A DNA stretch of 64,000 nucleotides from Moritella sp. (GTDB taxonomy: Bacteria > Pseudomonadota > Gammaproteobacteria > Enterobacterales > Moritellaceae). Numbering within the stretch: position 1 is the stretch's first letter; each line of letters opens with the position of its first letter. The stretch covers positions 1 through 64,000 of the forward strand of contig NZ_JABSQR010000010.1 in assembly GCF_013215705.1 (NCBI RefSeq), in the 5' to 3' direction. The position numbers were made by a program, and so were the translations under genes. Positions 1-64,000 of the stretch are shown here, one piece after another. The notes beneath the pieces are model-generated. The model had not been told where the DNA came from. It searched no databases and saw only the letters and a list, made by a program, of their open reading frames with translations.

Positions 1-74
<74 letters not shown>

Positions 75-110
75 GTTAAAACGATAGATAAAACTATTGT
101 AATAATAAAC

Positions 111-143
111 AAAAAAGCCTCGCTAATAGCGAGGCTTTTTTGT
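111..143 (+). terminator. Rho-independent terminator after tRNA-fMet
   Basis: The arms AAGCCTCGCT and AGCGAGGCTT enclose a short loop and run into a T tract. It ends the tRNA-fMet transcript before nadA. Confidence 0.9.
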
Positions 144-193
144 TTGCGTCGAAAAAAAATCACGCTAAATTACGTTTTCATGACAATGCCATG

Positions 194-199
194 TATAAT
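194..199 (+). promoter_or_regulatory. Putative -10 element for nadA
   Basis: A perfect TATAAT lies 39 bases before the nadA start, after the tRNA terminator, so nadA needs its own promoter about here. No convincing -35 is seen 16-18 bases upstream. Confidence 0.4.
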
Positions 200-237
200 A
201 CGCGAAGATATATTTTTTGAGCACTGAGTAATTAGCT

Positions 238-1266
238 ATGATCCCCAATGTAGTAGAAATGGAATACCCATTCCCAAAAAAACCAGTTCCGTTATCGGCA
301 CAACAAAAACTGGAATATAAAGCCCGAATTAAACAGCTTTTAAAAGAAAAAGATGCAGTATTAATTGCACACTATTATACAGATCCTGAAATTCAAGCAC
401 TTGCTGAAGAGACCGGCGGTTGTGTTGCAGATTCTTTGGAAATGGCTCGCTTTGGCAATAATCATCCCGCTAAAACGCTAATCATTGCCGGTGTTCGTTT
501 CATGGGTGAAACGGCAAAAATCTTAGCGCCAAATAAACGCATTATCATGCCAGCATTAGATGCGACGTGTTCATTAGACCTTGGTTGTCCTGTTGAAGAA
601 TTCTCAGCATTCTGTGATGCGCATCCTGATCATACCGTTGTGGTATATGCAAATACATCGGCCGCCGTTAAAGCGCGCGCTGACTGGATTGTAACATCAA
701 GTATTGCATTGGATGTGGTCGAGCACCTGGATAGTGACGGTCAAAAATTAATTTGGGGTCCTGATCGCCATTTAGGTGCTTGGATTGAAAAACAAACTGG
801 CGCGAAAATGGTTCGCTGGCAGGGTGCTTGTATCGTCCATGATGAATTTAAAGCATCAGCATTAAAACGCTTGAAAGAAGAAAATCCTGACGCTGCGGTT
901 TTGGTTCATCCTGAATCACCTGCCGATGTAATCGATCTTGCCGATGCGGTTGGTTCAACGAGCCAATTGATTAAAGCGGCAAAAGAACTACCACAACAAA
1001 AACTGATTGTTGCTACGGATAAAGGTATCTTCTTTAAGATGCAACAAGCGTGTCCTGAAAAAGAAATGATTCCGGCTCCAACCGGTGGTAATGGCGCAAG
1101 TTGTCGCAGTTGCGCTATGTGTCCTTGGATGGGCATGAATGGCCTGCAAACGATTGAAGATTCATTGGTTAATGATGAAGGTCATGAAATTTTTGTTGAT
1201 GAAGAAATTCGTCTTAAAGCACTTATTCCATTAGAACGTATGTTGAATTTTAACGTATCAAACTAA
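238..1266 (+). CDS. nadA: Quinolinate synthase A
   Basis: This cytoplasmic 4Fe-4S enzyme condenses iminoaspartate with dihydroxyacetone phosphate to quinolinate in de novo NAD synthesis. The 342 residues closely follow the enteric NadA pattern throughout, including the [10 protein letters not shown] and VHPESP segments. The cluster cysteines expected for the family are present: C111 (TCSLDLGCP), C198 (QGACIVH) and the C289-x2-C292-x2-C295 triplet near the C-terminus, of which the last is normally the ligand. The gene stands alone between two terminators, with the tRNA before it and a convergent ComEA-like gene after it. The ATG at 238 gives a length typical of the family; the Shine-Dalgarno is weak. 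Confidence 0.97.
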
Positions 1267-1290
1267 GCGTCTAACGTTAATAAATTAATT

Positions 1291-1322
1291 AAGCCTGAAT
1301 GCCTTTGCTTCAGGCTTTTTTT
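1291..1322 (+). terminator. Terminator after nadA
   Basis: The stem AAGCCTGAA/TTCAGGCTT is followed by seven T. It separates nadA from the convergent ComEA-like gene. Confidence 0.9.
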
Positions 1323-1361
1323 ATCGTTACGCATCGCTCGGAGCCAATTTTATAGCGACGA

Positions 1362-1751
1362 CTATAAGTCAGTCACAGTAATTCTCCCTGCCAACTTGGT
1401 GATAGTCCCTTTTCCTATCCCCTTTACGTTAACTAAATCTGTTGTTGTTACGAATTCACCATGGTGATCACGCCATTGTATTATTTGGGCTGCTTTATAT
1501 GCACCAATACCTGGTAAGGCGGTAAGCTCTAATTTAGTGGCTGTATTAATATTTAATGGCATTAATAGCGCATCTGCTGATGTCGAGGAGTGGCTGAGAT
1601 CAAATGCTGTGGTTTCGGTTGTCGCAATAGGATCAAGGTTTATTGATGTCAGTTCTGATATGGCGGCTTGTTCTGCATTCGCCTGTGATAATAAAAGTAA
1701 CGGTGCGGTAACAGCAATATACAGGGCTAAGCGATTCATTTTTTTTAGCAT
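1362..1751 (-). CDS. ComEA-family helix-hairpin-helix DNA-binding protein, secreted
   Basis: The 129-residue protein has an N-terminal signal peptide (positively charged start, a hydrophobic stretch with LLLL, then AxA before about residue 27). A C-terminal tandem helix-hairpin-helix module begins with NINTATKLELTALPGIG and has a second GIGKG hairpin. Single-module ComEA proteins bind double-stranded DNA in the periplasm and act as a ratchet for DNA uptake in naturally competent bacteria. The start at 1751 is supported by an AAGGA site seven bases upstream. The gene is isolated, convergent with nadA, and no other competence gene is next to it. A role in transformation is inferred from the family only. 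Confidence 0.88.
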   Translation of the reverse strand: MLKKMNRLALYIAVTAPLLLLSQANAEQAAISELTSINLDPIATTETTAFDLSHSSTSADALLMPLNINTATKLELTALPGIGAYKAAQIIQWRDHHGEFVTTTDLVNVKGIGKGTITKLAGRITVTDL

Positions 1752-2031
1752 TTTAATTCCTTTATAGTGATAACAATGAGTTATTCTTTCAGAATCAAAC
1801 TGTAGTAATAATGCGTCTTTTTGTTATCAACAATAGCCTCGTTGTGGGCGCTATCACATCTTTGAGTGAGGAATTTCATGAATGCTCAAATTTTGAGTAT
1901 TAAGAAAGTATTAGGTGTTACCTGAAGGGGGAGTTTAGGTGAAGTACTACATTCAATGAACTAATCATAGTGTAATCATAGTGCAATTAAATGCAGTACT
2001 CAAATAGGGTATAGTCAGTGATTACGGAATC

Positions 2032-2577
2032 TTATTTATTATCACTGTTTTCTTTTGGCATGTAGCGATAGAGATAAACAACAGTTAATATCGTGAAGAC
2101 TAACATGATACCGAGTACACCGAACACTTTAAAATCTACCCATAGCTCTTCTGACATGTTAAACGCAATGTAATGATTTAAACCTGCAAGGGCTGAGAAA
2201 AATATTGCCCACGCTGTGTTGACACGTGACCATACAAACTCAGGTAAAACCATTTCTTTACCTAACATCTTTTTAAGTAGATTGTGTTTGAAGCCATACT
2301 GACTAACCAATAAAACAATTGAAAATAGACAGTAAATAACCGTTACTTTCCATTTTATGAAGCTTGAGTCTTGAGTGAATAAGGTAATGCCACCAAATAC
2401 AGAGACCATTGCAAAGGTGATTAATTGCATTTTTTCAACTTTACGGTATTTAAACCAGCTAAAGATTAATGTACATGCTGTTACTGCTATTAACGCTGCT
2501 GTTGCGGAATAAATATCGTACATTTTATAAATAATGAAAAAGACGATCAGGGGAAGAAATTCATTAAATTGTTTCAT
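2032..2577 (-). CDS. yciB: Inner-membrane septation protein A (YciB family)
   Basis: The 181-residue polytopic membrane protein has about five hydrophobic segments. Its N-terminus (KQFNEFLPLIVFFIIYK) and its SRVNTAW segment are characteristic of YciB, formerly IspA. YciB proteins act in envelope integrity and interact with the elongation and division machinery; the biochemical activity is unknown. The gene reads leftward, with the terminator of the POT transporter directly upstream, so it has its own promoter in the interval 2578-2633. About 280 bases downstream of its stop hold no gene; they contain two adjacent copies of an 11-base repeat (TAATCATAGTG, 1962-1983). Confidence 0.92.
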   Translation of the reverse strand: MKQFNEFLPLIVFFIIYKMYDIYSATAALIAVTACTLIFSWFKYRKVEKMQLITFAMVSVFGGITLFTQDSSFIKWKVTVIYCLFSIVLLVSQYGFKHNLLKKMLGKEMVLPEFVWSRVNTAWAIFFSALAGLNHYIAFNMSEELWVDFKVFGVLGIMLVFTILTVVYLYRYMPKENSDNK

Positions 2578-2633
2578 AAAGTTTTTGACTCACGGCTAAC
2601 GATGTCATCTAGTTTATCATGAAAATCGCAGAT

Positions 2634-2665
2634 AAAAAAACAGCCTCACGAAGAGGCTGTTTTTA
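2634..2665 (-). terminator. Terminator of the POT transporter gene
   Basis: The stem AAACAGCCTC/GAGGCTGTTT has T runs on both strands. It lies just past the stop of the leftward peptide transporter gene. Confidence 0.85.
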
Positions 2666-2691
2666 CATTTTTTTAAATCAATGATTCAGTA

Positions 2692-4140
2692 TTAAGCTGT
2701 TGCTGTAGCTGGTTTTTGATTCGTTGTATCTTCTTTGCTAATTACTTGACCTTCTGCACCGTGCATCCAGTAAATTAGTTTATGTGCTGAGAAAAATAGG
2801 ATCAGTGATGAAATCACCGCGGCGATGGCAATGCCACCAAAGATAGCCATCGGACCTACCGCCCCAATTTGTGCACCAATCATACCTGCCACTTTACTCG
2901 CAATTGCTTGAAAGCCAAACCATGCACCCATCATCAGTGATGCTAAGCGTAGTGGTGCTAACTTAGTTATCATAGATAGACCGATTGGAGAAAGACATAA
3001 TTCACCCATGGTATGGAAGAAGTACGCACCGACTAACCAGTACATGCTTGTTTTAACGGTTAAGTCACCACCTTGCTCGAGTGTTGCAAAGATCATGAAC
3101 ACAAAACCTATGGCTAACATCAATAGTGCCATTGCAAATTTAACTGGTGATGTCGGCTCTTTAGGACCCATTTTAATCCAAATCATGCTTACGATAGGTG
3201 CACAGGTAATAATGAAGAATGGATTGAGTGATTGGAACCAAGCAACTGGTACTTCAAAACTACCAATCATACGGTCGGTATAATCATTTGCGTAAAGGTT
3301 CATTAGACCACCGGCTTGTTCGAAGCCAGCCCAGAAGATGATAACAAATAGACCTAAAACTAAGATAACTTTAATGCGGTCAACTTCAATCGCTGTCAGT
3401 GTTTGTTTTTTGCCTTTATTTTCAGCAAGTGCTTTTTTAGCTGCAGCTTCAATACCAATGTTACCTAGGTATTTGTTAGCAAATAGTTTCTGCAATACCA
3501 CGCTCAGTACCATAGCGATACCAGACATTAAGAAACCATATTTGTAATCGCCGGTGTACACTACAACTGCGCCGACCAGAATACCGGATAGGAAAGCACC
3601 AATGTTAATACCCATATAGAAGATAGTGAACGCGCCATCACGACGGTGATCACCCTCTTCATATAGATCACCAACCATGGTTGAGATGTTTGGCTTGAAC
3701 AAACCGTTACCAGCGATCAGGAAAGCAAGACCCAAGTAAAGACTTGCTGTCGTGCTGAGTGCTAATACTTCTAGTGGTGCAAACAAAAGGAATTGACCAA
3801 TTGCCATCAAGATACCACCAAAGAGCACACTTTTGCGTTGTCCTAGGAAGTTATCAGCTAACCAGCCACCAATAAGTGGGGTGATATAAACTAAGCCGGT
3901 ATATGTACCATAAAGAGAAAGCGCATCTGCTTGAGTCCAGCCTAAACCTGGAATACCTGCTTGGTAGTTAGGATCGGTTAATAATGCAGCCGCTTGTTGG
4001 TCTTGGGTTACTGAGACTAGAAAAAGAACCAGAATTGCACGCATGCCATAATAGCTAAAGCGTTCCATCATTTCTGTACTAAATAAAAGGAATAATCCTT
4101 TTGGATGACCCATAAATGTATCTGAATTATTAGGATTCAT
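2692..4140 (-). CDS. POT/PTR-family proton-dependent di/tripeptide transporter
   Basis: The 482-residue, roughly 12-14 segment inner-membrane protein belongs to the POT branch of the major facilitator superfamily, which imports di- and tripeptides with protons. The family signature ExxERFxYYG is near residues 24-33 (STEMMERFSYYGMRAIL). A second conserved block (GNGLFKPNISTMVGDLY) is near residue 150, and FYMGINIGA follows at about residue 173. It resembles the DtpT/DtpA/B transporters of gammaproteobacteria, but which subtype cannot be told by eye. The gene is monocistronic, read leftward, and divergent from rfaH with a 326-base promoter region between them. Confidence 0.93.
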   Translation of the reverse strand: MNPNNSDTFMGHPKGLFLLFSTEMMERFSYYGMRAILVLFLVSVTQDQQAAALLTDPNYQAGIPGLGWTQADALSLYGTYTGLVYITPLIGGWLADNFLGQRKSVLFGGILMAIGQFLLFAPLEVLALSTTASLYLGLAFLIAGNGLFKPNISTMVGDLYEEGDHRRDGAFTIFYMGINIGAFLSGILVGAVVVYTGDYKYGFLMSGIAMVLSVVLQKLFANKYLGNIGIEAAAKKALAENKGKKQTLTAIEVDRIKVILVLGLFVIIFWAGFEQAGGLMNLYANDYTDRMIGSFEVPVAWFQSLNPFFIITCAPIVSMIWIKMGPKEPTSPVKFAMALLMLAIGFVFMIFATLEQGGDLTVKTSMYWLVGAYFFHTMGELCLSPIGLSMITKLAPLRLASLMMGAWFGFQAIASKVAGMIGAQIGAVGPMAIFGGIAIAAVISSLILFFSAHKLIYWMHGAEGQVISKEDTTNQKPATATA

Positions 4141-4466
4141 AATATCGCCTGTGTTGTATTTTTGTATTTTTGTATTTTTTTATATTTACAATTTTATGCT
4201 GATAATTGATCTATTATCAGTTGATTCATTCTTTTATATCCCTTTTGGTAGAGACTGACAAGCGTGGATATCAATTTTAAGAGCTGTATCACCCTAATTT
4301 GAGCTGTTGTTCTGTTGTTGAAACGAAAGTGTTAAGTAAGTGTTGTTTTTATGAATATTTGTGGTTGATATATATACATTTAAAAGTAATTTTCATTTTG
4401 ACTTTAATTTCATTGAAGTTGACGTAAAATTAAAAGTGAGATCATGATTAGGATAATCAAGTCAAA
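4141..4466. other. Divergent intergenic region between the POT transporter and rfaH
   Basis: These 326 AT-rich bases contain no ORF of note. They must carry both promoters. Near the transporter start there are runs of TTTTGTATTTTTGTATT on the plus strand. I see no clear operator. Confidence 0.5.
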
Positions 4467-4991
4467 ATGGCGGATGATAAGAAAGACTGGTACTTACTTT
4501 ACTGTAAAGGAAAAGAAGAACCTAGGGCATTAACAAACCTAAAAAATCAAGGGATTGACAGTTTTTACCCTACGATGACCGTTGAGAAGAAACTGCGCAA
4601 CAAGTTGATTTTCAAAGACATTGCTATTTTTCCCAATTATTTATTTGTTGCAATAGATAAGAACACGGCAAATTTTAATAGTATTCGTTCTACCCGTGGC
4701 GTCATTGATTTTGTTAAATGTGGGGAAAATTACACGAAAGTGCCAGCGGCATTGGTGACGGAGTTAAGAGCAAAACAACGATACCGAGATAAATCGGCAA
4801 ACGAAGTGACGGTATTTAGCGAAGGTGAAACAGTGATCATTCAAGATGGTGCCTTTAAAGGAATTGAGGCTATTTATCAGTGTAAAGATGGACTAGAACG
4901 TTCGATGTTATTGATTAATTTGATCAATAACACCACAACAATGAGTGTCGCTAACGGTGAGATAAAAAGTAAGTCAGACAACGAACATTAA
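4467..4991 (+). CDS. rfaH: Transcription antitermination protein RfaH
   Basis: The 174-residue NusG paralogue has the RfaH N-terminus (KDWYLLYCKGKEE) and the NusG-like segment FPNYLFVAID. The KOW-containing C-terminal domain carries the EGETVIIQDGAFKGIEA stretch and ends in the RSMLLINLIN block typical of RfaH. RfaH binds ops-paused RNA polymerase and stops premature termination in long LPS, capsule or toxin operons, and its C-terminal domain switches fold to recruit the ribosome. The gene is single and divergent from the peptide transporter. No ops element (GGCGGTAGCNT) was noticed in this window, so its targets are elsewhere. Confidence 0.95.
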   Translation: MADDKKDWYLLYCKGKEEPRALTNLKNQGIDSFYPTMTVEKKLRNKLIFKDIAIFPNYLFVAIDKNTANFNSIRSTRGVIDFVKCGENYTKVPAALVTELRAKQRYRDKSANEVTVFSEGETVIIQDGAFKGIEAIYQCKDGLERSMLLINLINNTTTMSVANGEIKSKSDNEH

Positions 4992-5056
4992 GTATTTGGC
5001 CGACATTAAGGCTTCTCTTCACAACATCATTTTTAAGTTACAACGCTTCTTTTTGG

Positions 5057-5437
5057 TTACCAGCAGATTGCAGGTAACCGCGTTAAATTATGATCTAAAC
5101 TCAATTCTCGACACTCACTATCATGACGTTGATCATTTATCGCTGTTGCGGTTACTCGGTACTGATTGTTTGTTGCGATGACAATCGTGTACTGGTATTT
5201 ACTGCTACTGAGCTCAATCGCTAAATTACTCAACTCAACGTATTGTTGCTGCCGACTAAAATGATCCGTTTGTAATAAGCTGATGGTTGCCAACTTCATT
5301 TTAGCTTGATCGCGATATGTGGTTAATATGTTGTGGTGGTAATTTGGTGCCGCTATACCCACTAAAATACTCATGATGGCGAGTGTGATTAGCAATTCAA
5401 TGAGCGTAAACCCTGATGATCTAAACAATTTTAGCAT
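5057..5437 (-). CDS. Type IV pilin-like protein (PilE-type minor pilin)
   Basis: The 126-residue prepilin has a short leader ending in G before FTLIELLITLAIMSILVGIAA, the class III signal cleaved and methylated by prepilin peptidase, with Glu at mature position 5. The rest resembles PilE/ComP-type minor pilins (two Cys near the C-terminus, DSECREL and PAICW, probably a disulfide). An in-frame ATG at 5458 would add seven residues; the ATG at 5437 is preferred because GGGG lies six bases upstream and the leader then has normal length. No other pilus gene adjoins it. It could be an orphan minor pilin of a type IV pilus or secretion system encoded elsewhere. Confidence 0.85.
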   Translation of the reverse strand: MLKLFRSSGFTLIELLITLAIMSILVGIAAPNYHHNILTTYRDQAKMKLATISLLQTDHFSRQQQYVELSNLAIELSSSKYQYTIVIATNNQYRVTATAINDQRHDSECRELSLDHNLTRLPAICW

Positions 5438-5657
5438 TATGTTCCCCGTTATTATCAAGTTGGCTTGAGTCTAGGTAATAAATCAACTGTTGATGATGTT
5501 TTAAACAGCGTTGTGATGGTGATTAGGCTTAGGTGAAGGTTAATGGCGCTGGAACAAGGTTAACTGGCCCGCATTAGCATTTAGTTGTTGTGTCTGGGGC
5601 CATTTTGTTAGATTATTACTCACTATTTTATTAAAAATTTACTGTTTGAGGTAAGGA

Positions 5658-7304
5658 ATGAGTCAGGCCGAAGTACGCCCAACGAACTTTATTCGTCAGA
5701 TTATTGATGAAGATTTAAATTCCGGCAAACATACTAATGTGCATACGCGTTTTCCGCCAGAGCCGAATGGCTTTTTGCATATTGGTCATGCCAAGTCTAT
5801 TTGTTTGAACTTTGGTATTGCTGACGATTACCAGGGACAGTGTAATCTACGTTTTGATGATACTAATCCAGAGAAAGAAGACATTGATTACGTTCATGCC
5901 ATTCAAGAAGACGTAAAGTGGTTAGGGTTTAACTGGGATGGCGAAGTTCGCTATTCATCAAATTACTTCGATAAGTTATTCGAGTATGCAGTTGAACTTA
6001 TTCAAGCGGGTAAAGCGTACGTTTGTTTCTTAAATGCCGAAGAAACTCGTGAATATCGTGGAACCTTGAATAAGCCAGGTAAAAACAGCCCATACCGTGA
6101 CACGAGCGTGGAAGAGAATTTAGCGCTATTCAATAAAATGCGTGATGCTGGTTTTGCTGATGGTGAATGTTGTTTACGTGCAAAAATTGACATGACTTCA
6201 TCATTCATGTGTATGCGTGATCCAATTATCTACCGTATTAAACGTGCTCATCATCACCAGACTGGCGATAAATGGTGCATTTACCCAATGTACGATTTCA
6301 CCCATTGTATTTCTGATGCGATAGAAGGTATTTCACATTCTATCTGTACATTAGAATTCCAAGATAATCGTCGTGTTTACGATTGGGTATTAGACAATAT
6401 CTCAATTGATTGTCGTCCGCGTCAGTATGAATTCTCACGTTTAAATATTGAATATACGATGATGTCTAAGCGTAAGCTTAACGCACTAGTGACAGAAAAT
6501 CATGTAACTGGTTGGGATGATCCACGTATGCCAACAATTGCTGGTTTACGTCGTCGTGGTTATACCGCTGCGTCAATTCGTGAATTTTGTAAACGTATCG
6601 GTGTAACGAAGCAAATCAATACCATCGAAATGGGTATGTTAGAAGCCTGTATCCGTGAAGATCTTGAAAATTCAGCACCACGTGCAATGGCGGTTCTTGA
6701 TCCAGTTAAATTAGTTATTACTAATTATCCAGACGATCAAACTGAGCAATTAATTGCACCAGCACACCCTAAACTAGATATGGGTACCCGTACGCTGCCA
6801 TTTAGCCGTGAATTATTTATTGATCGTGCGGATTTCCGTGAAGAAGCGAACAAGAAATATAAACGTTTAGTATTAGGCAAAGAAGTTCGCTTACGTAATG
6901 CATACATTGTTAGAGCCGATGACGTTGTTAAAGATGACGCGGGTAATATCATTGAAATTCACTGTACTTACGATGATGAAACACTGGGTAAGAACCCAAG
7001 TGATGGACGTAAAGCGAAAGGCGTTATTCATTGGGTATCTGCTGCTGACGCTGTTGATGCGGAAATACGTGTTTATGATCGCCTATTTAAAATAGAAGAT
7101 CCTACCAGTGTTGAAACATTAGAAGAAGCATTGAATGAACAATCATTAGTTGTGATCAAAAAAGCTAAAGTTGAACCAGGTCTTGTTACAGCGAAAGCTG
7201 AAAGCGCATACCAGTTTGAACGTGAAGGTTACTTCTGTGCCGACAGTAAAGATTCAACAGCGGATAAACTGGTGTTTAACCGTACCGTATCTTTACGCGG
7301 TTAA
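5658..7304 (+). CDS. glnS: Glutaminyl-tRNA synthetase
   Basis: The 548-residue class I aminoacyl-tRNA synthetase charges tRNA-Gln with glutamine in the cytoplasm. The HIGH motif is seen as [13 protein letters not shown] near residue 40, the KMSKS equivalent as MMSKRKL near residue 270, and the GlnRS-specific DDTNPEKE follows HIGH. The C-terminal anticodon-binding beta-barrels are complete, ending in FNRTVSLRG as in other GlnRS. A GAGGTAAGG ribosome-binding site precedes the ATG. It is monocistronic, convergent with fur, and shares a bidirectional terminator with it. Confidence 0.98.
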
Positions 7305-7395
7305 GCATGTTTATAAGCTAGGCAATATAACCTCAGACATAATATTTTTTTTCTTGGGGTTTTTCTTGGTGCTATAGCAACGTAAAAAAGACGTA

Positions 7396-7424
7396 TAAAA
7401 AAAGGAGCTATAGGCTCCTTTTTA
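7396..7424. terminator. Bidirectional terminator between glnS and fur
   Basis: The stem AAAGGAGC/GCTCCTTT has T runs on both strands and lies between two convergent genes, so it can serve either. Confidence 0.88.
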
Positions 7425-7447
7425 TTTATCTGGTGTTTAGAGTGCGC

Positions 7448-7873
7448 CTATTTGTGGTTACACTTGCCATCTAATGAACGGCCATACAGGTATAAACTGT
7501 GGGCTTGCAATGACATTCCATTGTCGGCCGCAATGTCACGTTGACGATCTTCGATCAAGTCATCATGAAATTCAATTACGTGGCCACAATCAAGACATAC
7601 AAGATGGTCGTGGTGTTCTTGAGTTGCCAATTCAAAAACAGATTTACCGCCTTCAAAATAATGGCGTGTCACAATTCCGGCATCATCAAACTGGTTAAGT
7701 ACTCGATATACTGTCGCTAGACCAATTTCTTCGCCTTTGCTAAGCAATTGTTTGTATAAGTCTTCGGCACTAGTATGCTGACTGCTAGGGAGTTGTAATA
7801 ATTCTAAAATTTTAATTCGTGGCAGTGTTATTTTTAACCCTGCTTTTTTTAATGCATTTTTTCTATCAGTCAT
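7448..7873 (-). CDS. fur: Ferric uptake regulator Fur
   Basis: The 141-residue Fe(II)-dependent repressor has an N-terminal winged helix (ITLPRIKILELL; LATVYRVLNQF) and a C-terminal dimerisation domain. It carries the metal-binding signature HHDHLVCLDCGHVIEF, whose CxxC is normally part of the structural zinc site. It ends in a Cys-His tail. Fur with iron binds 19-bp operators and represses iron-acquisition genes. The locus order fur, fldA, ybfE, ybfF and seqA is as in enterics. The siderophore locus at the right end of this window has a clear Fur box and is a likely target. Confidence 0.98.
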   Translation of the reverse strand: MTDRKNALKKAGLKITLPRIKILELLQLPSSQHTSAEDLYKQLLSKGEEIGLATVYRVLNQFDDAGIVTRHYFEGGKSVFELATQEHHDHLVCLDCGHVIEFHDDLIEDRQRDIAADNGMSLQAHSLYLYGRSLDGKCNHK

Positions 7874-7925
7874 AACGTTCTCATTTTAAAATAGAGAAAA
7901 GTATTTTTTCTTTATATTCTTAACC

Positions 7926-7954
7926 ATTATATGACGAGACGCAAAAACAATAAA
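7926..7954 (-). promoter_or_regulatory. Putative fur promoter
   Basis: On the minus strand a perfect -10 TATAAT (7926-7931) is preceded, 17 bases away, by a weak -35-like TTTATT. It would give a fur leader of about 45 bases. No convincing Fur autoregulatory box was found here. Confidence 0.4.
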
Positions 7955-8234
7955 CCTCATATTTGTTAAAGCGGGATATAATTACAGATATTTAAGTATT
8001 AACCTGCAATTTGTTAATACTGGTATGACCAGGTGGCGTTTAGTGAGGGTTAAATGCAACAAAATATGGCCACAGTTTGAGATGTTAATTAAAAACATCA
8101 ATGGCACGAAGTCGAAAAAATTATGCGTACGCTCTATATTCGTAAAAAAGAGAAGTATTGCATACCTGAAACTGCAGTTTCGTAATGAGATGCTAGCGTG
8201 ATGCTGTAAGTATAAGAGGTAAATATAAGGAGAG

Positions 8235-8280
8235 AAGATAAGGTAAATAACGTGTTAGTACGTCGTTTTACCTTTATCTT
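8235..8280 (-). terminator. Imperfect hairpin downstream of fldA, possible terminator
   Basis: The arms AAGATAAGGTAAA and TTTACCTTTATCTT pair with one bulge. On the minus strand the stem is followed by TCTCTCC and not a clean T run, so this is a weak intrinsic terminator or a 3'-end stabilising structure. Confidence 0.4.
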
Positions 8281-8294
8281 AATATACTCAAAGA

Positions 8295-8822
8295 TTAATC
8301 TTCTAGTTCAGCAAGGCACATTTCGCTGTGGATCTGGTTTACCCAAGCTTTAACACGTTCTGCTGTTAATTCTGGTTGGCGGTCTTCGTCGATACCTAAA
8401 CCAACAAAGTGATTGTCATCAGTGAGCGCTTTCGACGCTTCGAAATCATAACCTTCAGTTGACCATTCACCGATTATTGTCCCACCTTTTGCTTCAACAA
8501 CGTCACGTAGTGTGCCCATTGCGTCGAGGAAGTACTCAGCGTAATCTTCTTGGTCACCGCAACCAAAGATTGCAACTAGTTTGTCAGAAAAATCAATTTC
8601 TTCTAGTGACGGCATGAAATCATCCCAATCACATTGGGATTCGCCATAATACCAAGTCGGAATACCTAATATTAATAGGCTGAATTCGTTAATATCTGCA
8701 GTTGTTGATTTTGCAATATCTTTAACATCAACAAGCTGTTTACCCAGTTGTTTCTGGATCATCTTAGCAACTACTTCAGTGTTACCAGTGTCACTACCAA
8801 AAAATAAGCCTACGCTAGCCAT
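8295..8822 (-). CDS. fldA: Flavodoxin I
   Basis: The 175-residue long-chain flavodoxin carries FMN and donates low-potential electrons, for example to radical SAM enzymes and cobalamin-dependent methionine synthase. The FMN phosphate loop GSDTGNTE is at residues 9-16, followed by the conserved PTWYYGE and the FGCGDQEDYAEYF loop. It is the long form, as in other gammaproteobacterial FldA. It lies upstream of fur and downstream of ybfE on the minus strand, with only 32 bases to ybfE, so cotranscription is likely. Confidence 0.97.
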   Translation of the reverse strand: MASVGLFFGSDTGNTEVVAKMIQKQLGKQLVDVKDIAKSTTADINEFSLLILGIPTWYYGESQCDWDDFMPSLEEIDFSDKLVAIFGCGDQEDYAEYFLDAMGTLRDVVEAKGGTIIGEWSTEGYDFEASKALTDDNHFVGLGIDEDRQPELTAERVKAWVNQIHSEMCLAELED

Positions 8823-8854
8823 TCTTAAATTATCCTAATAGTTTTAATTTAAAC

Positions 8855-9127
8855 TTATCTTGCTACATGAGTGTGCAATAATTGTTGTATATATTCACTG
8901 CGTGTCATATTAGCACTTTTTGCTTTCATATTTAACATATCAAATAAGTCTTGTTCGACTTTTAATTCAATACGTTTTAATCCATTAGCCTTATCTCGGT
9001 TCAATTGATTACGTTTATTATGTTTCAACTGCTCTTTGCGTGAGAGTGGGTTGGTTTTAGGTCTACCTGCACGCTTCTCTTCAGCAAAAAGGTCAATCGT
9101 GGTTCTATCTAAATTTTCCTTTGCCAC
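8855..9127 (-). CDS. ybfE: YbfE family ribbon-helix-helix protein
   Basis: The 90-residue basic protein is recognisable from its N-terminus (DRTTIDLFAEEKRAGRPKTN) and the NKRNQLNRDKANGLKRIEL block, both conserved in enteric YbfE. The C-terminal half looks like a ribbon-helix-helix DNA-binding fold (LKVEQDLFDMLNMKAKSANM then TRSEYIQQLL). Enteric ybfE is described as LexA-regulated; I see no SOS box (CTGT-N8-ACAG) in the short upstream gap here. It sits between fldA and a DUF2788 gene on the same strand, probably one operon. The target DNA is unknown. Confidence 0.88.
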   Translation of the reverse strand: MAKENLDRTTIDLFAEEKRAGRPKTNPLSRKEQLKHNKRNQLNRDKANGLKRIELKVEQDLFDMLNMKAKSANMTRSEYIQQLLHTHVAR

Positions 9128-9161
9128 GTTTTTTCGCCATTGCAGTTAATAGTATTAGTAA

Positions 9162-9389
9162 TTAAATCTGGGTTTCCCAGACAGTGATCAATATTTCTTT
9201 AAACACAAAGCCAGCCATACCAAAACAGAGTACAAACCAAACCGATATACGTCCGAATCGAGGTACGTTACCTTTTTTTAGTACGTCGTGAATTGCCATA
9301 CCGATCAAGAAAAACAGCACGACAAAGAATAGCTTAATGCCTACAGCTTCAATTAAGTCAATGTATTCATACAACATATCAATTTTCAC
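9162..9389 (-). CDS. DUF2788 small membrane protein
   Basis: The 75-residue protein has two transmembrane helices (about residues 17-36 and 47-68) separated by a short basic loop (DVLKKGNVPRFGRIS). The length and the IGxAIHDVLKK-type sequence match the DUF2788 family seen next to seqA/ybfF in marine gammaproteobacteria. Its function is unknown. It is packed between ybfF and ybfE with gaps of about 35 bases, which suggests an operon ybfF-DUF2788-ybfE-fldA. Confidence 0.75.
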   Translation of the reverse strand: MKIDMLYEYIDLIEAVGIKLFFVVLFFLIGMAIHDVLKKGNVPRFGRISVWFVLCFGMAGFVFKEILITVWETQI

Positions 9390-9424
9390 CTAAAGTACGA
9401 ATGGGCAAATATATCACAATGTGA

Positions 9425-10192
9425 CTAATGACTAAATAAAAAATCGACTATTATTTTATTAAATATCATCGGTTTTTCGGCATGTAACCAGTGTCCTGTA
9501 CCTTGTACTAATTTTGCTTTTGCCTGTGGGAAGTATTTGGCGATCGCCGATTTATGCGCATTAGTAATATAATCTGAATTCATCCCCTTGATAAATAACA
9601 CGGGTTTATCATACTGTTTATTCACTTCTGGCCAATCCGAAATAGCGTCGTATTGGGCAATAATTGTGTCTAACGCATAGTAAAAATCAAACTGGCCTTG
9701 GCTATTTTTATATAAGCCTTTGAGCAGGAATTGTTGCACACCAGCTTCTTCAACATGCTCAGCCAGTTTTGCTTGCGCTTCACTGCGGCTGCTGATGTCT
9801 GCTAACTGTATATTTTTTAAACCGGCAAAGACATTGTTATGTCGAGGTGGGTAATTCACTGGTGCAATATCAGCTACCGCCAAACTCGTCACGCGAGTCG
9901 GGAAGTTTAGTGCTGTACGCATCGCAATTTTACCGCCCATTGAATGGCCGACAATGTGCGCTTGTTCAATTGTTAAATGATCCATCAACTGAATAATATC
10001 ATTTGCCATATCATCATAATGCATACTATCATGGCGCATAGATAAGCCATGGTTTCTGACATCAACTGCGATGACTTGATAGTCAGTTTTTAGTTGTTTA
10101 ATTAACATGCCTAAGTTAGTGGCACTGCCAAATAAACCATGGATAACGATAACAGGAACACCCTGACCGTATATTTTGTGATTAAGTAACAT
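9425..10192 (-). CDS. ybfF: Alpha/beta-hydrolase YbfF (acyl-CoA esterase-like)
   Basis: The 255-residue alpha/beta-hydrolase has the oxyanion segment VIHGLFGSATNLG near residue 15, the nucleophile elbow GHSMGG near residue 85 and a late histidine in GTGHWLHAEKP. YbfF of enterics hydrolyses short acyl esters and acyl-CoA in vitro; the physiological substrate is not settled. The start ATG has a GGAGA site at the right distance. It is divergent from seqA as in E. coli and is the first gene of the leftward group that leads to fldA. Confidence 0.92.
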   Translation of the reverse strand: MLLNHKIYGQGVPVIVIHGLFGSATNLGMLIKQLKTDYQVIAVDVRNHGLSMRHDSMHYDDMANDIIQLMDHLTIEQAHIVGHSMGGKIAMRTALNFPTRVTSLAVADIAPVNYPPRHNNVFAGLKNIQLADISSRSEAQAKLAEHVEEAGVQQFLLKGLYKNSQGQFDFYYALDTIIAQYDAISDWPEVNKQYDKPVLFIKGMNSDYITNAHKSAIAKYFPQAKAKLVQGTGHWLHAEKPMIFNKIIVDFLFSH

Positions 10193-10362
10193 ATATCTCT
10201 CCGTTATTGTGGCTGATTCTACCGCAATAATTAGCTTAATGTCGTGTATGAATTGTCGATAAATGCATCACAGAGGTAATATTTTTCTTTTAACCATAGA
10301 GAGAAATCTATTCTCAAGGTATAATTAAACCAAATTTATAAGCAAGGATTTACTAGTTAAAT

Positions 10363-10983
10363 ATGAAAACGATTGAGCTTGAAGACGACCTATATCGTTA
10401 TATTGCTAGTCAAACGAAAGATATTGGCGAAAGTGCATCAGATATTTTACGTCGCTTACTTGATGTATCAACAGATGTTTCTGCAGATTTGACGAATGTT
10501 GAAGCATTGCAGCAGCATGTAGTGGACACCAACAGTGAGACTAAGCAAACGGTAACTAAATCACCGGTAATAGTAGAACCTACACCTGTATCTGCACCTA
10601 TTGTGGTCGATACAGAAGTAGAGGTAGTTAGCCATTCTACATTGCCAACCAGTATCGCTAAGCTTATTAAAAATAAGAAATTTAAAGAAACGACGGTTTC
10701 GGTGACTAAGTTTATTCAGATTTTATCTGTGCTTTATGCTGAAAACCCGAAAGAGTTTGATAGTGCGACTGATATTAAAGGCCGTAAACGTATTTACTTT
10801 GCAAAATCTGAAAGTGAATTGTTAAGTGCTGGTAATACCACGAAGCCGCGTCATATTGAGCATACGCCATATTGGGTTATTACTAATACCAATACGGGAC
10901 GCAAACGTAATATAATTACGCAACTGATGGCTGAAATGGGCTATACCCATGCGTTAATTGATGCTGTAAGCCAATCTATTTAA
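10363..10983 (+). CDS. seqA: Replication initiation negative regulator SeqA
   Basis: The 206-residue protein sequesters hemimethylated GATC sites and so limits re-initiation at oriC. The N-terminal multimerisation domain (KTIELEDDLYRYIASQTKDIGESASDILRRLL) and the C-terminal DNA-binding domain (GRKRIYFAKSE, then TKPRHIEHTPYWVITNTNTGRKRNII) are both intact. The linker (about residues 50-95) is longer and more Val/Thr-rich than in E. coli. Its presence implies Dam methylation in this organism. It is followed after about 100 bases by btuC on the same strand. Confidence 0.96.
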   Translation: MKTIELEDDLYRYIASQTKDIGESASDILRRLLDVSTDVSADLTNVEALQQHVVDTNSETKQTVTKSPVIVEPTPVSAPIVVDTEVEVVSHSTLPTSIAKLIKNKKFKETTVSVTKFIQILSVLYAENPKEFDSATDIKGRKRIYFAKSESELLSAGNTTKPRHIEHTPYWVITNTNTGRKRNIITQLMAEMGYTHALIDAVSQSI

Positions 10984-11081
10984 TTACAGCCTGCTGACAA
11001 GGTATTTGAAATGTGCTTAAGCGTTATGCTGACATTATTTGAAGTGCCTTGTTTGTTTCTTTTAGATCCCCCACTTAAATT

Positions 11082-12101
11082 ATGATCGACCTACTTAAAT
11101 TACAGCGTGCTAGTACGAAAAAAAGTCGAACTACCCTTATCTTGTTATCCATTTTCCTTGTTGCTGTTACTTTTATTTCACTCGCGTCGGGTAACTTTAG
11201 TATTGGTGTCGATGATCTTGTTAATGGTTTATCGCCTTTGCAACAACAAGTATTATTTGAATTACGTCTGCCACGTATTATTACCGCTATTTTGGTCGGT
11301 GCTGCGTTAGCTGTTGCGGGTTGTATTTTACAAGTCTTGCTGGCTAATTCACTCGCCGAGCCTGGTGTGATCGGCATCTCATCGTTTGCCAGTTTGTTTG
11401 CGGTGTTATCGATTGTTTTTCTTGATACCTTGTTCCCACAGTGGGCCGGTCTACAGCATTATATTTTGCCATTATCGGCTTTTATTGGGGCCAGTTTAGT
11501 CACGTATTTACTGTATCAAGTGACCAAAAATAACTTGCCGACGACAAAAATATTATTACTTGGCGTGGCGATTGGCATCTTTTCTGGTGCCATTATGACC
11601 TGGCTGTTGTATTTTTCTGATGACAGTAGCATGCGCCAAATGCTGTACTGGATGATGGGGAATTTAGCTTATGGCGCAGATCTGATTTATATTGCGGTGA
11701 TCCCCTTAAGTTTGAGTTTTATATGGATAATGGGCCGTATTGATGCACTTAATCTTTTACAGTTTGGTGAACAGGGCGCTTTCCAGTCGGGTATTGATGT
11801 GCCTAAATTACGTATTCAGCTTATTTTATGCGTTGCGGTATTAACAGGAATATCTGTTTCAATGGCGGGGGTAATTAGTTTTATCGGTTTAGTTATTCCG
11901 CATATTCTCCGCATATTAGTGACTAGTCAATTACGTTTTCTGGTGCCTGCTTCTGCATTACTTGGGGCGAGTTTTTTATTACTGGCAGACCTGATTGCCC
12001 GCAGTGCATTTGCTACTGCTGAGTTACCTGTTGGGGCCATTACTGCCAGTCTCGGCGCCCCCTTTTTTATCTATTTGCTATTACGTAAGCAAGTAGCTTA
12101 A
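11082..12101 (+). CDS. btuC: Vitamin B12 ABC transporter permease BtuC
   Basis: The 339-residue FecCD-family permease has about ten transmembrane helices and forms the dimeric membrane channel of the BtuCD-F cobalamin importer. Family markers include the ELRLPRIITAILVGAALAVAGCILQ segment near residue 60 and the cytoplasmic coupling region GLVIPHILRIL near residue 260. BtuD follows 28 bases later with an unmistakable BtuD signature, which fixes the substrate assignment. BtuF and BtuB are not in the window. No cobalamin riboswitch is seen in the 98-base gap after seqA. Confidence 0.9.
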   Translation: MIDLLKLQRASTKKSRTTLILLSIFLVAVTFISLASGNFSIGVDDLVNGLSPLQQQVLFELRLPRIITAILVGAALAVAGCILQVLLANSLAEPGVIGISSFASLFAVLSIVFLDTLFPQWAGLQHYILPLSAFIGASLVTYLLYQVTKNNLPTTKILLLGVAIGIFSGAIMTWLLYFSDDSSMRQMLYWMMGNLAYGADLIYIAVIPLSLSFIWIMGRIDALNLLQFGEQGAFQSGIDVPKLRIQLILCVAVLTGISVSMAGVISFIGLVIPHILRILVTSQLRFLVPASALLGASFLLLADLIARSAFATAELPVGAITASLGAPFFIYLLLRKQVA

Positions 12102-12129
12102 TGCATATTAGTATGGATAAAAAAATACG

Positions 12130-12924
12130 ATGAAGAAACCGGCAATATTAACGCTTGTCGACGTTAACTATCAACAACGCTTGTTTGATATCAATATCTC
12201 AATTGATGACGGTGGTTGTTTGTTTTTATTGGGGCCTAACGGTAGTGGTAAAAGCACGTTATTAGCATTGCTTGCAGGTCATACGCAAGCTTGCGATGGC
12301 GAATATCGATTGGCGGAGCGTAGCGTCACTGATTACCCTATTGCCGAATTAGCGCTGCAGCGTGCTTGGCTACCACAAGCATCACCGCCACCGTTTGCGA
12401 TCCCTGTATACCAATTCATTGCGTTAGGCTTACATCCATTGGGGATAAGCTTGGAAGATGAACAAGCTTGTCAGGTGATTAATCAGTTATTATCGCGTTT
12501 GGATATCGCTAAGTTAGTTGAGCGTAATTGTGATCAATTATCCGGTGGTGAATGGCAGCGGGTATTGATTGCCCGTACCTTAGTGCAAGTATCACCGCGA
12601 CTAAATCCACAATCAATGTTGTGCTTGTTAGATGAACCTCTAACAGGACTTGATTTAAAACATCAAATTGAAGTACTGCAAATATTAACTGAACTTTCCG
12701 AGTCTGGTATTACGGTGATTGCCTCTATCCATGATCTTAACCTTGCCCTTAATCATGCCTCTGAAGTGTTATTGTTAAAGGCGGGACGTGTGGTTGGGCA
12801 AGGTGATGCAGCACAAGTATTAACGGTTGATGCCATTAAACAAGTCTATGATGTTGATACCGAGTTGCTGGCGGTTAATGGCCGCCAATTTATTGTATCT
12901 GCAGCGCTGCCTGTATCAGTTTAG
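12130..12924 (+). CDS. btuD: Vitamin B12 ABC transporter ATPase BtuD
   Basis: The 264-residue ABC ATPase energises cobalamin import with BtuC. It has Walker A GPNGSGKST (about residues 34-42), the BtuD-type signature QLSGGEWQRVLIA near residue 139, Walker B CLLDEPLTGLD near residue 170 and the switch histidine in SIHDLN. The W-containing LSGGEWQRV signature is characteristic of BtuD. It lies 28 bases after btuC, so the two are surely cotranscribed, and the PLP enzyme after it may be in the same operon. Confidence 0.93.
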   Translation: MKKPAILTLVDVNYQQRLFDINISIDDGGCLFLLGPNGSGKSTLLALLAGHTQACDGEYRLAERSVTDYPIAELALQRAWLPQASPPPFAIPVYQFIALGLHPLGISLEDEQACQVINQLLSRLDIAKLVERNCDQLSGGEWQRVLIARTLVQVSPRLNPQSMLCLLDEPLTGLDLKHQIEVLQILTELSESGITVIASIHDLNLALNHASEVLLLKAGRVVGQGDAAQVLTVDAIKQVYDVDTELLAVNGRQFIVSAALPVSV

Positions 12925-12964
12925 TTAGACTCTTAACGCTACGTAATAAAACTTGGGAAGCTCT

Positions 12965-13906
12965 ATGCAACTCCGTAATACCCCTGTTGATGAGATCGAA
13001 TTTTTAGGCCATCAAGTTTACGTTAAGCGCGATGATTTATTGGACGTGGCTTTTACCGGTAATAAAGCGCGAAAGTTTTATCACTTTTTACAACAAGATT
13101 TATCATCAGTCGATATCCTTGTCGGTCATGGCTCTGCTCAAGCTAACTCTCTGTATTCCTTGTCTGTATTAGCTAAATTAAAGCAATGTCAGCTGCATTA
13201 TTATGTTGCTCACCTGCCGCAATATCTTACTGATAACCCCCAAGGTAATTATCGTGCAGCATTAGCGTTGGGCGCTAATATTATCGTTGTTGATTCTGAA
13301 TGCATTGTCATTGAGCATATACAGCAGCAAGTATTACCGGCGTTAGTTGCGCAAGGTCTGAGCACGGTGTTCATTCCTGAAGGTGGACGTTGTCAGTATG
13401 CTGAAACGGGATTGAAAATACTTGCCGATGAAATTATGGCGTGGGCGGAATCAAAAGCGTACTCGGATATTCGCGTGGTATTACCTGCTGGCACCGGCAC
13501 TACCGCATTATTTTTACAACAACATTTACCCTTCGAAGTGCAAGCCTGTGCGTGTGTTGGTGGCGATGGTTATTTAAAACAGCAGTTCTTGGAATTGTGC
13601 GCGGATGAATCTTTACATCCAACGATTATCGCAACAGAGAAAAAGTATCACTTTGGTAAACTTTACCTGCCTTTTTATCACATTTGGACGGAGTTAAAAA
13701 AAACCACTAATATCGAGTTTGATTTACTCTACGATCCGCTCGCTTGGTTATGCTTACAGCGGGAGTTTATTGCCGATAATACCAATATAGCTGCAGGGCT
13801 TGAAAGCACCGATAAACGCCCTATTCTTTATATCCACCAAGGTGGATTGCAGGGTAATGAAACCATGATACCGCGTTATTTACGCAAGTTGGCATTGGCA
13901 AAATAA
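12965..13906 (+). CDS. PLP-dependent enzyme, ACC deaminase/D-cysteine desulfhydrase family
   Basis: The protein is a fold-type II PLP enzyme. The probable PLP lysine lies in the segment DDLLDVAFTGNKARKFYHF near residue 30, and glycine-rich phosphate-binding loops are seen in LPAGTGTTALFL near residue 180. The family includes D-cysteine desulfhydrase, ACC deaminase and related proteins of unknown substrate; I cannot choose between them. An in-frame TTG at 12953 would add four residues, but the ATG at 12965 has GGGAAG five bases upstream and is preferred, giving 313 residues. It follows btuD by about 40 bases. Confidence 0.8.
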   Translation: MQLRNTPVDEIEFLGHQVYVKRDDLLDVAFTGNKARKFYHFLQQDLSSVDILVGHGSAQANSLYSLSVLAKLKQCQLHYYVAHLPQYLTDNPQGNYRAALALGANIIVVDSECIVIEHIQQQVLPALVAQGLSTVFIPEGGRCQYAETGLKILADEIMAWAESKAYSDIRVVLPAGTGTTALFLQQHLPFEVQACACVGGDGYLKQQFLELCADESLHPTIIATEKKYHFGKLYLPFYHIWTELKKTTNIEFDLLYDPLAWLCLQREFIADNTNIAAGLESTDKRPILYIHQGGLQGNETMIPRYLRKLALAK

Positions 13907-14012
13907 GATTACGTTGGTTTAACTTTTATTATTTACTATTATTGGTATTTATTATTGGTATTTATTATTGTGCAGCGTACAATCCGCTGCTGCTTTATTA
14001 TAAACATTATTT

Positions 14013-14033
14013 GAAACTGCAAACAGCGGTTTC
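14013..14033 (+). promoter_or_regulatory. Hairpin in the leader of the DUF2750 gene
   Basis: The arms GAAACTGC and GCGGTTTC with a five-base loop lie 13 bases before the ATG. The same arm sequence occurs as a perfect palindrome at 8168-8181. A short duplicated stretch (TATTGGTATTTAT twice) lies just upstream, around 13940-13968. The function is unknown. Confidence 0.35.
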
Positions 14034-14046
14034 TTGAGAGAAGAAT

Positions 14047-14439
14047 ATGACATTTAAAATTCATGACAAGCAAACTGCTGAAGCAGTTGAAAAATCACCT
14101 GAAGCGCGTTTCAACTATTTCATATTTCGTGCGGTTAAGTCTGAAGAAGTATGGACATTAGCGGATGAAAACGGTTTTGTTGTTAGCGAAGCTGACGGTG
14201 AGCGAAGTATCCCTGTTTGGCCACATGCTGAGTTTGCTAGTGAATGGATCCAAGGTGATTGGTCTGCGTGTCAACCGCTTAAAATTGAAATGGGTGCTTG
14301 GCGTAACAACTGGTTACCAGGTCTTGCTGCTGATGGTGTGGTTATTTCAGTATTTCCAAAAGCAGACCAAGAAGTAGTTGTTGTTGATAGTGAAGAGCTT
14401 ATTGCTTCATTTAAAGATGAATACGACGCTCAAAAATAG
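14047..14439 (+). CDS. DUF2750 domain-containing protein
   Basis: The 130-residue soluble acidic protein matches the DUF2750 pattern: an N-terminal RFNYFIFRAVKSEEVWTL segment, a central SIPVWPHAEFASEW motif and a C-terminal WLPGLAADGVVISVFP stretch. No enzymatic motif is visible and the function is unknown. A GAGAGAAGA ribosome-binding region precedes the ATG. It is followed by the tandem pterin-synthase gene after 66 bases and may be cotranscribed with it. Confidence 0.8.
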   Translation: MTFKIHDKQTAEAVEKSPEARFNYFIFRAVKSEEVWTLADENGFVVSEADGERSIPVWPHAEFASEWIQGDWSACQPLKIEMGAWRNNWLPGLAADGVVISVFPKADQEVVVVDSEELIASFKDEYDAQK

Positions 14440-14505
14440 TACTGATATAATAGTACCAACCCAACAGCTTTACCCATTTTAGTTAGCATAAAGGACATAA
14501 TTTAG

Positions 14506-15378
14506 ATGAAATTATTCGTCAAAGATCTTACTGTTATTGATTCGTCAGTATTGGATTATTCACGTGGTATTATTGGCCAGAGTTGGTTAGTGGATATTGT
14601 TCTGCATGGTGACTTAAATGAACAAAGCATGATCCTTGATTTTGGTATTGTTAAAAAGTTAATTAAGTCGACGGTTGATGAACTCGTTGATCATAAATTG
14701 ATCGTACCAGCACATGCTAAATTTTGTGATGTGATGAGTGACGGTGCATTTACCTATGTTGATGCTTGGCGTGAACACAGTGAATCAATTCACTTAGCTT
14801 GCCCTGACCAAGCGTTTGCACTTATCCCCGCAGAGCAAATTACTTTAGCTAGTTTAGAAACGTATTTGACTGAGCAGTTAATGTTACGCCTACCAAATAA
14901 CGTTAAACAGCTAGATGTGAAATTACGTGAAGAAAAAATTGATGGTGCAGATTATTGTTACAGTCATGGTTTACGTAAACATTTAGGTAATTGCCAGCGT
15001 ATTGCGCATGGTCATCGCTCGACGATTGAAATTTTGCGTAATAATGAACGTGATACTGCCCTCGAATTTAGTTGGGCTGAGCGTTGGAGAGACATCTACC
15101 TTGCTGAACATTGCGACATGGTCTCAGCATCTGAATTATCACTTTCACGAGCCGGTATGGCTGCATTAACGCCTGAGCATTACTGCTTTAAATATCAAGC
15201 ACCACAAGGTGAGTTCCAACTTGCGCTTAGCAAATCAATTGTCGAAATTATGCCGACTGAAACGACGGTTGAGAACATTGCCCAGTTTATTGCCGATACA
15301 TTAGCAAAAGACGGCAATGATTCACTGACTGTGTTTGCTTATGAAGGTGTTGGTAAAGGCGCGATTGCTTCTGCTTAA
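14506..15378 (+). CDS. Tandem 6-carboxytetrahydropterin synthase (QueD/PTPS)-like protein
   Basis: The 290-residue protein has two PTPS-like halves; normal QueD is about 120 residues. The N-terminal half (about 1-145) keeps the DFG...LVDH segment (MILDFGIVKK, DELVDHK) and the late Glu (VKLREEKID), but the zinc-histidine HGHS position reads GQSW. The C-terminal half (about 146-290) keeps SHGLRKH, the Cys of GNCQRIAHGH and the HGH pair, but its LDH position reads AEHCDMV. The two halves together would supply one complete zinc/catalytic site set. It may act in queuosine or another pterin pathway, or be a divergent paralogue. A GGACA-type site lies upstream and a strong terminator follows. Confidence 0.72.
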   Translation: MKLFVKDLTVIDSSVLDYSRGIIGQSWLVDIVLHGDLNEQSMILDFGIVKKLIKSTVDELVDHKLIVPAHAKFCDVMSDGAFTYVDAWREHSESIHLACPDQAFALIPAEQITLASLETYLTEQLMLRLPNNVKQLDVKLREEKIDGADYCYSHGLRKHLGNCQRIAHGHRSTIEILRNNERDTALEFSWAERWRDIYLAEHCDMVSASELSLSRAGMAALTPEHYCFKYQAPQGEFQLALSKSIVEIMPTETTVENIAQFIADTLAKDGNDSLTVFAYEGVGKGAIASA

Positions 15379-15421
15379 TCGTCCTTAGCTGAGACGCCAT
15401 TTACAGTTAAAATTAATTAAT

Positions 15422-15471
15422 AAGCCCGTTAGCCACTACACTCATATTGTAGCTGTTAGCGGGCTTTTTTG
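15422..15471 (+). terminator. Terminator after the PTPS-like gene
   Basis: The stem AAGCCCGTTAGC.../GCTGTTAGCGGGCTT carries an inner stem CTACA/TGTAG and is followed by TTTTTT. Confidence 0.9.
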
Positions 15472-15583
15472 TTGTGCTTATCACTGAATCAGGCATAGAT
15501 AATGAACGATTGCGGATAACAGGTGTATTTGTATTTGTTTTCACTTATTATTGAGTTACTTAATTTTGAAATGGAGTTAAAAA

Positions 15584-15937
15584 ATGGCAGAAGAAACGAT
15601 TTTTCGCAAGATCATTGATAAAGAGATCCCAGCCGATATTCTCTACCAAGATGAGTTAGTGACTGCATTTCGTGATATTAATCCCAAAGCATCAACACAT
15701 GTATTAATTATCCCTAATAAGCTGATCCCGACGACGAATGACGTATGCGAAGCAGACGAATTAGTACTTGGGCGTTTGTTTACTGTGGCACGAAAAATTG
15801 CCGAGCAGGAAGGTATCGCTGAAAATGGCTACCGTCTTATCGTTAATTGCAACAAGCATGGTGGACAAGAGGTTTACCATTTACATATGCATCTGGTTGG
15901 TGGCGAACAGCTCGGTGCTATGGTGACTATAAAATAG
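15584..15937 (+). CDS. hinT: HIT-family purine nucleoside phosphoramidase HinT
   Basis: The 117-residue histidine-triad hydrolase has the signature [10 protein letters not shown] near residues 99-108 and the N-terminal [19 protein letters not shown] typical of bacterial HinT. HinT cleaves adenosine phosphoramidates, including aminoacyl-adenylate adducts made by lysyl-tRNA synthetase. The neighbourhood hinT, lipoprotein, kinase and nagZ follows the E. coli hinT-ycfL-lpoB-thiK-nagZ order, which supports the assignment. GGAG lies upstream of the ATG. Confidence 0.95.
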
Positions 15938-16066
15938 TACGCAATACAATGAGCAAATAAAGTCGGTTTATTGACAGTTCGTCACACCGCATCAAGATGA
16001 CCGCTTATCTCATGACACTTTTTTCGGTCATCTTATTCACTATCAGTAACGTTGGGGGCAGTGTAA

Positions 16067-16573
16067 ATGAAATGGATTCTCACATTAATGTATCTGCTGA
16101 GTGCATTATTCGTTACCGCTTGTACATCACCTGTTCAACAAGTGATGCCAATCCAGCTTGAGACGATGCAAGAACACCCGTTAACCACACAAGTGCGAGC
16201 GCTAAACTGGGTGTTATTGCAGCAACCTTTCTTTGTGCAAGGCACTTTTGAGCATGGTCAACGCCTTTATATTACCTATCCTAATAGTGCGGTTACGCTC
16301 CCAATTACTCATCAAGAACTACAAGGTGCCAGTGCTGAAACACTCGCGCAACTAAACTGGTTTGATATTCAGATTGTCACTGCGCAACAACGCCAGCGTA
16401 GCCACAATACTGATTTTACAGGAAGTACAGAAAGAACAGAGAGTAGTTATTCATTAGTGATTAATATTTTTAAAGTTGAAAATACCAGCAATAAGCATAC
16501 GTTAATGATTAAATTGATTAATAATCGTTTTAATACGGTTGAAGCACAAGTTAGCCGGGTGATCTCATTATGA
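16067..16573 (+). CDS. Putative lipoprotein in the ycfL/lpoB position
   Basis: The 168-residue protein begins with a lipoprotein signal peptide: MKWILTLMYLLSALFVTAC, with the lipobox cysteine at residue 19 followed by Thr-Ser, so outer-membrane sorting is expected. The rest is mostly beta-like with no motif I recognise. In E. coli this interval holds ycfL and lpoB; the protein resembles neither convincingly by eye, although YcfL or COG3417-type relatedness cannot be excluded. It is separated from the kinase gene by only ten bases, so it is probably cotranscribed with it and nagZ. Confidence 0.7.
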   Translation: MKWILTLMYLLSALFVTACTSPVQQVMPIQLETMQEHPLTTQVRALNWVLLQQPFFVQGTFEHGQRLYITYPNSAVTLPITHQELQGASAETLAQLNWFDIQIVTAQQRQRSHNTDFTGSTERTESSYSLVINIFKVENTSNKHTLMIKLINNRFNTVEAQVSRVISL

Positions 16574-16583
16574 CCTTACATAT

Positions 16584-17470
16584 ATGATGAACAAAGCACC
16601 TGAATTTGTCGTGCAATTTAGCCCTGAATCATTTTCTTTAACGCCGGTACTCGGTGGTTTAAGCAATCATAATTATCGATTGCAGTTTCAACAACATGGG
16701 CGGAACCACAGCTACTTTGTCCGCCAGTTTGCTGCGACTTATCTTGGTATGGATAATGCTGTTGAGCTTGAATACGCCGCGCAAATTCAAGCTGCAAATA
16801 TTGGTTTAGCGCCGAACGTTATTGTCCAGCATAAACAGGGGATGATTTGTGATTGGATCACGGGTAAGCATTGGGATAATACTGCGCAAATACGCGATGA
16901 AAACATTGAAAAATTAGCCCAATTAGTCGCCATGCTTCATCAACAACCTACGCCTAACCATCACCTTGATATGGTCGAACGCCTCCAGCATTATGATCAG
17001 ACACTTAATGCTGAATTTAAAACGGTACAACTCGCACAGCAGCTGACACTTGTGATTAATTTAATCGAGCAACATTTACCTGCTAATCGATGGGGTTTTT
17101 GTCATCATGATATGAATCCATTGAATTTTATTGAAAATGAGCAGACTAAGTTATATTTGTTGGATTGGGAATTTGCCGCTGCGGGTCATTGTGATTTTGA
17201 TATTGCCACCTTGTTTCAGACATTCGAGTGGCAAGACGTACAACAGGCGCTGTTTTAAGGTATTACAATCAGTATTATCCCGCCGCGAAAGTGACTTTAG
17301 AGCAATTAGATGTGATGGCGGTTGTCGTGGAAATGATGACGTTGTTGTGGTGTATTGTCATGTATCAACAAGATAAAGATGTCACCTACTTAAGACTATG
17401 GCAACAATCTGAATATGCCATAACAGATAAAATTAACCGATTGAGTAAGGAATTGCAGTGGGACCAGTAG
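16584..17470 (+). pseudogene. Thiamine/choline-kinase-like phosphotransferase, frameshifted
   Basis: An aminoglycoside/choline-kinase fold is clear: a G-loop-like GGLSNHNYRLQF, the catalytic loop FCHHDMNPLNFI and the Mg-binding LLDWEFAAAGHCDFDIA. The first frame stops at 17256-17258 after the residues QQALF. The next frame back (-1) continues LRYYNQYYPAAKVTLEQLDV through to 17470. One extra T in the TTTT run at about 17250-17254 would restore a 295-residue protein that overlaps the nagZ start by 13 bases. The position matches thiK of E. coli, so thiamine kinase is the likeliest function. It may be a true mutation, a sequencing error or, less likely, a -1 slip site. Confidence 0.8.
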
Positions 17471-18471
17471 TAGTAGATGTTAACGGTTATGAATTAACGC
17501 CTGAAGATAAAGAGATCTTAGCGCACCCATTAACGGGCGGATTGATCCTATTTAGTCGGAACTATGGTGATCATGCTCAGTTAACCGCATTAATTAAATC
17601 AATTCGTAACGCCGCTAATGCACCGATTGTGATCTCGGTTGATCACGAAGGTGGCCGCGTGCAACGTTTTCGTGAACAGTTTACCCGGATCCCGGCAATG
17701 GGTAAGATCGCGGAATTATATGCGCATGATCGTGAGACCGCCAAACAGTTTACCCAGCAATGTGGTTGGATGTTAGCCGCTGAGCTATTAGCGTTTGATA
17801 TTGATTTAAGCTTCGCCCCTGTACTTGATTTAGAGCGTGGGAGTCACGTTATCGGCGACCGCTCATTTCATGCCGACCCAAGTTGGGTAACAGACCTGTC
17901 CACACAACTTTGTATTGGTATGCATAAAGCCGGTATGAAAACCACGGGTAAGCACTTTCCGGGTCATGGCAGCGTGTTAGCCGATTCACATATTGCATTG
18001 CCAGTTGATGAACGGAGTCTAGCGGACATAACCGCAACGGATTTATTGCCATTCAAATCCCTTATTGCCGACGCGCAACTTGATGCAATTATGCCTGCCC
18101 ATGTTATTTATCAGCAAGTCGATAGTAAGGCGGCTGGTTTTTCTCAATATTGGTTACAAACAGTGCTAAGACAACAGTTGGGCTTTAAAGGTGCGATTTT
18201 TTCTGATGATTTATCGATGCACGGTGCCAGTGTTGCGGGTAATTATTTAGCGCGTGCGGAGCAGGCGATGTGGGCTGGCTGTAATTTATTGCTGGCATGT
18301 AATGATCGCAAGGGTGTTGAAGCATTACTCGATGGTTTAGATAATAAATTAACCACGGATGATTTTGGCCTTAAGCATACCAGTAATTTTTCATTAGCGG
18401 AGCTTAAAAATAGCCGTTTATGGCAAGATACGGCGACGTCGGTAGCCAAGTTTAATCATCAATTTAGTTAA
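17458..18471 (+). CDS. nagZ: Beta-N-acetylhexosaminidase NagZ
   Basis: The 337-residue family 3 glycoside hydrolase of the cytoplasm removes GlcNAc from anhydromuropeptides in cell-wall recycling. Visible family signatures are VDHEGGRVQRFRE near residue 60, KHFPGHG with the catalytic His near residue 165, and the nucleophile block IFSDDLSMHG (Asp250/251). A GTG start at 17458 is chosen because the resulting N-terminus (MGPVVVDVNGYELTPEDKEI) aligns with the known NagZ start. The gene begins inside the last codons of the upstream kinase frame, suggesting translational coupling that the frameshift would disturb. Confidence 0.96.
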   Translation: MGPVVVDVNGYELTPEDKEILAHPLTGGLILFSRNYGDHAQLTALIKSIRNAANAPIVISVDHEGGRVQRFREQFTRIPAMGKIAELYAHDRETAKQFTQQCGWMLAAELLAFDIDLSFAPVLDLERGSHVIGDRSFHADPSWVTDLSTQLCIGMHKAGMKTTGKHFPGHGSVLADSHIALPVDERSLADITATDLLPFKSLIADAQLDAIMPAHVIYQQVDSKAAGFSQYWLQTVLRQQLGFKGAIFSDDLSMHGASVAGNYLARAEQAMWAGCNLLLACNDRKGVEALLDGLDNKLTTDDFGLKHTSNFSLAELKNSRLWQDTATSVAKFNHQFS

Positions 18472-18512
18472 AATTTAGTTAATCAATGTCATTGGTTAGA
18501 TTGCGTTAATAT

Positions 18513-20345
18513 TCAATGTAACCAATGATGGATTTTTTTCATTAATTGGTCTTCACTAGCAGGCTTCATTAAAAAGTCATTCATACCAACAGCCAGGGTA
18601 TTTTCTCGGTCTTCGGTGGTGGCGTTGGCAGTCATTGCGATAATCGGTGTGTTTATATTAATATTAGACATTTGACGTATGCCTTTTGTCGCGTCAAAAC
18701 CATCCATTTCAGGCATTTGTAAATCCATTAATATTAATTGATAATGCTGATTCTCACAGGCTGCAATCGCAAGTAACCCATTACCTGCAACATCCACAGT
18801 ATAACCCGCACGTTGTAAAATAGTTTTGGTAATAAATTGATTGGCCTTATTGTCTTCAACGAGAAGCAGGCGGGGGGGGGGACCTTCTCTGACAACTTGA
18901 GTTTGTGATACCGGTTTCTCAGCAACTGGTGCCATGGTATTTTCTAGTTTTAGTTTAACCCTGAACTCACTGCCCTTATTTAATTGGCTGGTGACGGTGA
19001 TGGTTCCTTTCATTAAGGTAATTAGTTGTTTTGAGATAGCAAGACCTAAGCCAGAACCGCCGTATTCTCGTGAAAAGGAGCTATCAGATTGAACGAAGTC
19101 ATCAAAAATGTGGCTTAGCTTATGTTCCGAGATACCAATCCCGCTATCTTTGATGGTGAAACAGACTTGTGTATAGTTTGACTCTTTTACCACGTTCATC
19201 ATCACATTGACTTGACCTTGCAGGGTGAATTTAATGGCATTATTGGCCAAATTGATGAGTATTTGTGTTAAGCGATTATCATCACCGAGCAACCATAAAG
19301 GCGATTCTATATTGCTGGCATGATTTAAGATGATCTGTTTTTGCTGCGCGAGTGGTTCAAGGACACTCGTGACACCTTGCAAGATCTCTTGAATATTAAA
19401 AGGGCGATGTTCGAGCTGTAATTTTCCAGCTTCGATTTTAGACATATCGAGGATGTTGTTTAATAAACCAAGTAATATATGCGCTGACTTTAGGCTCGTA
19501 TCGATAAAGTGCTGCTGCTCTGTATTCATTTCACTTTTGTCGATTAGCGACAATGCCCCCAAAATAGCATGCATTGGATTTCTTATTTCATGGCTCATGG
19601 TCGCGAGAAAAGTCGATTTTGTGGTATTCGCATTAATGGCCTGTTCTTTTGCTGCGTGTAATTGTTGCTCACGTTGTTTTTGCTTATGGGTAAACGCTTG
19701 AATAAGGTCGACAGATTCATTTAAACGGTCTAATTCGTTGGTTGATACTAATATGATTTGTTCATCGGTATGATGGAGTTGTGATAAGTGTAATAGTCGC
19801 TTGTTGATATTTGTTATTGGTTTTAGTACTGAGGAGTGCAGAAATAACGAGATCGCGAGCGCTAAACATAATAATATTAAGGCAATGAGTAGGCGAATTA
19901 AATTTACGTGTTTAGTTATATCATCTTGTAAACGCGCAGTGCTGACTGCTATTTTCATATAGCCAAAGGTTTCACCACCAAAAATAACAGGTTGTTGAAA
20001 TACTTGGTGCTGCAGGCTATCTTCTGCGGGTAGCGCCCCCCAAGTGACTAACACTGTCTGCAGCTCATTATAAATTGCGAAAAACTCGATATCGGGATAA
20101 TTCGATGATATTTGTAACATGATGGTTTCAAGTAACGGGATATCTTCTGTGATCAGACTATCAATAGTTGTTGCAGATAAGAGATTAAATGTTTGTTGTA
20201 TTTGTGAGGTTAGATTATTAGTTAGGTAATTATATTCAAAGCGCCGAGCCAATTCTCCTGCAGCCAAACTTGTGACGATGGTAATACACAAGGTGGCAAA
20301 TAGGATCTTGGACCAGAGTGGGAAATATTTATCTAACTTGGTCAT
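18513..20345 (-). CDS. Hybrid sensor histidine kinase with receiver domain
   Basis: The 610-residue inner-membrane protein has transmembrane helices at about residues 10-30 and 147-168 that bracket a roughly 115-residue periplasmic sensor. It continues with a HAMP-like linker, a coiled coil, the H box MSHEIRNPMHAILG (His252) and the ATPase boxes NLANNAIKF, DSGIGI and GGSGLGLAIS. A receiver domain follows with VEDN, phospho-acceptor Asp541 (LMDLQMPEMDG) and Lys in FLMKPAS. No Hpt domain is present, so a separate phosphotransfer protein is needed. A run of ten C in the coding strand (18872-18881, codons 489-492) lies in the linker between ATPase and receiver. The gene overlaps the preceding binding-protein gene by four bases. 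Confidence 0.93.
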   Translation of the reverse strand: MTKLDKYFPLWSKILFATLCITIVTSLAAGELARRFEYNYLTNNLTSQIQQTFNLLSATTIDSLITEDIPLLETIMLQISSNYPDIEFFAIYNELQTVLVTWGALPAEDSLQHQVFQQPVIFGGETFGYMKIAVSTARLQDDITKHVNLIRLLIALILLCLALAISLFLHSSVLKPITNINKRLLHLSQLHHTDEQIILVSTNELDRLNESVDLIQAFTHKQKQREQQLHAAKEQAINANTTKSTFLATMSHEIRNPMHAILGALSLIDKSEMNTEQQHFIDTSLKSAHILLGLLNNILDMSKIEAGKLQLEHRPFNIQEILQGVTSVLEPLAQQKQIILNHASNIESPLWLLGDDNRLTQILINLANNAIKFTLQGQVNVMMNVVKESNYTQVCFTIKDSGIGISEHKLSHIFDDFVQSDSSFSREYGGSGLGLAISKQLITLMKGTITVTSQLNKGSEFRVKLKLENTMAPVAEKPVSQTQVVREGPPPRLLLVEDNKANQFITKTILQRAGYTVDVAGNGLLAIAACENQHYQLILMDLQMPEMDGFDATKGIRQMSNININTPIIAMTANATTEDRENTLAVGMNDFLMKPASEDQLMKKIHHWLH

Positions 20346-21241
20346 TTAATCGCATTGGCTGAAAAAAATCGATTATCTTTCATTGATTTACGTATTATAT
20401 CATAGTCACTATCATCACCTGCTAGAAAGCCATTTTTACTCAGTGAATTTTTGTATAGTGCATTGGACTCATTACTTGCGATTAACAATGCTGATAAAGC
20501 TTGAAAAATTTCATCGTTTAATCCCGCTTTTGCCACCCAAGGTTTAGTCACATTGGGAAAACGTGCTATTTCACGTAGTAACACGCCTTTAGTACGTAAT
20601 TTATTAAACGTACTTTCTTTTAATGCGCCAGCATCATAGCGTCCCGCCGCGACAGCTGCGCCGACTGCATCGTGTCTGCCTAAATAGTCAAACTTGGCTA
20701 AATCTGTGGCGAATATATGATGGTCTGCAAGGTAAGTTTGTGACAAGTAGCGGCCAATAGTGGATTGTTCAGAGCCAAATGCGAATCGCTTACCAGCTAA
20801 TTGTTCAGGCTTTGTTATCGAGCTATCCGTTTGGACCGCAATCACACCATCAAAGCGTTTTTTACCTTTTTTAGCTTCGATAGCAAGCAGTTGTAAGTTG
20901 GCGTTGGTATTTTTAGCGGTGATATATGAGGCCGGGCCGAGACGAGAAAAATCAACTTTGCCACTGGTAAGGGCCTCGACTCCATCATTATAATTACTCG
21001 ATATATGCATTCGAATATGAACGGGCTGTTGTAACTTATGTGTCAACTGCGCTTCGAGCGTATTAATAAACGGACGAAATTTAGTGACCATAGTGGTTGG
21101 TTTATCGGATGTATATAGACCAAAAATAAGATTGATTTCGGCGCTGATCGGAAAACTAAACAGTAGCGTAATCCACAATAGTAGTGGGCGAAAGTGTTTA
21201 ACACTCACGCTCGGTAAATGAGTAAATCCTTGCCTGATCAT
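20342..21241 (-). CDS. PhnD-like periplasmic substrate-binding protein
   Basis: The 299-residue protein belongs to the phosphate/phosphite/phosphonate-binding (PhnD-like) group: FGLYTSDKPTTMVTKFRPF near the start, GKVDFSRLGPASYI, GVIAVQTDSSI, LAGKRFAFGSEQSTIGR and a late AGRYDAGALKEST. The N-terminus has a hydrophobic signal segment (LLLWITLLFSFPISA). An upstream GTG (21259) would add six residues, but the ATG at 21241 has AGGGAG at the right spacing. No permease or ATPase gene is adjacent, and the gene ends inside the start of the hybrid kinase (four-base overlap). It therefore probably presents a ligand to that kinase, not to a transporter. The ligand is unknown. Confidence 0.85.
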   Translation of the reverse strand: MIRQGFTHLPSVSVKHFRPLLLWITLLFSFPISAEINLIFGLYTSDKPTTMVTKFRPFINTLEAQLTHKLQQPVHIRMHISSNYNDGVEALTSGKVDFSRLGPASYITAKNTNANLQLLAIEAKKGKKRFDGVIAVQTDSSITKPEQLAGKRFAFGSEQSTIGRYLSQTYLADHHIFATDLAKFDYLGRHDAVGAAVAAGRYDAGALKESTFNKLRTKGVLLREIARFPNVTKPWVAKAGLNDEIFQALSALLIASNESNALYKNSLSKNGFLAGDDSDYDIIRKSMKDNRFFSANAIK

Positions 21242-21692
21242 ATCCGACTCCCTAGACACTATCTGTTAAATCGATGTTATGGTGTTCACAAAAATCATTA
21301 ATAAAGTGTGATTATTAATGATTGTTTACATTGACTTAAATTGCCAACTTTGCTTGTTGTTAGCACCATTCAAAAAGCTATCATGGTTGTTTTAACAGCA
21401 AAAATTACAACAATTGCAGATGATTTGATCACACAAATCTTTAGGCGGTGACAATCATTGATAGCAATGGGATACTGGTTAACGACCACTTTGCTATAAT
21501 GACGTTAGATAGGGCAATGAGTCTAGTTGGACTTCTGTTAAGGGAAGGTTCTGTTTTTGGATGAAAAATAATGAGTCCTTAAGCGAAAAATTAATAAAAC
21601 GGTCATAATCTTATCCGATTATAGGGAAAGCAGACCAGATGACGTTAAAAAATAAGTAAGAATAACGTAATAATTTTATATTAGGGAATATC
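21242..21692. other. Intergenic region before fabB
   Basis: These 451 bases separate the divergent binding-protein/kinase pair from fabB. Apart from the fabB promoter listed separately, I see AT-rich DNA with no ORF. I looked for FadR- or FabR-type palindromes and found none I would defend. Confidence 0.45.
21491..21500 (+). promoter_or_regulatory. Extended -10 promoter, probably for fabB
   Basis: TTGCTATAAT contains a perfect -10 hexamer (21495-21500) preceded by the extended-10 TGN. The -35 region (GATACT) is poor, as is common for extended -10 promoters. It lies 190 bases before the fabB start, leaving a long leader. Confidence 0.5.
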
Positions 21693-22910
21693 ATGAAAAG
21701 AGCGGTTATAACAGGTATCGGTATTGTATCAAGTATCGGTAACAACAAAGCAGAAGTATGTGAGTCACTGAAAGCTGGCAACAGTGGTATCGAGTTTTCA
21801 CCACAATTCGCTGAACAAAACTTACGTAGCCACGTCTGCGGTTCTGTTAATCTTGATCCTAAGGAAATCATTGATCGTAAAGCAATGCGTTTCATGGGTG
21901 ATGCAGCCGCTTTTAGTTATATTGCTATGCAAGAAGCGATTGATGATTCAGGTTTAACAGCAGAGCAAGTATCTAACGTACGTACTGGCCTTATTGCAGG
22001 TTCAGGTGGTGCATCATCAAAGAATGTTGTTGATTCTGTTGATATCGCTCGTAATAAAAGCGTGAAGCGTGTGGGTCCATATATGGTGACTCGTACTATG
22101 TCGAGCACAATTTCTGCTTGTCTTGCTACACCATTCAAAATTAAAGGCCCAAGCTATTCAATTACGTCTGCATGTGCGACAAGTGCGCATTGTATTGGCC
22201 ATGCCGTAGAGCAAATCCAATTGGGTAAACAAGACGTGGTATTTGCTGGTGGCGGTGAAGAGATTGATTGGACATTAGCATTAGAGTTCGATGCAATGGG
22301 CGCGTTATCAACCAAGTATAACGACACACCACAACAAGCATCACGTACCTATGACAAAAACCGCGATGGTTTTGTGATCTCTGGTGGCGGCGGTATGGTT
22401 GTCGTCGAAGAACTTGAGCATGCACTTGCTCGAGGCGCAACTATCTATGCTGAAATCACCGGTTACGGTGCAACATCAGATGGCTACGACATGGTCGCGC
22501 CATCGGGTGAAGGTGCTATTCGTTGTATGAAACAAGCATTAGAAACAGTAGACGGTGAAATTGATTACCTCAATACACACGGTACATCGACACCTGTAGG
22601 TGATACAAAAGAACTTGAAGCGATTCAAGCGGTATTTGGTCATAAGTCACCAAAAATCAGTGCCACAAAATCATTGACTGGCCATGCATTAGGTGCGGCA
22701 GGCGTACATGAGGCTATTTATTCATTGATCATGATGGAAAATAGCTTTATCGCAGCAAGTGCCAACATTGAAGACCTTGATGAAAAAGCAGAAGGTCTAG
22801 ACATCGTTTCAGGTCAGGCAATTGATGCCGAACTAACGAACGTAATGTCGAACAGCTTTGGTTTCGGCGGTACGAATGCGACGCTAGTATTTAGTAAATT
22901 TACTAAATAA
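21693..22910 (+). CDS. fabB: 3-oxoacyl-[ACP] synthase I (beta-ketoacyl-ACP synthase I)
   Basis: The 405-residue condensing enzyme elongates acyl-ACP in type II fatty acid synthesis and is needed for unsaturated fatty acids. The thiolase-fold catalytic triad is visible: Cys in [12 protein letters not shown] (about residue 164), His in [11 protein letters not shown] and His in [12 protein letters not shown]. The pattern is FabB rather than FabF (start [19 protein letters not shown]; end [13 protein letters not shown]). The gene is followed by a perfect 12-bp terminator hairpin, so it is transcribed alone, separately from pdxB. Confidence 0.97.
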
Positions 22911-22980
22911 TTGTGCATTAAAGCGCTTAAATAACAATGTGTCAGTGACGGTACATACTACCGTGATTAAAACAATGTAA

Positions 22981-23018
22981 GCCCATTTATCAGATTATTG
23001 ATAAATGGGCTTTTTTTT
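22981..23018 (+). terminator. Terminator after fabB
   Basis: Perfect 12-bp arms GCCCATTTATCA/TGATAAATGGGC with a six-base loop are followed by eight T. Confidence 0.95.
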
Positions 23019-23099
23019 AATCTTCACAACGCGCAAAATGGTTCTTTACTGTTACAACGCGTAAAATAACGCTAATCGTATTATTAAGAGAATACTTAA

Positions 23100-24218
23100 A
23101 TGAAGATCCTAGTTGATGAAAATATGCCTTATGCAACCGAGTTGTTCTCTCAGTTTGGTGAAGTAGTGCCTTTATCTGGCCGTACAATTCAAGCAGAGGA
23201 TTTACACGATGTAGATGCCTTAATGGTACGTTCTGTCACGCAAGTGAACGACGAATTACTTGCTCAAGCCAATAAATTAGCGTTCGTGGGGACCGCCACG
23301 ATTGGTATCGACCATTTAGACCAAGTTTGCTTACAGCAACGAAATATTGAATATACCAATGCGCCAGGGTGTAATGCAGTATCCGTTGGCGACTATGTTT
23401 GCAGCGCATTATTAGTATTAGCTGAGCAGCAAAGTTTCGCCTTAGCAGATAAATCTATTGCGGTTATTGGTGTTGGTAATACCGGTTCGCAAACGGTCAG
23501 TAGACTAACGGCTTTAGGTGCACAAGTGATGTTATGCGATCCACCTCGCGTAACAAAAGAAGACTTAACGGGATTTGTTAGCTTAGAACAAGCATTGCAA
23601 GCGGATATCATTTGTTTACACGTGCCATTAGTTAAAACGGGCAGTTATCAAACCAAGCATTTATTAACCGCTAAATTACTGGAAAATATTGCGCAAGATG
23701 CGATTTTGGTTAATAGCGGTCGTGGTGATGTGATTGATAATCAGGCGCTATTGGCATTAAAACAAGCAGGACATGGGATTACCTTGGTATTGGATGTATG
23801 GGAAAATGAACCAACACCACTGCTTGAGCTTATCCCGCACGTGGCTATTGCTACACCGCATATTGCGGGCTATAGCCTTGAAGGCAAAGCGCGTGGTACG
23901 GAAATGATTTATCAGGCCTACGCTAAGTTTTTAGGCCAGCAAGCGGATCGGAGTATCAGTGATATCCTACCTGTGCCTGCGGTTAGCCGCGTCGATATTA
24001 ACCAAAGTGCAGATCAAACATTCGCTAAAAATTTGGTTCATTTGGTATATGATGTGCGCCGAGATGACGCTATTTTTAGAAAAAACATAATGAAAGCCGG
24101 TAGTTTTGATGAAATGCGTAAAAATTACTTAGAAAGAAGGGAGTTTTCCTCATTGAGGCTAGTAAATGAGTCACATTATGCGGTAGAGTCGTTATATCAA
24201 CTTGGGTTTGCCAAATAA
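23100..24218 (+). CDS. pdxB: Erythronate-4-phosphate dehydrogenase
   Basis: The 372-residue NAD-dependent D-2-hydroxyacid dehydrogenase performs the second step of pyridoxal phosphate synthesis. It begins MKILVDENMPYATELF, carries the nucleotide-binding IAVIGVGNTGSQ near residue 120, and contains the PdxB-typical ATIGIDHLD and NAPGCNAVSVGDYV blocks. The catalytic segment VNSGRGDVIDN and the His in ATPHIAGYSLEGKARGTEM are intact. The C-terminal PdxB dimerisation domain is present (FDEMRKNYLERREFSSL). It is followed after 17 bases by asd, so the two are likely cotranscribed, as in the enteric pdxB-usg-truA arrangement. Confidence 0.96.
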   Translation: MKILVDENMPYATELFSQFGEVVPLSGRTIQAEDLHDVDALMVRSVTQVNDELLAQANKLAFVGTATIGIDHLDQVCLQQRNIEYTNAPGCNAVSVGDYVCSALLVLAEQQSFALADKSIAVIGVGNTGSQTVSRLTALGAQVMLCDPPRVTKEDLTGFVSLEQALQADIICLHVPLVKTGSYQTKHLLTAKLLENIAQDAILVNSGRGDVIDNQALLALKQAGHGITLVLDVWENEPTPLLELIPHVAIATPHIAGYSLEGKARGTEMIYQAYAKFLGQQADRSISDILPVPAVSRVDINQSADQTFAKNLVHLVYDVRRDDAIFRKNIMKAGSFDEMRKNYLERREFSSLRLVNESHYAVESLYQLGFAK

Positions 24219-24235
24219 TTTTTTAGGAGTCGTTG

Positions 24236-25252
24236 ATGAGTCAACTATATGATGTTGCAGTATTAGGCGCAACAGGTGCTGTAGGGAAAATGATGTTGGA
24301 AATTTTACAAGAACGTAAATTTCCAATCGGTAATATTTATCCATTAGCAAGTAGCCGTAGTGCGGGTGGTAAAATCACCTTCAATAATAAACAAGTTACA
24401 GTATTAGATGTTGAAGAATTCGATTGGACCCAAGTTCAAATTGGTTTGTTCTCTGCGGGTGGTTCTGTATCAGAAAAATGGGCACCAATCGCAGCTGATG
24501 CAGGCGTTGTCGTTATTGATAACACCTCACACTTCCGTTATGACGATGATATTCCTCTGGTTGTGCCAGAAGTAAACCCAGAAGCAATTGCGCAATATAC
24601 CAATCGTGGCATTATCGCCAATCCCAATTGCTCTACAATTCAAATGTTAGTGGCATTGAAACCTATCCATGATGAAGTAGGTATTTCACGTATCAACGTA
24701 GCTACATATCAAGCGGTATCGGGTTCTGGTCAAAGCGCAATTGATGAACTAGCAGGCCAAACTGCCAGTCTATTAAATGCACGTGAAGTTGAAACTAAAG
24801 TATATCCAAAGCAAATTGCATTTAACGTGATCCCACAAATTGATGTGTTCACGGATAATGGCTACACCAAAGAAGAAATGAAAATGGTGTGGGAAACGCA
24901 AAAGATTTTTGCTGACGACAGTATTATGGTTAATCCAACCGCGGTACGAGTTCCGGTATTCTATGGTCATTCAGAAGCGATCCATTTAGAAACGCGTACA
25001 CCGATCAGTGCTGAAGAAGTACGTTCACTGATGCGTCATGCACCTGGTGTTAAACTGATTGAAAATGAAGAAGATTATCCTACCCCTGTGTCGGACTCTG
25101 CGGGTCATGATGACGTGTTTGTTGGCCGTATACGTGAAGATATCTCACACGCGAGAGGTATCAACATGTGGGTTGTTGGTGATAACATCCGTAAGGGTGC
25201 CGCAACGAACAGTGTGCAAATTGCAGAGCTATTAATTCGCGATTACCTATAA
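24236..25252 (+). CDS. asd: Aspartate-semialdehyde dehydrogenase
   Basis: The 338-residue NADPH enzyme makes aspartate semialdehyde from aspartyl phosphate for Lys, Met, Thr and diaminopimelate synthesis. The nucleotide loop VAVLGATGAVGKMM is at the N-terminus, and the catalytic Cys lies in NPNCSTIQM near residue 130. The substrate-binding and base residues are in SGSGQSAIDEL and RVPVFYGHSEAIH. In E. coli this slot holds usg, an ASADH-like protein without the catalytic role; here the active-site residues are kept. The ATG at 24236 with AGGAG upstream is preferred to the TTG three bases earlier. A terminator follows. Confidence 0.95.
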   Translation: MSQLYDVAVLGATGAVGKMMLEILQERKFPIGNIYPLASSRSAGGKITFNNKQVTVLDVEEFDWTQVQIGLFSAGGSVSEKWAPIAADAGVVVIDNTSHFRYDDDIPLVVPEVNPEAIAQYTNRGIIANPNCSTIQMLVALKPIHDEVGISRINVATYQAVSGSGQSAIDELAGQTASLLNAREVETKVYPKQIAFNVIPQIDVFTDNGYTKEEMKMVWETQKIFADDSIMVNPTAVRVPVFYGHSEAIHLETRTPISAEEVRSLMRHAPGVKLIENEEDYPTPVSDSAGHDDVFVGRIREDISHARGINMWVVGDNIRKGAATNSVQIAELLIRDYL

Positions 25253-25297
25253 GAGTAAATTTAGCCTTTGTCTAGGCATTTATTTTAATTGCATGTT

Positions 25298-25328
25298 TAG
25301 CACCCAATATGGGTGCTATTTTTTTATT
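25298..25328 (+). terminator. Terminator after asd
   Basis: The stem TAGCACCC/GGGTGCTA with a five-base loop is followed by a T-rich run. Confidence 0.92.
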
Positions 25329-25404
25329 TTAATTTTATTTTCCTGATTTATATCATAATTTCAATTCACAAGTTTTTTTTATTGAAATTAACCATTAGAA
25401 TAGT

Positions 25405-25454
25405 TATACCCAAGCTACTTCCAGAGACTAGCATCTTGAAGTAACTTGGGTATA
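25405..25454 (-). repeat. Palindromic intergenic repeat, copy 1
   Basis: The arms TATACCCAAGCTACTTC and GAAGTAACTTGGGTATA (16 of 17 paired) surround a 16-base centre. Read on the minus strand it aligns with copy 2 at 32719-32772 (TATACCCAAG-TAC-TCAAGATGC and GAAGTA--TTGGGTATA shared). It lies between asd and fimV. It is too short to encode anything and looks like a REP- or MITE-type element. Confidence 0.85.
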
Positions 25455-25550
25455 TATGAAGATACCAGTGAATTCATGTGTATACTGGGATTTTGAATAT
25501 GTTATATTAATTTTAAGTGTGTTGGTGTTGTTTCATAGTAAGGGTTAGCA

Positions 25551-27848
25551 ATGATATCGGGTTTATCTAAGTTAAAATGGGTTGTTTTATTTCTGCTGAT
25601 GCCTATGGCGAGTATTGCAGCTAATTCAAATGGATTTGTGCTCCAATTAAAAGGTCCTGAAGTACATACTCCGTCATCTCCTGGACGCTATGGCCCTGTT
25701 GTCAGAGCTGATACATTATGGTCTGTTGCAACGGCGACAAGACCCAATAACCGCTTGAGTTTATACAAAACCATGGCTGCAATCTTAGCGCTTAACCCTC
25801 ATGCATTTTTAAACGGTGACATCAACAAGATGATTGATGGCAGCATACTGAAGATCCCCAGTGTAGCTGAAATACAAGCCACAGACGGTTCGAGGCTAAA
25901 GCGCCAGCTGACAAAGAAATCAGATTCGAAAGCTAAATCGACTGCCGCAAGTAAACCTGCAACTTCAAATTCGAAAGCTATCCCTAAAAATGAACACGGC
26001 CGAGATAAACTGGCTTTACTGCAAGGTGAGTTATCAGAAAGTAATGAACACCTCCTATTATCAAGTGAAACTAATCGCCGCCTTAAGTTACAGCTTGAAA
26101 GTATCCGTATGGAACTCGCTGAACTGAAAGAACAAATGGCGATAGATAATCAATTAAAAGCAGATTTGAAAGCCTTAATTGAGCAACAAAATGCACAGAT
26201 TAGTGAACAACAAGCAACGCTTGAAGAGGCGAAACAACAAGCGGCTCTGGAAGCTGAATCCCAAAATAACTGGTGGCTAATCGGCGGCGTATCGGGCGTA
26301 TTCTCGTTGTTATCTCTTATTTGGTTAGCTTTATGGTTAAAAAATCGAAATGACCAGAAACATAACATTGAAGATAATGTGATGTTTGATACGGACAACA
26401 CGGTTGACGAACTCAGTGATTATCTTAATGCCGACAACTATTCTACTGACTCGGCTGTTGATAGTGCTATGCCTGAAGAGTCGCGAGTAGCAGAAGATAA
26501 ACCCAATAACGAAATAAATACGTTGGCGGAACCAAATTTCAATTTACAGATGCAACAGGAAACGACTTCATTTACCGATGCGCATGATAACTCGCCGGTT
26601 GAGCCTATTGTAACCCAGGCTACAGCGCCGATTGTGGCAGGAGTGATTGAACAAACGCCTGTTATGCCAGAGTTAAATTTGAACGATAACGATTTTAGTG
26701 ATATTGACTTAACATTGGATGATGAAAGTACCAGTTTTGAAAATGACAGTGTAACACCCGATTTAAGCTGGCGTGAAGAGCTTGACGAACCAAGCCTGAT
26801 CCCAGAGCAACCGACAACTAAGCCCCCAACGCTAGATGAAGACTTAGCTGAAGTTGATTCAATGTTAGAGCAATTTAAGTTAAGTAAAGCACAAGTTCCT
26901 GAATCACCGTCTGTAGTAAATGATGAATTTGTGAACATGGACGATATTGAGAGCATCCTCGCAGAAGCTGAGCTAGAAGCCGCCATTCAAGCAGAAACTA
27001 AGGACGTCTCATATAATGAGCCGCAGGTTCCGGCGCAGAACGAAGCCGTTGCTATGGACGATATCGATAGTCTTTTAGCTGATGCCGGGCTGGATGCTAT
27101 CGCGCAATCTAACGCTGAGAGTGTCTCGGCTAATTTAGATAACCAGCAAACAGTCGATATGGACGACATCGATAGTCTATTGGCTGAAACGAGATTCGAC
27201 ACCAATATAGCGCCACCCACAGACACAGAATTATCGAGCAATGACAATAACCTTGATGTTGATGATGTCGATAGTATTTTAGCAAGTGCAGGGGTTGATG
27301 AGCCAGCGCAGGATATAGCGGCATATAACGATGAACTACCTCAAGCGCATGGCCAGACGGTCGATGAAATGCTAGCTGAACTTGACGGCACTGCGAATAA
27401 AGCACCTGAAGTAACAAAACCACCTGCTTCTAGCGATGAACCATTAAATGATATTGACGCTATGCTGGCGGAGTACAGCCCTAACGCATTTAGCGACGCG
27501 CCAAGTGACCAAGCGCCAATTGATGTTGCAGCTGCACAAGCTGAAGAGTTTATTGATATTGATAAATTGTTAAATGAAGCTTCTCAACAACCTGCATCTA
27601 TTGTCGATGAACCTTACGATCAAGTAAAACTAGACGTAGGACTTGATGAGTACAGCAATACATTGCTGGATAGTAATGCAGTTGTTATTGATGACGAGAG
27701 TAATCGCTTTAGTGCGCAATTAGACCTTGCCCGTGCTTATCTTGAAATTGAAGATAAAGACGGCGCGAAATCAATTTTAGAGCCATTAGCCGGTGCTGGT
27801 GATGCTGTTCAGCAAGCGGAAGTGAACAAGTTGCTGAGCCGATTATGA
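25551..27848 (+). CDS. fimV: FimV family polar-landmark/motility protein
   Basis: The 765-residue inner-membrane protein has a signal peptide (ending near AANS), a FimV N-terminal region with a LysM-like segment (VVRADTLWSVATATRPN through SILKIPSVAEI, about 50-110) and a coiled coil (about 150-235). One transmembrane helix (WWLIGGVSGVFSLLSLIWLA, about 240-260) precedes a long very acidic cytoplasmic region. That region carries degenerate repeats of the form xMDDIDSLLAxAxLD at about 461, 500, 536 and 569, with weaker ones at 633 and 669. The C-terminal FimV/TPR-like domain is LDLARAYLEIEDKDGAKSIL. FimV/HubP proteins organise cell poles, type IV pili and chemotaxis arrays. Location between asd and truA matches vibrios. 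Confidence 0.93.
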   Translation: MISGLSKLKWVVLFLLMPMASIAANSNGFVLQLKGPEVHTPSSPGRYGPVVRADTLWSVATATRPNNRLSLYKTMAAILALNPHAFLNGDINKMIDGSILKIPSVAEIQATDGSRLKRQLTKKSDSKAKSTAASKPATSNSKAIPKNEHGRDKLALLQGELSESNEHLLLSSETNRRLKLQLESIRMELAELKEQMAIDNQLKADLKALIEQQNAQISEQQATLEEAKQQAALEAESQNNWWLIGGVSGVFSLLSLIWLALWLKNRNDQKHNIEDNVMFDTDNTVDELSDYLNADNYSTDSAVDSAMPEESRVAEDKPNNEINTLAEPNFNLQMQQETTSFTDAHDNSPVEPIVTQATAPIVAGVIEQTPVMPELNLNDNDFSDIDLTLDDESTSFENDSVTPDLSWREELDEPSLIPEQPTTKPPTLDEDLAEVDSMLEQFKLSKAQVPESPSVVNDEFVNMDDIESILAEAELEAAIQAETKDVSYNEPQVPAQNEAVAMDDIDSLLADAGLDAIAQSNAESVSANLDNQQTVDMDDIDSLLAETRFDTNIAPPTDTELSSNDNNLDVDDVDSILASAGVDEPAQDIAAYNDELPQAHGQTVDEMLAELDGTANKAPEVTKPPASSDEPLNDIDAMLAEYSPNAFSDAPSDQAPIDVAAAQAEEFIDIDKLLNEASQQPASIVDEPYDQVKLDVGLDEYSNTLLDSNAVVIDDESNRFSAQLDLARAYLEIEDKDGAKSILEPLAGAGDAVQQAEVNKLLSRL

Positions 27849-27961
27849 TGACTCACTATTAGTGGTGTAAAACATTAGTGGTGTTATCGAACTTTAGCTA
27901 CTTTCAACTTGTAAGCTGAAGCGGTATAATTGAGTGATATAATTATTGTGTAATAATGAGT

Positions 27962-27997
27962 AAAGCGGTGGCGAAAGTCACCGCTTTTTGTTTTTTT
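27962..27997 (+). terminator. Terminator after fimV
   Basis: The stem AAAGCGGTG/CACCGCTTT is followed by T-rich sequence, ahead of truA. Confidence 0.88.
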
Positions 27998-28029
27998 AAA
28001 ATTAATGAAAGTCTAAAGTTGGAAGATAA

Positions 28030-28821
28030 ATGCGAATTGCACTCGGTATAGAATATGACGGTAGTAAATATTACGGCTGGCAGCGACAAAAAGACGTGAT
28101 CAGTGTACAAGAGAAATTGGAAGATGCATTGTCACGCGTTGCGAACCACCCCGTGAGAGTTCATTGCGCTGGACGTACCGACTCTGGTGTTCATGGTACC
28201 GGTCAAGTTGTGCATTTTGATACTGACGCTGTACGTCAAGACGTTGCTTGGACGCTGGGTGTGAATGCTAATCTACCTGACGATATTGCTGTTCGTTGGG
28301 CACTAGAAGTCGATGAAGAGTTTCACGCCCGTTTTAGCGCTACCGCTCGACGTTATCGTTATATTATCTATAACAGCCAGTTACGCCCTGCAATTTTGAG
28401 TGCTGGTGTTAGTCATTACTACGGTGATATTGATGTTGCATTGATGCATGAAGCGGCGCAGCAATTAGTGGGCGAACATGATTTCACCGCTTTCCGTGCG
28501 AAACATTGTCAGGCCAAAAGTCCGATTAAAACCATGCACCATATTAATGTGATTCGCCAAAATTCGTACATTATTATTGATGTGAAGGCGAATGCATTTT
28601 TACATCATATGGTGAGAAATTTAGCCGGTTCATTAATGGAAGTCGGTAAAGGTAACAAACCAGTATCTTGGATTGCTGAGTTATTAGCCGGTAAAGATCG
28701 TTCTGTTGCCGCTGCAACAAGTAAAGCGGAAGGTCTGTACATGGTCGAAGTTGATTACCCAAGTCAGTTTAACCTGCCGAGACCTGCTGTAGGGCCACTG
28801 TTTTTACCAGAACAATTTTAA
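28030..28821 (+). CDS. truA: tRNA pseudouridine(38-40) synthase TruA
   Basis: The 263-residue enzyme isomerises uridines 38-40 in the anticodon arm of tRNAs. The N-terminus [19 protein letters not shown] and the catalytic aspartate in [18 protein letters not shown] (about Asp60) are diagnostic. The C-terminal segment ([19 protein letters not shown]) is intact. It is immediately preceded by a terminator, so a promoter must lie in the 33-base gap or transcription must read through from fimV. Its place between fimV and accD is conserved in related genomes. Confidence 0.97.
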
Positions 28822-29167
28822 CTGATTGCTTTAGTTGCAATTAAGTTGATTTTAATTTAAAGAATTAATCATTACCAGCGTGCAGAATAAAGCGATTTTA
28901 AATCGCTAATATTGATTCTGGGAGGTGACTTTTTATTAAATTTGGATGGGAAGTCACAAGGGTATGACCAGTTTTATATAAACTTATTGGATAATTTGTG
29001 ATTTAATTGTATTACACGATAAATGTGAAGTATTGTTGAGTTTGATGAACATAGACTTAACGCATTAATTTTTGTTAATTGATTTTGAAATTTTTCTCAT
29101 TATCGTATTAACAACGCATTTAACATCATATACTTCAATTAATTAGAACAAATTATAAGTAGGGTTC
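28822..29167. other. Intergenic region between truA and accD
   Basis: These 346 bases have no ORF. A small hairpin AGCGATTT/AAATCGCT (28891-28907) lacks a T run. E. coli has dedA in this interval; no remnant is seen. The accD promoter is presumably in the AT-rich last 150 bases. Confidence 0.5.
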
Positions 29168-30124
29168 ATGAGCTGGATTGAAAAAATACTACCAAAAAGC
29201 AAGAGCGCAACTTCGCGCCGTAATATTCCTGAAGGTGTGTGGACCAAGTGTTCCTCTTGTGATCAGGTTTTATACCATGCAGAACTTGAGCGTAATCTAG
29301 GCGTTTGCCCTAAATGCGATCATCATATGCGCGTGAATGCACGTGAACGCCTCAATAAATTGCTTGATAAAGATGGCCGAATTGAAATAGGTGCTGAATT
29401 TGAGCCAAGTGATAAGTTGAAATTCCGCGATACCAAAAAATATAAAGATCGTTTATCTAACGCGCAAAAAACAACCGGCGAAAAAGATGCGTTGGTCGTA
29501 GAGAAAGGGACAGTTAAAGGTATTCCCGTTGCTGTTTGTGCATTTGAATTCTCATTTATGGGCGGTTCGATGGCAACCGTTGTTGGTGCTCGTTTTGTTG
29601 CTGCAATCAATGTATGTATGGCTGAAAACCGTGCGTTAATTTGTTTTTCTGCCAGTGGCGGTGCGCGTATGCAGGAAGCATTATTCTCATTAATGCAAAT
29701 GGCGAAGACGAGTGCAGCGTTAGCGAAGCTATCAGCCAAAGGTTTACCTTATATTTCGGTGCTGACAGATCCAACCATGGGTGGCGTATCTGCCAGTTTA
29801 GCCATGCTAGGTGACGTTAACATTGCTGAGCCAAAAGCACTGATTGGTTTTGCCGGCCCACGTGTTATTGAGCAAACAGTACGCGAAAAATTACCAGAAG
29901 GTTTCCAACGCAGCGAATTCTTGCTAGAGAAAGGGGCGATCGATATGATTGTTGATCGTCGTGAAATGCGTGATAAACTTGCAGGCTTATTAGCGAAGAT
30001 GATGAACTTGGAAACGTCTGATCACATCACGACTGCAGCAGCAAGTACAGAAACGACACCTGTTATTGTGCCCGCAGCCGATGAAATTAAGACGCCAAGT
30101 GACGCTCAAAAAATTAACGAGTAA
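29168..30124 (+). CDS. accD: Acetyl-CoA carboxylase carboxyltransferase subunit beta
   Basis: The 318-residue subunit works with AccA to transfer CO2 from carboxybiotin to acetyl-CoA, the first committed step of fatty acid synthesis. The zinc ribbon cysteines are C28, C31, C47 and C50, and the crotonase-fold core includes [20 protein letters not shown] and the [11 protein letters not shown] segment. The C-terminal 40 residues are a low-complexity Thr/Ala/Pro tail. A TAGGG site precedes the ATG. It is followed by folC after 23 bases. Confidence 0.97.
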
Positions 30125-30147
30125 ACACTGACGAGTAACTATTACCG

Positions 30148-31473
30148 ATGTTGAACAGTATTAATAAAAGCCAGTCTCTCGCAGACTGGCTTTGCTACTT
30201 AGAAAGTATTCATCCTGTTAATATTGAAATGGGATTAGGTCGTATAGGGCGTGTTGCTGCGGATCTCGCATTAACGACGTTTGCTGCTAAAGTGATTACG
30301 GTTGCAGGCACCAACGGCAAAGGCTCTACTTGCGCCTTCTTAGAGCGTATTTTACTTGATGCAGGCTTCAATGTCGGGGTCACAAGTTCTCCCCATATTC
30401 AAGATTATCGAGAGCGTGTTCGCGTTAACGGTAAAATGCTCACCGCGCAAGCTCATGCTGACTCCTTTGCGTTTATCGAAGCGGGGCGTGGCGATACGAC
30501 ATTAACGTATTTTGAATTTACGACACTGTCAGCCCTGAAGTTATTTCAAGATGCGGCACTCGATGTGGTTATCCTCGAAGTGGGGTTAGGTGGTCGTTTA
30601 GATGCATCTAACATTGTATCTGCTGATGTTGCCGTTGTGACCACCATTGATATTGACCATGCTGATTGGTTAGGCACAGATAAAGCGGTGATTGCACGGG
30701 AAAAAGCCGGTATTTTTCGCGCGGGTAAAAAAGCCATTTGTGGCGTCATCAACCCACCATCGACAATTGCAGCGTATGCTGAAGAAGTTGGTGCGGAGCT
30801 GATTGCCGTTAATCGTGATTATTATTATACGCAGCACGGCGACACCTGGGACTGGCGATCAAATTCAACCGAGCAGCAAGATGCTAGTGCATTAACATTT
30901 ACGGCGCTCGAAATTCCGCAGTTACCATTACAAAATGCGGCAACGGCGATCGCCGCTATTCAAGCATTAGGGTTAACAGTGCCTGATACTGCGATCCGCA
31001 GTGGTGTTGCCAGTGCGAGATTAGCGGGTCGACTGCAGCAATTAGGCACATCTCCGCAACAGTTTTTAGATGTCGCACACAATCCTGAATCAGCACGTTA
31101 TTTAGCCACGCAGCTTACACGTTTAAAACAACAGGCTAGCGCACCAGTGAAGATCATTGCTGTGGTCGGTATGCTTAAAGATAAAGATATTGCGGCAAGC
31201 TTGGCAGCGTTAACTGACGTTATAGATTGTTGGCACTTGGCGGCATTGCAGGGGGATCGAGCTGCGCCCTGTCAGCAAATTGAGCAGGGATTAGTTGCTG
31301 CAATGCAACAGAATAGTAAAAGCCATGATAGCCTTAGGCAGCAACCTATGAGTCATGATACAATAGCGAAAGCTTGGCAGTCAGCAAACCAAAGTGCTGA
31401 TTGTAATGACATTATTATTGGTTTCGGCTCATTTTTCACGGTAGCGGAAATTATCCAACATATAAGTGGTTAA
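30148..31473 (+). CDS. folC: Bifunctional dihydrofolate/folylpolyglutamate synthase
   Basis: The 441-residue Mur-ligase-family enzyme adds glutamates to folates and forms dihydrofolate from dihydropteroate. The ATP loop VAGTNGKGSTCAFLE is near residue 53, preceded by the family segment IEMGLGRIG. The later motifs VILEVGLGGRLDASNIV, TIDIDHADWLG and the C-terminal DVAHNPESAR are all present. The position accD-folC-dedD-cvpA-purF is classical. Six bases separate its stop from the dedD GTG, indicating cotranscription. Confidence 0.96.
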   Translation: MLNSINKSQSLADWLCYLESIHPVNIEMGLGRIGRVAADLALTTFAAKVITVAGTNGKGSTCAFLERILLDAGFNVGVTSSPHIQDYRERVRVNGKMLTAQAHADSFAFIEAGRGDTTLTYFEFTTLSALKLFQDAALDVVILEVGLGGRLDASNIVSADVAVVTTIDIDHADWLGTDKAVIAREKAGIFRAGKKAICGVINPPSTIAAYAEEVGAELIAVNRDYYYTQHGDTWDWRSNSTEQQDASALTFTALEIPQLPLQNAATAIAAIQALGLTVPDTAIRSGVASARLAGRLQQLGTSPQQFLDVAHNPESARYLATQLTRLKQQASAPVKIIAVVGMLKDKDIAASLAALTDVIDCWHLAALQGDRAAPCQQIEQGLVAAMQQNSKSHDSLRQQPMSHDTIAKAWQSANQSADCNDIIIGFGSFFTVAEIIQHISG

Positions 31474-31479
31474 ATAAAC

Positions 31480-32091
31480 GTGACATCGACATTTCAACAT
31501 CGCTTAGTCGGCACTATCATTTTAGTGGCGATTGGTATTATCTTTTTACCTGACTTACTTGATGGTCAGAAGATAACGTATCGTGAGAATACCGCGAGTA
31601 TTCCTTTGCGCCCTTCGCTTGTTGAACTTGCGGATCCCGTTAACTTTGATTCGTTAGAACATGATTCATTAGATAATGAAGTAGTCGATACTGAGTTATT
31701 AATTGAACCAGCGCCGACAGTCAACTTAACGTCAGTAGATAAAGTTGAAAAAAGGATTTCAACACCAACGGCTATCGCTAAAAAGCAGAAGCTCGCCCCA
31801 TTGGTTAAGCCAGTTAAAACCGTAAAGGTGATACCACCAGTCGGTAATAGTTGGAGTCTTCGTTTGGGTACGTTTAAAAATTCAGCCGCCGTCGATGATT
31901 TAGTTAAAAAAATCAGGAAGGCTGGATTTGATGCCTACCGACTCCCGCGTTATAAAAAGGCGGGTCAGTTGAACAGACTCTATGTGGGCCCGAATGTTGA
32001 CAAAAATGAGTTAAAACGTTTATTGCCAACATTACAAAAAATCACTGGTTTGAAAGGTGTCATTGAAAAATTTGACCCACGAGACAAGTAA
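31480..32091 (+). CDS. dedD: DedD, SPOR-domain division protein
   Basis: The 203-residue protein has an N-terminal cytoplasmic stub and one transmembrane helix (LVGTIILVAIGIIFLPDLL) that starts the typical DedD block FLPDLLDGQK. A variable Pro/Val/Lys-rich linker leads to a C-terminal SPOR domain (about 125-200: SWSLRLGTFKNSAAVDDLV, YRLPRYKK, LYVGPN). SPOR domains bind denuded glycan strands at the septum, so DedD localises to division sites. The GTG start is used because it sets a standard DedD N-terminus. A terminator follows. Confidence 0.92.
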   Translation: MTSTFQHRLVGTIILVAIGIIFLPDLLDGQKITYRENTASIPLRPSLVELADPVNFDSLEHDSLDNEVVDTELLIEPAPTVNLTSVDKVEKRISTPTAIAKKQKLAPLVKPVKTVKVIPPVGNSWSLRLGTFKNSAAVDDLVKKIRKAGFDAYRLPRYKKAGQLNRLYVGPNVDKNELKRLLPTLQKITGLKGVIEKFDPRDK

Positions 32092-32094
32092 TTA

Positions 32095-32123
32095 AAAAGC
32101 CGACATTTATGTCGGTTTTTTTT
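32095..32123 (+). terminator. Terminator after dedD
   Basis: The stem AAAAGCCGACA/TGTCGGTTTT with a tight loop runs on into eight T. Confidence 0.85.
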
Positions 32124-32194
32124 GTTTTTAACTATTATCAATCTCGGATTTAACTTGTTACAATGGCGCGAATTTCAAATGAGTGGAACAAAAC

Positions 32195-32704
32195 ATGGCA
32201 TGGATTGATTACCTTATCTTAGGTGTTGTTGGTTTATCTTCAGTGATAAGTTTAGTACGTGGTTTTGTCAAGGAAGCGTTCTCTCTTTGTACTTGGTTTT
32301 GTGCTTTCTTTATATCTCGTTTTTATTATCAAGATATCGCTGCTTACTTAGAAAATTTCGATGCGTTTAGTGCCGCGTTTAGCGAACAATTAGTTAAAAA
32401 TGGCGTGGCGATAGCGCTATTATTTATTTCGACCCTTATGTTAGGGGCTTTGCTAAATTACATACTTGGTCAGCTAGTCGATAAAACGGGCTTGTCAGGT
32501 ACGGATAGATTACTCGGTGTATGCTTTGGTATTGCCCGAGGAGTATTAGTGGTGTGCGTGTTACTGTTATTTTTACAGTTATTCACCAGTTTCCCGGAAA
32601 CGGCTTGGTGGCAGGGCTCGCCACTAATAGCTGAGTTAAAACCACTCATTAAATGGTTTTTTGAACATCAAGCTTCTGCATGGGACAACATGCAGGGTTT
32701 ATGA
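32195..32704 (+). CDS. cvpA: CvpA family membrane protein
   Basis: The 169-residue protein has four hydrophobic segments and the CvpA markers WIDYLILGVVGLSSVISLVRGFVKEA at the N-terminus and KTGLSGTDRLLGVCFGIARG near residue 105. CvpA was named for colicin V production and is linked to envelope and bile tolerance; its biochemical role is unknown. A GTG at 32183 would add four residues, but the ATG at 32195 (MAWIDY) matches the usual family start. It lies between dedD and purF as in enterics; copy 2 of the palindromic repeat separates it from purF. Confidence 0.93.
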   Translation: MAWIDYLILGVVGLSSVISLVRGFVKEAFSLCTWFCAFFISRFYYQDIAAYLENFDAFSAAFSEQLVKNGVAIALLFISTLMLGALLNYILGQLVDKTGLSGTDRLLGVCFGIARGVLVVCVLLLFLQLFTSFPETAWWQGSPLIAELKPLIKWFFEHQASAWDNMQGL

Positions 32705-32718
32705 CAAGTGAAACGTTA

Positions 32719-32772
32719 TATACCCAAGCTACCTCAAGATGCAATATAGTGTCTTGAAGTAATTTGGGTATA
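32719..32772 (+). repeat. Palindromic intergenic repeat, copy 2
   Basis: The arms TATACCCAAGCTACCTCAAGA and TCTTGAAGTAATTTGGGTATA are nearly complementary around a short centre. It is the same element as 25405-25454, in the opposite orientation. It lies between cvpA and purF. Confidence 0.85.
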
Positions 32773-32815
32773 ACTAGCATTTTATCGAAAGCACAGTAAA
32801 CGAGGAATTTAGGTT

Positions 32816-34330
32816 ATGTGTGGAATTGTTGGCATTGTTTCTACAACCCCTGTTAATCAGTCTATCTATGATGCATTAACAGTATTACAGCATCGAGGAC
32901 AGGATGCTGCAGGGATTGTAACCTTAAGTGATGGAAACTTTAGGCAGCGCAAAGCAAATGGTTTAGTGAGCGATGTATTCGAAGCTAAACATATGCAGCG
33001 TTTGAAAGGTAATATTGGTATCGGTCATGTTCGATACCCTACAGCAGGAAGCTCTAGTGCCGCAGAGGCTCAACCTTTCTATGTTAACTCTCCGTTCGGT
33101 ATTTCCCTTGCTCATAACGGAAATCTAACCAACGCCGCCCAATTAAAAGAAGATCAATTTCATAAAGCCCGTCGTCACATTAATACCACGTCTGATTCAG
33201 AAGTATTACTTAATGTTATGGCGCATGAATTAGATAAATGCCCAAGTTTACATTTGACTGCAGAAGATATTTTTACTGCAATTACAGCTGTACACAAGCA
33301 GGCACGCGGTGCTTATGCTGTGGTATCTCTGATTATTAATCATGGTCTGGTTGCTTTTCGTGATCCTAATGGTATTCGTCCGTTAGTATTAGGTATGCGT
33401 GACGAAGGCACTCAAAAAGAATATATGGTTGCTTCTGAATCTGTTGCACTTGATGCAGTCGGTTTTAACTTTGTACGTGATATTGAACCTGGTGAAGCGG
33501 TTTATATTACTGACGAAGGTGAGCTATTTAGCGCGCACTGTGCTAAAGATGCAAAGCATAACCCATGTATTTTTGAATTTGTTTATTTTGCACGTCCAGA
33601 CTCAACCATTGATAAGGTATCGGTTTACGAATCACGTCTTGCAATGGGCGAGAAACTCGGTCATAAAATTAAGCGTGAATGGGCTGATATTGACATTGAT
33701 GTGGTGATCCCAATTCCTGAAACGTCGTGTGATAGTGCCTTAGAAATTGCAAAAGTGCTGGAATTACCATACCGCCAAGGTTTTGTTAAAAACCGTTATA
33801 TTGGCCGTACGTTTATCATGCCAGGACAAACGTTACGTCGTAAGTCTGTACGCCGTAAATTAAATGCAATTTCATCAGAATTTGTTGGTAAAAATGTACT
33901 ATTAGTCGATGACTCCATTGTACGTGGTACTACATCAGAGCAGATTATCGAAATGGCTCGTGAAGCGGGTGCTAAAAATGTTTATTTAGCTTCAGCTGCA
34001 CCAGAAGTGCGCTATCCGAACGTTTACGGTATTGATATGCCGAGCACTGACGAGCTAATCGCCCATGGTAGAAGCGTCGATGAGATTGCAACGATGATCG
34101 GTGCTGATGCACTTATTTTCCAAGATCTAGATGATTTAATCGCTGCGGTTTCAAAATGTAACCCTGAGATTAAAAAATTCGAAACCTCAGTGTTTAGCGG
34201 TGAATACGTGACGGGTGATATTGATGCGGATTATTTACAGCGTCTTAACGATGTTCGTAACGATGGTGCTAAAATAGTCAAAGAAAAAGAAGAAATTGCT
34301 AATTTAGAAATTCATAACGAAGGCGAGTAA
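32816..34330 (+). CDS. purF: Amidophosphoribosyltransferase
   Basis: The 504-residue enzyme makes 5-phosphoribosylamine from PRPP and glutamine, the first step of purine synthesis. Cys2 (MCGIVGIV) is the N-terminal nucleophile of the glutaminase domain, unmasked by removal of Met. The PRPP-binding loop [16 protein letters not shown] is near residue 365, and the segment [14 protein letters not shown]-type is seen near residue 255 ([15 protein letters not shown]). The length matches enteric PurF. A GAGG site lies upstream. I saw no clear PurR operator. Confidence 0.97.
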
Positions 34331-34383
34331 GCTTAATATGAGTTGAATTATGTAGTTTTTTGCTTTAATCATAAATAGATCGT

Positions 34384-34408
34384 AAAAGGAGCGTGAAGCT
34401 CCTTTTTT
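34384..34408 (+). terminator. Terminator after purF
   Basis: The stem AAAAGGAGC/GCTCCTTTT with a short loop and a T tract lies between purF and the convergent lpxH. Confidence 0.9.
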
Positions 34409-34446
34409 ATTGCCATTTTATTCTGTTATTTGGTTTATTCGTGGTG

Positions 34447-35193
34447 TTATTTTTCTGCCGTATTCTTCAGAAAGGCCCGTTGCTGGAGGTCATATTGACC
34501 GTCACGCCAAATAAGCACACTGCCTTGGTCAAACCAATCACCGAGTACAATCCGCTTTCCGAGCTTATCTGCTGTCAATTGAACATCATGGATATTTGGT
34601 TTGTGAGTATGACCGTGAATTAAAATATCACAGTGATATTCTTGCATCTTACTGACCACCTCAGACTCTGTCACGTCCATGATTGTCATGCTTTTTTGCT
34701 GATTACCTTGTTGGCTTTTTCCGCGTATTTTATCGGCAATAGCTTCGCGTACGAAGATAGGTAAACAGGTGAATAATTTTTGACGCCATGGGATGTTTAC
34801 TGCGGTACGAAATGCTTGGTATTTTTCATCAAGCGTACAGAAGGTATCACCATGTGCGATCAATACTTGTTGGCCATCAAGGTCAATTGCCGTGTAATCT
34901 CCAAGTATCGTCACCCCCGTTTCTTTAGCAAAACGCTTACTGATCAGAAAATCACGATTACCTTTTACTAAAAAGCATTTGATGCCACTGTCGGTTAAGG
35001 TTTTAAGTCCATTTTTAACACTGTCATTAAGTGTATTGCGAATATCATCACCTGACCAAAATTCAAATAGGTCGCCCAAAATGTAGAGTGCGTCAGCTTG
35101 GCGCGCTTCGGTCGCAAGAAAGTGTAAAAATAACTCGGTAATTTGCGGACGGCGTTCATCAAGGTGCAGATCTGAAATAAACAAAGTAGTCAT
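34447..35193 (-). CDS. lpxH: UDP-2,3-diacylglucosamine pyrophosphatase
   Basis: The 248-residue Mn-dependent calcineurin-like phosphoesterase converts UDP-2,3-diacylglucosamine to lipid X in lipid A synthesis. The metallophosphatase motifs are in order: DLHLDERRP (D-x-H), GDLFEFWSGDD, GNRDFL, HGDTFCTLD and HGHTH. It lies just downstream of ppiB on the minus strand, the conserved ppiB-lpxH pair, with an 80-base gap. Confidence 0.96.
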   Translation of the reverse strand: MTTLFISDLHLDERRPQITELFLHFLATEARQADALYILGDLFEFWSGDDIRNTLNDSVKNGLKTLTDSGIKCFLVKGNRDFLISKRFAKETGVTILGDYTAIDLDGQQVLIAHGDTFCTLDEKYQAFRTAVNIPWRQKLFTCLPIFVREAIADKIRGKSQQGNQQKSMTIMDVTESEVVSKMQEYHCDILIHGHTHKPNIHDVQLTADKLGKRIVLGDWFDQGSVLIWRDGQYDLQQRAFLKNTAEK

Positions 35194-35272
35194 GTGCTGG
35201 TATCATCCTTGTCGGGAATAAAAAATACACTACCTAAGCAGTGTATTTATTTTTCAGAAACTGAGTGAGCGA

Positions 35273-35770
35273 TTAAGCTTCTTCTACAGTTACTTTAGTA
35301 ATGATGATGTCTTCTAGTGGTACATCACCGTGGCCAAGTTTGTTGCCAGTCGCTACTTTTTTGATTTTTTCAATCACGTCCATACCTTCAACAACTTCAG
35401 CAAATACGCAGTAACCCCAACCTTGTGACGTCTTGCTTGTGAAGTCTAGGAAGTTGTTGTCTTTGATGTTGATGAAGAACTGCGAACTTGCTGAATGCGG
35501 ATCAGAAGTACGAGCCATTGCTAATGTACCTAATTTATTCGACAGACCATTGTCTGCTTCATTTTCGATACATGCATTTGAGCTTTTCTCTTCCATACCA
35601 GGAAGCATGCCGCCGCCTTGAACCATGAAGCCATCGATTACACGGTGAAAGATAGTACCTTCGTAGAAGCCGCTTTTTGCGTACTCTAGGAAGTTAGCTG
35701 CTGTTTTTGGTGCACTTTCAAAGTTAAGTGCGATTTTGATATCACCGAAATCTGTATGTAGAGTTATCAT
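35273..35770 (-). CDS. ppiB: Peptidyl-prolyl cis-trans isomerase B (cyclophilin)
   Basis: The 165-residue cytoplasmic cyclophilin begins [13 protein letters not shown] and contains the cyclophilin core [34 protein letters not shown] and [14 protein letters not shown]. An open frame extends 42 codons further upstream (to 35896), but those residues are basic, low-quality and unlike any PpiB. The ATG at 35770 has AAGGA upstream and gives the standard length. It is divergent from cysS, the conserved arrangement. Confidence 0.95.
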
Positions 35771-36019
35771 CTTAATGATCCTTTGGTTAATTAACGAGGT
35801 AAATTCTATCCTAAAGGTCGACAATGGCAAAGCTTTTAGGGAACGAAGGGGTGGGAAGGGGTTATTTTTGTGCTTTAATTTGGCTGATTTATGCACTTTT
35901 TTGGTTGTTCAGTTAAATTTTGGCCTTTTATGCAGTTGCAAAGCTAGTAATCATTAATGCTGATGGTAAAATCAGTCAATTATTTGCATTTTTACTGTTT
36001 GCGCAAGGATCACTATTCG

Positions 36020-37423
36020 ATGCTGAAGATTTACAACACACTGACTCGTCAAAAAGAACAATTTAAACCTATTACTGAAGGTGAAATAGGTATGTACGTA
36101 TGTGGCGTGACTATCTATGATTATTGTCATATTGGTCATGGTCGTACTTTTGTGGCGTTTGATACTGTGGTGCGTTACCTTCGCCATCGCGGTTATGCGG
36201 TTAAGTTTATCCGTAACATTACCGATGTTGATGATAAGATCATCAAACGTGCAAATGAAAATGGTGAAACTTGCGATCAGTTAACAACGCGTTTTACCCA
36301 AGCTATGCATGAAGATTTTGATGCGCTGCACATGATCCGCCCTGATATGGAACCGACGGTAACAGGTCATATGCCAGATATTATCGAGATTATCGAGAAG
36401 TTAGTGGCCAAAGGTCACGCTTATGTTGCGAGCAGTGGTGATGTATTGTTTGAAGTGAAGACATTCGCTGACTACGGCAAGTTAAGTGGTCAAGACTTGG
36501 ATATGCTGCAAGCTGGTGCACGTGTTGAAGTTGAGGCTGATAAGCGTAATCCAATGGACTTCGCATTGTGGAAAATGGCTAAACCAGGTGAGCCAAGCTG
36601 GATTTCTCCTTGGGGTGAAGGTCGTCCAGGTTGGCACATTGAGTGTTCTGCAATGAACAATAAACTGCTAGGTGAAGTATTTGATATTCACGGTGGTGGT
36701 TCTGATTTGATGTTCCCACACCACGAAAATGAAGTGGCACAGTCGTGCTGCGCTAATAACGGTGAGTATGTAAATACGTGGATGCATTCAGGTATGGTAC
36801 AAATCGACAAAGTGAAAATGTCTAAATCACTGAATAATTTCTTTACTATCCGTGATGTATTAGAAAAGTACGATGGCGAATCAGTTCGTTACTTCTTACT
36901 TTCTGGTCATTATCGTAGTCAGTTAAACTATTCTGAAGACAACTTAAAGCAAGCGCGTTCAAGCTTAGAGCGTCTGTATACGGCATTGCGTGATGTAAAA
37001 ATTGCTGATGTGACAGAATATGTAGAAGGTGTTGTGCCAGGTTGTGAAGCGTATGTTGAAACGTTTAAAGCGGCAATGGACGATGACTTCAATACGCCTG
37101 AAGCATTCCCGGTGTTGTTCGAACTTGCAAAAGAAATTAATCGTATTAAAGAGATTGACGCAAAACGTGCTGGTGAATTAGCCGCGCAGTTAATTTCGTT
37201 TGGTAATGTACTTGGTCTACTGTCACAAACACCTGAAGCGTTCTTGCAAGGTGATGCGGGCGAAGATGATGAAGTGGCTGAAATTGAAGCGCTTATTAAA
37301 CAGCGTAACGATGCGCGTGCAAGCAAAGATTGGGGCATGGCAGATGATGCGCGTGACAAGTTGAACGCACTGGGTATCGTATTGGAAGACGGTGCTAACG
37401 GTACTAGTTGGCGTCGTAAGTAA
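36020..37423 (+). CDS. cysS: Cysteinyl-tRNA synthetase
   Basis: The 467-residue class I synthetase has the variant HIGH motif HIGHGRT near residue 37, preceded by the zinc-ligand Cys in [10 protein letters not shown]. The other zinc-site residues lie in WHIECSAMN and the [15 protein letters not shown] block. KMSKSLNNF is near residue 266. The frame is open for 21 codons upstream of the ATG chosen, but [12 protein letters not shown] is the standard CysRS start and has AAGGA before it. It is divergent from ppiB. Confidence 0.97.
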
Positions 37424-37528
37424 AGCCTCTAATTGATGTTAAGTGCCAATGGCCGATACTTTTATTTTTAATTTAAGTAGTCATTGGCATTTTATTTACT
37501 TAATAAAGAGTTAGATAAAGGATTAACC

Positions 37529-38002
37529 ATGTTAAAAATTATTTCTGTGATCATCGGTTGTGCGTTGGTGTTTTTCCTTATGCAACGCATGGGTGGTAAC
37601 AAGAAACAAGCGGCTGAGAACATTGAAGCTGGTAAGTTGTTTTTAGCGGCGAATCTAGAAAAAGAAGGCGTTGAAGAAACGGCTTCTGGTTTGCAATCAA
37701 CAGTATTAACAGAAGGTACCGGCACTGAGCACCCAACGGGTCGTTCTAAAGTGACGGTACATTATCACGGTACATTACTAGACGGTAGTGTGTTTGATAG
37801 TTCTGTGCAGCGTGGCGAGCCAATTACATTTGGTTTAAATCAAGTGATCCCAGGTTGGACTGAAGGTGTACAATTAATGGTAGTCGGTGAAAAACGTCGA
37901 TTCTTTATCCCAAGCCGTTTAGCCTATGGTAACCGTGGTGCTGGTTCGATCCAAGCCGGTTCAACCCTGATTTTTGAAGTAGAGCTTTTAAGTTTTAAAT
38001 AA
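37529..38002 (+). CDS. FKBP-type peptidyl-prolyl isomerase, membrane-anchored
   Basis: The 157-residue protein has an N-terminal transmembrane anchor or signal (LKIISVIIGCALVFFLMQ), a short linker and a full FKBP domain (VTVHYHGTLLDGSVFDSS, GLNQVIPGWTEGVQLMVVGE, RLAYGNRGAGSIQAGSTLIFEVEL). It catalyses prolyl isomerisation, presumably in the periplasm. An upstream in-frame start at 37484 would add 15 residues; the ATG at 37529 has AAAGGA six bases before it and starts directly at the membrane segment. It resembles FklB-type proteins but is shorter. Confidence 0.9.
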   Translation: MLKIISVIIGCALVFFLMQRMGGNKKQAAENIEAGKLFLAANLEKEGVEETASGLQSTVLTEGTGTEHPTGRSKVTVHYHGTLLDGSVFDSSVQRGEPITFGLNQVIPGWTEGVQLMVVGEKRRFFIPSRLAYGNRGAGSIQAGSTLIFEVELLSFK

Positions 38003-38027
38003 AGGTTTAACGCAGCGTTTAGCTTAC

Positions 38028-38063
38028 AAAAAAGCCGCATGACCAAAAGGTGATGCGGCTTTT
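38028..38063. terminator. Bidirectional terminator between the FKBP gene and folD
   Basis: The stem AAAAGCCGCAT/ATGCGGCTTTT has T runs on both strands between two convergent genes. Confidence 0.9.
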
Positions 38064-38119
38064 CTATTTATAATACGTGATGATTCATTACGTATTATAC
38101 GTAACTTATTGCGTAGCGA

Positions 38120-38977
38120 TTATTTTGAATGATAATCACGGCAAGAAATTAGGGTATTCTCGATCAAGCTTGCCACTGTCATTGGACCAACACCACCTGG
38201 TACAGGGGTAATGAAAGAAGCGTTTTCTTTTGCTACTTCAAAGCCAACATCACCAACAAGTTTGCCATTTTCTAAACGGTTAATACCAACATCGATCACA
38301 ATTGCGCCTTTCTTGATCCACTCACCTGGAATAAAGTTAGGACGACCAACTGCAACTACAACTAAATCGGCACGGCGTACATGCGCTTCTAAGTCTTTAG
38401 TAAAGCGGTGACATGTTGTCGTTGTACAACCTGCAAGTAATAATTCAAGCGTCATTGGACGACCAACAATATTCGACGCACCGACTACAACAGCATCTAG
38501 ACCATGTAGGCCAACACCGGTTGATTCAAGTAACGTAATAATACCTTTAGGTGTGCAAGGACGTAATGCAGGGATACGTTGAGATAAACGACCTACGTTA
38601 TACGGGTGAAAACCATCAACATCTTTATCTGGGCGAATATGTTCCAACACAACCGTGGTATCAATATGCGCAGGTAAAGGCAGTTGCACTAATATTCCAT
38701 CAATCGTGGCATCTGCATTTAACTCATCAATTAATGCTAATAAAGCCTCTTGTGAGCAATCTCTTTCAAGATCGTAAGATTTAGAAACGAAGCCGACCTC
38801 TTCACAGGCACGACGTTTACTCCCAACATATACTTGTGATGCCGGATCGGCACCCACTAAAATCACAGCAAGACCCGGGGCGCGTAATCCTTGTGCGGTA
38901 CGCGTAGCCACTTCTTCAGCAACTTTCTGACGAACTTGCTGAGAAATATTTTTTCCATTAATGATTTGAGCAGTCAT
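38120..38977 (-). CDS. folD: Bifunctional methylenetetrahydrofolate dehydrogenase/cyclohydrolase
   Basis: The 285-residue enzyme interconverts 5,10-methylene- and 10-formyl-tetrahydrofolate. Family markers are the catalytic Lys/Tyr region ([18 protein letters not shown]), the signature [10 protein letters not shown], the [13 protein letters not shown] block and the NADP-binding [13 protein letters not shown]. The C-terminal [18 protein letters not shown] is intact. The gene reads leftward, convergent with the FKBP gene, a neighbourhood shared with cysS in many gammaproteobacteria. Confidence 0.97.
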
Positions 38978-39133
38978 TGAGTTATATTCATCTCTAGGTT
39001 AGAAAGTTGCGCTATTTTCGCACTAAAACACCAGTTTGTCAGCAATTGATGTGGATAAATAATTATCTAATTGCAGTGACAAGCAGGGCGTATTTGGTTA
39101 TAAAGATGCTTTGAATTATTTAGGTAGATAACA

Positions 39134-39727
39134 GTGAAACACCAAGAGCATATTATTTCCGTTTTTGCAGACGTTGCAGCACCTTCAACCCGTTTAATTG
39201 ACAGTGCTACTGTTAATATCCAAAGCAAAGATGTCGTTATCATGCAGCGTGCGCTGTTAGAAACAAACCCTAAATTTCGCCAGCTTATTCCCTATGTAGT
39301 GGTAAAGCAGGGTGACAAATACTTGGCATACGAACGTTCTAAATCCGGTGGTGAATCTCGTCTACATAACTTATTCAGTATCGGTATTGGTGGTCACGTT
39401 GATGCGGTTGATGCGGTTTATGATGAAAAAGGCGTATTCCAATTAACCGATACGTTACGTACCGGTATGTACCGTGAATTACATGAAGAGTTAGGCCTAA
39501 CTGAGAGTGATTTTCTTGGTATGACGACCATTGGTTACCTTTCTAAAGATCTAACCCCCGTTGATGAAGTACATCTAGGTATAGTATTGGTTGCTGAAGT
39601 GCACGCAGATCTTGTTGTAACCAGTAAAGAAGACGCGTTGAATTTAGCGGGTTTCTTAACTGCGGGTGAATTAGCTAAGCTAAATTTAGAGTCTTGGTCT
39701 GAAACTGTGGTTGCAGAGCTAGTATAA
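39134..39727 (+). CDS. Nudix-fold hydrolase-like protein
   Basis: The 197-residue protein has a Nudix-like core: GIGGHVDAVDAV leading through an insertion to the helix RTGMYRELHEELGLTESDF, which fits REUXEEXGU. The glycine-helix spacing is longer than in the classical 23-residue Nudix box because about 15 residues are inserted, so the substrate and even activity are uncertain. A GTG start is used (39134); the TAGGTAGA sequence upstream is a modest ribosome-binding site. It stands alone, divergent from folD and upstream of the tRNA array. Confidence 0.75.
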   Translation: MKHQEHIISVFADVAAPSTRLIDSATVNIQSKDVVIMQRALLETNPKFRQLIPYVVVKQGDKYLAYERSKSGGESRLHNLFSIGIGGHVDAVDAVYDEKGVFQLTDTLRTGMYRELHEELGLTESDFLGMTTIGYLSKDLTPVDEVHLGIVLVAEVHADLVVTSKEDALNLAGFLTAGELAKLNLESWSETVVAELV

Positions 39728-39895
39728 ATAGATTAGAACGCCGATAAGCAGGTTAATTTAGACCTGCTTTGTTATTGATTTGGATTACTATTTAGTAAAA
39801 AGTCTGCAATTAGCACTCAAATCGAGCATGTTGTGGTTATAATCTCGCTTGGTGTATAACTATTAGGCAGTTGTTTCTTCGGTTTAATAAACTAT

Positions 39896-39924
39896 TTGAC
39901 GCGAACAGAGCAACTCTGTAATAT
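39896..39924 (+). promoter_or_regulatory. Sigma-70 promoter of the tRNA array
   Basis: -35 TTGACG (39896-39901), a 17-base spacer and -10 TAATAT (39919-39924) are followed by a C-rich discriminator. Transcription would start about 30 bases before the first tRNA. Confidence 0.8.
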
Positions 39925-39959
39925 CCACCCTCGTTGACAGACGTTGTCTTCAACAAGTT

Positions 39960-40036
39960 CGGTGATTAGCGCAGCTTGGTAGCGCACCTGGTTTGGGACC
40001 AGGGGGTCAGAGGTTCGAATCCTCTATCACCGACCA
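39960..40036 (+). tRNA. tRNA-Pro (TGG), copy 1
   Basis: The 77-base cloverleaf has acceptor CGGTGAT/ATCACCG, anticodon loop TTTGGGA (TGG) and encoded CCA. Its sequence is identical to copy 2 at 40422-40498. It is the first gene of the array. Confidence 0.96.
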
Positions 40037-40038
40037 AT

Positions 40039-40115
40039 GACTCCTTAGCTCAGTTGGATAGAGCAACGGCCTTCTAAGCCGTAGGCCATAGGTTCGAATC
40101 CTATAGGGGTCACCA
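40039..40115 (+). tRNA. tRNA-Arg (TCT)
   Basis: The acceptor GACTCCT pairs with AGGGGTC (one G-T). The anticodon stem ACGGC/GCCGT encloses loop CTTCTAA, giving TCT. CCA is encoded. It starts two bases after the Pro copy 1 gene. Confidence 0.95.
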
Positions 40116-40184
40116 TATTTTAGATTAGTTTTGCTAATGCATTAATTTTTATTAATAGCCTAGCGAGATTAACAATAAGTTTGT

Positions 40185-40261
40185 GGCGGTTGTAGCTCAG
40201 TTGGTAGAGCCCCGGATTGTGATTCCGGTTGTCGAGGGTTCAATCCCCTTCAGTCGCCCCA
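40185..40261 (+). tRNA. tRNA-His (GTG)
   Basis: The acceptor GCGGTTG pairs with CAGTCGC. An extra G at position -1 (40185) faces the discriminator C, the hallmark of tRNA-His. The anticodon loop TTGTGAT gives GTG. CCA is encoded. Confidence 0.95.
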
Positions 40262-40332
40262 TATTTGATGACTCACTCAGGTGATGTTATCGACCCTTGT
40301 CAGTATTACCTGCTGATAAGTTGATAGTTAGT

Positions 40333-40417
40333 GCGGAAGTGGCGGAATTGGTAGACGCGCTAGATTTAGGTTCTAGTATTGCAAAGTGTGAGAGTTCAAG
40401 TCTCTCCTTCCGCACCA
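40333..40417 (+). tRNA. tRNA-Leu (TAG)
   Basis: This 85-base class II tRNA has a long variable arm (TATTGCAAAGTGTG region), acceptor GCGGAAG/CTTCCGC and anticodon loop TTTAGGT (TAG). CCA is encoded. Confidence 0.95.
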
Positions 40418-40421
40418 TGTT

Positions 40422-40498
40422 CGGTGATTAGCGCAGCTTGGTAGCGCACCTGGTTTGGGACCAGGGGGTCAGAGGTTCGAATCCTCTATCACCGACCA
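40422..40498 (+). tRNA. tRNA-Pro (TGG), copy 2
   Basis: It is identical over 77 bases to copy 1 at 39960-40036, with TGG anticodon and encoded CCA. It is the last gene of the array and is followed by a terminator. Confidence 0.96.
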
Positions 40499-40526
40499 CT
40501 TATTTTTCCAAGCAATTGGAATCTGG

Positions 40527-40555
40527 AAAAGCCTGCTCATTGAGCAGGCTTTTTT
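40527..40555 (+). terminator. Terminator of the tRNA array
   Basis: The stem AAAAGCCTGCTCA/TGAGCAGGCTTTT is followed by more T. Its core AGCCTGCT/AGCAGGCT is also used by the next terminator at 41027-41055. Confidence 0.93.
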
Positions 40556-40622
40556 CGTTTGACGTTTCTCAAAATCGTGCTACTTATTGTTTAAGTAAGC
40601 ATTTAACAACAAAGGCCTATTT

Positions 40623-40958
40623 ATGACTGACAATACACAATTTTTAGAAAAGCTAAACAATGACATCGACATCAAACTACAGTTCGTTGATTACGCTGAG
40701 TTAAAAGTAAATAAACATTTAGCTAAAGCAGACCAGCCAGAAACAAAACACTTTGCGATTAACATTGCATTGCTAGCGCTAGAAGAAGAGCAAAATACAG
40801 CGACTTACTCTGCGTTATTGAAGTTGTTAGTGGTACAGCTTGAAACTTACCTTACGCTACCTGTTAAAACTGTTGCTGATGATTTCCGAGCTGAAATGAC
40901 AGACAATATCACGCAAATAAACGCGCTTGTAGCTGAAGTAGAAGCTGCTGCGCTGTAA
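40623..40958 (+). CDS. Conserved-looking hypothetical protein, 111 residues
   Basis: The small acidic, helical, soluble protein (MTDNTQFLEKLNNDIDIKLQF at its start; high in Leu, Glu, Ala) has no motif I recognise and no signal peptide or membrane segment. The codon use looks like that of neighbouring genes, the frame is clean, and a terminator follows at 41027, so it is likely real. It lies alone between the tRNA array and the siderophore locus. No function is proposed. Confidence 0.65.
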   Translation: MTDNTQFLEKLNNDIDIKLQFVDYAELKVNKHLAKADQPETKHFAINIALLALEEEQNTATYSALLKLLVVQLETYLTLPVKTVADDFRAEMTDNITQINALVAEVEAAAL

Positions 40959-41026
40959 GGCTGTCTTAACTTGAATGTGGCGTCATATTTGAGTTGATGG
41001 TGTTAGTGCTAGTGAATAGAAAAATG

Positions 41027-41055
41027 AAAGCCTGCTGAGATAGCAGGCTTTTTTT
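41027..41055 (+). terminator. Terminator after the 111-residue hypothetical gene
   Basis: The stem AAAGCCTGCT/AGCAGGCTTT with a five-base loop is followed by TTTT. Confidence 0.92.
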
Positions 41056-41330
41056 GGTTGTAACTGTCTGTAATTCATAAATACTGTATGCCAAGTTACA
41101 TTGGACACAGATGCTGAGGCATCCATTACATCACTACATTTTAGGTTAAATTTAAGGTTCTCATAAACCTTGATTATCCCACCTGTTTGAATGCCAGACT
41201 AAGCAGACTTTTATTTTTATAAAATCAATGTGAAAATAAGAATGATTAGTGTTAACATCTTCACACTTTTGTAAAACAACAACATTTTAATGTGTTGTGA
41301 TCATAATTCTAACAAGCAGTGTTGTTTATC
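41056..41330. other. Intergenic region before the siderophore locus
   Basis: These 275 AT-rich bases have no ORF. They should contain the promoter of the exporter-importer operon. The only regulatory candidate is the Fur-box-like site listed at 41232-41250. Confidence 0.5.
41232..41250 (+). promoter_or_regulatory. Putative Fur box upstream of the exporter gene
   Basis: GAAAATAAGAATGATTAGT matches the classical 19-base Fur consensus at about 13 positions by my count. It lies 81 bases before the exporter ATG. It is weaker than the site at 52404-52418. Confidence 0.45.
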
Positions 41331-42983
41331 ATGAACGCGAAGTTAATTCTGTCTTTATTAAAAGGTGACTATTCAAAATTTATAGTCGCAATATTTCTCA
41401 GTGCTTTAAGTGCTGCAGCAGGTGTATCAGTTATCGCATTTATTAATGAAGCGATTAGTCGATTAAGTGTCGGTGCTGATTTTCCAATCACTTTATTTTT
41501 TGCTCTCATATTCTTATTATTTGGATTGAGTTATATCTCTCAATCTCAGATTACTCGGTTAGGTCATCGTGTTGTATATGAGCTAAGGCTGAGCATTAGT
41601 CGCAGATTAATGAATATGTCTGTTGAGCGGATTGATCAGTTAGGCCAGCCGACTATTCTTGCCACTTTAACCAAAGATATAACCGCTATCAGCCAAGCGT
41701 TTAATAGTTTACCTTTTGTTGTTTTTGGAGCATCGGTTGTATTATTTACGTATGGGTATTTGTTTTGGTTGTCTGCAACATTTTTTATCGCGACGCTTGT
41801 GATGAGTACGGTATCGATTATTTTCGGTCGCCGGTTAATGATGGCATCTCGTGATTATAAAAAACGAGTACGAGAAAATGATGACGTATTATTTGACAGT
41901 TATGATGCCATGCTGCGAGGCCGTAATGAGCTTAAATTAAGTCAAGAACGCCGTACGTCTTTTTATCACACTCAATTACAGACTTCAGCAGAACAAGCGA
42001 GAATCTTAGATACAAAAGCAGATCGACTTACAGTGCTTAATGGCAGTTGGATAAATACATCGGTCTTACTCTTGATTGCACTTGTTTTACTTATGCATAC
42101 CCAATTCCAGATTGGGACGTCGGAACAAGTGACGGGTTATGCACTGGCAATTCTGTTCTTGCGTTCGCCTTTAGCGGGATTTGTTGGTTCATTACCTGCG
42201 CTGATCATTGGTTCTGTCGCTTATGCCAAAGTATCATCGTTAGATTTAGCAGAAGACAACAATGAACTGAATTCACTTCCTGCACTTCAGACATCATGGA
42301 AAACACTTCAGCTAGACCAAGTTGAATATGATTACCCGAGTGAAGATGGCGAATCAGGCTTTGCTGTTGGGCCAATTAATTTAACGATTAATCAAGGTGA
42401 GTTGATTTTCTGGGTTGGTGGGAATGGCAGTGGTAAGTCAACTTGCGCACGCCTGCTTACCGGTTTATATAGCGCCCACCGTGGAACCATCACATTTTCT
42501 GATACTGTGATTAATGAAAATAATATGGATTGGTATCGTAATCATTTTTCTGTGGTATTTGCTGATTTTTATTTATTTAAGAATATTATTAATGAAAATG
42601 GGGTTAAGCCCGATCCAGAACTGGTTGAACACTACCTAACGAAACTCGCTTTAAATAATAAAGTTGAAGTTGTTGATGGTCGTCTTAGCACCACAGAATT
42701 ATCTCAAGGGCAACGCAAGCGTTTGGCATTATTATTAGCCTACCTTGAAGATCGCAGCATCATAGTACTTGATGAATGGGCTGCCGATCAGGATCCGACT
42801 TTCCGCCGTGTTTTTTATACCGAGTTATTGCCAGAGCTTAAAGCGCGCGGTAAAACGATTATCGCCATTACACATGACGATCATTACTTCCACCTGGCAG
42901 ATAAATTATACCGTGTTGATGCAGGGCAACTATCCCTCGTTAAAAATGATGTGAATGAACTAACTATGGAGCAAGCTAGCTAA
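41331..42983 (+). CDS. Cyclic-peptide/siderophore ABC exporter, PvdE/SyrD-type
   Basis: The fused permease-ATPase has about six transmembrane helices in residues 1-280 and a C-terminal ABC domain with Walker A VGGNGSGKST (about 363), signature LSQGQRKRLALLLAY and Walker B IIVLDEWAADQDP. The DEWAADQDP Walker B extension is typical of the PvdE/SyrD cyclic-peptide exporter family, which moves pyoverdine precursors and lipopeptides across the inner membrane. A GTG four codons upstream (41319) is also possible. The next gene starts on the last base of its stop codon (TAATG), so it heads an operon with the Yej-like importer. Confidence 0.9.
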   Translation: MNAKLILSLLKGDYSKFIVAIFLSALSAAAGVSVIAFINEAISRLSVGADFPITLFFALIFLLFGLSYISQSQITRLGHRVVYELRLSISRRLMNMSVERIDQLGQPTILATLTKDITAISQAFNSLPFVVFGASVVLFTYGYLFWLSATFFIATLVMSTVSIIFGRRLMMASRDYKKRVRENDDVLFDSYDAMLRGRNELKLSQERRTSFYHTQLQTSAEQARILDTKADRLTVLNGSWINTSVLLLIALVLLMHTQFQIGTSEQVTGYALAILFLRSPLAGFVGSLPALIIGSVAYAKVSSLDLAEDNNELNSLPALQTSWKTLQLDQVEYDYPSEDGESGFAVGPINLTINQGELIFWVGGNGSGKSTCARLLTGLYSAHRGTITFSDTVINENNMDWYRNHFSVVFADFYLFKNIINENGVKPDPELVEHYLTKLALNNKVEVVDGRLSTTELSQGQRKRLALLLAYLEDRSIIVLDEWAADQDPTFRRVFYTELLPELKARGKTIIAITHDDHYFHLADKLYRVDAGQLSLVKNDVNELTMEQAS

Positions 42984-44794
42984 TGGATATACAGCAATCT
43001 ATTCGTGGATTATTAGGGGGCGCGTTAGTTTTAATCGCAACATTTAGTCACCCGGTATTGGCCGAATATACCAGTCATGGTATCAGCTTGTATGGTGAAC
43101 CAAAGTATACCGAGAACTTTAGCAATTTTGATTATGCGAATCCTAATGCGCCTAAACAAGGTGAGTTGGTCATGGCGGAAATGGGAAGCTTTGATTCTTT
43201 ACATCAATTTATCGATTTAGGTAAAAAGCCGAGAGGATTATTCTGGCTTTATGATCGCTTAACTGTTCGTGGTCACGATAAAGATGAGATTAAAACCCGT
43301 TATGGTTGGTTAGCTGAAAAGATGACAATTGCGGATGATTATTCTTCAGTTATTTACTTTTTAAGAAAAGAAGCAAAGTTTAGTGACGGTTATCCTGTTA
43401 CTGCTGAAGATGTGGCGTACTCGCTAAATCTGTATCGTGAAAGTGGTTTAAGTAATATTAAATCACGTTTTAAAATGGTTAAGTCGGTTGAAGTTATTGA
43501 CCCTTTAACGGTAAAAATTAATTTTGGTGGTGATGGTAGCCGCTTACAAATCTTAAACTCGGGTAACTTACCTGTATTGCCAAAGCATATCTGGCAACAT
43601 AAAGACTTTACGCAGCCATCGCTTGATATACCCATTGGTTCAGGCCCTTATAAAGTAACCTCTGTGGATCCTGGTCGTGGGATCGTGTATGAATTAAGAG
43701 ATGATTATTGGGGTAAAAACGTACCTGTCAATAAGGGGAAATATAACTTTAAGAATATCAAAGTCGAGTATTTCCGCGATCGTAATGCAGCAGTGCAAGC
43801 GCTTAAAACCAACGATGTAAATTATATTGCTGAAACCAATTTATTACGCTGGAATAAGTTATATCAAGGTGACGTGTTTGACTCTGGAACGGTTGTTAAA
43901 GATAAGATTAATTACGACGCCCCTTCTTTTGTTACAGCGATGGTATTTAATTTAAGACAAGCTAAATTTGCTGACCGCAGAACGCGAGAAGCCTTGGTTA
44001 CTGCGTTTGATTTTGAGTGGTTAAATAAAAAAGCATTTAATAATCAATATACTCGAGCTACAAGCCTGTTTAATAATAGTTTCTTGGCTGCAGAGGGATT
44101 ACCCACCGCACAGGAAAAAGCGATATTAACCCCCTTGTCTGCGCAATTGCCGGAACAGGTATTATCAAGTGAATTTACACTACCAAGCACGGATGGTTCA
44201 GGTCGTAACCGTAATAATTTATTAACAGCACAAACCTTATTAAAAGAGGCCGGTTGGAAAGTTAAACATAATAAGTTGGTCCATAGTGTGACGGGCGAGG
44301 TGATGACGATTAACTTCTTATTACCATCACCAACCATGAAACCTGCGATTGGCGCTTATATTCAAACACTGAAAAAATTGGGTATTAGCTCAAACATAAC
44401 AATCAAAACAGGTACTGAATATTACAAATTATTAATGCAACGTCAGTTTGATATGACCCCTAGTCAATATAAGGTTCGAATTCCGCCAAATACTGAGTTA
44501 CGTTCATCACTTAAATCTGAATTTGCGGGTGTTGCTTCAAGTTATAATATCAGTGGTATTCAAGATCCTGCCGTTGATAACCTTGTCGAAGGACTTGTTC
44601 AGTCAGACAGTTATGTGGATACGCAAGCCTACGGGCGCGCATTAGATCGGGTATTGAAATGGAATTATTACTATTTACCACTGTGGGCGCGTAACTTTCA
44701 ATTAGTTGCTTATCAGCACTATATTGAAAAACCGTTACAAGCACCAAAATATGGTTATGAAGTTGAATTCTGGTGGGATGAGCGCTCGAAGTAA
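42983..44794 (+). CDS. Extracellular peptide-binding protein, YejA-like
   Basis: The 603-residue family 5 solute-binding protein has a signal peptide (LVLIATFSHPVLAEY) and the YejA-like opening HGISLYGEPKYTENFSNFDYANPNAPKQGEL. Core features include SDGYPVTAEDVAYSL, GSGPYKV and the C-terminal YYLPLWARNFQL. YejA of E. coli is part of the YejABEF importer that takes up microcin C and peptides. Here the gene starts overlapping the exporter stop and is followed one base later by a YejB-like permease. By context it probably binds the ferric siderophore or its peptide fragments in the periplasm; that is inference. Confidence 0.88.
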   Translation: MDIQQSIRGLLGGALVLIATFSHPVLAEYTSHGISLYGEPKYTENFSNFDYANPNAPKQGELVMAEMGSFDSLHQFIDLGKKPRGLFWLYDRLTVRGHDKDEIKTRYGWLAEKMTIADDYSSVIYFLRKEAKFSDGYPVTAEDVAYSLNLYRESGLSNIKSRFKMVKSVEVIDPLTVKINFGGDGSRLQILNSGNLPVLPKHIWQHKDFTQPSLDIPIGSGPYKVTSVDPGRGIVYELRDDYWGKNVPVNKGKYNFKNIKVEYFRDRNAAVQALKTNDVNYIAETNLLRWNKLYQGDVFDSGTVVKDKINYDAPSFVTAMVFNLRQAKFADRRTREALVTAFDFEWLNKKAFNNQYTRATSLFNNSFLAAEGLPTAQEKAILTPLSAQLPEQVLSSEFTLPSTDGSGRNRNNLLTAQTLLKEAGWKVKHNKLVHSVTGEVMTINFLLPSPTMKPAIGAYIQTLKKLGISSNITIKTGTEYYKLLMQRQFDMTPSQYKVRIPPNTELRSSLKSEFAGVASSYNISGIQDPAVDNLVEGLVQSDSYVDTQAYGRALDRVLKWNYYYLPLWARNFQLVAYQHYIEKPLQAPKYGYEVEFWWDERSK

Positions 44795-44795
44795 T

Positions 44796-45848
44796 ATGCT
44801 TAATTTTTATTTTATTCGTCGTTTGCTGTTAGTATTTCCGACGCTGTTTATTATTATCTCGTTAAATTTCTTCTTGCTTCAGTGGTTGCCTGGTGGGCCT
44901 GTAGAGGCCGCCTTAGCCAAGCAGCAAGGTATTGATAGTTCTGCCAATGCGCTTTTCGATGAGACCGACCAAATAACTAATGGTCAGCTTATTGATGACC
45001 AGTTGCGAGACAAAATTGCGCGAGAATATGGTTTTGATAAGCCTATATGGCAACGCTATACTGAAACGCTCAGTCGTTATTTATCATTCGAATTAGGGAA
45101 CAGTTATTTTAGTAAGCGTCCTGTTACTGAATTAATTTTTTCTAAACTTCCAGTCTCTTTATCCTTGGGGTTTTGGACTTTGTTCCTAACCTATTTAATC
45201 GCAATACCATTAGGGGTGATGAAGGCGAATAAACAAGGTGGTATGTTTGATTCGACATCAAGCTTACTGCTGTTTATCGCTTATGCAGTGCCGACTTTTA
45301 TTATCGCTATTATGTTATTGATTTTATTTGCTGGTGGTGTTTTTAGCTGGTTTCCGCTACGGGGACTGGTTTCTGCAAATCATGCTGATTTATCCGTTAC
45401 AGGGCAGCTTCTCGATTACTTTTGGCATTTATGTTTACCTGTTGCAGCCTGTGTTGCCAGTGGATTGGCTTCGTTAACTGTCTTAACACGTAATTCTATT
45501 ATTGACCAAATGGCTCAACCTTATTTAGATACGGCTATTTGCATGGGGGAAAGTCGGACAAGCGCAATCTTCAATCATGTATTACCGAATAGTATGTTAG
45601 TGATCGTAGCTCGCTTACCTTCAGACTTACTGTCCATTTTTATTGGTGGCACCTTGCTTGTTGAAATTGTTTTTTCGCTAGATGGTGTTGCATTATTAGG
45701 TTTTGAGGCGCTATTGGAACGAGATTACCCTGTGGTATTAGGTATTCTATATTGCTATTCGTTACTGGGTCTTGTTCTGAATTTGGTTGGTGATTTGATA
45801 TATCGTTGGGTTGATCCACGCGTTGATTTTTCCGAGGTAAACGGATGA
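44796..45848 (+). CDS. ABC peptide transporter permease, YejB-like
   Basis: The 350-residue permease has six transmembrane helices. It has the N-terminal block MLNFYFIRRLLLVFPTLFIIISLNFFLLQWLPGGP type of DppB/YejB proteins, the YejB-specific insertion after the first helix (residues about 35-85) and the coupling motif near MGESRTSAIFNHVLPNS. The frame is open 30 codons further up inside the yejA-like gene, but MLNFYF is the natural start. It ends overlapping the next permease (ATGA). It forms the membrane channel with the YejE-like protein. Confidence 0.9.
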   Translation: MLNFYFIRRLLLVFPTLFIIISLNFFLLQWLPGGPVEAALAKQQGIDSSANALFDETDQITNGQLIDDQLRDKIAREYGFDKPIWQRYTETLSRYLSFELGNSYFSKRPVTELIFSKLPVSLSLGFWTLFLTYLIAIPLGVMKANKQGGMFDSTSSLLLFIAYAVPTFIIAIMLLILFAGGVFSWFPLRGLVSANHADLSVTGQLLDYFWHLCLPVAACVASGLASLTVLTRNSIIDQMAQPYLDTAICMGESRTSAIFNHVLPNSMLVIVARLPSDLLSIFIGGTLLVEIVFSLDGVALLGFEALLERDYPVVLGILYCYSLLGLVLNLVGDLIYRWVDPRVDFSEVNG

Positions 45849-46900
45849 TGGATATTAGCCAGGGTGATGTCAATTTGCCTGATAATTCAAAGAAGATCAG
45901 TCGTCGATTGAGTACACTAAAACGCGGTAAATACGCTGCGATTGTTTTTTTAATCTTGTTCTTTGTTAGCCTGTTTGCAGAATTAATCGCGAATGATAAA
46001 CCGCTACTTATTAGTTATAAGGGCGCGTTATTTTTTCCTATTCTAGTCAGTTATCCCGAAACTCAGTTTGGTGGCGATTTTGATTCAGAAGCAGACTATA
46101 CCGATCCTTTTTTGAGTGAACAGATTGCAAAGCAAGGCTGGGCGTTATGGCCGTTTGTGCATTACAGCTACAGTACCATTAATTATGAGCTGAGTTATCC
46201 GTCACCTCCAACATCCGAAAACTGGTTAGGATTGGATGATCAGGGGCGGGATGTGTTTGCACGGCTTCTTTATGGTATACGGATTAGTCTTGGTTTCTCC
46301 TTTTTTATTACTGTCAACATTGCCTTGTTAGCGTTAGTTGCAGGTACGTTACAAGGGTATTTTGGCGGGTTAGTCGATCTGTTTGGTCAGCGTGTTAGTG
46401 AAATTTGGGGCTCGGTCCCGGTGATGTTTGTGGTGATGATTGTATCAAGTCTTATTCAGCCGAGTTTCTTCACCTTAAGTATGATTCTAGCCTTGTTTGG
46501 TTGGCACTATTTAGCGCAGTTAGTGCGAGCTGAGGTATTAAGAACACGTCAGTTGGAATATATCCAGTCTGCACTCATTGTTGGTGTCCCTGATTGGCGG
46601 ATAATTTGGCGACACATTATGCCAAATGCACTTATTGCTACTTTAAGTAGTTTGCCGTTTGTATTTTCAGGGGCTTTAGGCTCGCTCATTACGTTAGATT
46701 TTCTGGGGTTCGGATTACCTGTCGGTTACCCTTCTTTGGGGGAGTTGATTTCGCAAGGTAAAAACAATTTGCATGCCCCTTGGTTAGGATTAACGGGCTG
46801 TGGTGCTATTTTACTTATTGTCACATTAGTGGTGTTGATGAGTGAAGCAATACAAGAATGGTTGAGCCCGTATAAGGATAAACATCATGCTGAAAGTTGA
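45845..46900 (+). CDS. ABC peptide transporter permease, YejE-like
   Basis: The 351-residue permease has an N-terminal helix (IVFLILFFVSLFAELIA) and a large periplasmic insertion with the YejE-like YPETQFGGDFDSEADYTDPF segment. The C-terminal five-helix core has the motif near EYIQSALIVGVPDWRIIWRHIMPNAL. It overlaps the YejB-like gene by four bases and the ATPase gene by 14, consistent with tight translational coupling of one transporter. Confidence 0.9.
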   Translation: MMDISQGDVNLPDNSKKISRRLSTLKRGKYAAIVFLILFFVSLFAELIANDKPLLISYKGALFFPILVSYPETQFGGDFDSEADYTDPFLSEQIAKQGWALWPFVHYSYSTINYELSYPSPPTSENWLGLDDQGRDVFARLLYGIRISLGFSFFITVNIALLALVAGTLQGYFGGLVDLFGQRVSEIWGSVPVMFVVMIVSSLIQPSFFTLSMILALFGWHYLAQLVRAEVLRTRQLEYIQSALIVGVPDWRIIWRHIMPNALIATLSSLPFVFSGALGSLITLDFLGFGLPVGYPSLGELISQGKNNLHAPWLGLTGCGAILLIVTLVVLMSEAIQEWLSPYKDKHHAES

Positions 46901-48455
46901 AGGACTAAGTTATTCGATTGGAAAAGCTAAGCTGCTAGATAACATTAATTTTCAAGTGGATAGGGGCCAAACCTTAGCTGTGGTTGGCGAAAGTGGAGCT
47001 GGAAAAACGCTATTAGCCAAGTTATTACTTGGTATTGAACCTAAAGTGGGGGTGGCTAGTGGCTGCATCAATATTGATGGGGAAAATAGTCGAACCTTTT
47101 CTGATATTCAGTGGCAGAGAGTGAGAGGAAAGCAGGTTGGAATGGTGTCGCAAGAACCCTTATCAGCACTCAACCCTGTGAAACGTATCGAATGGCTGCT
47201 TAAACGAGCCATTGCATTACATCATAAATCGGGTACGTCATTTAGAGCGGGTAATACTGAATTATTAAATCAACGTATTGATGAGTTGCTTGAACAAGTC
47301 GGTTTATCTTCAGACTTAAAAACCCGTTACCCACATCAATTGTCAGGAGGGCAGAGGCAAAGATTGCTTATTGCGCTGGCGATTGTGAATAACCCGACGT
47401 TGCTTGTTGCAGATGAGCCGTCGACGGCTCTTGATCCCGAGGTGCGTCAGCAAATTTTGCTGTTGCTAAAGCAGATCCAAGCTCGAACAGGCATGGCTAT
47501 CGTGCTCATCTCGCATGATCTGCACATGGTAAGGCAAGTTGCAGATCAAGTGATGGTATTACAACAGGGTAAGGTTATCGAGCATAACCAAGCCTTACTT
47601 CTATTCAACACGCCTAAGCATGAATATACGCAAGCCTTGTTGAGACCTATGCATTTTGATCCCCCTGTTTCTCCTAGTCAGCGAACCTTGCTTACTGTAA
47701 ATAATTTAACTGTTGATGTGAAGTCTACAGGCTGGTGGAGCGCACCGCAGAGGTTATTGGATAACATTAATTTTTCGTTGAATGAAGGCGAAAGTATTGG
47801 AATTATAGGTCCGAGTGGTTCAGGAAAGTCCACGTTAGCAAAAGCGCTACTAAGACTGATGCCTGCGACAGGCTCTATTTATTTTGATGGTCATGATTGG
47901 CTTAATGAAAAACGTCGAATGTTACGACTCCATCGGCATAAAATACAATTCGTATTTCAAGATACCGCCTCTAGCTTAAATCCTAGACTAACGATTGCCC
48001 AAACGCTCACAGAAGGGTGTCTGGCGCAATTACAAACAGAAAACCTATCATCTCGACTCGATACGATCATGGCTGATGTGGGTTTACCTACCGCGTTTTT
48101 AAACCGTTATCCACATCAATTATCAGGCGGACAACGTCAGCGTATTATGATCGCGAGAGCCTTAATTCTGTCACCTAAGTTATTAATTTTAGACGAGCCC
48201 ACGACAGCGTTAGATCAGGAAAATCGATACCGAATGATCTCGTTACTGAAGTCGATTCAGGAACAACGCCAAATCAGCCTAGTATTGATTACCCATGATT
48301 TAACCTTACTTCAAGCACTATGCCATCAAGTATTAATATTAGAGCAGGGTACTCAGGGACAATGTCAGTCTGTTGGTCATTGGCTGTCAACTGAAAATAC
48401 ATATGATAAAAAAGAGAAGGAATTTAATAATGAATCCATTGGAATCGTTGCTTGA
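46887..48455 (+). CDS. Dual ABC ATPase, YejF-like
   Basis: The 522-residue protein has two complete nucleotide-binding domains: Walker A GESGAGKTLLAK (about 34) with LSGGQRQRLLIALA, and Walker A GPSGSGKSTLAK (about 310) with LSGGQRQRIMIARAL. Walker B is LLVADEPSTALDPE in the first half and LLILDEPTTALDQE in the second. This double-ATPase layout is that of YejF and GsiA. It powers the YejB/YejE-like channel. The last 26 bases overlap the start of the nitroreductase gene. Confidence 0.92.
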   Translation: MLKVEGLSYSIGKAKLLDNINFQVDRGQTLAVVGESGAGKTLLAKLLLGIEPKVGVASGCINIDGENSRTFSDIQWQRVRGKQVGMVSQEPLSALNPVKRIEWLLKRAIALHHKSGTSFRAGNTELLNQRIDELLEQVGLSSDLKTRYPHQLSGGQRQRLLIALAIVNNPTLLVADEPSTALDPEVRQQILLLLKQIQARTGMAIVLISHDLHMVRQVADQVMVLQQGKVIEHNQALLLFNTPKHEYTQALLRPMHFDPPVSPSQRTLLTVNNLTVDVKSTGWWSAPQRLLDNINFSLNEGESIGIIGPSGSGKSTLAKALLRLMPATGSIYFDGHDWLNEKRRMLRLHRHKIQFVFQDTASSLNPRLTIAQTLTEGCLAQLQTENLSSRLDTIMADVGLPTAFLNRYPHQLSGGQRQRIMIARALILSPKLLILDEPTTALDQENRYRMISLLKSIQEQRQISLVLITHDLTLLQALCHQVLILEQGTQGQCQSVGHWLSTENTYDKKEKEFNNESIGIVA

Positions 48456-49029
48456 TCGCCGTTCATATAGCTTATCTAAGTTAGGTCATCCTGCGCCATC
48501 TGAAGCAGAACTGCGGAATTTGTTTGACTTAGTGATGACAACACCAGATCACGGTAATGTGAAACCGTGGCGTTTTATTGTTGCCCGTGGTGATAACATG
48601 CAAAAATTAGGTGATTTGACGTTGGAGTTATACAAACGTCAAAGTGATAATTGTGAGCTAAAAGATAAAGCGTACCGTTCTGCAAGAGATATTGCTGCGG
48701 TACCTATGATGATTATGGTGGTAACGGATCTTGATCCAGAACATAAAGTATCATTGTGGGACCAACGATTGTGCGCTGCAGCCGCAGCTCAGAACATCAT
48801 GAGCGGATTGCATTTAATGGGATATTCTGGTCTTTGGTATACATTTTTAGCGAGTGATGATGTTAAACCTATGTTTGGTATGAAGCCTGAAGATCAGGTC
48901 GTAGGTGCGATTGCGGTCGGCACGCCAAAGCCTCATTTTGTGAAAAAGATTAAACGCCAGTCGCCAGATAGATATTGTTTTGAATGGCAGGGATTAGGCG
49001 TCACGCCAACCCCTTTGTTCACTAAATAA
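48430..49029 (+). CDS. Nitroreductase-family flavoprotein, YdjA-like
   Basis: The 199-residue protein of the FMN-binding nitroreductase fold has DRRSYSLSKLGHPAPSEAEL near the start, the FMN-contact stretch TTPDHGNVKPWRFIV, and GLHLMGYSGLWYT and VGAIAVGTPK later. It resembles YdjA, the smallest member. The ATG at 48430 has AAGGA eight bases upstream and matches the family start; the frame extends 19 codons further inside yejF-like sequence without support. Its overlap with the importer ATPase suggests a linked job. Candidates are ferric-siderophore reduction or redox tailoring of the peptide; neither is shown. It converges with the thioesterase gene (8-base overlap). Confidence 0.82.
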   Translation: MNPLESLLDRRSYSLSKLGHPAPSEAELRNLFDLVMTTPDHGNVKPWRFIVARGDNMQKLGDLTLELYKRQSDNCELKDKAYRSARDIAAVPMMIMVVTDLDPEHKVSLWDQRLCAAAAAQNIMSGLHLMGYSGLWYTFLASDDVKPMFGMKPEDQVVGAIAVGTPKPHFVKKIKRQSPDRYCFEWQGLGVTPTPLFTK

Positions 49030-49738
49030 TAGTCATTTTATTGCGGAGTTGTTGAGCAATTGTGGTTAAGAATAGTGGTAAATTCTGATTGAAATAGAAA
49101 TGGTCACCTGGCATTTCTATTAATTCAAACTCTGACTCTGTGAATGAAGACCATTGCTCGACATTACGCTTTTCGACGACAGGATCATGACTGCCATATA
49201 TCGCTGTGATTGGCACTGATATTGCGGATGTATCGCTGCAGCTGTATTCTTCATTGAGTTTTAAATCGGCTCTGATTATAGGCAACATTAATGCCATCAA
49301 TTCAGTGTGAGCTAACACTTCATCTGCTATCCCGCCCATTGTTTTTAATGTTTTAATTATCTCGTCATCGGTTTGTCTACTCGATAAGGATGATGGGAGA
49401 TGACAGAGTGGCGCTTGACGTGCCGAAATAATCAATTGTGAAGGCAAAGGCAGTTTTAACTTGCCTAATAAGCGTGTGGTTTCAAAGCACACCAACCCGC
49501 CTAAGCTATGACCTAAAAAGGCAAACCCTGTTGTATGCTTTATCTTGGGTTTAATTTGATCGAGCAAGTCATGCGTTAACGCTGCGATTGAATCAACGGG
49601 GTTATCGCAGAAGCGAGTCCCTCTCGCTGGATATTCTAATGCGACCAGTTCAATATTTTGTTGTGCTAATAATACTTTCCATGGCTGATACATACTGGCT
49701 GCACTGCCTGAAGAAGGAAAGCAAAAAAGTGTTTTCAT
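49022..49738 (-). CDS. Type II thioesterase for the NRPS
   Basis: The 238-residue alpha/beta-hydrolase of the external (type II) thioesterase family has an N-terminal FCFPSSGSAASMYQPW, the nucleophile Ser78 in GHSLGG, the acid in YGSHDPVV and the His in MPGDHFYF. Type II thioesterases remove wrong or stalled acyl groups from carrier domains and so keep the NRPS working. It is the last gene of the leftward group MbtH, receptor, thioesterase. A hairpin between it and the receptor may lower its expression. Confidence 0.92.
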   Translation of the reverse strand: MKTLFCFPSSGSAASMYQPWKVLLAQQNIELVALEYPARGTRFCDNPVDSIAALTHDLLDQIKPKIKHTTGFAFLGHSLGGLVCFETTRLLGKLKLPLPSQLIISARQAPLCHLPSSLSSRQTDDEIIKTLKTMGGIADEVLAHTELMALMLPIIRADLKLNEEYSCSDTSAISVPITAIYGSHDPVVEKRNVEQWSSFTESEFELIEMPGDHFYFNQNLPLFLTTIAQQLRNKMTII

Positions 49739-49754
49739 TCAAGTCTCCAATAAA

Positions 49755-49777
49755 AGAGGGACTCAATGAGTCCCTCT
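49755..49777 (-). terminator. Hairpin between receptor and thioesterase genes
   Basis: Perfect arms AGAGGGACT/AGTCCCTCT with a five-base loop are followed, on the minus strand, by TTTTATT. It lies downstream of the receptor stop, so it is either an attenuator within the operon or its main end. Confidence 0.75.
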
Positions 49778-49804
49778 GTCTTAATCATTCATACTCATAC
49801 AATA

Positions 49805-52102
49805 TTAAAAATTATATGCTGCACTCAATGAAATTGTTCTTGGTGAACCTAAGTACACTGCGTTCTGAGATGAATCAGATGACGCGGTGTAGTATCCTTC
49901 ATCAAATAGGTTTTTCACATTTAGTTGAAGTTTTAGATCGTTATCAGCAAAGTCTGGTGCATACCAAATAGCCGCATCGATTAGCGTGTAAGCATCTAAA
50001 GTATAATCGTATTCTAGACGGCGGTTACCTGCGCGATCTCCAACGTAACGAACGCCACTACCAATCCCCCATTCATGGCTTGCCTGGTATGTTAACCAAA
50101 GGCTTGCATTATTTTTAGGTACGTTTACAGGCTCGCTAATGTCATCTGGAGCATCAATAAATTCAACGTCTGTATAACCATATGAGAATAGAGCGGTTAG
50201 ATCGTCTGTGATTGTATAATCACCATCTAATTCGAAGCCTTGACTTTGTTGTTTATAAACGTCGTAACTACCCGTTATATCACCCGCATAAGCCACATTT
50301 TTTAGCTCTGTGTGGTAGACCGTCGCAGTGAAGTTCAAACGGTGTCCTAATAGCGATAATTTACTACCGACTTCAAATTGTCTGCCGTTTTGGGCTTCAA
50401 CCCATTCATTTGCAACACTGTCAAATTTTTGATTCGGTAGGTAAGAATCAGTAAAGTTACCAAACAAGGATACTTGACGGTTTAATTTATACAAAGCACC
50501 CGCTTGTACACTGATATTTTTTTCTTTAGGGCTTTTTGAAGTGGTATTTTTGAGGGTCTGACCAAGGGCTTGAGCGCCTTGCTGTACAGTTGGATCCCAA
50601 GTTTCCGCATACTCGGCTTCAAAGACGTCATAACGTGCACCAAGTACGAAGTTCCAGTTGTTGTATTCGATCAAATCCTGGACGAAAACACTATATTCAG
50701 TCAGTTCGGTCTCAGTTTGTCTTACGTCATACATGTCATTTGGATGAGATGCTTGGGAAGGATCATCACTATAATAATCAAATACTCCGCTACCTGTGTT
50801 TGGGGTACGTAGTACACCTTTTGAGTAAGGCGCAAAATCATTTTTACTCCAGCTTGCCGATGCTGATTGGTCTTCTTTTTCTTTATAGTAGGTATAATCA
50901 GTACCTATGATTGTACGATGTTCGAGTGCTCCAGTATAAAATTCAATGTTATTCTCCCAAGAATATAATTGAGTATTACTGGATTGCTCACTGCCGTTGA
51001 TATAGCGGTTGATCGTGCCATCAAAAGCTTTCTTATATTGATCTTCAAAATACATTGGAAACCCATATGGGGAGGCTTGAGATGCTGCTGATGATGCATA
51101 AAAATGTACACGTTCGGCCGACGATTTTCTTTCATAATTACGTGCTTTAAAGCGCATAGACCAGTAGTCGTTAATGTCATGATCAATGTCAAAACCAAAC
51201 TTGTGGACTTCTCGTTCCTGACGAGAGAAATCAGTGCCCAGACGCTTCTCATCAATATCTAAAAATTCCCAACCTGTATTGCTACTATTGCGAACAGCTA
51301 ATGTACCGCGATCGAAAGGAAGTTCTTCTTTATTGTATTTATAAGAGAATGTGAGTGTCGTATCGTCTGTGACTAGCCAGCTAAGGCTTGGTGCAATGAA
51401 TACTTGTTTACTGTCAGAAGCATCACGCCAGCTTTCAGAATCGTCAAACACACCCACCAGACGGTATAGCACTGTACCATCGTCATTCGCAGGGCCGCTG
51501 AAGTCCACACTGAGTCGTTGTTTACCGTGTTCATCCATTGTCACTTTTACTTGATTTTGTGCAATTGGAGTTGGACGTTTACTGATCAGATTAATCAGGC
51601 CACCAGGGCTCATATTCCCATACAAAACAGATTCAGGGCCTTTTACTACTTCGACAGATTCGAGATCTTCAATAACGGCTTTGTCTTGAGCTACGCCGTA
51701 AACTCGAGTCCCATCTTCATAAACATTGGCTTCAAAACCACGGATTTTGAATAAATCGCGTGTACCACCAAAGTTATTGTGCTCTGTTACGTTACTGACA
51801 TTTTGCACCACATCACTCAGGTCTGAAGCAGCTTGTTGTTCCATTACCTCTGAGTTGATGACTTGTACCGAGCGCGGAACACTAGATAAGTCAGCTTCTG
51901 AACGCATGGTCGATTGGGCAATATTGCTGGTTAAAGTCTGTTTAATTCCGACTACTCTCGTAACCTGTACGTCTTCTGTTACGCCTTTATTTACATCTTG
52001 TTCTGATGAAAATACAGATGTTGAGGTTGCGAGAAGAGTCATCATTAGATATTGCGGTTTTAATGAAAAACTAATGGCTTTAGCTAGTTTAGATTTGAGC
52101 AT
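49805..52102 (-). CDS. TonB-dependent ferric-siderophore receptor
   Basis: The 765-residue outer-membrane receptor has a signal peptide ending near SVFSSEQ and a TonB-box-like stretch (VTEDVQVTRVVG). The plug domain includes SVPRSVQVINSEVMEQQ, FKIRGFEANVYEDGTRVYG and VEVVKGPESVLYGNMSPGGLINLISKRP, as in FhuE/FpvA-type receptors. A 22-strand barrel ends in the canonical SLSAAYNF with terminal Phe. There is no N-terminal FecA-like signalling extension. With the Fur box upstream and the NRPS next door, it is presumably the receptor for the siderophore made here. Confidence 0.95.
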   Translation of the reverse strand: MLKSKLAKAISFSLKPQYLMMTLLATSTSVFSSEQDVNKGVTEDVQVTRVVGIKQTLTSNIAQSTMRSEADLSSVPRSVQVINSEVMEQQAASDLSDVVQNVSNVTEHNNFGGTRDLFKIRGFEANVYEDGTRVYGVAQDKAVIEDLESVEVVKGPESVLYGNMSPGGLINLISKRPTPIAQNQVKVTMDEHGKQRLSVDFSGPANDDGTVLYRLVGVFDDSESWRDASDSKQVFIAPSLSWLVTDDTTLTFSYKYNKEELPFDRGTLAVRNSSNTGWEFLDIDEKRLGTDFSRQEREVHKFGFDIDHDINDYWSMRFKARNYERKSSAERVHFYASSAASQASPYGFPMYFEDQYKKAFDGTINRYINGSEQSSNTQLYSWENNIEFYTGALEHRTIIGTDYTYYKEKEDQSASASWSKNDFAPYSKGVLRTPNTGSGVFDYYSDDPSQASHPNDMYDVRQTETELTEYSVFVQDLIEYNNWNFVLGARYDVFEAEYAETWDPTVQQGAQALGQTLKNTTSKSPKEKNISVQAGALYKLNRQVSLFGNFTDSYLPNQKFDSVANEWVEAQNGRQFEVGSKLSLLGHRLNFTATVYHTELKNVAYAGDITGSYDVYKQQSQGFELDGDYTITDDLTALFSYGYTDVEFIDAPDDISEPVNVPKNNASLWLTYQASHEWGIGSGVRYVGDRAGNRRLEYDYTLDAYTLIDAAIWYAPDFADNDLKLQLNVKNLFDEGYYTASSDSSQNAVYLGSPRTISLSAAYNF

Positions 52103-52141
52103 ACTACATCCTATGTTAATGCTGATTTACGATAATTAAAA

Positions 52142-52336
52142 TTATGCTAGTGCGTTCTTCAATGACGCAGGGCGCATATCTGTCCACACATTGTTTATTT
52201 CTTCTAAGCAGTTTTCTTTACTGTTTTCAAATCCTGTTTTTTTCCAGCCAGTTGGAACTGGTTTATAACTCGGCCAAATAGAGAATTGTTCTTCAGTGTT
52301 AATCACTATGTTAAATAACGCAGTTGGTTGTTTCAT
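52142..52336 (-). CDS. MbtH-like NRPS accessory protein
   Basis: The 64-residue protein has the three conserved tryptophans of MbtH: SIWPSYKPVPTGW (two) and VWTDMRPASL (third), plus the NxEEQFSIWP lead-in. MbtH proteins bind adenylation domains and are often needed for their solubility or activity. The frame is open to 52429, but the first 31 residues lack MbtH character and run into the Fur box region; the ATG at 52336 gives normal MbtH length. The ribosome-binding site is weak. It is the first gene of the leftward receptor operon. Confidence 0.93.
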   Translation of the reverse strand: MKQPTALFNIVINTEEQFSIWPSYKPVPTGWKKTGFENSKENCLEEINNVWTDMRPASLKNALA

Positions 52337-52403
52337 GCTTAGTTTACATCTCACTTTAATGTTTAATATTTGTTTCAAAATGTGACTTAAGACTATATGA
52401 TAC

Positions 52404-52418
52404 TGATAATTATTATCA
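52404..52418. promoter_or_regulatory. Fur box in the divergent siderophore promoter
   Basis: TGATAATTATTATCA is a perfect match to the 7-1-7 Fur inverted repeat. It lies 68 bases before the MbtH-like start and 57 before the hydroxylase start, so one site can repress both directions when iron is plentiful. Confidence 0.92.
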
Positions 52419-52474
52419 TTACCATTCAAAGTTCAATTTATTTTTATTATTATTTTTCACATGAGACTTGAGTT

Positions 52475-53440
52475 ATGAGCAAAACTACTAATTTACGTAT
52501 TAATCCTATGTTTGCAGAACATGATTTACCGAAGATTGTCACCCCTACTGTAGGCGGGCGATTATCGGACTATTTGCAAGATGCACATCAGATTGTTGAA
52601 GAAGAGTTGCTACGCGCTGGTGGGGTATTATTTCGAGGATTTGACACGATAGGTGAAGAACCATTTCAAGAGTTTGCTCGTTCGTTTGGCTCGCCATTAC
52701 TTAATTATGAATTTGCTTCTACGCCAAGAACCGATCTTGGCGATGGTGTTTATACCACTACAGAGTATCCCGCACATCAACAGATCCCACTGCATAATGA
52801 GCAGGCTTATACCCTTAATTGGCCGATGAAAATTTGGTTCCACTGTATTACGCCAGCTGAAACTGAAGGTGAAACCCCGATTGCTGATAGCCGCCTAATT
52901 TACAATAAAATAGATCCTAAAATACGCCAACGTTTTGATTCTAAAAAATTAAAATACGTTCGCAATTATGGGAATGGACTCGATCTGCCATGGGAAAAAG
53001 TATTTGGAACCGAAGATAAAAAACAAGTTGAACGTTTTTGTCTGGCCAATAAAATTAACTTTGAATGGAATCTCGATGGTGACTTAAGAACCAGTCAGGT
53101 ATGTCAGGCTGTTGCTCAGCATCCTAAAACTCACGAAATGGTCTGGTTCAATCAAGCGCACTTATTTCATATCTCTAACCTTGAAGCCAATATTCGAGAA
53201 ATTTTGTTATCTGTCGTAGACGAAGAAAACCTGCCACGTAATGTGTATTACGGAGATGGTTCTCCTATCGAAGACTCTATTTTGGCTGAAATTCGTGGTG
53301 TGTTAGACGAGTGCACAATCAAATTTCCATGGCAGGCTGGAGACATTCTGATGTTGGATAATATGCTTGTTGCTCATTCTCGTTCGCGTTTTACTGGTGC
53401 TCGTAAAGTTGTGGTTGCTATGGCCGAAGGTAATGTTTAG
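52475..53440 (+). CDS. SyrP/TauD-type Fe(II)/2-oxoglutarate hydroxylase
   Basis: The 321-residue protein of the TauD superfamily has the iron ligands visible as H107-x-E109 (LHNEQAYT) and H301 (VAHSRSRF), and a 2-oxoglutarate-binding Arg in GARKVVV (R310). The overall pattern (VLFRGFDTIGEEPFQEFARSFGSPLLNYEF; GETPIADSR) resembles SyrP-type enzymes that beta-hydroxylate amino acids bound to NRPS carrier domains, typically aspartate. The gene is 11 bases upstream of the first NRPS, whose first adenylation domain has an aspartate pocket. It most likely produces beta-hydroxyaspartate, an iron ligand; this is inference from family and context. Confidence 0.9.
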   Translation: MSKTTNLRINPMFAEHDLPKIVTPTVGGRLSDYLQDAHQIVEEELLRAGGVLFRGFDTIGEEPFQEFARSFGSPLLNYEFASTPRTDLGDGVYTTTEYPAHQQIPLHNEQAYTLNWPMKIWFHCITPAETEGETPIADSRLIYNKIDPKIRQRFDSKKLKYVRNYGNGLDLPWEKVFGTEDKKQVERFCLANKINFEWNLDGDLRTSQVCQAVAQHPKTHEMVWFNQAHLFHISNLEANIREILLSVVDEENLPRNVYYGDGSPIEDSILAEIRGVLDECTIKFPWQAGDILMLDNMLVAHSRSRFTGARKVVVAMAEGNV

Positions 53441-53451
53441 GAAGATTTAAA

Positions 53452-56400
53452 ATGGAATTAGAACAAACTCAAGTGGAACAAAACGACAAAGGACTTAGAC
53501 TAGATGTCTCTTCGAACCAGAAATCGCTGTGGTTTTTGTATAAGCTAGCCCCTGAATCTTCCGCTTACAATATGTATTTTTCTACCTTGTTAGGTGGCAG
53601 AGAGCAGCATGCTATTGATATTAATTTATTGGAGCAGAGTTATTATCATACGATAGAGCACCATGATGCGCTTAAAACGGGTTATCAACAAGATGAAAAG
53701 GGGGTTTATGCTTTTCTCGCTCCGCATAAATCAGCGGATTTTTCTGTTGAAAACCACAGCTTCACAGAAACAGAAAAGGATGATTGGATAGCAAAGTGCG
53801 CTGATCAGCCATTTGAATTAGAGCAAGGTTATGTGTGCCGAGCGAATGTGTTGATAAATGACACCGATGGTAAGGTAACACCTTATTTAATTGTGACATT
53901 GCATCATATTGCTGGTGATTTTTATTCTATTGAGCAAATGGTTGCTACTTGGGCTAAGTATTATTCTCAGCTTGTTGATGGCACAACGGATCCTGCACCG
54001 TCAGTGCAGTATAGTCAGTGGGTTACAGAACAAAAGCAATACCTTGCTTCAGATGCGGCAGATAGAGCGTTAACGTTTTGGAAAAGTGAGTTAGCTCCCT
54101 TACCAGCACCTTTGTCTATTAGTACGGATTTTGAGCGTGGAGATATTCAAAATTTTGATGGTTGTGAGTTGCAATTCGATGGTAATCAAGCGCTGACGGA
54201 TAAAGTTACTGCGTTGGCTCGTGAGACTAAGACCACATCATATACTGTCTTGCTAAGTGCTTTTCAGTTCTATTTACATAAACTGTCTGGTCAATCTAAG
54301 TTTCTGATTGCGTCGCCAACGATGGGGCGTTATAAGCGAACCCATAAAGAAATTGTTGGTTATTGTGTTAATCCTTTTCTTATTCCTGCTGATTTTACAG
54401 AGCCTTGTAACTTTACTGAGTTGATCGTTGAACGTGCTCGTTTTTATCGTCAATCATTGCGGCATCAAAGAATGCCTCTGACAGAAATCAGTGAAGCATT
54501 GATAGATAATAGAAGTGCGGAACGTACCGCGGTGACTTCGCATATGTTTACTTATACACGAGCTAATGACCGTATTATTGGTATGCCGATATCCGATCAT
54601 ATAATTGACTCGGGACAACGTGGTGCTGCACACGAACTTAATTTAGTTGTCTATGAATATGAGAACTCGTTTCGTTATCACTGGCGTTTTAATTCTTCAC
54701 TATATACTGCGGAAACGGTCACCGCGATTGCCGATGGATTCTTTGAGCTCTTAGATGAGTTGCTGTTAGCACCTAATAAATTGCTTATTCAGCATCAGTT
54801 CAAAGCTTGGTTGCCGGATGCTAAACCCGTAACCCCTCGTTACGAAACTGGGTTGGCGATGTGGCAAGATATTACGCCTACGCAGCCAGCATTATTATAT
54901 AACGAACAGGTATTAACTGTTGCAGAGATAAGTGAACAAGCATCTCGTTTAGCCTATGCACTGTCGCAATCCAATGTGAACCATCGCGATCGCGTTGCTA
55001 TTTTATTACCACGGGGTGTAGAGCAAGTGATCGCGATGCTCTCCGTGTGGTATGTCGGAGCTGCTTTTGTACCGTTAGATGATGGTCAGCCTAATGAACG
55101 TACACAAATAATGCTTAAAGAAGCAGATGTCGAAGTGTGTGTTGGTGCTGGCAGCAGACCTGATTGGTTACCCGAGATTTATCATTGGTTAGACGCGACT
55201 GATGTTTTAGCTCAAGTCTCGCAACCCTTGGTTAAGCCTCTTGTATTATGTGCAGAGGATCCGGCTTATTTAATCTTTACTTCTGGTTCGACTGGGATAC
55301 CCAAAGCCGTGTCTGTTGGTCATGGTGCACTGGCTTCGTATGTCGAAGCTGTAAATCGTCGCTTAGATCTACCCAAAAATAGTGTGTATGCGAGCCTTGC
55401 TAGTGTGGCTACTGATTTAGGCTATACGGCACTTTGGGCTGGATTATTATCTGGGAATCAAGTGCGTATTTTAGATCAAGCGTTCATGCTTGATGCTGAA
55501 GGATTAGCTGATCACTTGGCTAAATATCCAGTTGATATGCTTAAAGTTGTCCCTTCTCATTTACAAGGATTATTGGCATCGGAGCGTAGTGAAATATTAC
55601 CTCGACACACTTTAGTCTTTGGTGGTGAAGACGTTAATAATAGCTTACTTGAACAGCTTCGCGTTTATTCCTCTGAGCTCAACGTTTTTAATCATTATGG
55701 ACCAACTGAAGCAACGGTAGGTGTTATTGCGGGTCGTTTACTTGCTGGTGAGCCTACAGCTTTAGGAACGCCGCTTGATGGTTGTCGAGTTTATCTATTA
55801 GATAGTTTGCTTCAAGCTGTCCCTGTTGGTGCTATCGGCGACTTGTACATAGCGGGTAATCAGTTAGCGCAAGGATATTGGCAAGATAGCGCGAAAACAG
55901 CACAGCATTTTATGAGTGATCCGTTTTATTCTGGTGAGCGAATGTATCGATCTGGAGATCGAGCTAAACAGCTGGCAGACGGACGAATTAAATTCATTGG
56001 TCGAGCTGACGGTCAAGTTAAAATTAGAGGGTATAGAGTTGAACTAGCTGAAATTGAAACTCAACTTAATGCGCTGGATGGTGTTGTTGAAGCCGCCATT
56101 ATATTCGATAAAACTGAAGGGCGTGAAAAACTCACTGCCGTAGTTGTCAGTAAGCAAGATAAAACAGAATTATCTCGTTTGTTATCAATGTGTTTACCGA
56201 GTTATATGCAACCGCATTACTGGCAGTCAGTAGCCGAGATACCGCGTACTATTAATGGTAAAGTTGATCGAAAAAAATTAGCCTTAAACTTGAATGGTAG
56301 TACGAATGAATCCGATTCAAAATCTTTATTGAGTTCAGATCAAGGCGTTCTATTTTTCTGTCGCTTGTTTGCTAAAGTCTTGAATAAGCAGGCCAATGAG

Positions 56401-59400
56401 ATAACTAGTCGTGATGGTTTCTTTGCTGTTGGCGGTGACTCTATTTTAGCGTTGCAGTTAGTGGCAATCGCTCGAAAAGAAGGCGTTAAATTAACACCGC
56501 AGTTGTTATTTAAACATCAAACACCTGTTGAGTTAGCAGAGGTTATGGCAGATCAATTACCGCTGTCGGATCCTAAGGAAAAACTTCATGAGCAAGCTAT
56601 ATCAGCACTCGCTCAGCTATGGTCAAAGACGTTATCAAAGCAAAATGTTGAGTCGAGTGATAACTTCTTTGAAATAGGAGGTGATTCTATTTTAGCGCTG
56701 CAGTTTATTGCTGCTGCACGCAAGAAAAATATCATTCTGCGTCCTCAGGATGTTTTTAAATATCAAACACTGGCTGATTTAGCCTTGTTTATTGTGCCGC
56801 AGATAGAAGAACAAAATGCGAGTGCTGAGCAAATATCGTCTACGACAGTGATGAAGACTGAGCAATCTGTATCTCGTTATGATCTGGATATATTACCTGA
56901 AACGTTAACCGTTGATGATGTGATGGCAACCATTTCTGCCCGTGATTTAAATACCATTTGTCAGGATATACCGGCATCTTTAATTGATGATGTGTTACCG
57001 CTTTCACCTACTCAACAAGGGATCTTGTTCCATTGTTTGTTGGATCCGCAACCAGAATTGTATTTAAACGTAACGAGTATGGCTCTCACTGGTAGCATAA
57101 ATACAGACGCGTTTCTTGCCGCATGGAAAAGCGCAGCGCAGCGTCATGATGTAACCCGAAGCCGTTTTATTTGGCATGATCTTGAACATCCTTATCAGGT
57201 GGTATGCCGACATACTGAGATGAACACAGTAATGCAAGATTGGCAGGCATTATCGATAGCGGAACAGAACGCTAAATTTGAGGAACTCGTCGCTGAAGAG
57301 CATCAAATTGGATTTAAACTGACTGATGCACCGCTTATGCGCGTGATTTTAGTTAAATTATCTCCTCAAGATCACCGCTTAATATGGACGCGCCATCATT
57401 TGATCGTAGACGGTTGGACATCGGCATTAATTGCGGGTGATGCGATGGCTATTTATCAGCAAAAAGATTTACAACCAGCGCCGCATTATGCCGACTATTT
57501 CACTTGGTTAGGTCGTCAAGACATGGCATATGCCGGAAAAGAGTGGCAAGCGTACTTAGCTGATTTTACCCAAACGACACATTTACCTGGTCCAGAAACC
57601 CCGATGCAAGGGCAAAAACATTGCCAGTATCAAATAGCCGAGTCGGTTACGCAGAAGTTGAAGGCGCAGGCTAGAGCACATGGTTTAACGTTAAATACGT
57701 TGGTGCAACTGGCGTGGGGGATTACGTTAAGTCGATTTACTGGTGGTTATGATGTGATATTTGGAATGACGTCTGCTGGACGCCCGCAGGAAGTTTCAGA
57801 TATTGAGCATATGGCTGGCGTGTTCATTGCTAGTTTACCATTACGAACTCGTTTCAATCCTGCTGAGCGATTAGTTGATTGTGCAACGCAATTACAGCTC
57901 GATGCATCTGAGTTACGAAGCATTGATTACATGCCACTTGCAGAGATCCAATCGTATGTTGATCTAGAGCCAGGAGAGTTACTGTTTGATACCGCTCTGG
58001 TATTTCAAAACTACCCATTTCCTCAAGAACTGAGGGAGATGACCACGCCAAAATTTGAGCTGCTGGAGGTATCTGAATCAAGTAATTTCCCGATGATGTT
58101 ACAAGTTGAGCCTAGTCATATTCTGAATATCAATTGTTCTTTTGATACTCAAAAAGTCTCACAAGATTTAGCGACTAGCATGTTAACCATGCTTGACGCG
58201 GCGCTAACCTATCTTTCTGAAGACGTAGATACCTATACTTATCAACTCATTGATTTGTTAACGTTATCGACAGTCGTGAATGAAACTCAAGTGGATTTAC
58301 CTGCGAAGTGGGATTGGTTAGATCAAGTTAAATTACGTGCGAATGAAGATGGTGCAAGCCTAGCCCTGATTGCTGACGATCGCCAGTTAACTTATGAAGA
58401 GTTAGTTGCTGAAGTGTCAGAACTCGCTGGCGCTATGGCTGGATTCAACCTCAATCATGAGCAGCCGATAGCTGTTTGTTTAACACGTGAAGCTGATCTT
58501 GTTGTTACTTTATTAGCGATTTATCAATTGGGCTTATCTTATATCCCATTAGATCCATTGTTGCCAGAACGCCGCTTGGAAGATATTTTTAATCAAGCTG
58601 AACCTCAGTTAGTGATAACGGATCGGACTTTCGACTCTGCACCTTGTCTCTCTCCTACAGAACTAAAAAAACAGTCTAAAGGGCCTGGCCCTGTCGTTGA
58701 CTGCCACCCAAATACATTGGCATACACTATTTTTACATCTGGTTCTACAGGCCGCCCGAAAGGTGTTCAAATTGATCGTTCCGCGTTAAATTATTTCTTA
58801 CAAGCGATACAGGATGTAGTGAATATATCTGCTGAAGATCGGTTGTTGGCCGTGACCACGATTGGTTTCGATATTGCTGTATTAGAATTATTATTGCCTT
58901 TGGTGCACGGTGCGACCTTGGTGTTAGCTAACGAACAACAGAGTAAAGATAGCCAAGCATTAAGTCAGCTATTATCACAGCATAAAATCAGTGTGATGCA
59001 AGCAACACCTGCAACATGGCAAAGTTTGGCTGATATTGACAGTGCTTGGTGGTCATCACTTAATGTACTGACTGGTGGTGAGGCGTTGAATGCAGCATTA
59101 GCTGAATTATTGATAAAAAAAGCAGCGAGTGTGACCAATGTTTATGGTCCAACAGAAGCGACCGTTTGGGCATCAAGTTCGCGTGTTGAGCGTGTCACAG
59201 GTAAATTAGCGGCGCTAGGTAAGCCATTAATTAATACTCAGTTTTATGTTTTAGATAGCGCACTTCAGCCGGTATTGTCAGGGGTTGAAGGTGAGTTATA
59301 TATTTCAGGATTAGGGTTAGCTCGCGGGTATTTAAACAGTCCTAAATTAACCGCCGAGAGTTTTTTACCTGATCCTTTCTCACAAGCTCCGGGACAACGT

Positions 59401-60072
59401 ATGTATCGCACTGGCGATCGCGTTTATTTCGATTCGAAAGGTGAGTTGCAGTACATAGGTAGAACTGACTTCCAAGTGAAATTACGTGGATTCAGAATTG
59501 AATTGGGTGAAATTGAAGCCGTGCTTCAGGCGCAAACCGGTGTTAAGGAAGCTATCGCTTTAGTATGGCAAGCGGATACTGAACATGGCTATATCGCTGC
59601 TTACGTCACGTTACGTAAATCTGCAGTCTTAGATAGTGAACTGCTGTTACGCCTGATTGCCGAGCATTTACCCGTTTATATGGTACCAACTGAACTTGTG
59701 ATCCTCGATGCAATGCCATTGAACAGCAATGGCAAAATCGATCGCAAAGCGCTACCAGAATCTGATAGTCATGGGATGGGCCATTACTTATCTCCACAAA
59801 CTGAACTTGAGCATCAATTAGTGGATATTTGGCAACAAATCCTAGGGCATGATCAGATAGGTATCCAAGACAGCTTCTTTAGACTAGGGGGCAATTCGCT
59901 TTCTGCAACTCGTCTACAAGCTAGAATCCAGCGAACATTCAGCGTACAGATCCCATTAGCTGAGTTATTCCATAATCCGACAATTGCCGAACTTGCCACA
60001 CTTTTAGAAAAAGAGTCGTTGCAACAAGATGATCTGGCAATGATGGCTGATCTACTAGACCAATTTGAGTAA
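53452..60072 (+). CDS. Nonribosomal peptide synthetase, C-A-T-T-C-A-T
   Basis: The 2206-residue NRPS has seven domains by motif: C1 (about 15-440, HHIAGDF with H151/H152/D156), A1 (about 460-940, FTSGSTGIPK; core 4'-PP sites follow), T1 (Ser997, GGDSI), T2 (Ser1079, GGDSI), C2 (about 1180-1600, LSPTQQGILFH, HHLIVDG at 1315-1321), A2 (about 1620-2100, FTSGSTGRPK) and T3 (Ser2149, GGNSL). Pocket residues read D655 L656 T659 K698 V722 G724 H748 V756 G757 K937 for A1 (aspartate) and D1807 I1808 L1811 Q1850 L1873 G1875 V1897 V1905 W1906 K2095 for A2 (glycine). The tandem T1-T2 is unusual. C1 at the N-terminus may be a starter condensation domain that adds an acyl group. No thioesterase is present, so the chain passes to the next protein. 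Confidence 0.95.
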   Translation: MELEQTQVEQNDKGLRLDVSSNQKSLWFLYKLAPESSAYNMYFSTLLGGREQHAIDINLLEQSYYHTIEHHDALKTGYQQDEKGVYAFLAPHKSADFSVENHSFTETEKDDWIAKCADQPFELEQGYVCRANVLINDTDGKVTPYLIVTLHHIAGDFYSIEQMVATWAKYYSQLVDGTTDPAPSVQYSQWVTEQKQYLASDAADRALTFWKSELAPLPAPLSISTDFERGDIQNFDGCELQFDGNQALTDKVTALARETKTTSYTVLLSAFQFYLHKLSGQSKFLIASPTMGRYKRTHKEIVGYCVNPFLIPADFTEPCNFTELIVERARFYRQSLRHQRMPLTEISEALIDNRSAERTAVTSHMFTYTRANDRIIGMPISDHIIDSGQRGAAHELNLVVYEYENSFRYHWRFNSSLYTAETVTAIADGFFELLDELLLAPNKLLIQHQFKAWLPDAKPVTPRYETGLAMWQDITPTQPALLYNEQVLTVAEISEQASRLAYALSQSNVNHRDRVAILLPRGVEQVIAMLSVWYVGAAFVPLDDGQPNERTQIMLKEADVEVCVGAGSRPDWLPEIYHWLDATDVLAQVSQPLVKPLVLCAEDPAYLIFTSGSTGIPKAVSVGHGALASYVEAVNRRLDLPKNSVYASLASVATDLGYTALWAGLLSGNQVRILDQAFMLDAEGLADHLAKYPVDMLKVVPSHLQGLLASERSEILPRHTLVFGGEDVNNSLLEQLRVYSSELNVFNHYGPTEATVGVIAGRLLAGEPTALGTPLDGCRVYLLDSLLQAVPVGAIGDLYIAGNQLAQGYWQDSAKTAQHFMSDPFYSGERMYRSGDRAKQLADGRIKFIGRADGQVKIRGYRVELAEIETQLNALDGVVEAAIIFDKTEGREKLTAVVVSKQDKTELSRLLSMCLPSYMQPHYWQSVAEIPRTINGKVDRKKLALNLNGSTNESDSKSLLSSDQGVLFFCRLFAKVLNKQANEITSRDGFFAVGGDSILALQLVAIARKEGVKLTPQLLFKHQTPVELAEVMADQLPLSDPKEKLHEQAISALAQLWSKTLSKQNVESSDNFFEIGGDSILALQFIAAARKKNIILRPQDVFKYQTLADLALFIVPQIEEQNASAEQISSTTVMKTEQSVSRYDLDILPETLTVDDVMATISARDLNTICQDIPASLIDDVLPLSPTQQGILFHCLLDPQPELYLNVTSMALTGSINTDAFLAAWKSAAQRHDVTRSRFIWHDLEHPYQVVCRHTEMNTVMQDWQALSIAEQNAKFEELVAEEHQIGFKLTDAPLMRVILVKLSPQDHRLIWTRHHLIVDGWTSALIAGDAMAIYQQKDLQPAPHYADYFTWLGRQDMAYAGKEWQAYLADFTQTTHLPGPETPMQGQKHCQYQIAESVTQKLKAQARAHGLTLNTLVQLAWGITLSRFTGGYDVIFGMTSAGRPQEVSDIEHMAGVFIASLPLRTRFNPAERLVDCATQLQLDASELRSIDYMPLAEIQSYVDLEPGELLFDTALVFQNYPFPQELREMTTPKFELLEVSESSNFPMMLQVEPSHILNINCSFDTQKVSQDLATSMLTMLDAALTYLSEDVDTYTYQLIDLLTLSTVVNETQVDLPAKWDWLDQVKLRANEDGASLALIADDRQLTYEELVAEVSELAGAMAGFNLNHEQPIAVCLTREADLVVTLLAIYQLGLSYIPLDPLLPERRLEDIFNQAEPQLVITDRTFDSAPCLSPTELKKQSKGPGPVVDCHPNTLAYTIFTSGSTGRPKGVQIDRSALNYFLQAIQDVVNISAEDRLLAVTTIGFDIAVLELLLPLVHGATLVLANEQQSKDSQALSQLLSQHKISVMQATPATWQSLADIDSAWWSSLNVLTGGEALNAALAELLIKKAASVTNVYGPTEATVWASSSRVERVTGKLAALGKPLINTQFYVLDSALQPVLSGVEGELYISGLGLARGYLNSPKLTAESFLPDPFSQAPGQRMYRTGDRVYFDSKGELQYIGRTDFQVKLRGFRIELGEIEAVLQAQTGVKEAIALVWQADTEHGYIAAYVTLRKSAVLDSELLLRLIAEHLPVYMVPTELVILDAMPLNSNGKIDRKALPESDSHGMGHYLSPQTELEHQLVDIWQQILGHDQIGIQDSFFRLGGNSLSATRLQARIQRTFSVQIPLAELFHNPTIAELATLLEKESLQQDDLAMMADLLDQFE

Positions 60073-60075
60073 ATT

Positions 60076-63000
60076 ATGAATCAGAATATAAATTCAATCA
60101 ATATTGCAATGCGCTTGGCCAAATTGTCAAAAGAAAAAAAAGTGCAGTTTAGAGCCTTGTTAAAAGAAAAAAATATCGACAGTTGGCAATTACCTATTGT
60201 TGCTGCAGCAAGAGAAGATAAAATGGAAGTCTTGTCTAATGCTCAGCAGCGCCTGTGGTTTATAAACCACTATGAGCAAGGGAGTTCTGCCTATAATTTG
60301 TTTACGTGTTTAGACATAAAAGGTGATATTGATACTGGTGCGCTAAAATTAGCACTTCGAGAAGTGCTTAACCGCCACACTATATTACGCAGTACATATC
60401 ATGTTGTAGATGGTAAACCGATGCAACGAGTCGAAGTTGACTATGCGCTACCATTTTGGGCTGAATCGGATGTGCCCAATTTAGAACAACGCAGTTTGGC
60501 CGTCGCTGATGCGGTATTTGATTTAGAAAACGAGCTACCTTTGCGTATCTATCTATTATCAGATAAGTCCAAGCAGACCCGTTTGGTGTTTGTTGCACAC
60601 CATATCGCTTTTGATGCTTGGTCTGAAGCTGTGCTTGTTAAAGAATTCTCTGAATGTTATGCCCGTTTTACATCTCAGGGAAGCGCTCAAGCACCGTCTG
60701 TACCTGAACTACAATATGCTGATTTTGCGCTATGGCAACAAGAGTGGCTTGAAAGTGAAGCTGCAGAGTTACAATTAAAATATTGGGAAAAGCAGCTAAT
60801 AGGAATGCCTGAGTGTATGCCTTTACCCCTTGATTTTCCTCGTCCTGACGTATTATCAAGAACCTATCAGGGGGCTGAAGTTCAACTTGATGTCCCTGAC
60901 AACGTGTATCTTAAACTGCAGGATATGGTGAGAGAGCAAGGCACAACGCTTTATTCAGTGATGCAAGCAGGCTTTTCATTACTATTAAATAAACTGGGAG
61001 CAGGCCAAGATATATGCTTAGGTACGTCGGTAGCGAGCCGTCAGCGTCCTGAGCTGGAAAGCATGATTGGCTTTTTGGTTAACACGCTTGTTATTCGCCA
61101 TCAGCTACAAGATAAGCAAAGTTTCAGACAGTTAATTGACCAAGTGTCAGAAACAACTCGGGAGGCGTTTGAGCATCAAGAGTTACCTTTCGATTTGGTT
61201 GTCGATAAATTGAATATTCCTCGAGGTAAAGCGTGGAGCCCATTGTTCCAAGTGCTTTTCGTTCATCGTAATGTTCCTCGTCAAGCACTCCAACTGGGGG
61301 AACTGGAATTAACTCAGGTACCGCACCAGAGTAACCGTGCTCGTTTTGATCTCACGTTACGCCTTACTGAAGATGATAATAAGTTGAGATTAGATTTAGA
61401 ATATAGCCGTGAACTATTCAACGACGAAACGGTTGTTGACTTATTAAATCGATATTTACAGCTATTAAGTGCGTGTTTAAGTACGCCAGATACGCTGATC
61501 GATATAGATCCGGCTTTAGCTGTAAAAAGTCCTGTTGCACAGTCATTATCACATGATGCTACCGCTAATCACGCGTTAACGACGGAACAAGAATTACAAA
61601 TAACGAATCAGTTGATTGCTCTATTCACTGATATGCTAGGGCGTGAAGTTTCTGCGGATGACAGTTTCTTTGAGCTCGGTGGTGATTCAATTCTAAGCTT
61701 ACAATTGGTCGCTAAAGCCAAAAAATCAGGTTTAACCTTGACGCCTAAATTATTGTTTAAGGCGCAAACACCGCAAGCGATAGCCGCTGCAATAATCGCC
61801 GAATTACCAACTAAAACTGTGCCGACTGTAACAAATATACCTTCGCAGTTACCGGCCTTACTTGCTGCATTTAAGCAGTTGCTTGGTAATCAAGCGTTAA
61901 CGGAGAAGGACAGCTTTTTTGAGCATGGTGGTGACTCTATCCTTAGTCTGCAGTTAGTCGCGAAACTAAAAAAACAAGGGATTAAAGTTACGCCAAAGCA
62001 GGTTTTCGCACTGCAAACGCCTTACCATATCGCACAAGCTCTCGCTGCTGAGGAGGGGCCGTCCGAGATTATAGGCAATGAGTTATTGAACGATAATAAC
62101 AGTAGTCCATCTGAATATCCGATGGCGCCTATTCAGCATTGGTTTTTTGAACAACAGCTTAAGCATGCCGCTCATTGGAATCAATCGGTACTCTTGAGTC
62201 ACGATAACGTGTTAGACGTTACTTGTTTTACTAAAGCCGTAGAACAAGTGTTAGCAACGCATCAGCAATTAGCGATGAATTTCACACCGACTAAAAATAG
62301 CGATTATCAGCAGTTTATTGGCAATCATCAGGTTGAAGTTTGTTCACACACTATTCATAGCGAAGCATTGCAATCTCAATTATCAAGTCTGCAAAGTACG
62401 TTATCACTGAGTGGAACTGCACCTATCCGAGTCGATTTATTTAAGTTAAGTGATCAACCACAAGGACGTATTTTATTTACGGCCCATCATTTGGTTATCG
62501 ATGCTGTTTCTTGGCGTATATTGGTTACGCAAATTTGGCAAACTTACCAGTTATTGAGTCATGGGCTTTCTACTGATGGTTCGTTAGAAACATACCAAAC
62601 CACATCTTATCAAGCATGGGTTGATGATTTATTACAGTGGCCTGAACATAAGATCAAGGCGGCACGTGATTATTGGTCGCCGATGGCAAGCGAAGCTCAA
62701 GAAATGCAACAAGCTTGGGTGTCATTGCCGATGAATAACTTAGACAATGCCCAAACAATTGAAAATCATATCCGCGATGTTGATGTTATTGAAGTCAAAC
62801 TACCTGCTCACTTGACTGAAAAATTGATTTCTAAGTCCTTGTCTGCTTACCAACTAAAAATTGATGAATTAATGCTAGCTGCTGTGACATTCGCAATGTC
62901 GCAATGGCGTGGTTCTAATACAATGTTGATTGAACTAGAAAGTCACGGGCGTCATCATGATGACCTCGATTTATCACAAACGATAGGTTGGTTCACGAGT

Positions 63001-64000
63001 CGCTATCCAGTGTTATTAGCATCTATTGATAATTGTTCATCAGATTTACTGATGCGTCAGCATATTCTGTCTATTAAAGATCAGTTACGCGCAGTGCCTG
63101 ATTATGGGCAAGGTTTTGGTGTGCTGAAGTATCTGCATAATGAAGTGACGGAGCTTGTTACACCTGCTTTAGTATTTAATTATCTTGGTCAAATTGATAA
63201 AGGCATGATGAGTCAAGGCGTTGGACTCGCGCCTGAGCAAATTCCTAATCAACGCCACGGCGATAATACTCGACCACAATGGTTAGACTTAAATGCAATG
63301 ATTACCGGCGGTAAATTAAATATGCGCTGGAATTATAATACCTTGGTGAATACAAAAGATGAGATCAAGTTGTTGGCATTGACTGTCATCGAGTACTTGT
63401 CAAAAATGATTGAACATTGTGAGCATACTGATAATGCGATATCAAAATCTGAAGTACCATTATTGACGTTAACCCAACCCGAGCTTGATAGCTTAGTAGA
63501 CTTAATACCAGCCCCCCAAGACACCATTAAGGATATATATCCTTTAACGCCGTTACAAAATGGCATGTTGTTCCACACATTGTCAGAACAAAGCTTAGGT
63601 ATGTATGTAAACCAAAGTCTGGTTGAACTAGATGGAGAACTTGATGTTAAGGCATTAGAATCTGCTTGGCAGTGGGTAATCAATCAACATGATATGTTAC
63701 GTACAGGTTTTATTTGGCAACAACTAGATGAACCTATTCAATATGTTGTTAAAGAGTCACAAGTTGATTGGCAAAATATTAATTACCTTGGAAAAATAAC
63801 AAGCGAAGCAGAAGCTGAATTGAAGGTATTAGCCGAACAAGAGGTTGATACCGGGTTTGAGTTAAATAAAGCTGGCTTGATGCGTTTTAAATTAGTGAGA
63901 TTAGCAGAAAATCATCACTGTCTAATTTGGACTCGACATCATTTAATTGTGGATGGTTGGTGTACTAATTTGGTTATAAGAGAAGTACAACAAGCGTACC
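60076..64000 (+). CDS. Nonribosomal peptide synthetase, C-T-T-E-C..., cut by window end
   Basis: The frame starts at ATG 60076, three bases after the first NRPS stop, and stays open for 1308 codons to the window edge. Domains by motif: C (about 45-470, AHHIAFDAWS with H175/H176/D180), T (Ser538), T (Ser621), epimerisation domain (PMAPIQHWFFEQQ; HHLVIDAVSWR with H804/H805/D809; a later FNYLGQI) and the start of another C (YPLTPLQNGMLFH at about 1155; HHLIVDGW near 1288). Between the first C and first T there are only about 45 residues, so this module has no adenylation domain. The residue it carries must be loaded from elsewhere and be turned to the D form. The rest of the protein lies beyond the window. 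Confidence 0.93.
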   Translation, partial: MNQNINSINIAMRLAKLSKEKKVQFRALLKEKNIDSWQLPIVAAAREDKMEVLSNAQQRLWFINHYEQGSSAYNLFTCLDIKGDIDTGALKLALREVLNRHTILRSTYHVVDGKPMQRVEVDYALPFWAESDVPNLEQRSLAVADAVFDLENELPLRIYLLSDKSKQTRLVFVAHHIAFDAWSEAVLVKEFSECYARFTSQGSAQAPSVPELQYADFALWQQEWLESEAAELQLKYWEKQLIGMPECMPLPLDFPRPDVLSRTYQGAEVQLDVPDNVYLKLQDMVREQGTTLYSVMQAGFSLLLNKLGAGQDICLGTSVASRQRPELESMIGFLVNTLVIRHQLQDKQSFRQLIDQVSETTREAFEHQELPFDLVVDKLNIPRGKAWSPLFQVLFVHRNVPRQALQLGELELTQVPHQSNRARFDLTLRLTEDDNKLRLDLEYSRELFNDETVVDLLNRYLQLLSACLSTPDTLIDIDPALAVKSPVAQSLSHDATANHALTTEQELQITNQLIALFTDMLGREVSADDSFFELGGDSILSLQLVAKAKKSGLTLTPKLLFKAQTPQAIAAAIIAELPTKTVPTVTNIPSQLPALLAAFKQLLGNQALTEKDSFFEHGGDSILSLQLVAKLKKQGIKVTPKQVFALQTPYHIAQALAAEEGPSEIIGNELLNDNNSSPSEYPMAPIQHWFFEQQLKHAAHWNQSVLLSHDNVLDVTCFTKAVEQVLATHQQLAMNFTPTKNSDYQQFIGNHQVEVCSHTIHSEALQSQLSSLQSTLSLSGTAPIRVDLFKLSDQPQGRILFTAHHLVIDAVSWRILVTQIWQTYQLLSHGLSTDGSLETYQTTSYQAWVDDLLQWPEHKIKAARDYWSPMASEAQEMQQAWVSLPMNNLDNAQTIENHIRDVDVIEVKLPAHLTEKLISKSLSAYQLKIDELMLAAVTFAMSQWRGSNTMLIELESHGRHHDDLDLSQTIGWFTSRYPVLLASIDNCSSDLLMRQHILSIKDQLRAVPDYGQGFGVLKYLHNEVTELVTPALVFNYLGQIDKGMMSQGVGLAPEQIPNQRHGDNTRPQWLDLNAMITGGKLNMRWNYNTLVNTKDEIKLLALTVIEYLSKMIEHCEHTDNAISKSEVPLLTLTQPELDSLVDLIPAPQDTIKDIYPLTPLQNGMLFHTLSEQSLGMYVNQSLVELDGELDVKALESAWQWVINQHDMLRTGFIWQQLDEPIQYVVKESQVDWQNINYLGKITSEAEAELKVLAEQEVDTGFELNKAGLMRFKLVRLAENHHCLIWTRHHLIVDGWCTNLVIREVQQAY

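What the first reader, a model, noticed from the sequence alone, without database searches (positions are those of the whole stretch)
60076..62600. NRPS module with two carrier domains, an epimerase and no adenylation domain
The second synthetase begins C-T-T-E. Only a short linker (about residues 470-515) separates C from the first T, and neither holds A-domain core motifs such as SGSTG, YGPTE or RGYR. An E domain needs a loaded aminoacyl or peptidyl T, so an amino acid must be supplied in trans or by another module's A domain. Loading of several T domains by one A domain is known from yersiniabactin HMWP2. Combined with tandem T domains, this is a rare design and could represent an undescribed loading scheme.
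Basis: partly seen in the sequence, partly recalled or inferred. Interest (0 to 1): 0.8.

Follow-up and report, generated by a model that had tools for sequence, protein, structure and literature searches.

The report
Siderophore synthetase module lacking adenylation domain
One module of a bacterial assembly line, probably for an iron scavenger, has no domain to pick and load its amino acid yet keeps its other parts intact, so it most likely borrows aspartate from a neighbouring module's loading domain, a rare arrangement with a close published precedent.

Summary
The second synthetase (60076-66798, 2240 aa) reads C-T-T-E-C-A-T; 28 residues separate C from the first T and no A domain is detectable. 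Two other genomes of the genus, one a single contig, carry the same C-T-T-E, and all four domains are under purifying selection, so it is not a misassembly. The line is C-A(Asp)-T-T-C-A(Gly)-T | C-T-T-E-C-A(Ser)-T | C-A(Ser)-T-E-C-A(Asp)-T-T-E-C-A(Gly)-T-TE: seven modules, six A domains, beside a TauD-type dioxygenase and a siderophore receptor. A more distant genome has C-A(Asp)-T-T-E at the same place, after a Gly module, so the A domain was probably lost. Best explanation: aspartate is loaded by another Asp-A domain, most likely A1 of the preceding protein, giving a third (beta-hydroxy)aspartate ligand. Loading of tandem T domains by a distant A domain is already described (koranimine KorC/KorD), so the scheme itself is not new. 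A twist: module 1 has A but no E, yet a post-E-type C follows it; module 3 has E but no A. They may share both. A1 as the source is a lean, and nothing was tested at the bench.

The parts
60076..63999 (+). Second synthetase gene N2 (gene continues to 66798 on the contig; 2240 aa in all): C-T-T-E-C-A(Ser)-T
60202..61506 (+). Condensation domain of module 3 (residues 43-477)
   Evidence: in a 188-row C tree its nearest kin (support 81) are six C domains, all standing before A(Asp)-T-T
61507..61590 (+). 28-residue C-T linker where an A domain would stand; no A motif
61591..61812 (+). First carrier domain Ta (residues 506-579, FFELGGDSI)
61840..62061 (+). Second carrier domain Tb (residues 589-662, FFEHGGDSI)
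62101..63405 (+). Epimerization domain (residues 676-1110)
63514..63999 (+). Start of the condensation domain of module 4 (post-E type; continues beyond the window)
53452..60072 (+). First synthetase gene N1 (2206 aa): C-A1(Asp)-T-T-C-A2(Gly)-T
54817..56307 (+). A1, the most likely loader: nine-position code DLTKVGHVG (Asp)
   Evidence: code given for Asp/Asn in passages of PMC12283262
56335..56811 (+). Tandem carrier pair of module 1; sister of the module-3 pair in the T-T tree (94/94, not decisive)
56971..58245 (+). Condensation domain of module 2: post-E type although no E precedes it
52475..53440 (+). TauD/TfdA dioxygenase, proposed Asp beta-hydroxylase
   Evidence: 59-67% identical to TauD proteins beside T-T/Asp clusters of G243, G825, G852 and (fragment) G153
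49805..52102 (-). TonB-dependent siderophore receptor (TIGR01783, 293.7 bits, cut-off 223.5)
49022..49738 (-). Stand-alone (type II) thioesterase

Best explanation
The C-T-T-E unit is module 3 of a seven-module siderophore synthetase. Its own Asp-type A domain has been lost in this genus; C, both T and E remain functional. Aspartate is activated by an Asp A domain of another module, most likely A1 in the preceding protein (less likely A5 in the third), and transferred in trans onto the module-3 T pair. C joins it to the acyl-Asp-Gly chain, the TauD enzyme may beta-hydroxylate it, and E turns it to the D form before the next C (post-E type) takes it. The product would then hold three (beta-hydroxy)aspartates, i.e. 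three bidentate ligands, enough for six-coordinate iron. Shown: domain order, presence of the A domain at the same place in a relative, conservation, codes. Inferred: the loss, loading in trans, A1 as source, hydroxylation, product.
For: The matching gene in G153 (another family of the order) starts alike by eye and is C-A(DLTKLGHIG)-T-T-E-C-A, directly after a C-A(Gly)-T gene, the same order as modules 2 and 3 here. Module-3 C lies in an 11-row clade (support 94 of a 188-row tree) in which 7 of 8 other rows precede A(Asp)-T-T. Module-3 E lies in a 21-row group (92) in which 14 of 18 other rows have an Asp-type code. 19 of 21 T-T modules with a complete A carry DLTKxGHxG, against 13 of 172 single-T modules carrying DLTK (loci found with T-T and module-3 queries, so a biased set). 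The module-3 T pair is sister to the module-1 pair (94/94). dN/dS against G007 (own script): C 0.093, Ta 0.081, Tb 0.103, E 0.175. Among the 9 A domains over cut-off only A1 and A5 have an Asp code. Precedent KorC/KorD. In the related family-f6 clusters another module lacks its A in 4 genomes and has one in G852, so A domains come and go in this pathway family.
Against: No biochemistry. A1 over A5 is a lean only: holding the module-3 T pair with the A5 pair (p-AU 0.052) or with G153's (0.085) is not firmly rejected, and by pairwise identity Ta is as near to G153's T domains (49, 45%) as to module 1's first T (47%), while Tb's closest outside kin are family-f6 and G153 T domains, not module 1's. 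The module may be a mosaic: its C is nearest to f6 modules that lack E, its T pair to module 1, so 'loss from C-A-T-T-E' rests on G153's layout. The E group also holds this cluster's Ser-module E (three genomes) and one other, and 3 of the 17 E domains with a DLTK code fall outside it, so E kinship alone would allow Ser. E3 evolves faster than the two other E domains (0.175 against 0.095 and 0.059) and has ESHGR and DAVSW where EGHGR and DGVSW are usual (recalled), perhaps weakened. Asp and Asn share the code DLTKVGHVGK.
Confidence: 0.65

Rival explanations
1. The module is skipped: the chain passes over or through module 3 without adding a residue, and the product is a hexapeptide.
For: Six A domains, as for a hexapeptide; module skipping is known in NRPS (recalled); E3 is the fastest-evolving E of the line.
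Against: The residue handed over by module 2 is predicted Gly, which E cannot epimerize, yet E and the following post-E-type C are kept; C, both T and E are under purifying selection with catalytic motifs in place.
Confidence: 0.13
2. Asp is loaded by A5 of the third synthetase rather than A1, or by both.
For: A5 also has an Asp code (DLTKIGHIG) and stands in a C-A-T-T-E module, the layout module 3 would have with an A domain. In koranimine the loader is KorD, listed after KorC. p-AU 0.052 does not reject kinship of the two T pairs.
Against: Module-3 T domains are 29-32% identical to the module-6 pair and 32-46% to the module-1 pair; the tree leans to module 1.
Confidence: 0.15
3. Another amino acid is loaded in trans (for example Ser by A3 or A4).
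For: Module-3 E groups with both the Ser-module and the Asp-module E of the same cluster (9-row clade, 95); A3 is on the same protein.
Against: C kinship, the T-T pair itself and the G153 gene point to Asp.
Confidence: 0.07
4. Assembly collapse or sequencing error removed the A domain.
For: The own assembly is in 58 contigs.
Against: Same C-T-T-E in two other genomes, one a single contig; reading frame intact in all three.
Confidence: 0.01

Closest known systems
Koranimine synthetase KorC/KorD (Bacillus)
   Same: Tandem T domains both charged by the A domain of another protein (passages of PMC9640594 and PMC12283262)
   Different: Valine rather than Asp; the passages seen do not mention an E domain there; product is a cyclic imine, not a siderophore; the loader is listed after KorC, here it is probably the preceding protein
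Syringomycin SyrE module 9 with SyrB1/SyrC
   Same: A-less module charged from outside (section 4.1 of PMC8949500)
   Different: Uses a stand-alone A-T protein and a shuttle; no such A-T protein among the 9 A domains over cut-off here
Yersiniabactin HMWP2 (recalled, no call)
   Same: One A domain loads several carrier domains
C-A(Asp)-T-T-E modules in family f6 genomes and G153 (found here)
   Same: Asp code, tandem T, E; TauD 59-67% identical in G243, G825, G852, G153; siderophore receptor beside the G243 cluster
   Different: They keep the A domain
Beta-hydroxyaspartate lipopeptide siderophores such as potashchelins
   Same: Asp modules plus stand-alone or fused TauD hydroxylase (passages of PMC7100376)
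   Different: Single carrier domains in the Asp modules and no E domains in that cluster, per the same passages

Membership tests
A-less NRPS module loaded in trans | C and T present, no A domain in the module | tested here: met
A-less NRPS module loaded in trans | A domain elsewhere of suitable specificity in the same genome | tested here: met
   A1 and A5 with Asp codes
A-less NRPS module loaded in trans | Demonstrated aminoacylation of the T domain by that A domain | not testable with these tools
   needs a loading assay
A-less NRPS module loaded in trans | Not an assembly artefact | tested here: met
   3 of 11 genus genomes including own
SyrE/SyrB1-type split module | Stand-alone A-T protein supplying the residue | tested here: not met
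   none among the 9 TIGR01733 matches over cut-off; below-cut-off matches not examined singly
Beta-hydroxyaspartate siderophore cluster | Asp A domains with TauD-type dioxygenase beside them | tested here: met
Beta-hydroxyaspartate siderophore cluster | Dioxygenase belongs to a known siderophore Asp-hydroxylase subfamily | not tested
   no such model or reference tree was at hand; nearest solved structures are general TauD-like proteins and NCBIfam gave only matches below cut-off
Beta-hydroxyaspartate siderophore cluster | Siderophore receptor or uptake genes beside it | tested here: met
   TIGR01783 above cut-off
Beta-hydroxyaspartate siderophore cluster | Iron-binding product with hydroxyaspartate | not testable with these tools
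   no chemistry

The most novel reading that the evidence does not exclude
Two modules on two different proteins share one set of domains: module 1 (C-A-T-T, no E, but followed by a post-E-type C) lends its A domain to module 3, and module 3 (C-T-T-E, no A) lends its E domain to module 1. The tandem T domains would be the feature that lets both trans activities find their carriers.
Probability: 0.2. Interest if true: 0.8.

Novelty: new variant of a known kind. Interest (0 to 1): 0.5.

Why it matters
It breaks the one-A-domain-per-residue rule used to predict peptide products from genomes: a plain count predicts a hexapeptide with two metal-binding Asp residues, while this reading predicts a heptapeptide with three. 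A relative keeps the A domain, which makes a natural with/without pair for asking how T domains recruit a foreign A domain, and whether tandem T pairs are what allows an A domain to be lost. It also gives a test of whether an E domain can serve a distant module.

Tried and rejected
The one genome-contig scan used two short patterns and returned 35 distant NRPS loci. 6 of the 35 were looked at first and their apparent full-length matches were scattered pieces; the ORFs of 300 aa or more of all 35 went through domain calling, where only L060 showed a C followed directly by a T, with one T. The scan did not name the window's genus. That it is Moritella is my guess from family size, genome size and gene content and is used nowhere as evidence; the family-f6 name is likewise not given by the tools.

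Alterobactin was considered as the product type of the related family-f6 clusters (passages). The ligase beside the G243 cluster matches mostly fatty acyl-AMP ligase models best, though below their cut-offs, so this was dropped.

A dual C/E domain after module 1 was considered as the missing epimerase: the motif HH[IL]xxxxGD (recalled) was absent near all C and E domains scanned. The tree of single T domains was too short to resolve; the T-T pair tree was used instead (26 rows, 93/91 for modules 1 and 3; 24 rows, 94/94). Two rows (L100, G856) were left out of the second because of long branches. The E tree holds 52 of the 53 E domains listed (one 45-residue fragment dropped) plus the three module-3 E domains. 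The post-E clade is the one that my script scored best for holding post-E C domains with few T-preceded ones. The AlphaFold model of C-T-T-E is of low to middling confidence (mean pLDDT 65, pTM 0.41) and serves only as a check; its best PDB matches are PvdL E-C-A and TycA/GrsA PCP-E chains.

Papers: the 2019 beta-hydroxylase paper of Reitz and others is not held and was not read; the original koranimine paper was not looked for. Searches of print were made; the listings (25, 20, 20, 4, 18, 10 and 15 papers) showed none on this cluster as far as titles and abstract starts tell. Most subscription journals are not held.

Full report
WHAT IS THERE. The flagged gene starts at 60076 and is open at the window end. 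On the contig it ends at 66798 and codes for 2240 aa; it is preceded by a 2206-aa synthetase (53452-60072) and followed by a 4548-aa one (66795-80441). Domain calls give: N1 C-A1-T-T-C-A2-T; N2 C-T-T-E-C-A3-T; N3 C-A4-T-E-C-A5-T-T-E-C-A6-T, followed by a thioesterase-type motif GWSFG. So there are seven C domains, seven carrier positions (three of them doubled) and six A domains. The missing A is in module 3, where 28 residues join C to the first T. No A signal is found there by Pfam or by a single-sequence search at maximum sensitivity.

NOT AN ARTEFACT. In the genus, 3 of 11 held genomes (own included) have the C-T-T-E region, at 96% and 79% identity over the 375-aa query in the other two, in frames of nearly the same length; the held family is the same 11 genomes. 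Both clusters were read: same domain order except that module 6 has one T instead of two in G010. Between own genome and G007, dN/dS by a script of mine (Nei-Gojobori) is 0.093 (C), 0.081 and 0.103 (T, T) and 0.175 (E) in module 3; the other domains lie between 0.023 and 0.141 except two T domains of N3 (0.306, 0.546). E3 is thus constrained but looser than the two other E domains (0.095, 0.059).

SPECIFICITIES. Nine-position codes read from alignments: A1 DLTKVGHVG, A2 DILQLGVVW, A3 DVWHISLID, A4 DVWHFSLID, A5 DLTKIGHIG, A6 DILQIGVVW. DLTKVGHVGK is given for Asp and Asn in PMC12283262 (passages); Gly for DILQ and Ser for DVWH are recalled. The predicted order is acyl-Asp-Gly-?-Ser-Ser-Asp-Gly; that a fatty or other acyl group starts it is inferred from the leading C domain.

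THE LOST A DOMAIN. In G153, from another family of the order, the corresponding gene begins with a similar N-terminal stretch (by eye) and reads C-A(DLTKLGHIG)-T-T-E-C-A, right after a gene C-A(DILQLGVVW)-T. This is the order module 2 (Gly), module 3, with an Asp A domain in place. In a tree of 188 C domains the module-3 C joins six C domains of family-f6 genomes that all precede A(Asp)-T-T (support 81; there without E), and an 11-row clade (94) in which 7 of the 8 other rows precede A(Asp)-T-T, the eighth being a C of the own genome's other NRPS cluster. In an E tree of 55 rows the module-3 E lies in a 21-row group (92) where 14 of 18 other rows have Asp-type codes; the exceptions are the Ser-module E of this cluster (three genomes) and one other, and 3 of 17 E domains with a DLTK code lie outside the group. 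Hence Asp is the likely residue and loss of A the likely history. These trees are quick ones with SH-aLRT support only, and the parts of the module do not all have the same nearest kin.

TANDEM T AND ASP. Of 21 T-T modules with a complete A domain in the fetched loci, 19 carry DLTKxGHxG, one DMTKIGEVG and one DAYWVGGTF; five of the 19 are from the genus itself. Of 172 single-T modules 13 carry DLTK. The loci were found with T-T and module-3 queries, so these are not unbiased rates. Full-length T-T matches are uncommon: in the class sample 2 of 369 genomes (own and G522), in the family of G243 nine of 246 at E below 1e-33, weaker near-full-length matches in G786 and on another contig of G825 not counted, in the family of G153 one of 9. 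Proteins or domains related to the window's TauD (59-67% identity for G243, G825, G852 and a fragment in G153; 47% for G876; about 40% for domains fused to synthetases) lie in 11 of the 17 loci scanned, two of these being the same-genus relatives; one of the six loci without a hit is the own genome's other NRPS cluster.

WHO LOADS IT. The genome has 9 NRPS-type A domains over the TIGR01733 cut-off, 6 here and 3 in a cluster on contig 3, none stand-alone; 16 further matches are below cut-off and were not examined singly (22 PF00501 matches in all). Among the nine only A1 and A5 have Asp codes. In a tree of 24 T-T pairs the module-3 pair is sister to the module-1 pair (94/94); holding it with the module-6 pair costs 14.0 log units (p-AU 0.052) and with G153's pair 11.8 (0.085). 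Pairwise identities are less clear: Ta is 47% identical to module 1's first T but 49 and 45% to G153's, and Tb's nearest outside kin are family-f6 and G153 T domains. This leans to A1 without proving it. Skipping is unlikely since the residue delivered by module 2 is Gly, which gives E nothing to do, yet E and a following post-E-type C are kept.

MODULE 1 IS THE MIRROR IMAGE. A 40-leaf clade of the C tree (97) holds 18 of 18 C domains that follow an E; of 99 C domains that follow a T only 7 fall in it, and 5 of these 7 follow a T-T pair: the module-2 C in the three genus genomes, and one each in G876 and G522. The starter C of module 1 groups (99) with G153's first C and five family-f6 C domains that open C-A(Asp)-T-T-E proteins. 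So module 1 looks like a C-A-T-T-E module without its E, and module 3 like one without its A. Whether E3 serves module 1 is speculation; six other T-T-C junctions in family f6 and one in G856 have C domains outside the clade.

SEEN ELSEWHERE? C-T-T queries over 394 genomes of the order (5 hits at 1e-30, two of them outside the genus and both with an A domain) and 398 of the phylum (18 hits at 1e-30, only the own genome covering C and both T) found no second lineage with C-T-T-E lacking A; at most five candidates per genome were scored in these searches, and both are samples. Two phylum hits reaching into the first T were read: both are A-less C-T units with one T. In the family-f6 clusters a middle module is C-T without A in G243, G911, G765 and G782, whereas in G852 the adjoining loci L120 and L128 read C-A(DAEDIGVIT)-T there. 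So A-less units are not rare, but the C-T-T-E layout was found in one genus only.

KNOWN OR NEW. Tandem T domains charged by another protein's A domain are described for koranimine (passages), and an A-less module charged from outside for syringomycin (section read). This is therefore a new variant: Asp, with E, in a siderophore line, with an A-bearing relative to compare and a possible reciprocal E loss.

Noticed in passing
L063/L026, L118, L121, L122; L120 and L128: In family-f6 clusters the module between A(DIESIGTVT)-T and C-A-T is C-T without A in 4 genomes (G243, G911, G765, G782), while in G852 the adjoining loci show an A domain (DAEDIGVIT) there.
   Followed up: partly
N3 module 6, contig C7 about 74.6-75.2 kb: The two T domains of module 6 are 90% identical in G000; the pair is present in G007 but a single T in G010, so tandem T number changes within the genus.
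   Followed up: partly
L124 residue 2229, L126 residue 706: T-T followed by a post-E-type C without any E in G876 and G522, as in module 1 here.
   Followed up: partly
L013:3537-8929 minus: In the second NRPS cluster (contig 3) an A domain is divided between two overlapping ORFs; described only.
   Followed up: no
L027:10105-10725 minus: TauD homologue in G153 appears only as a 206-aa ORF matching residues 118-320 of the window's protein.
   Followed up: no
L144:5764-14874, L145:1-8952, L060:3695-15235: Further A-less C-T units with one T in G982, G1132 and Paenibacillus pabuli.
   Followed up: partly
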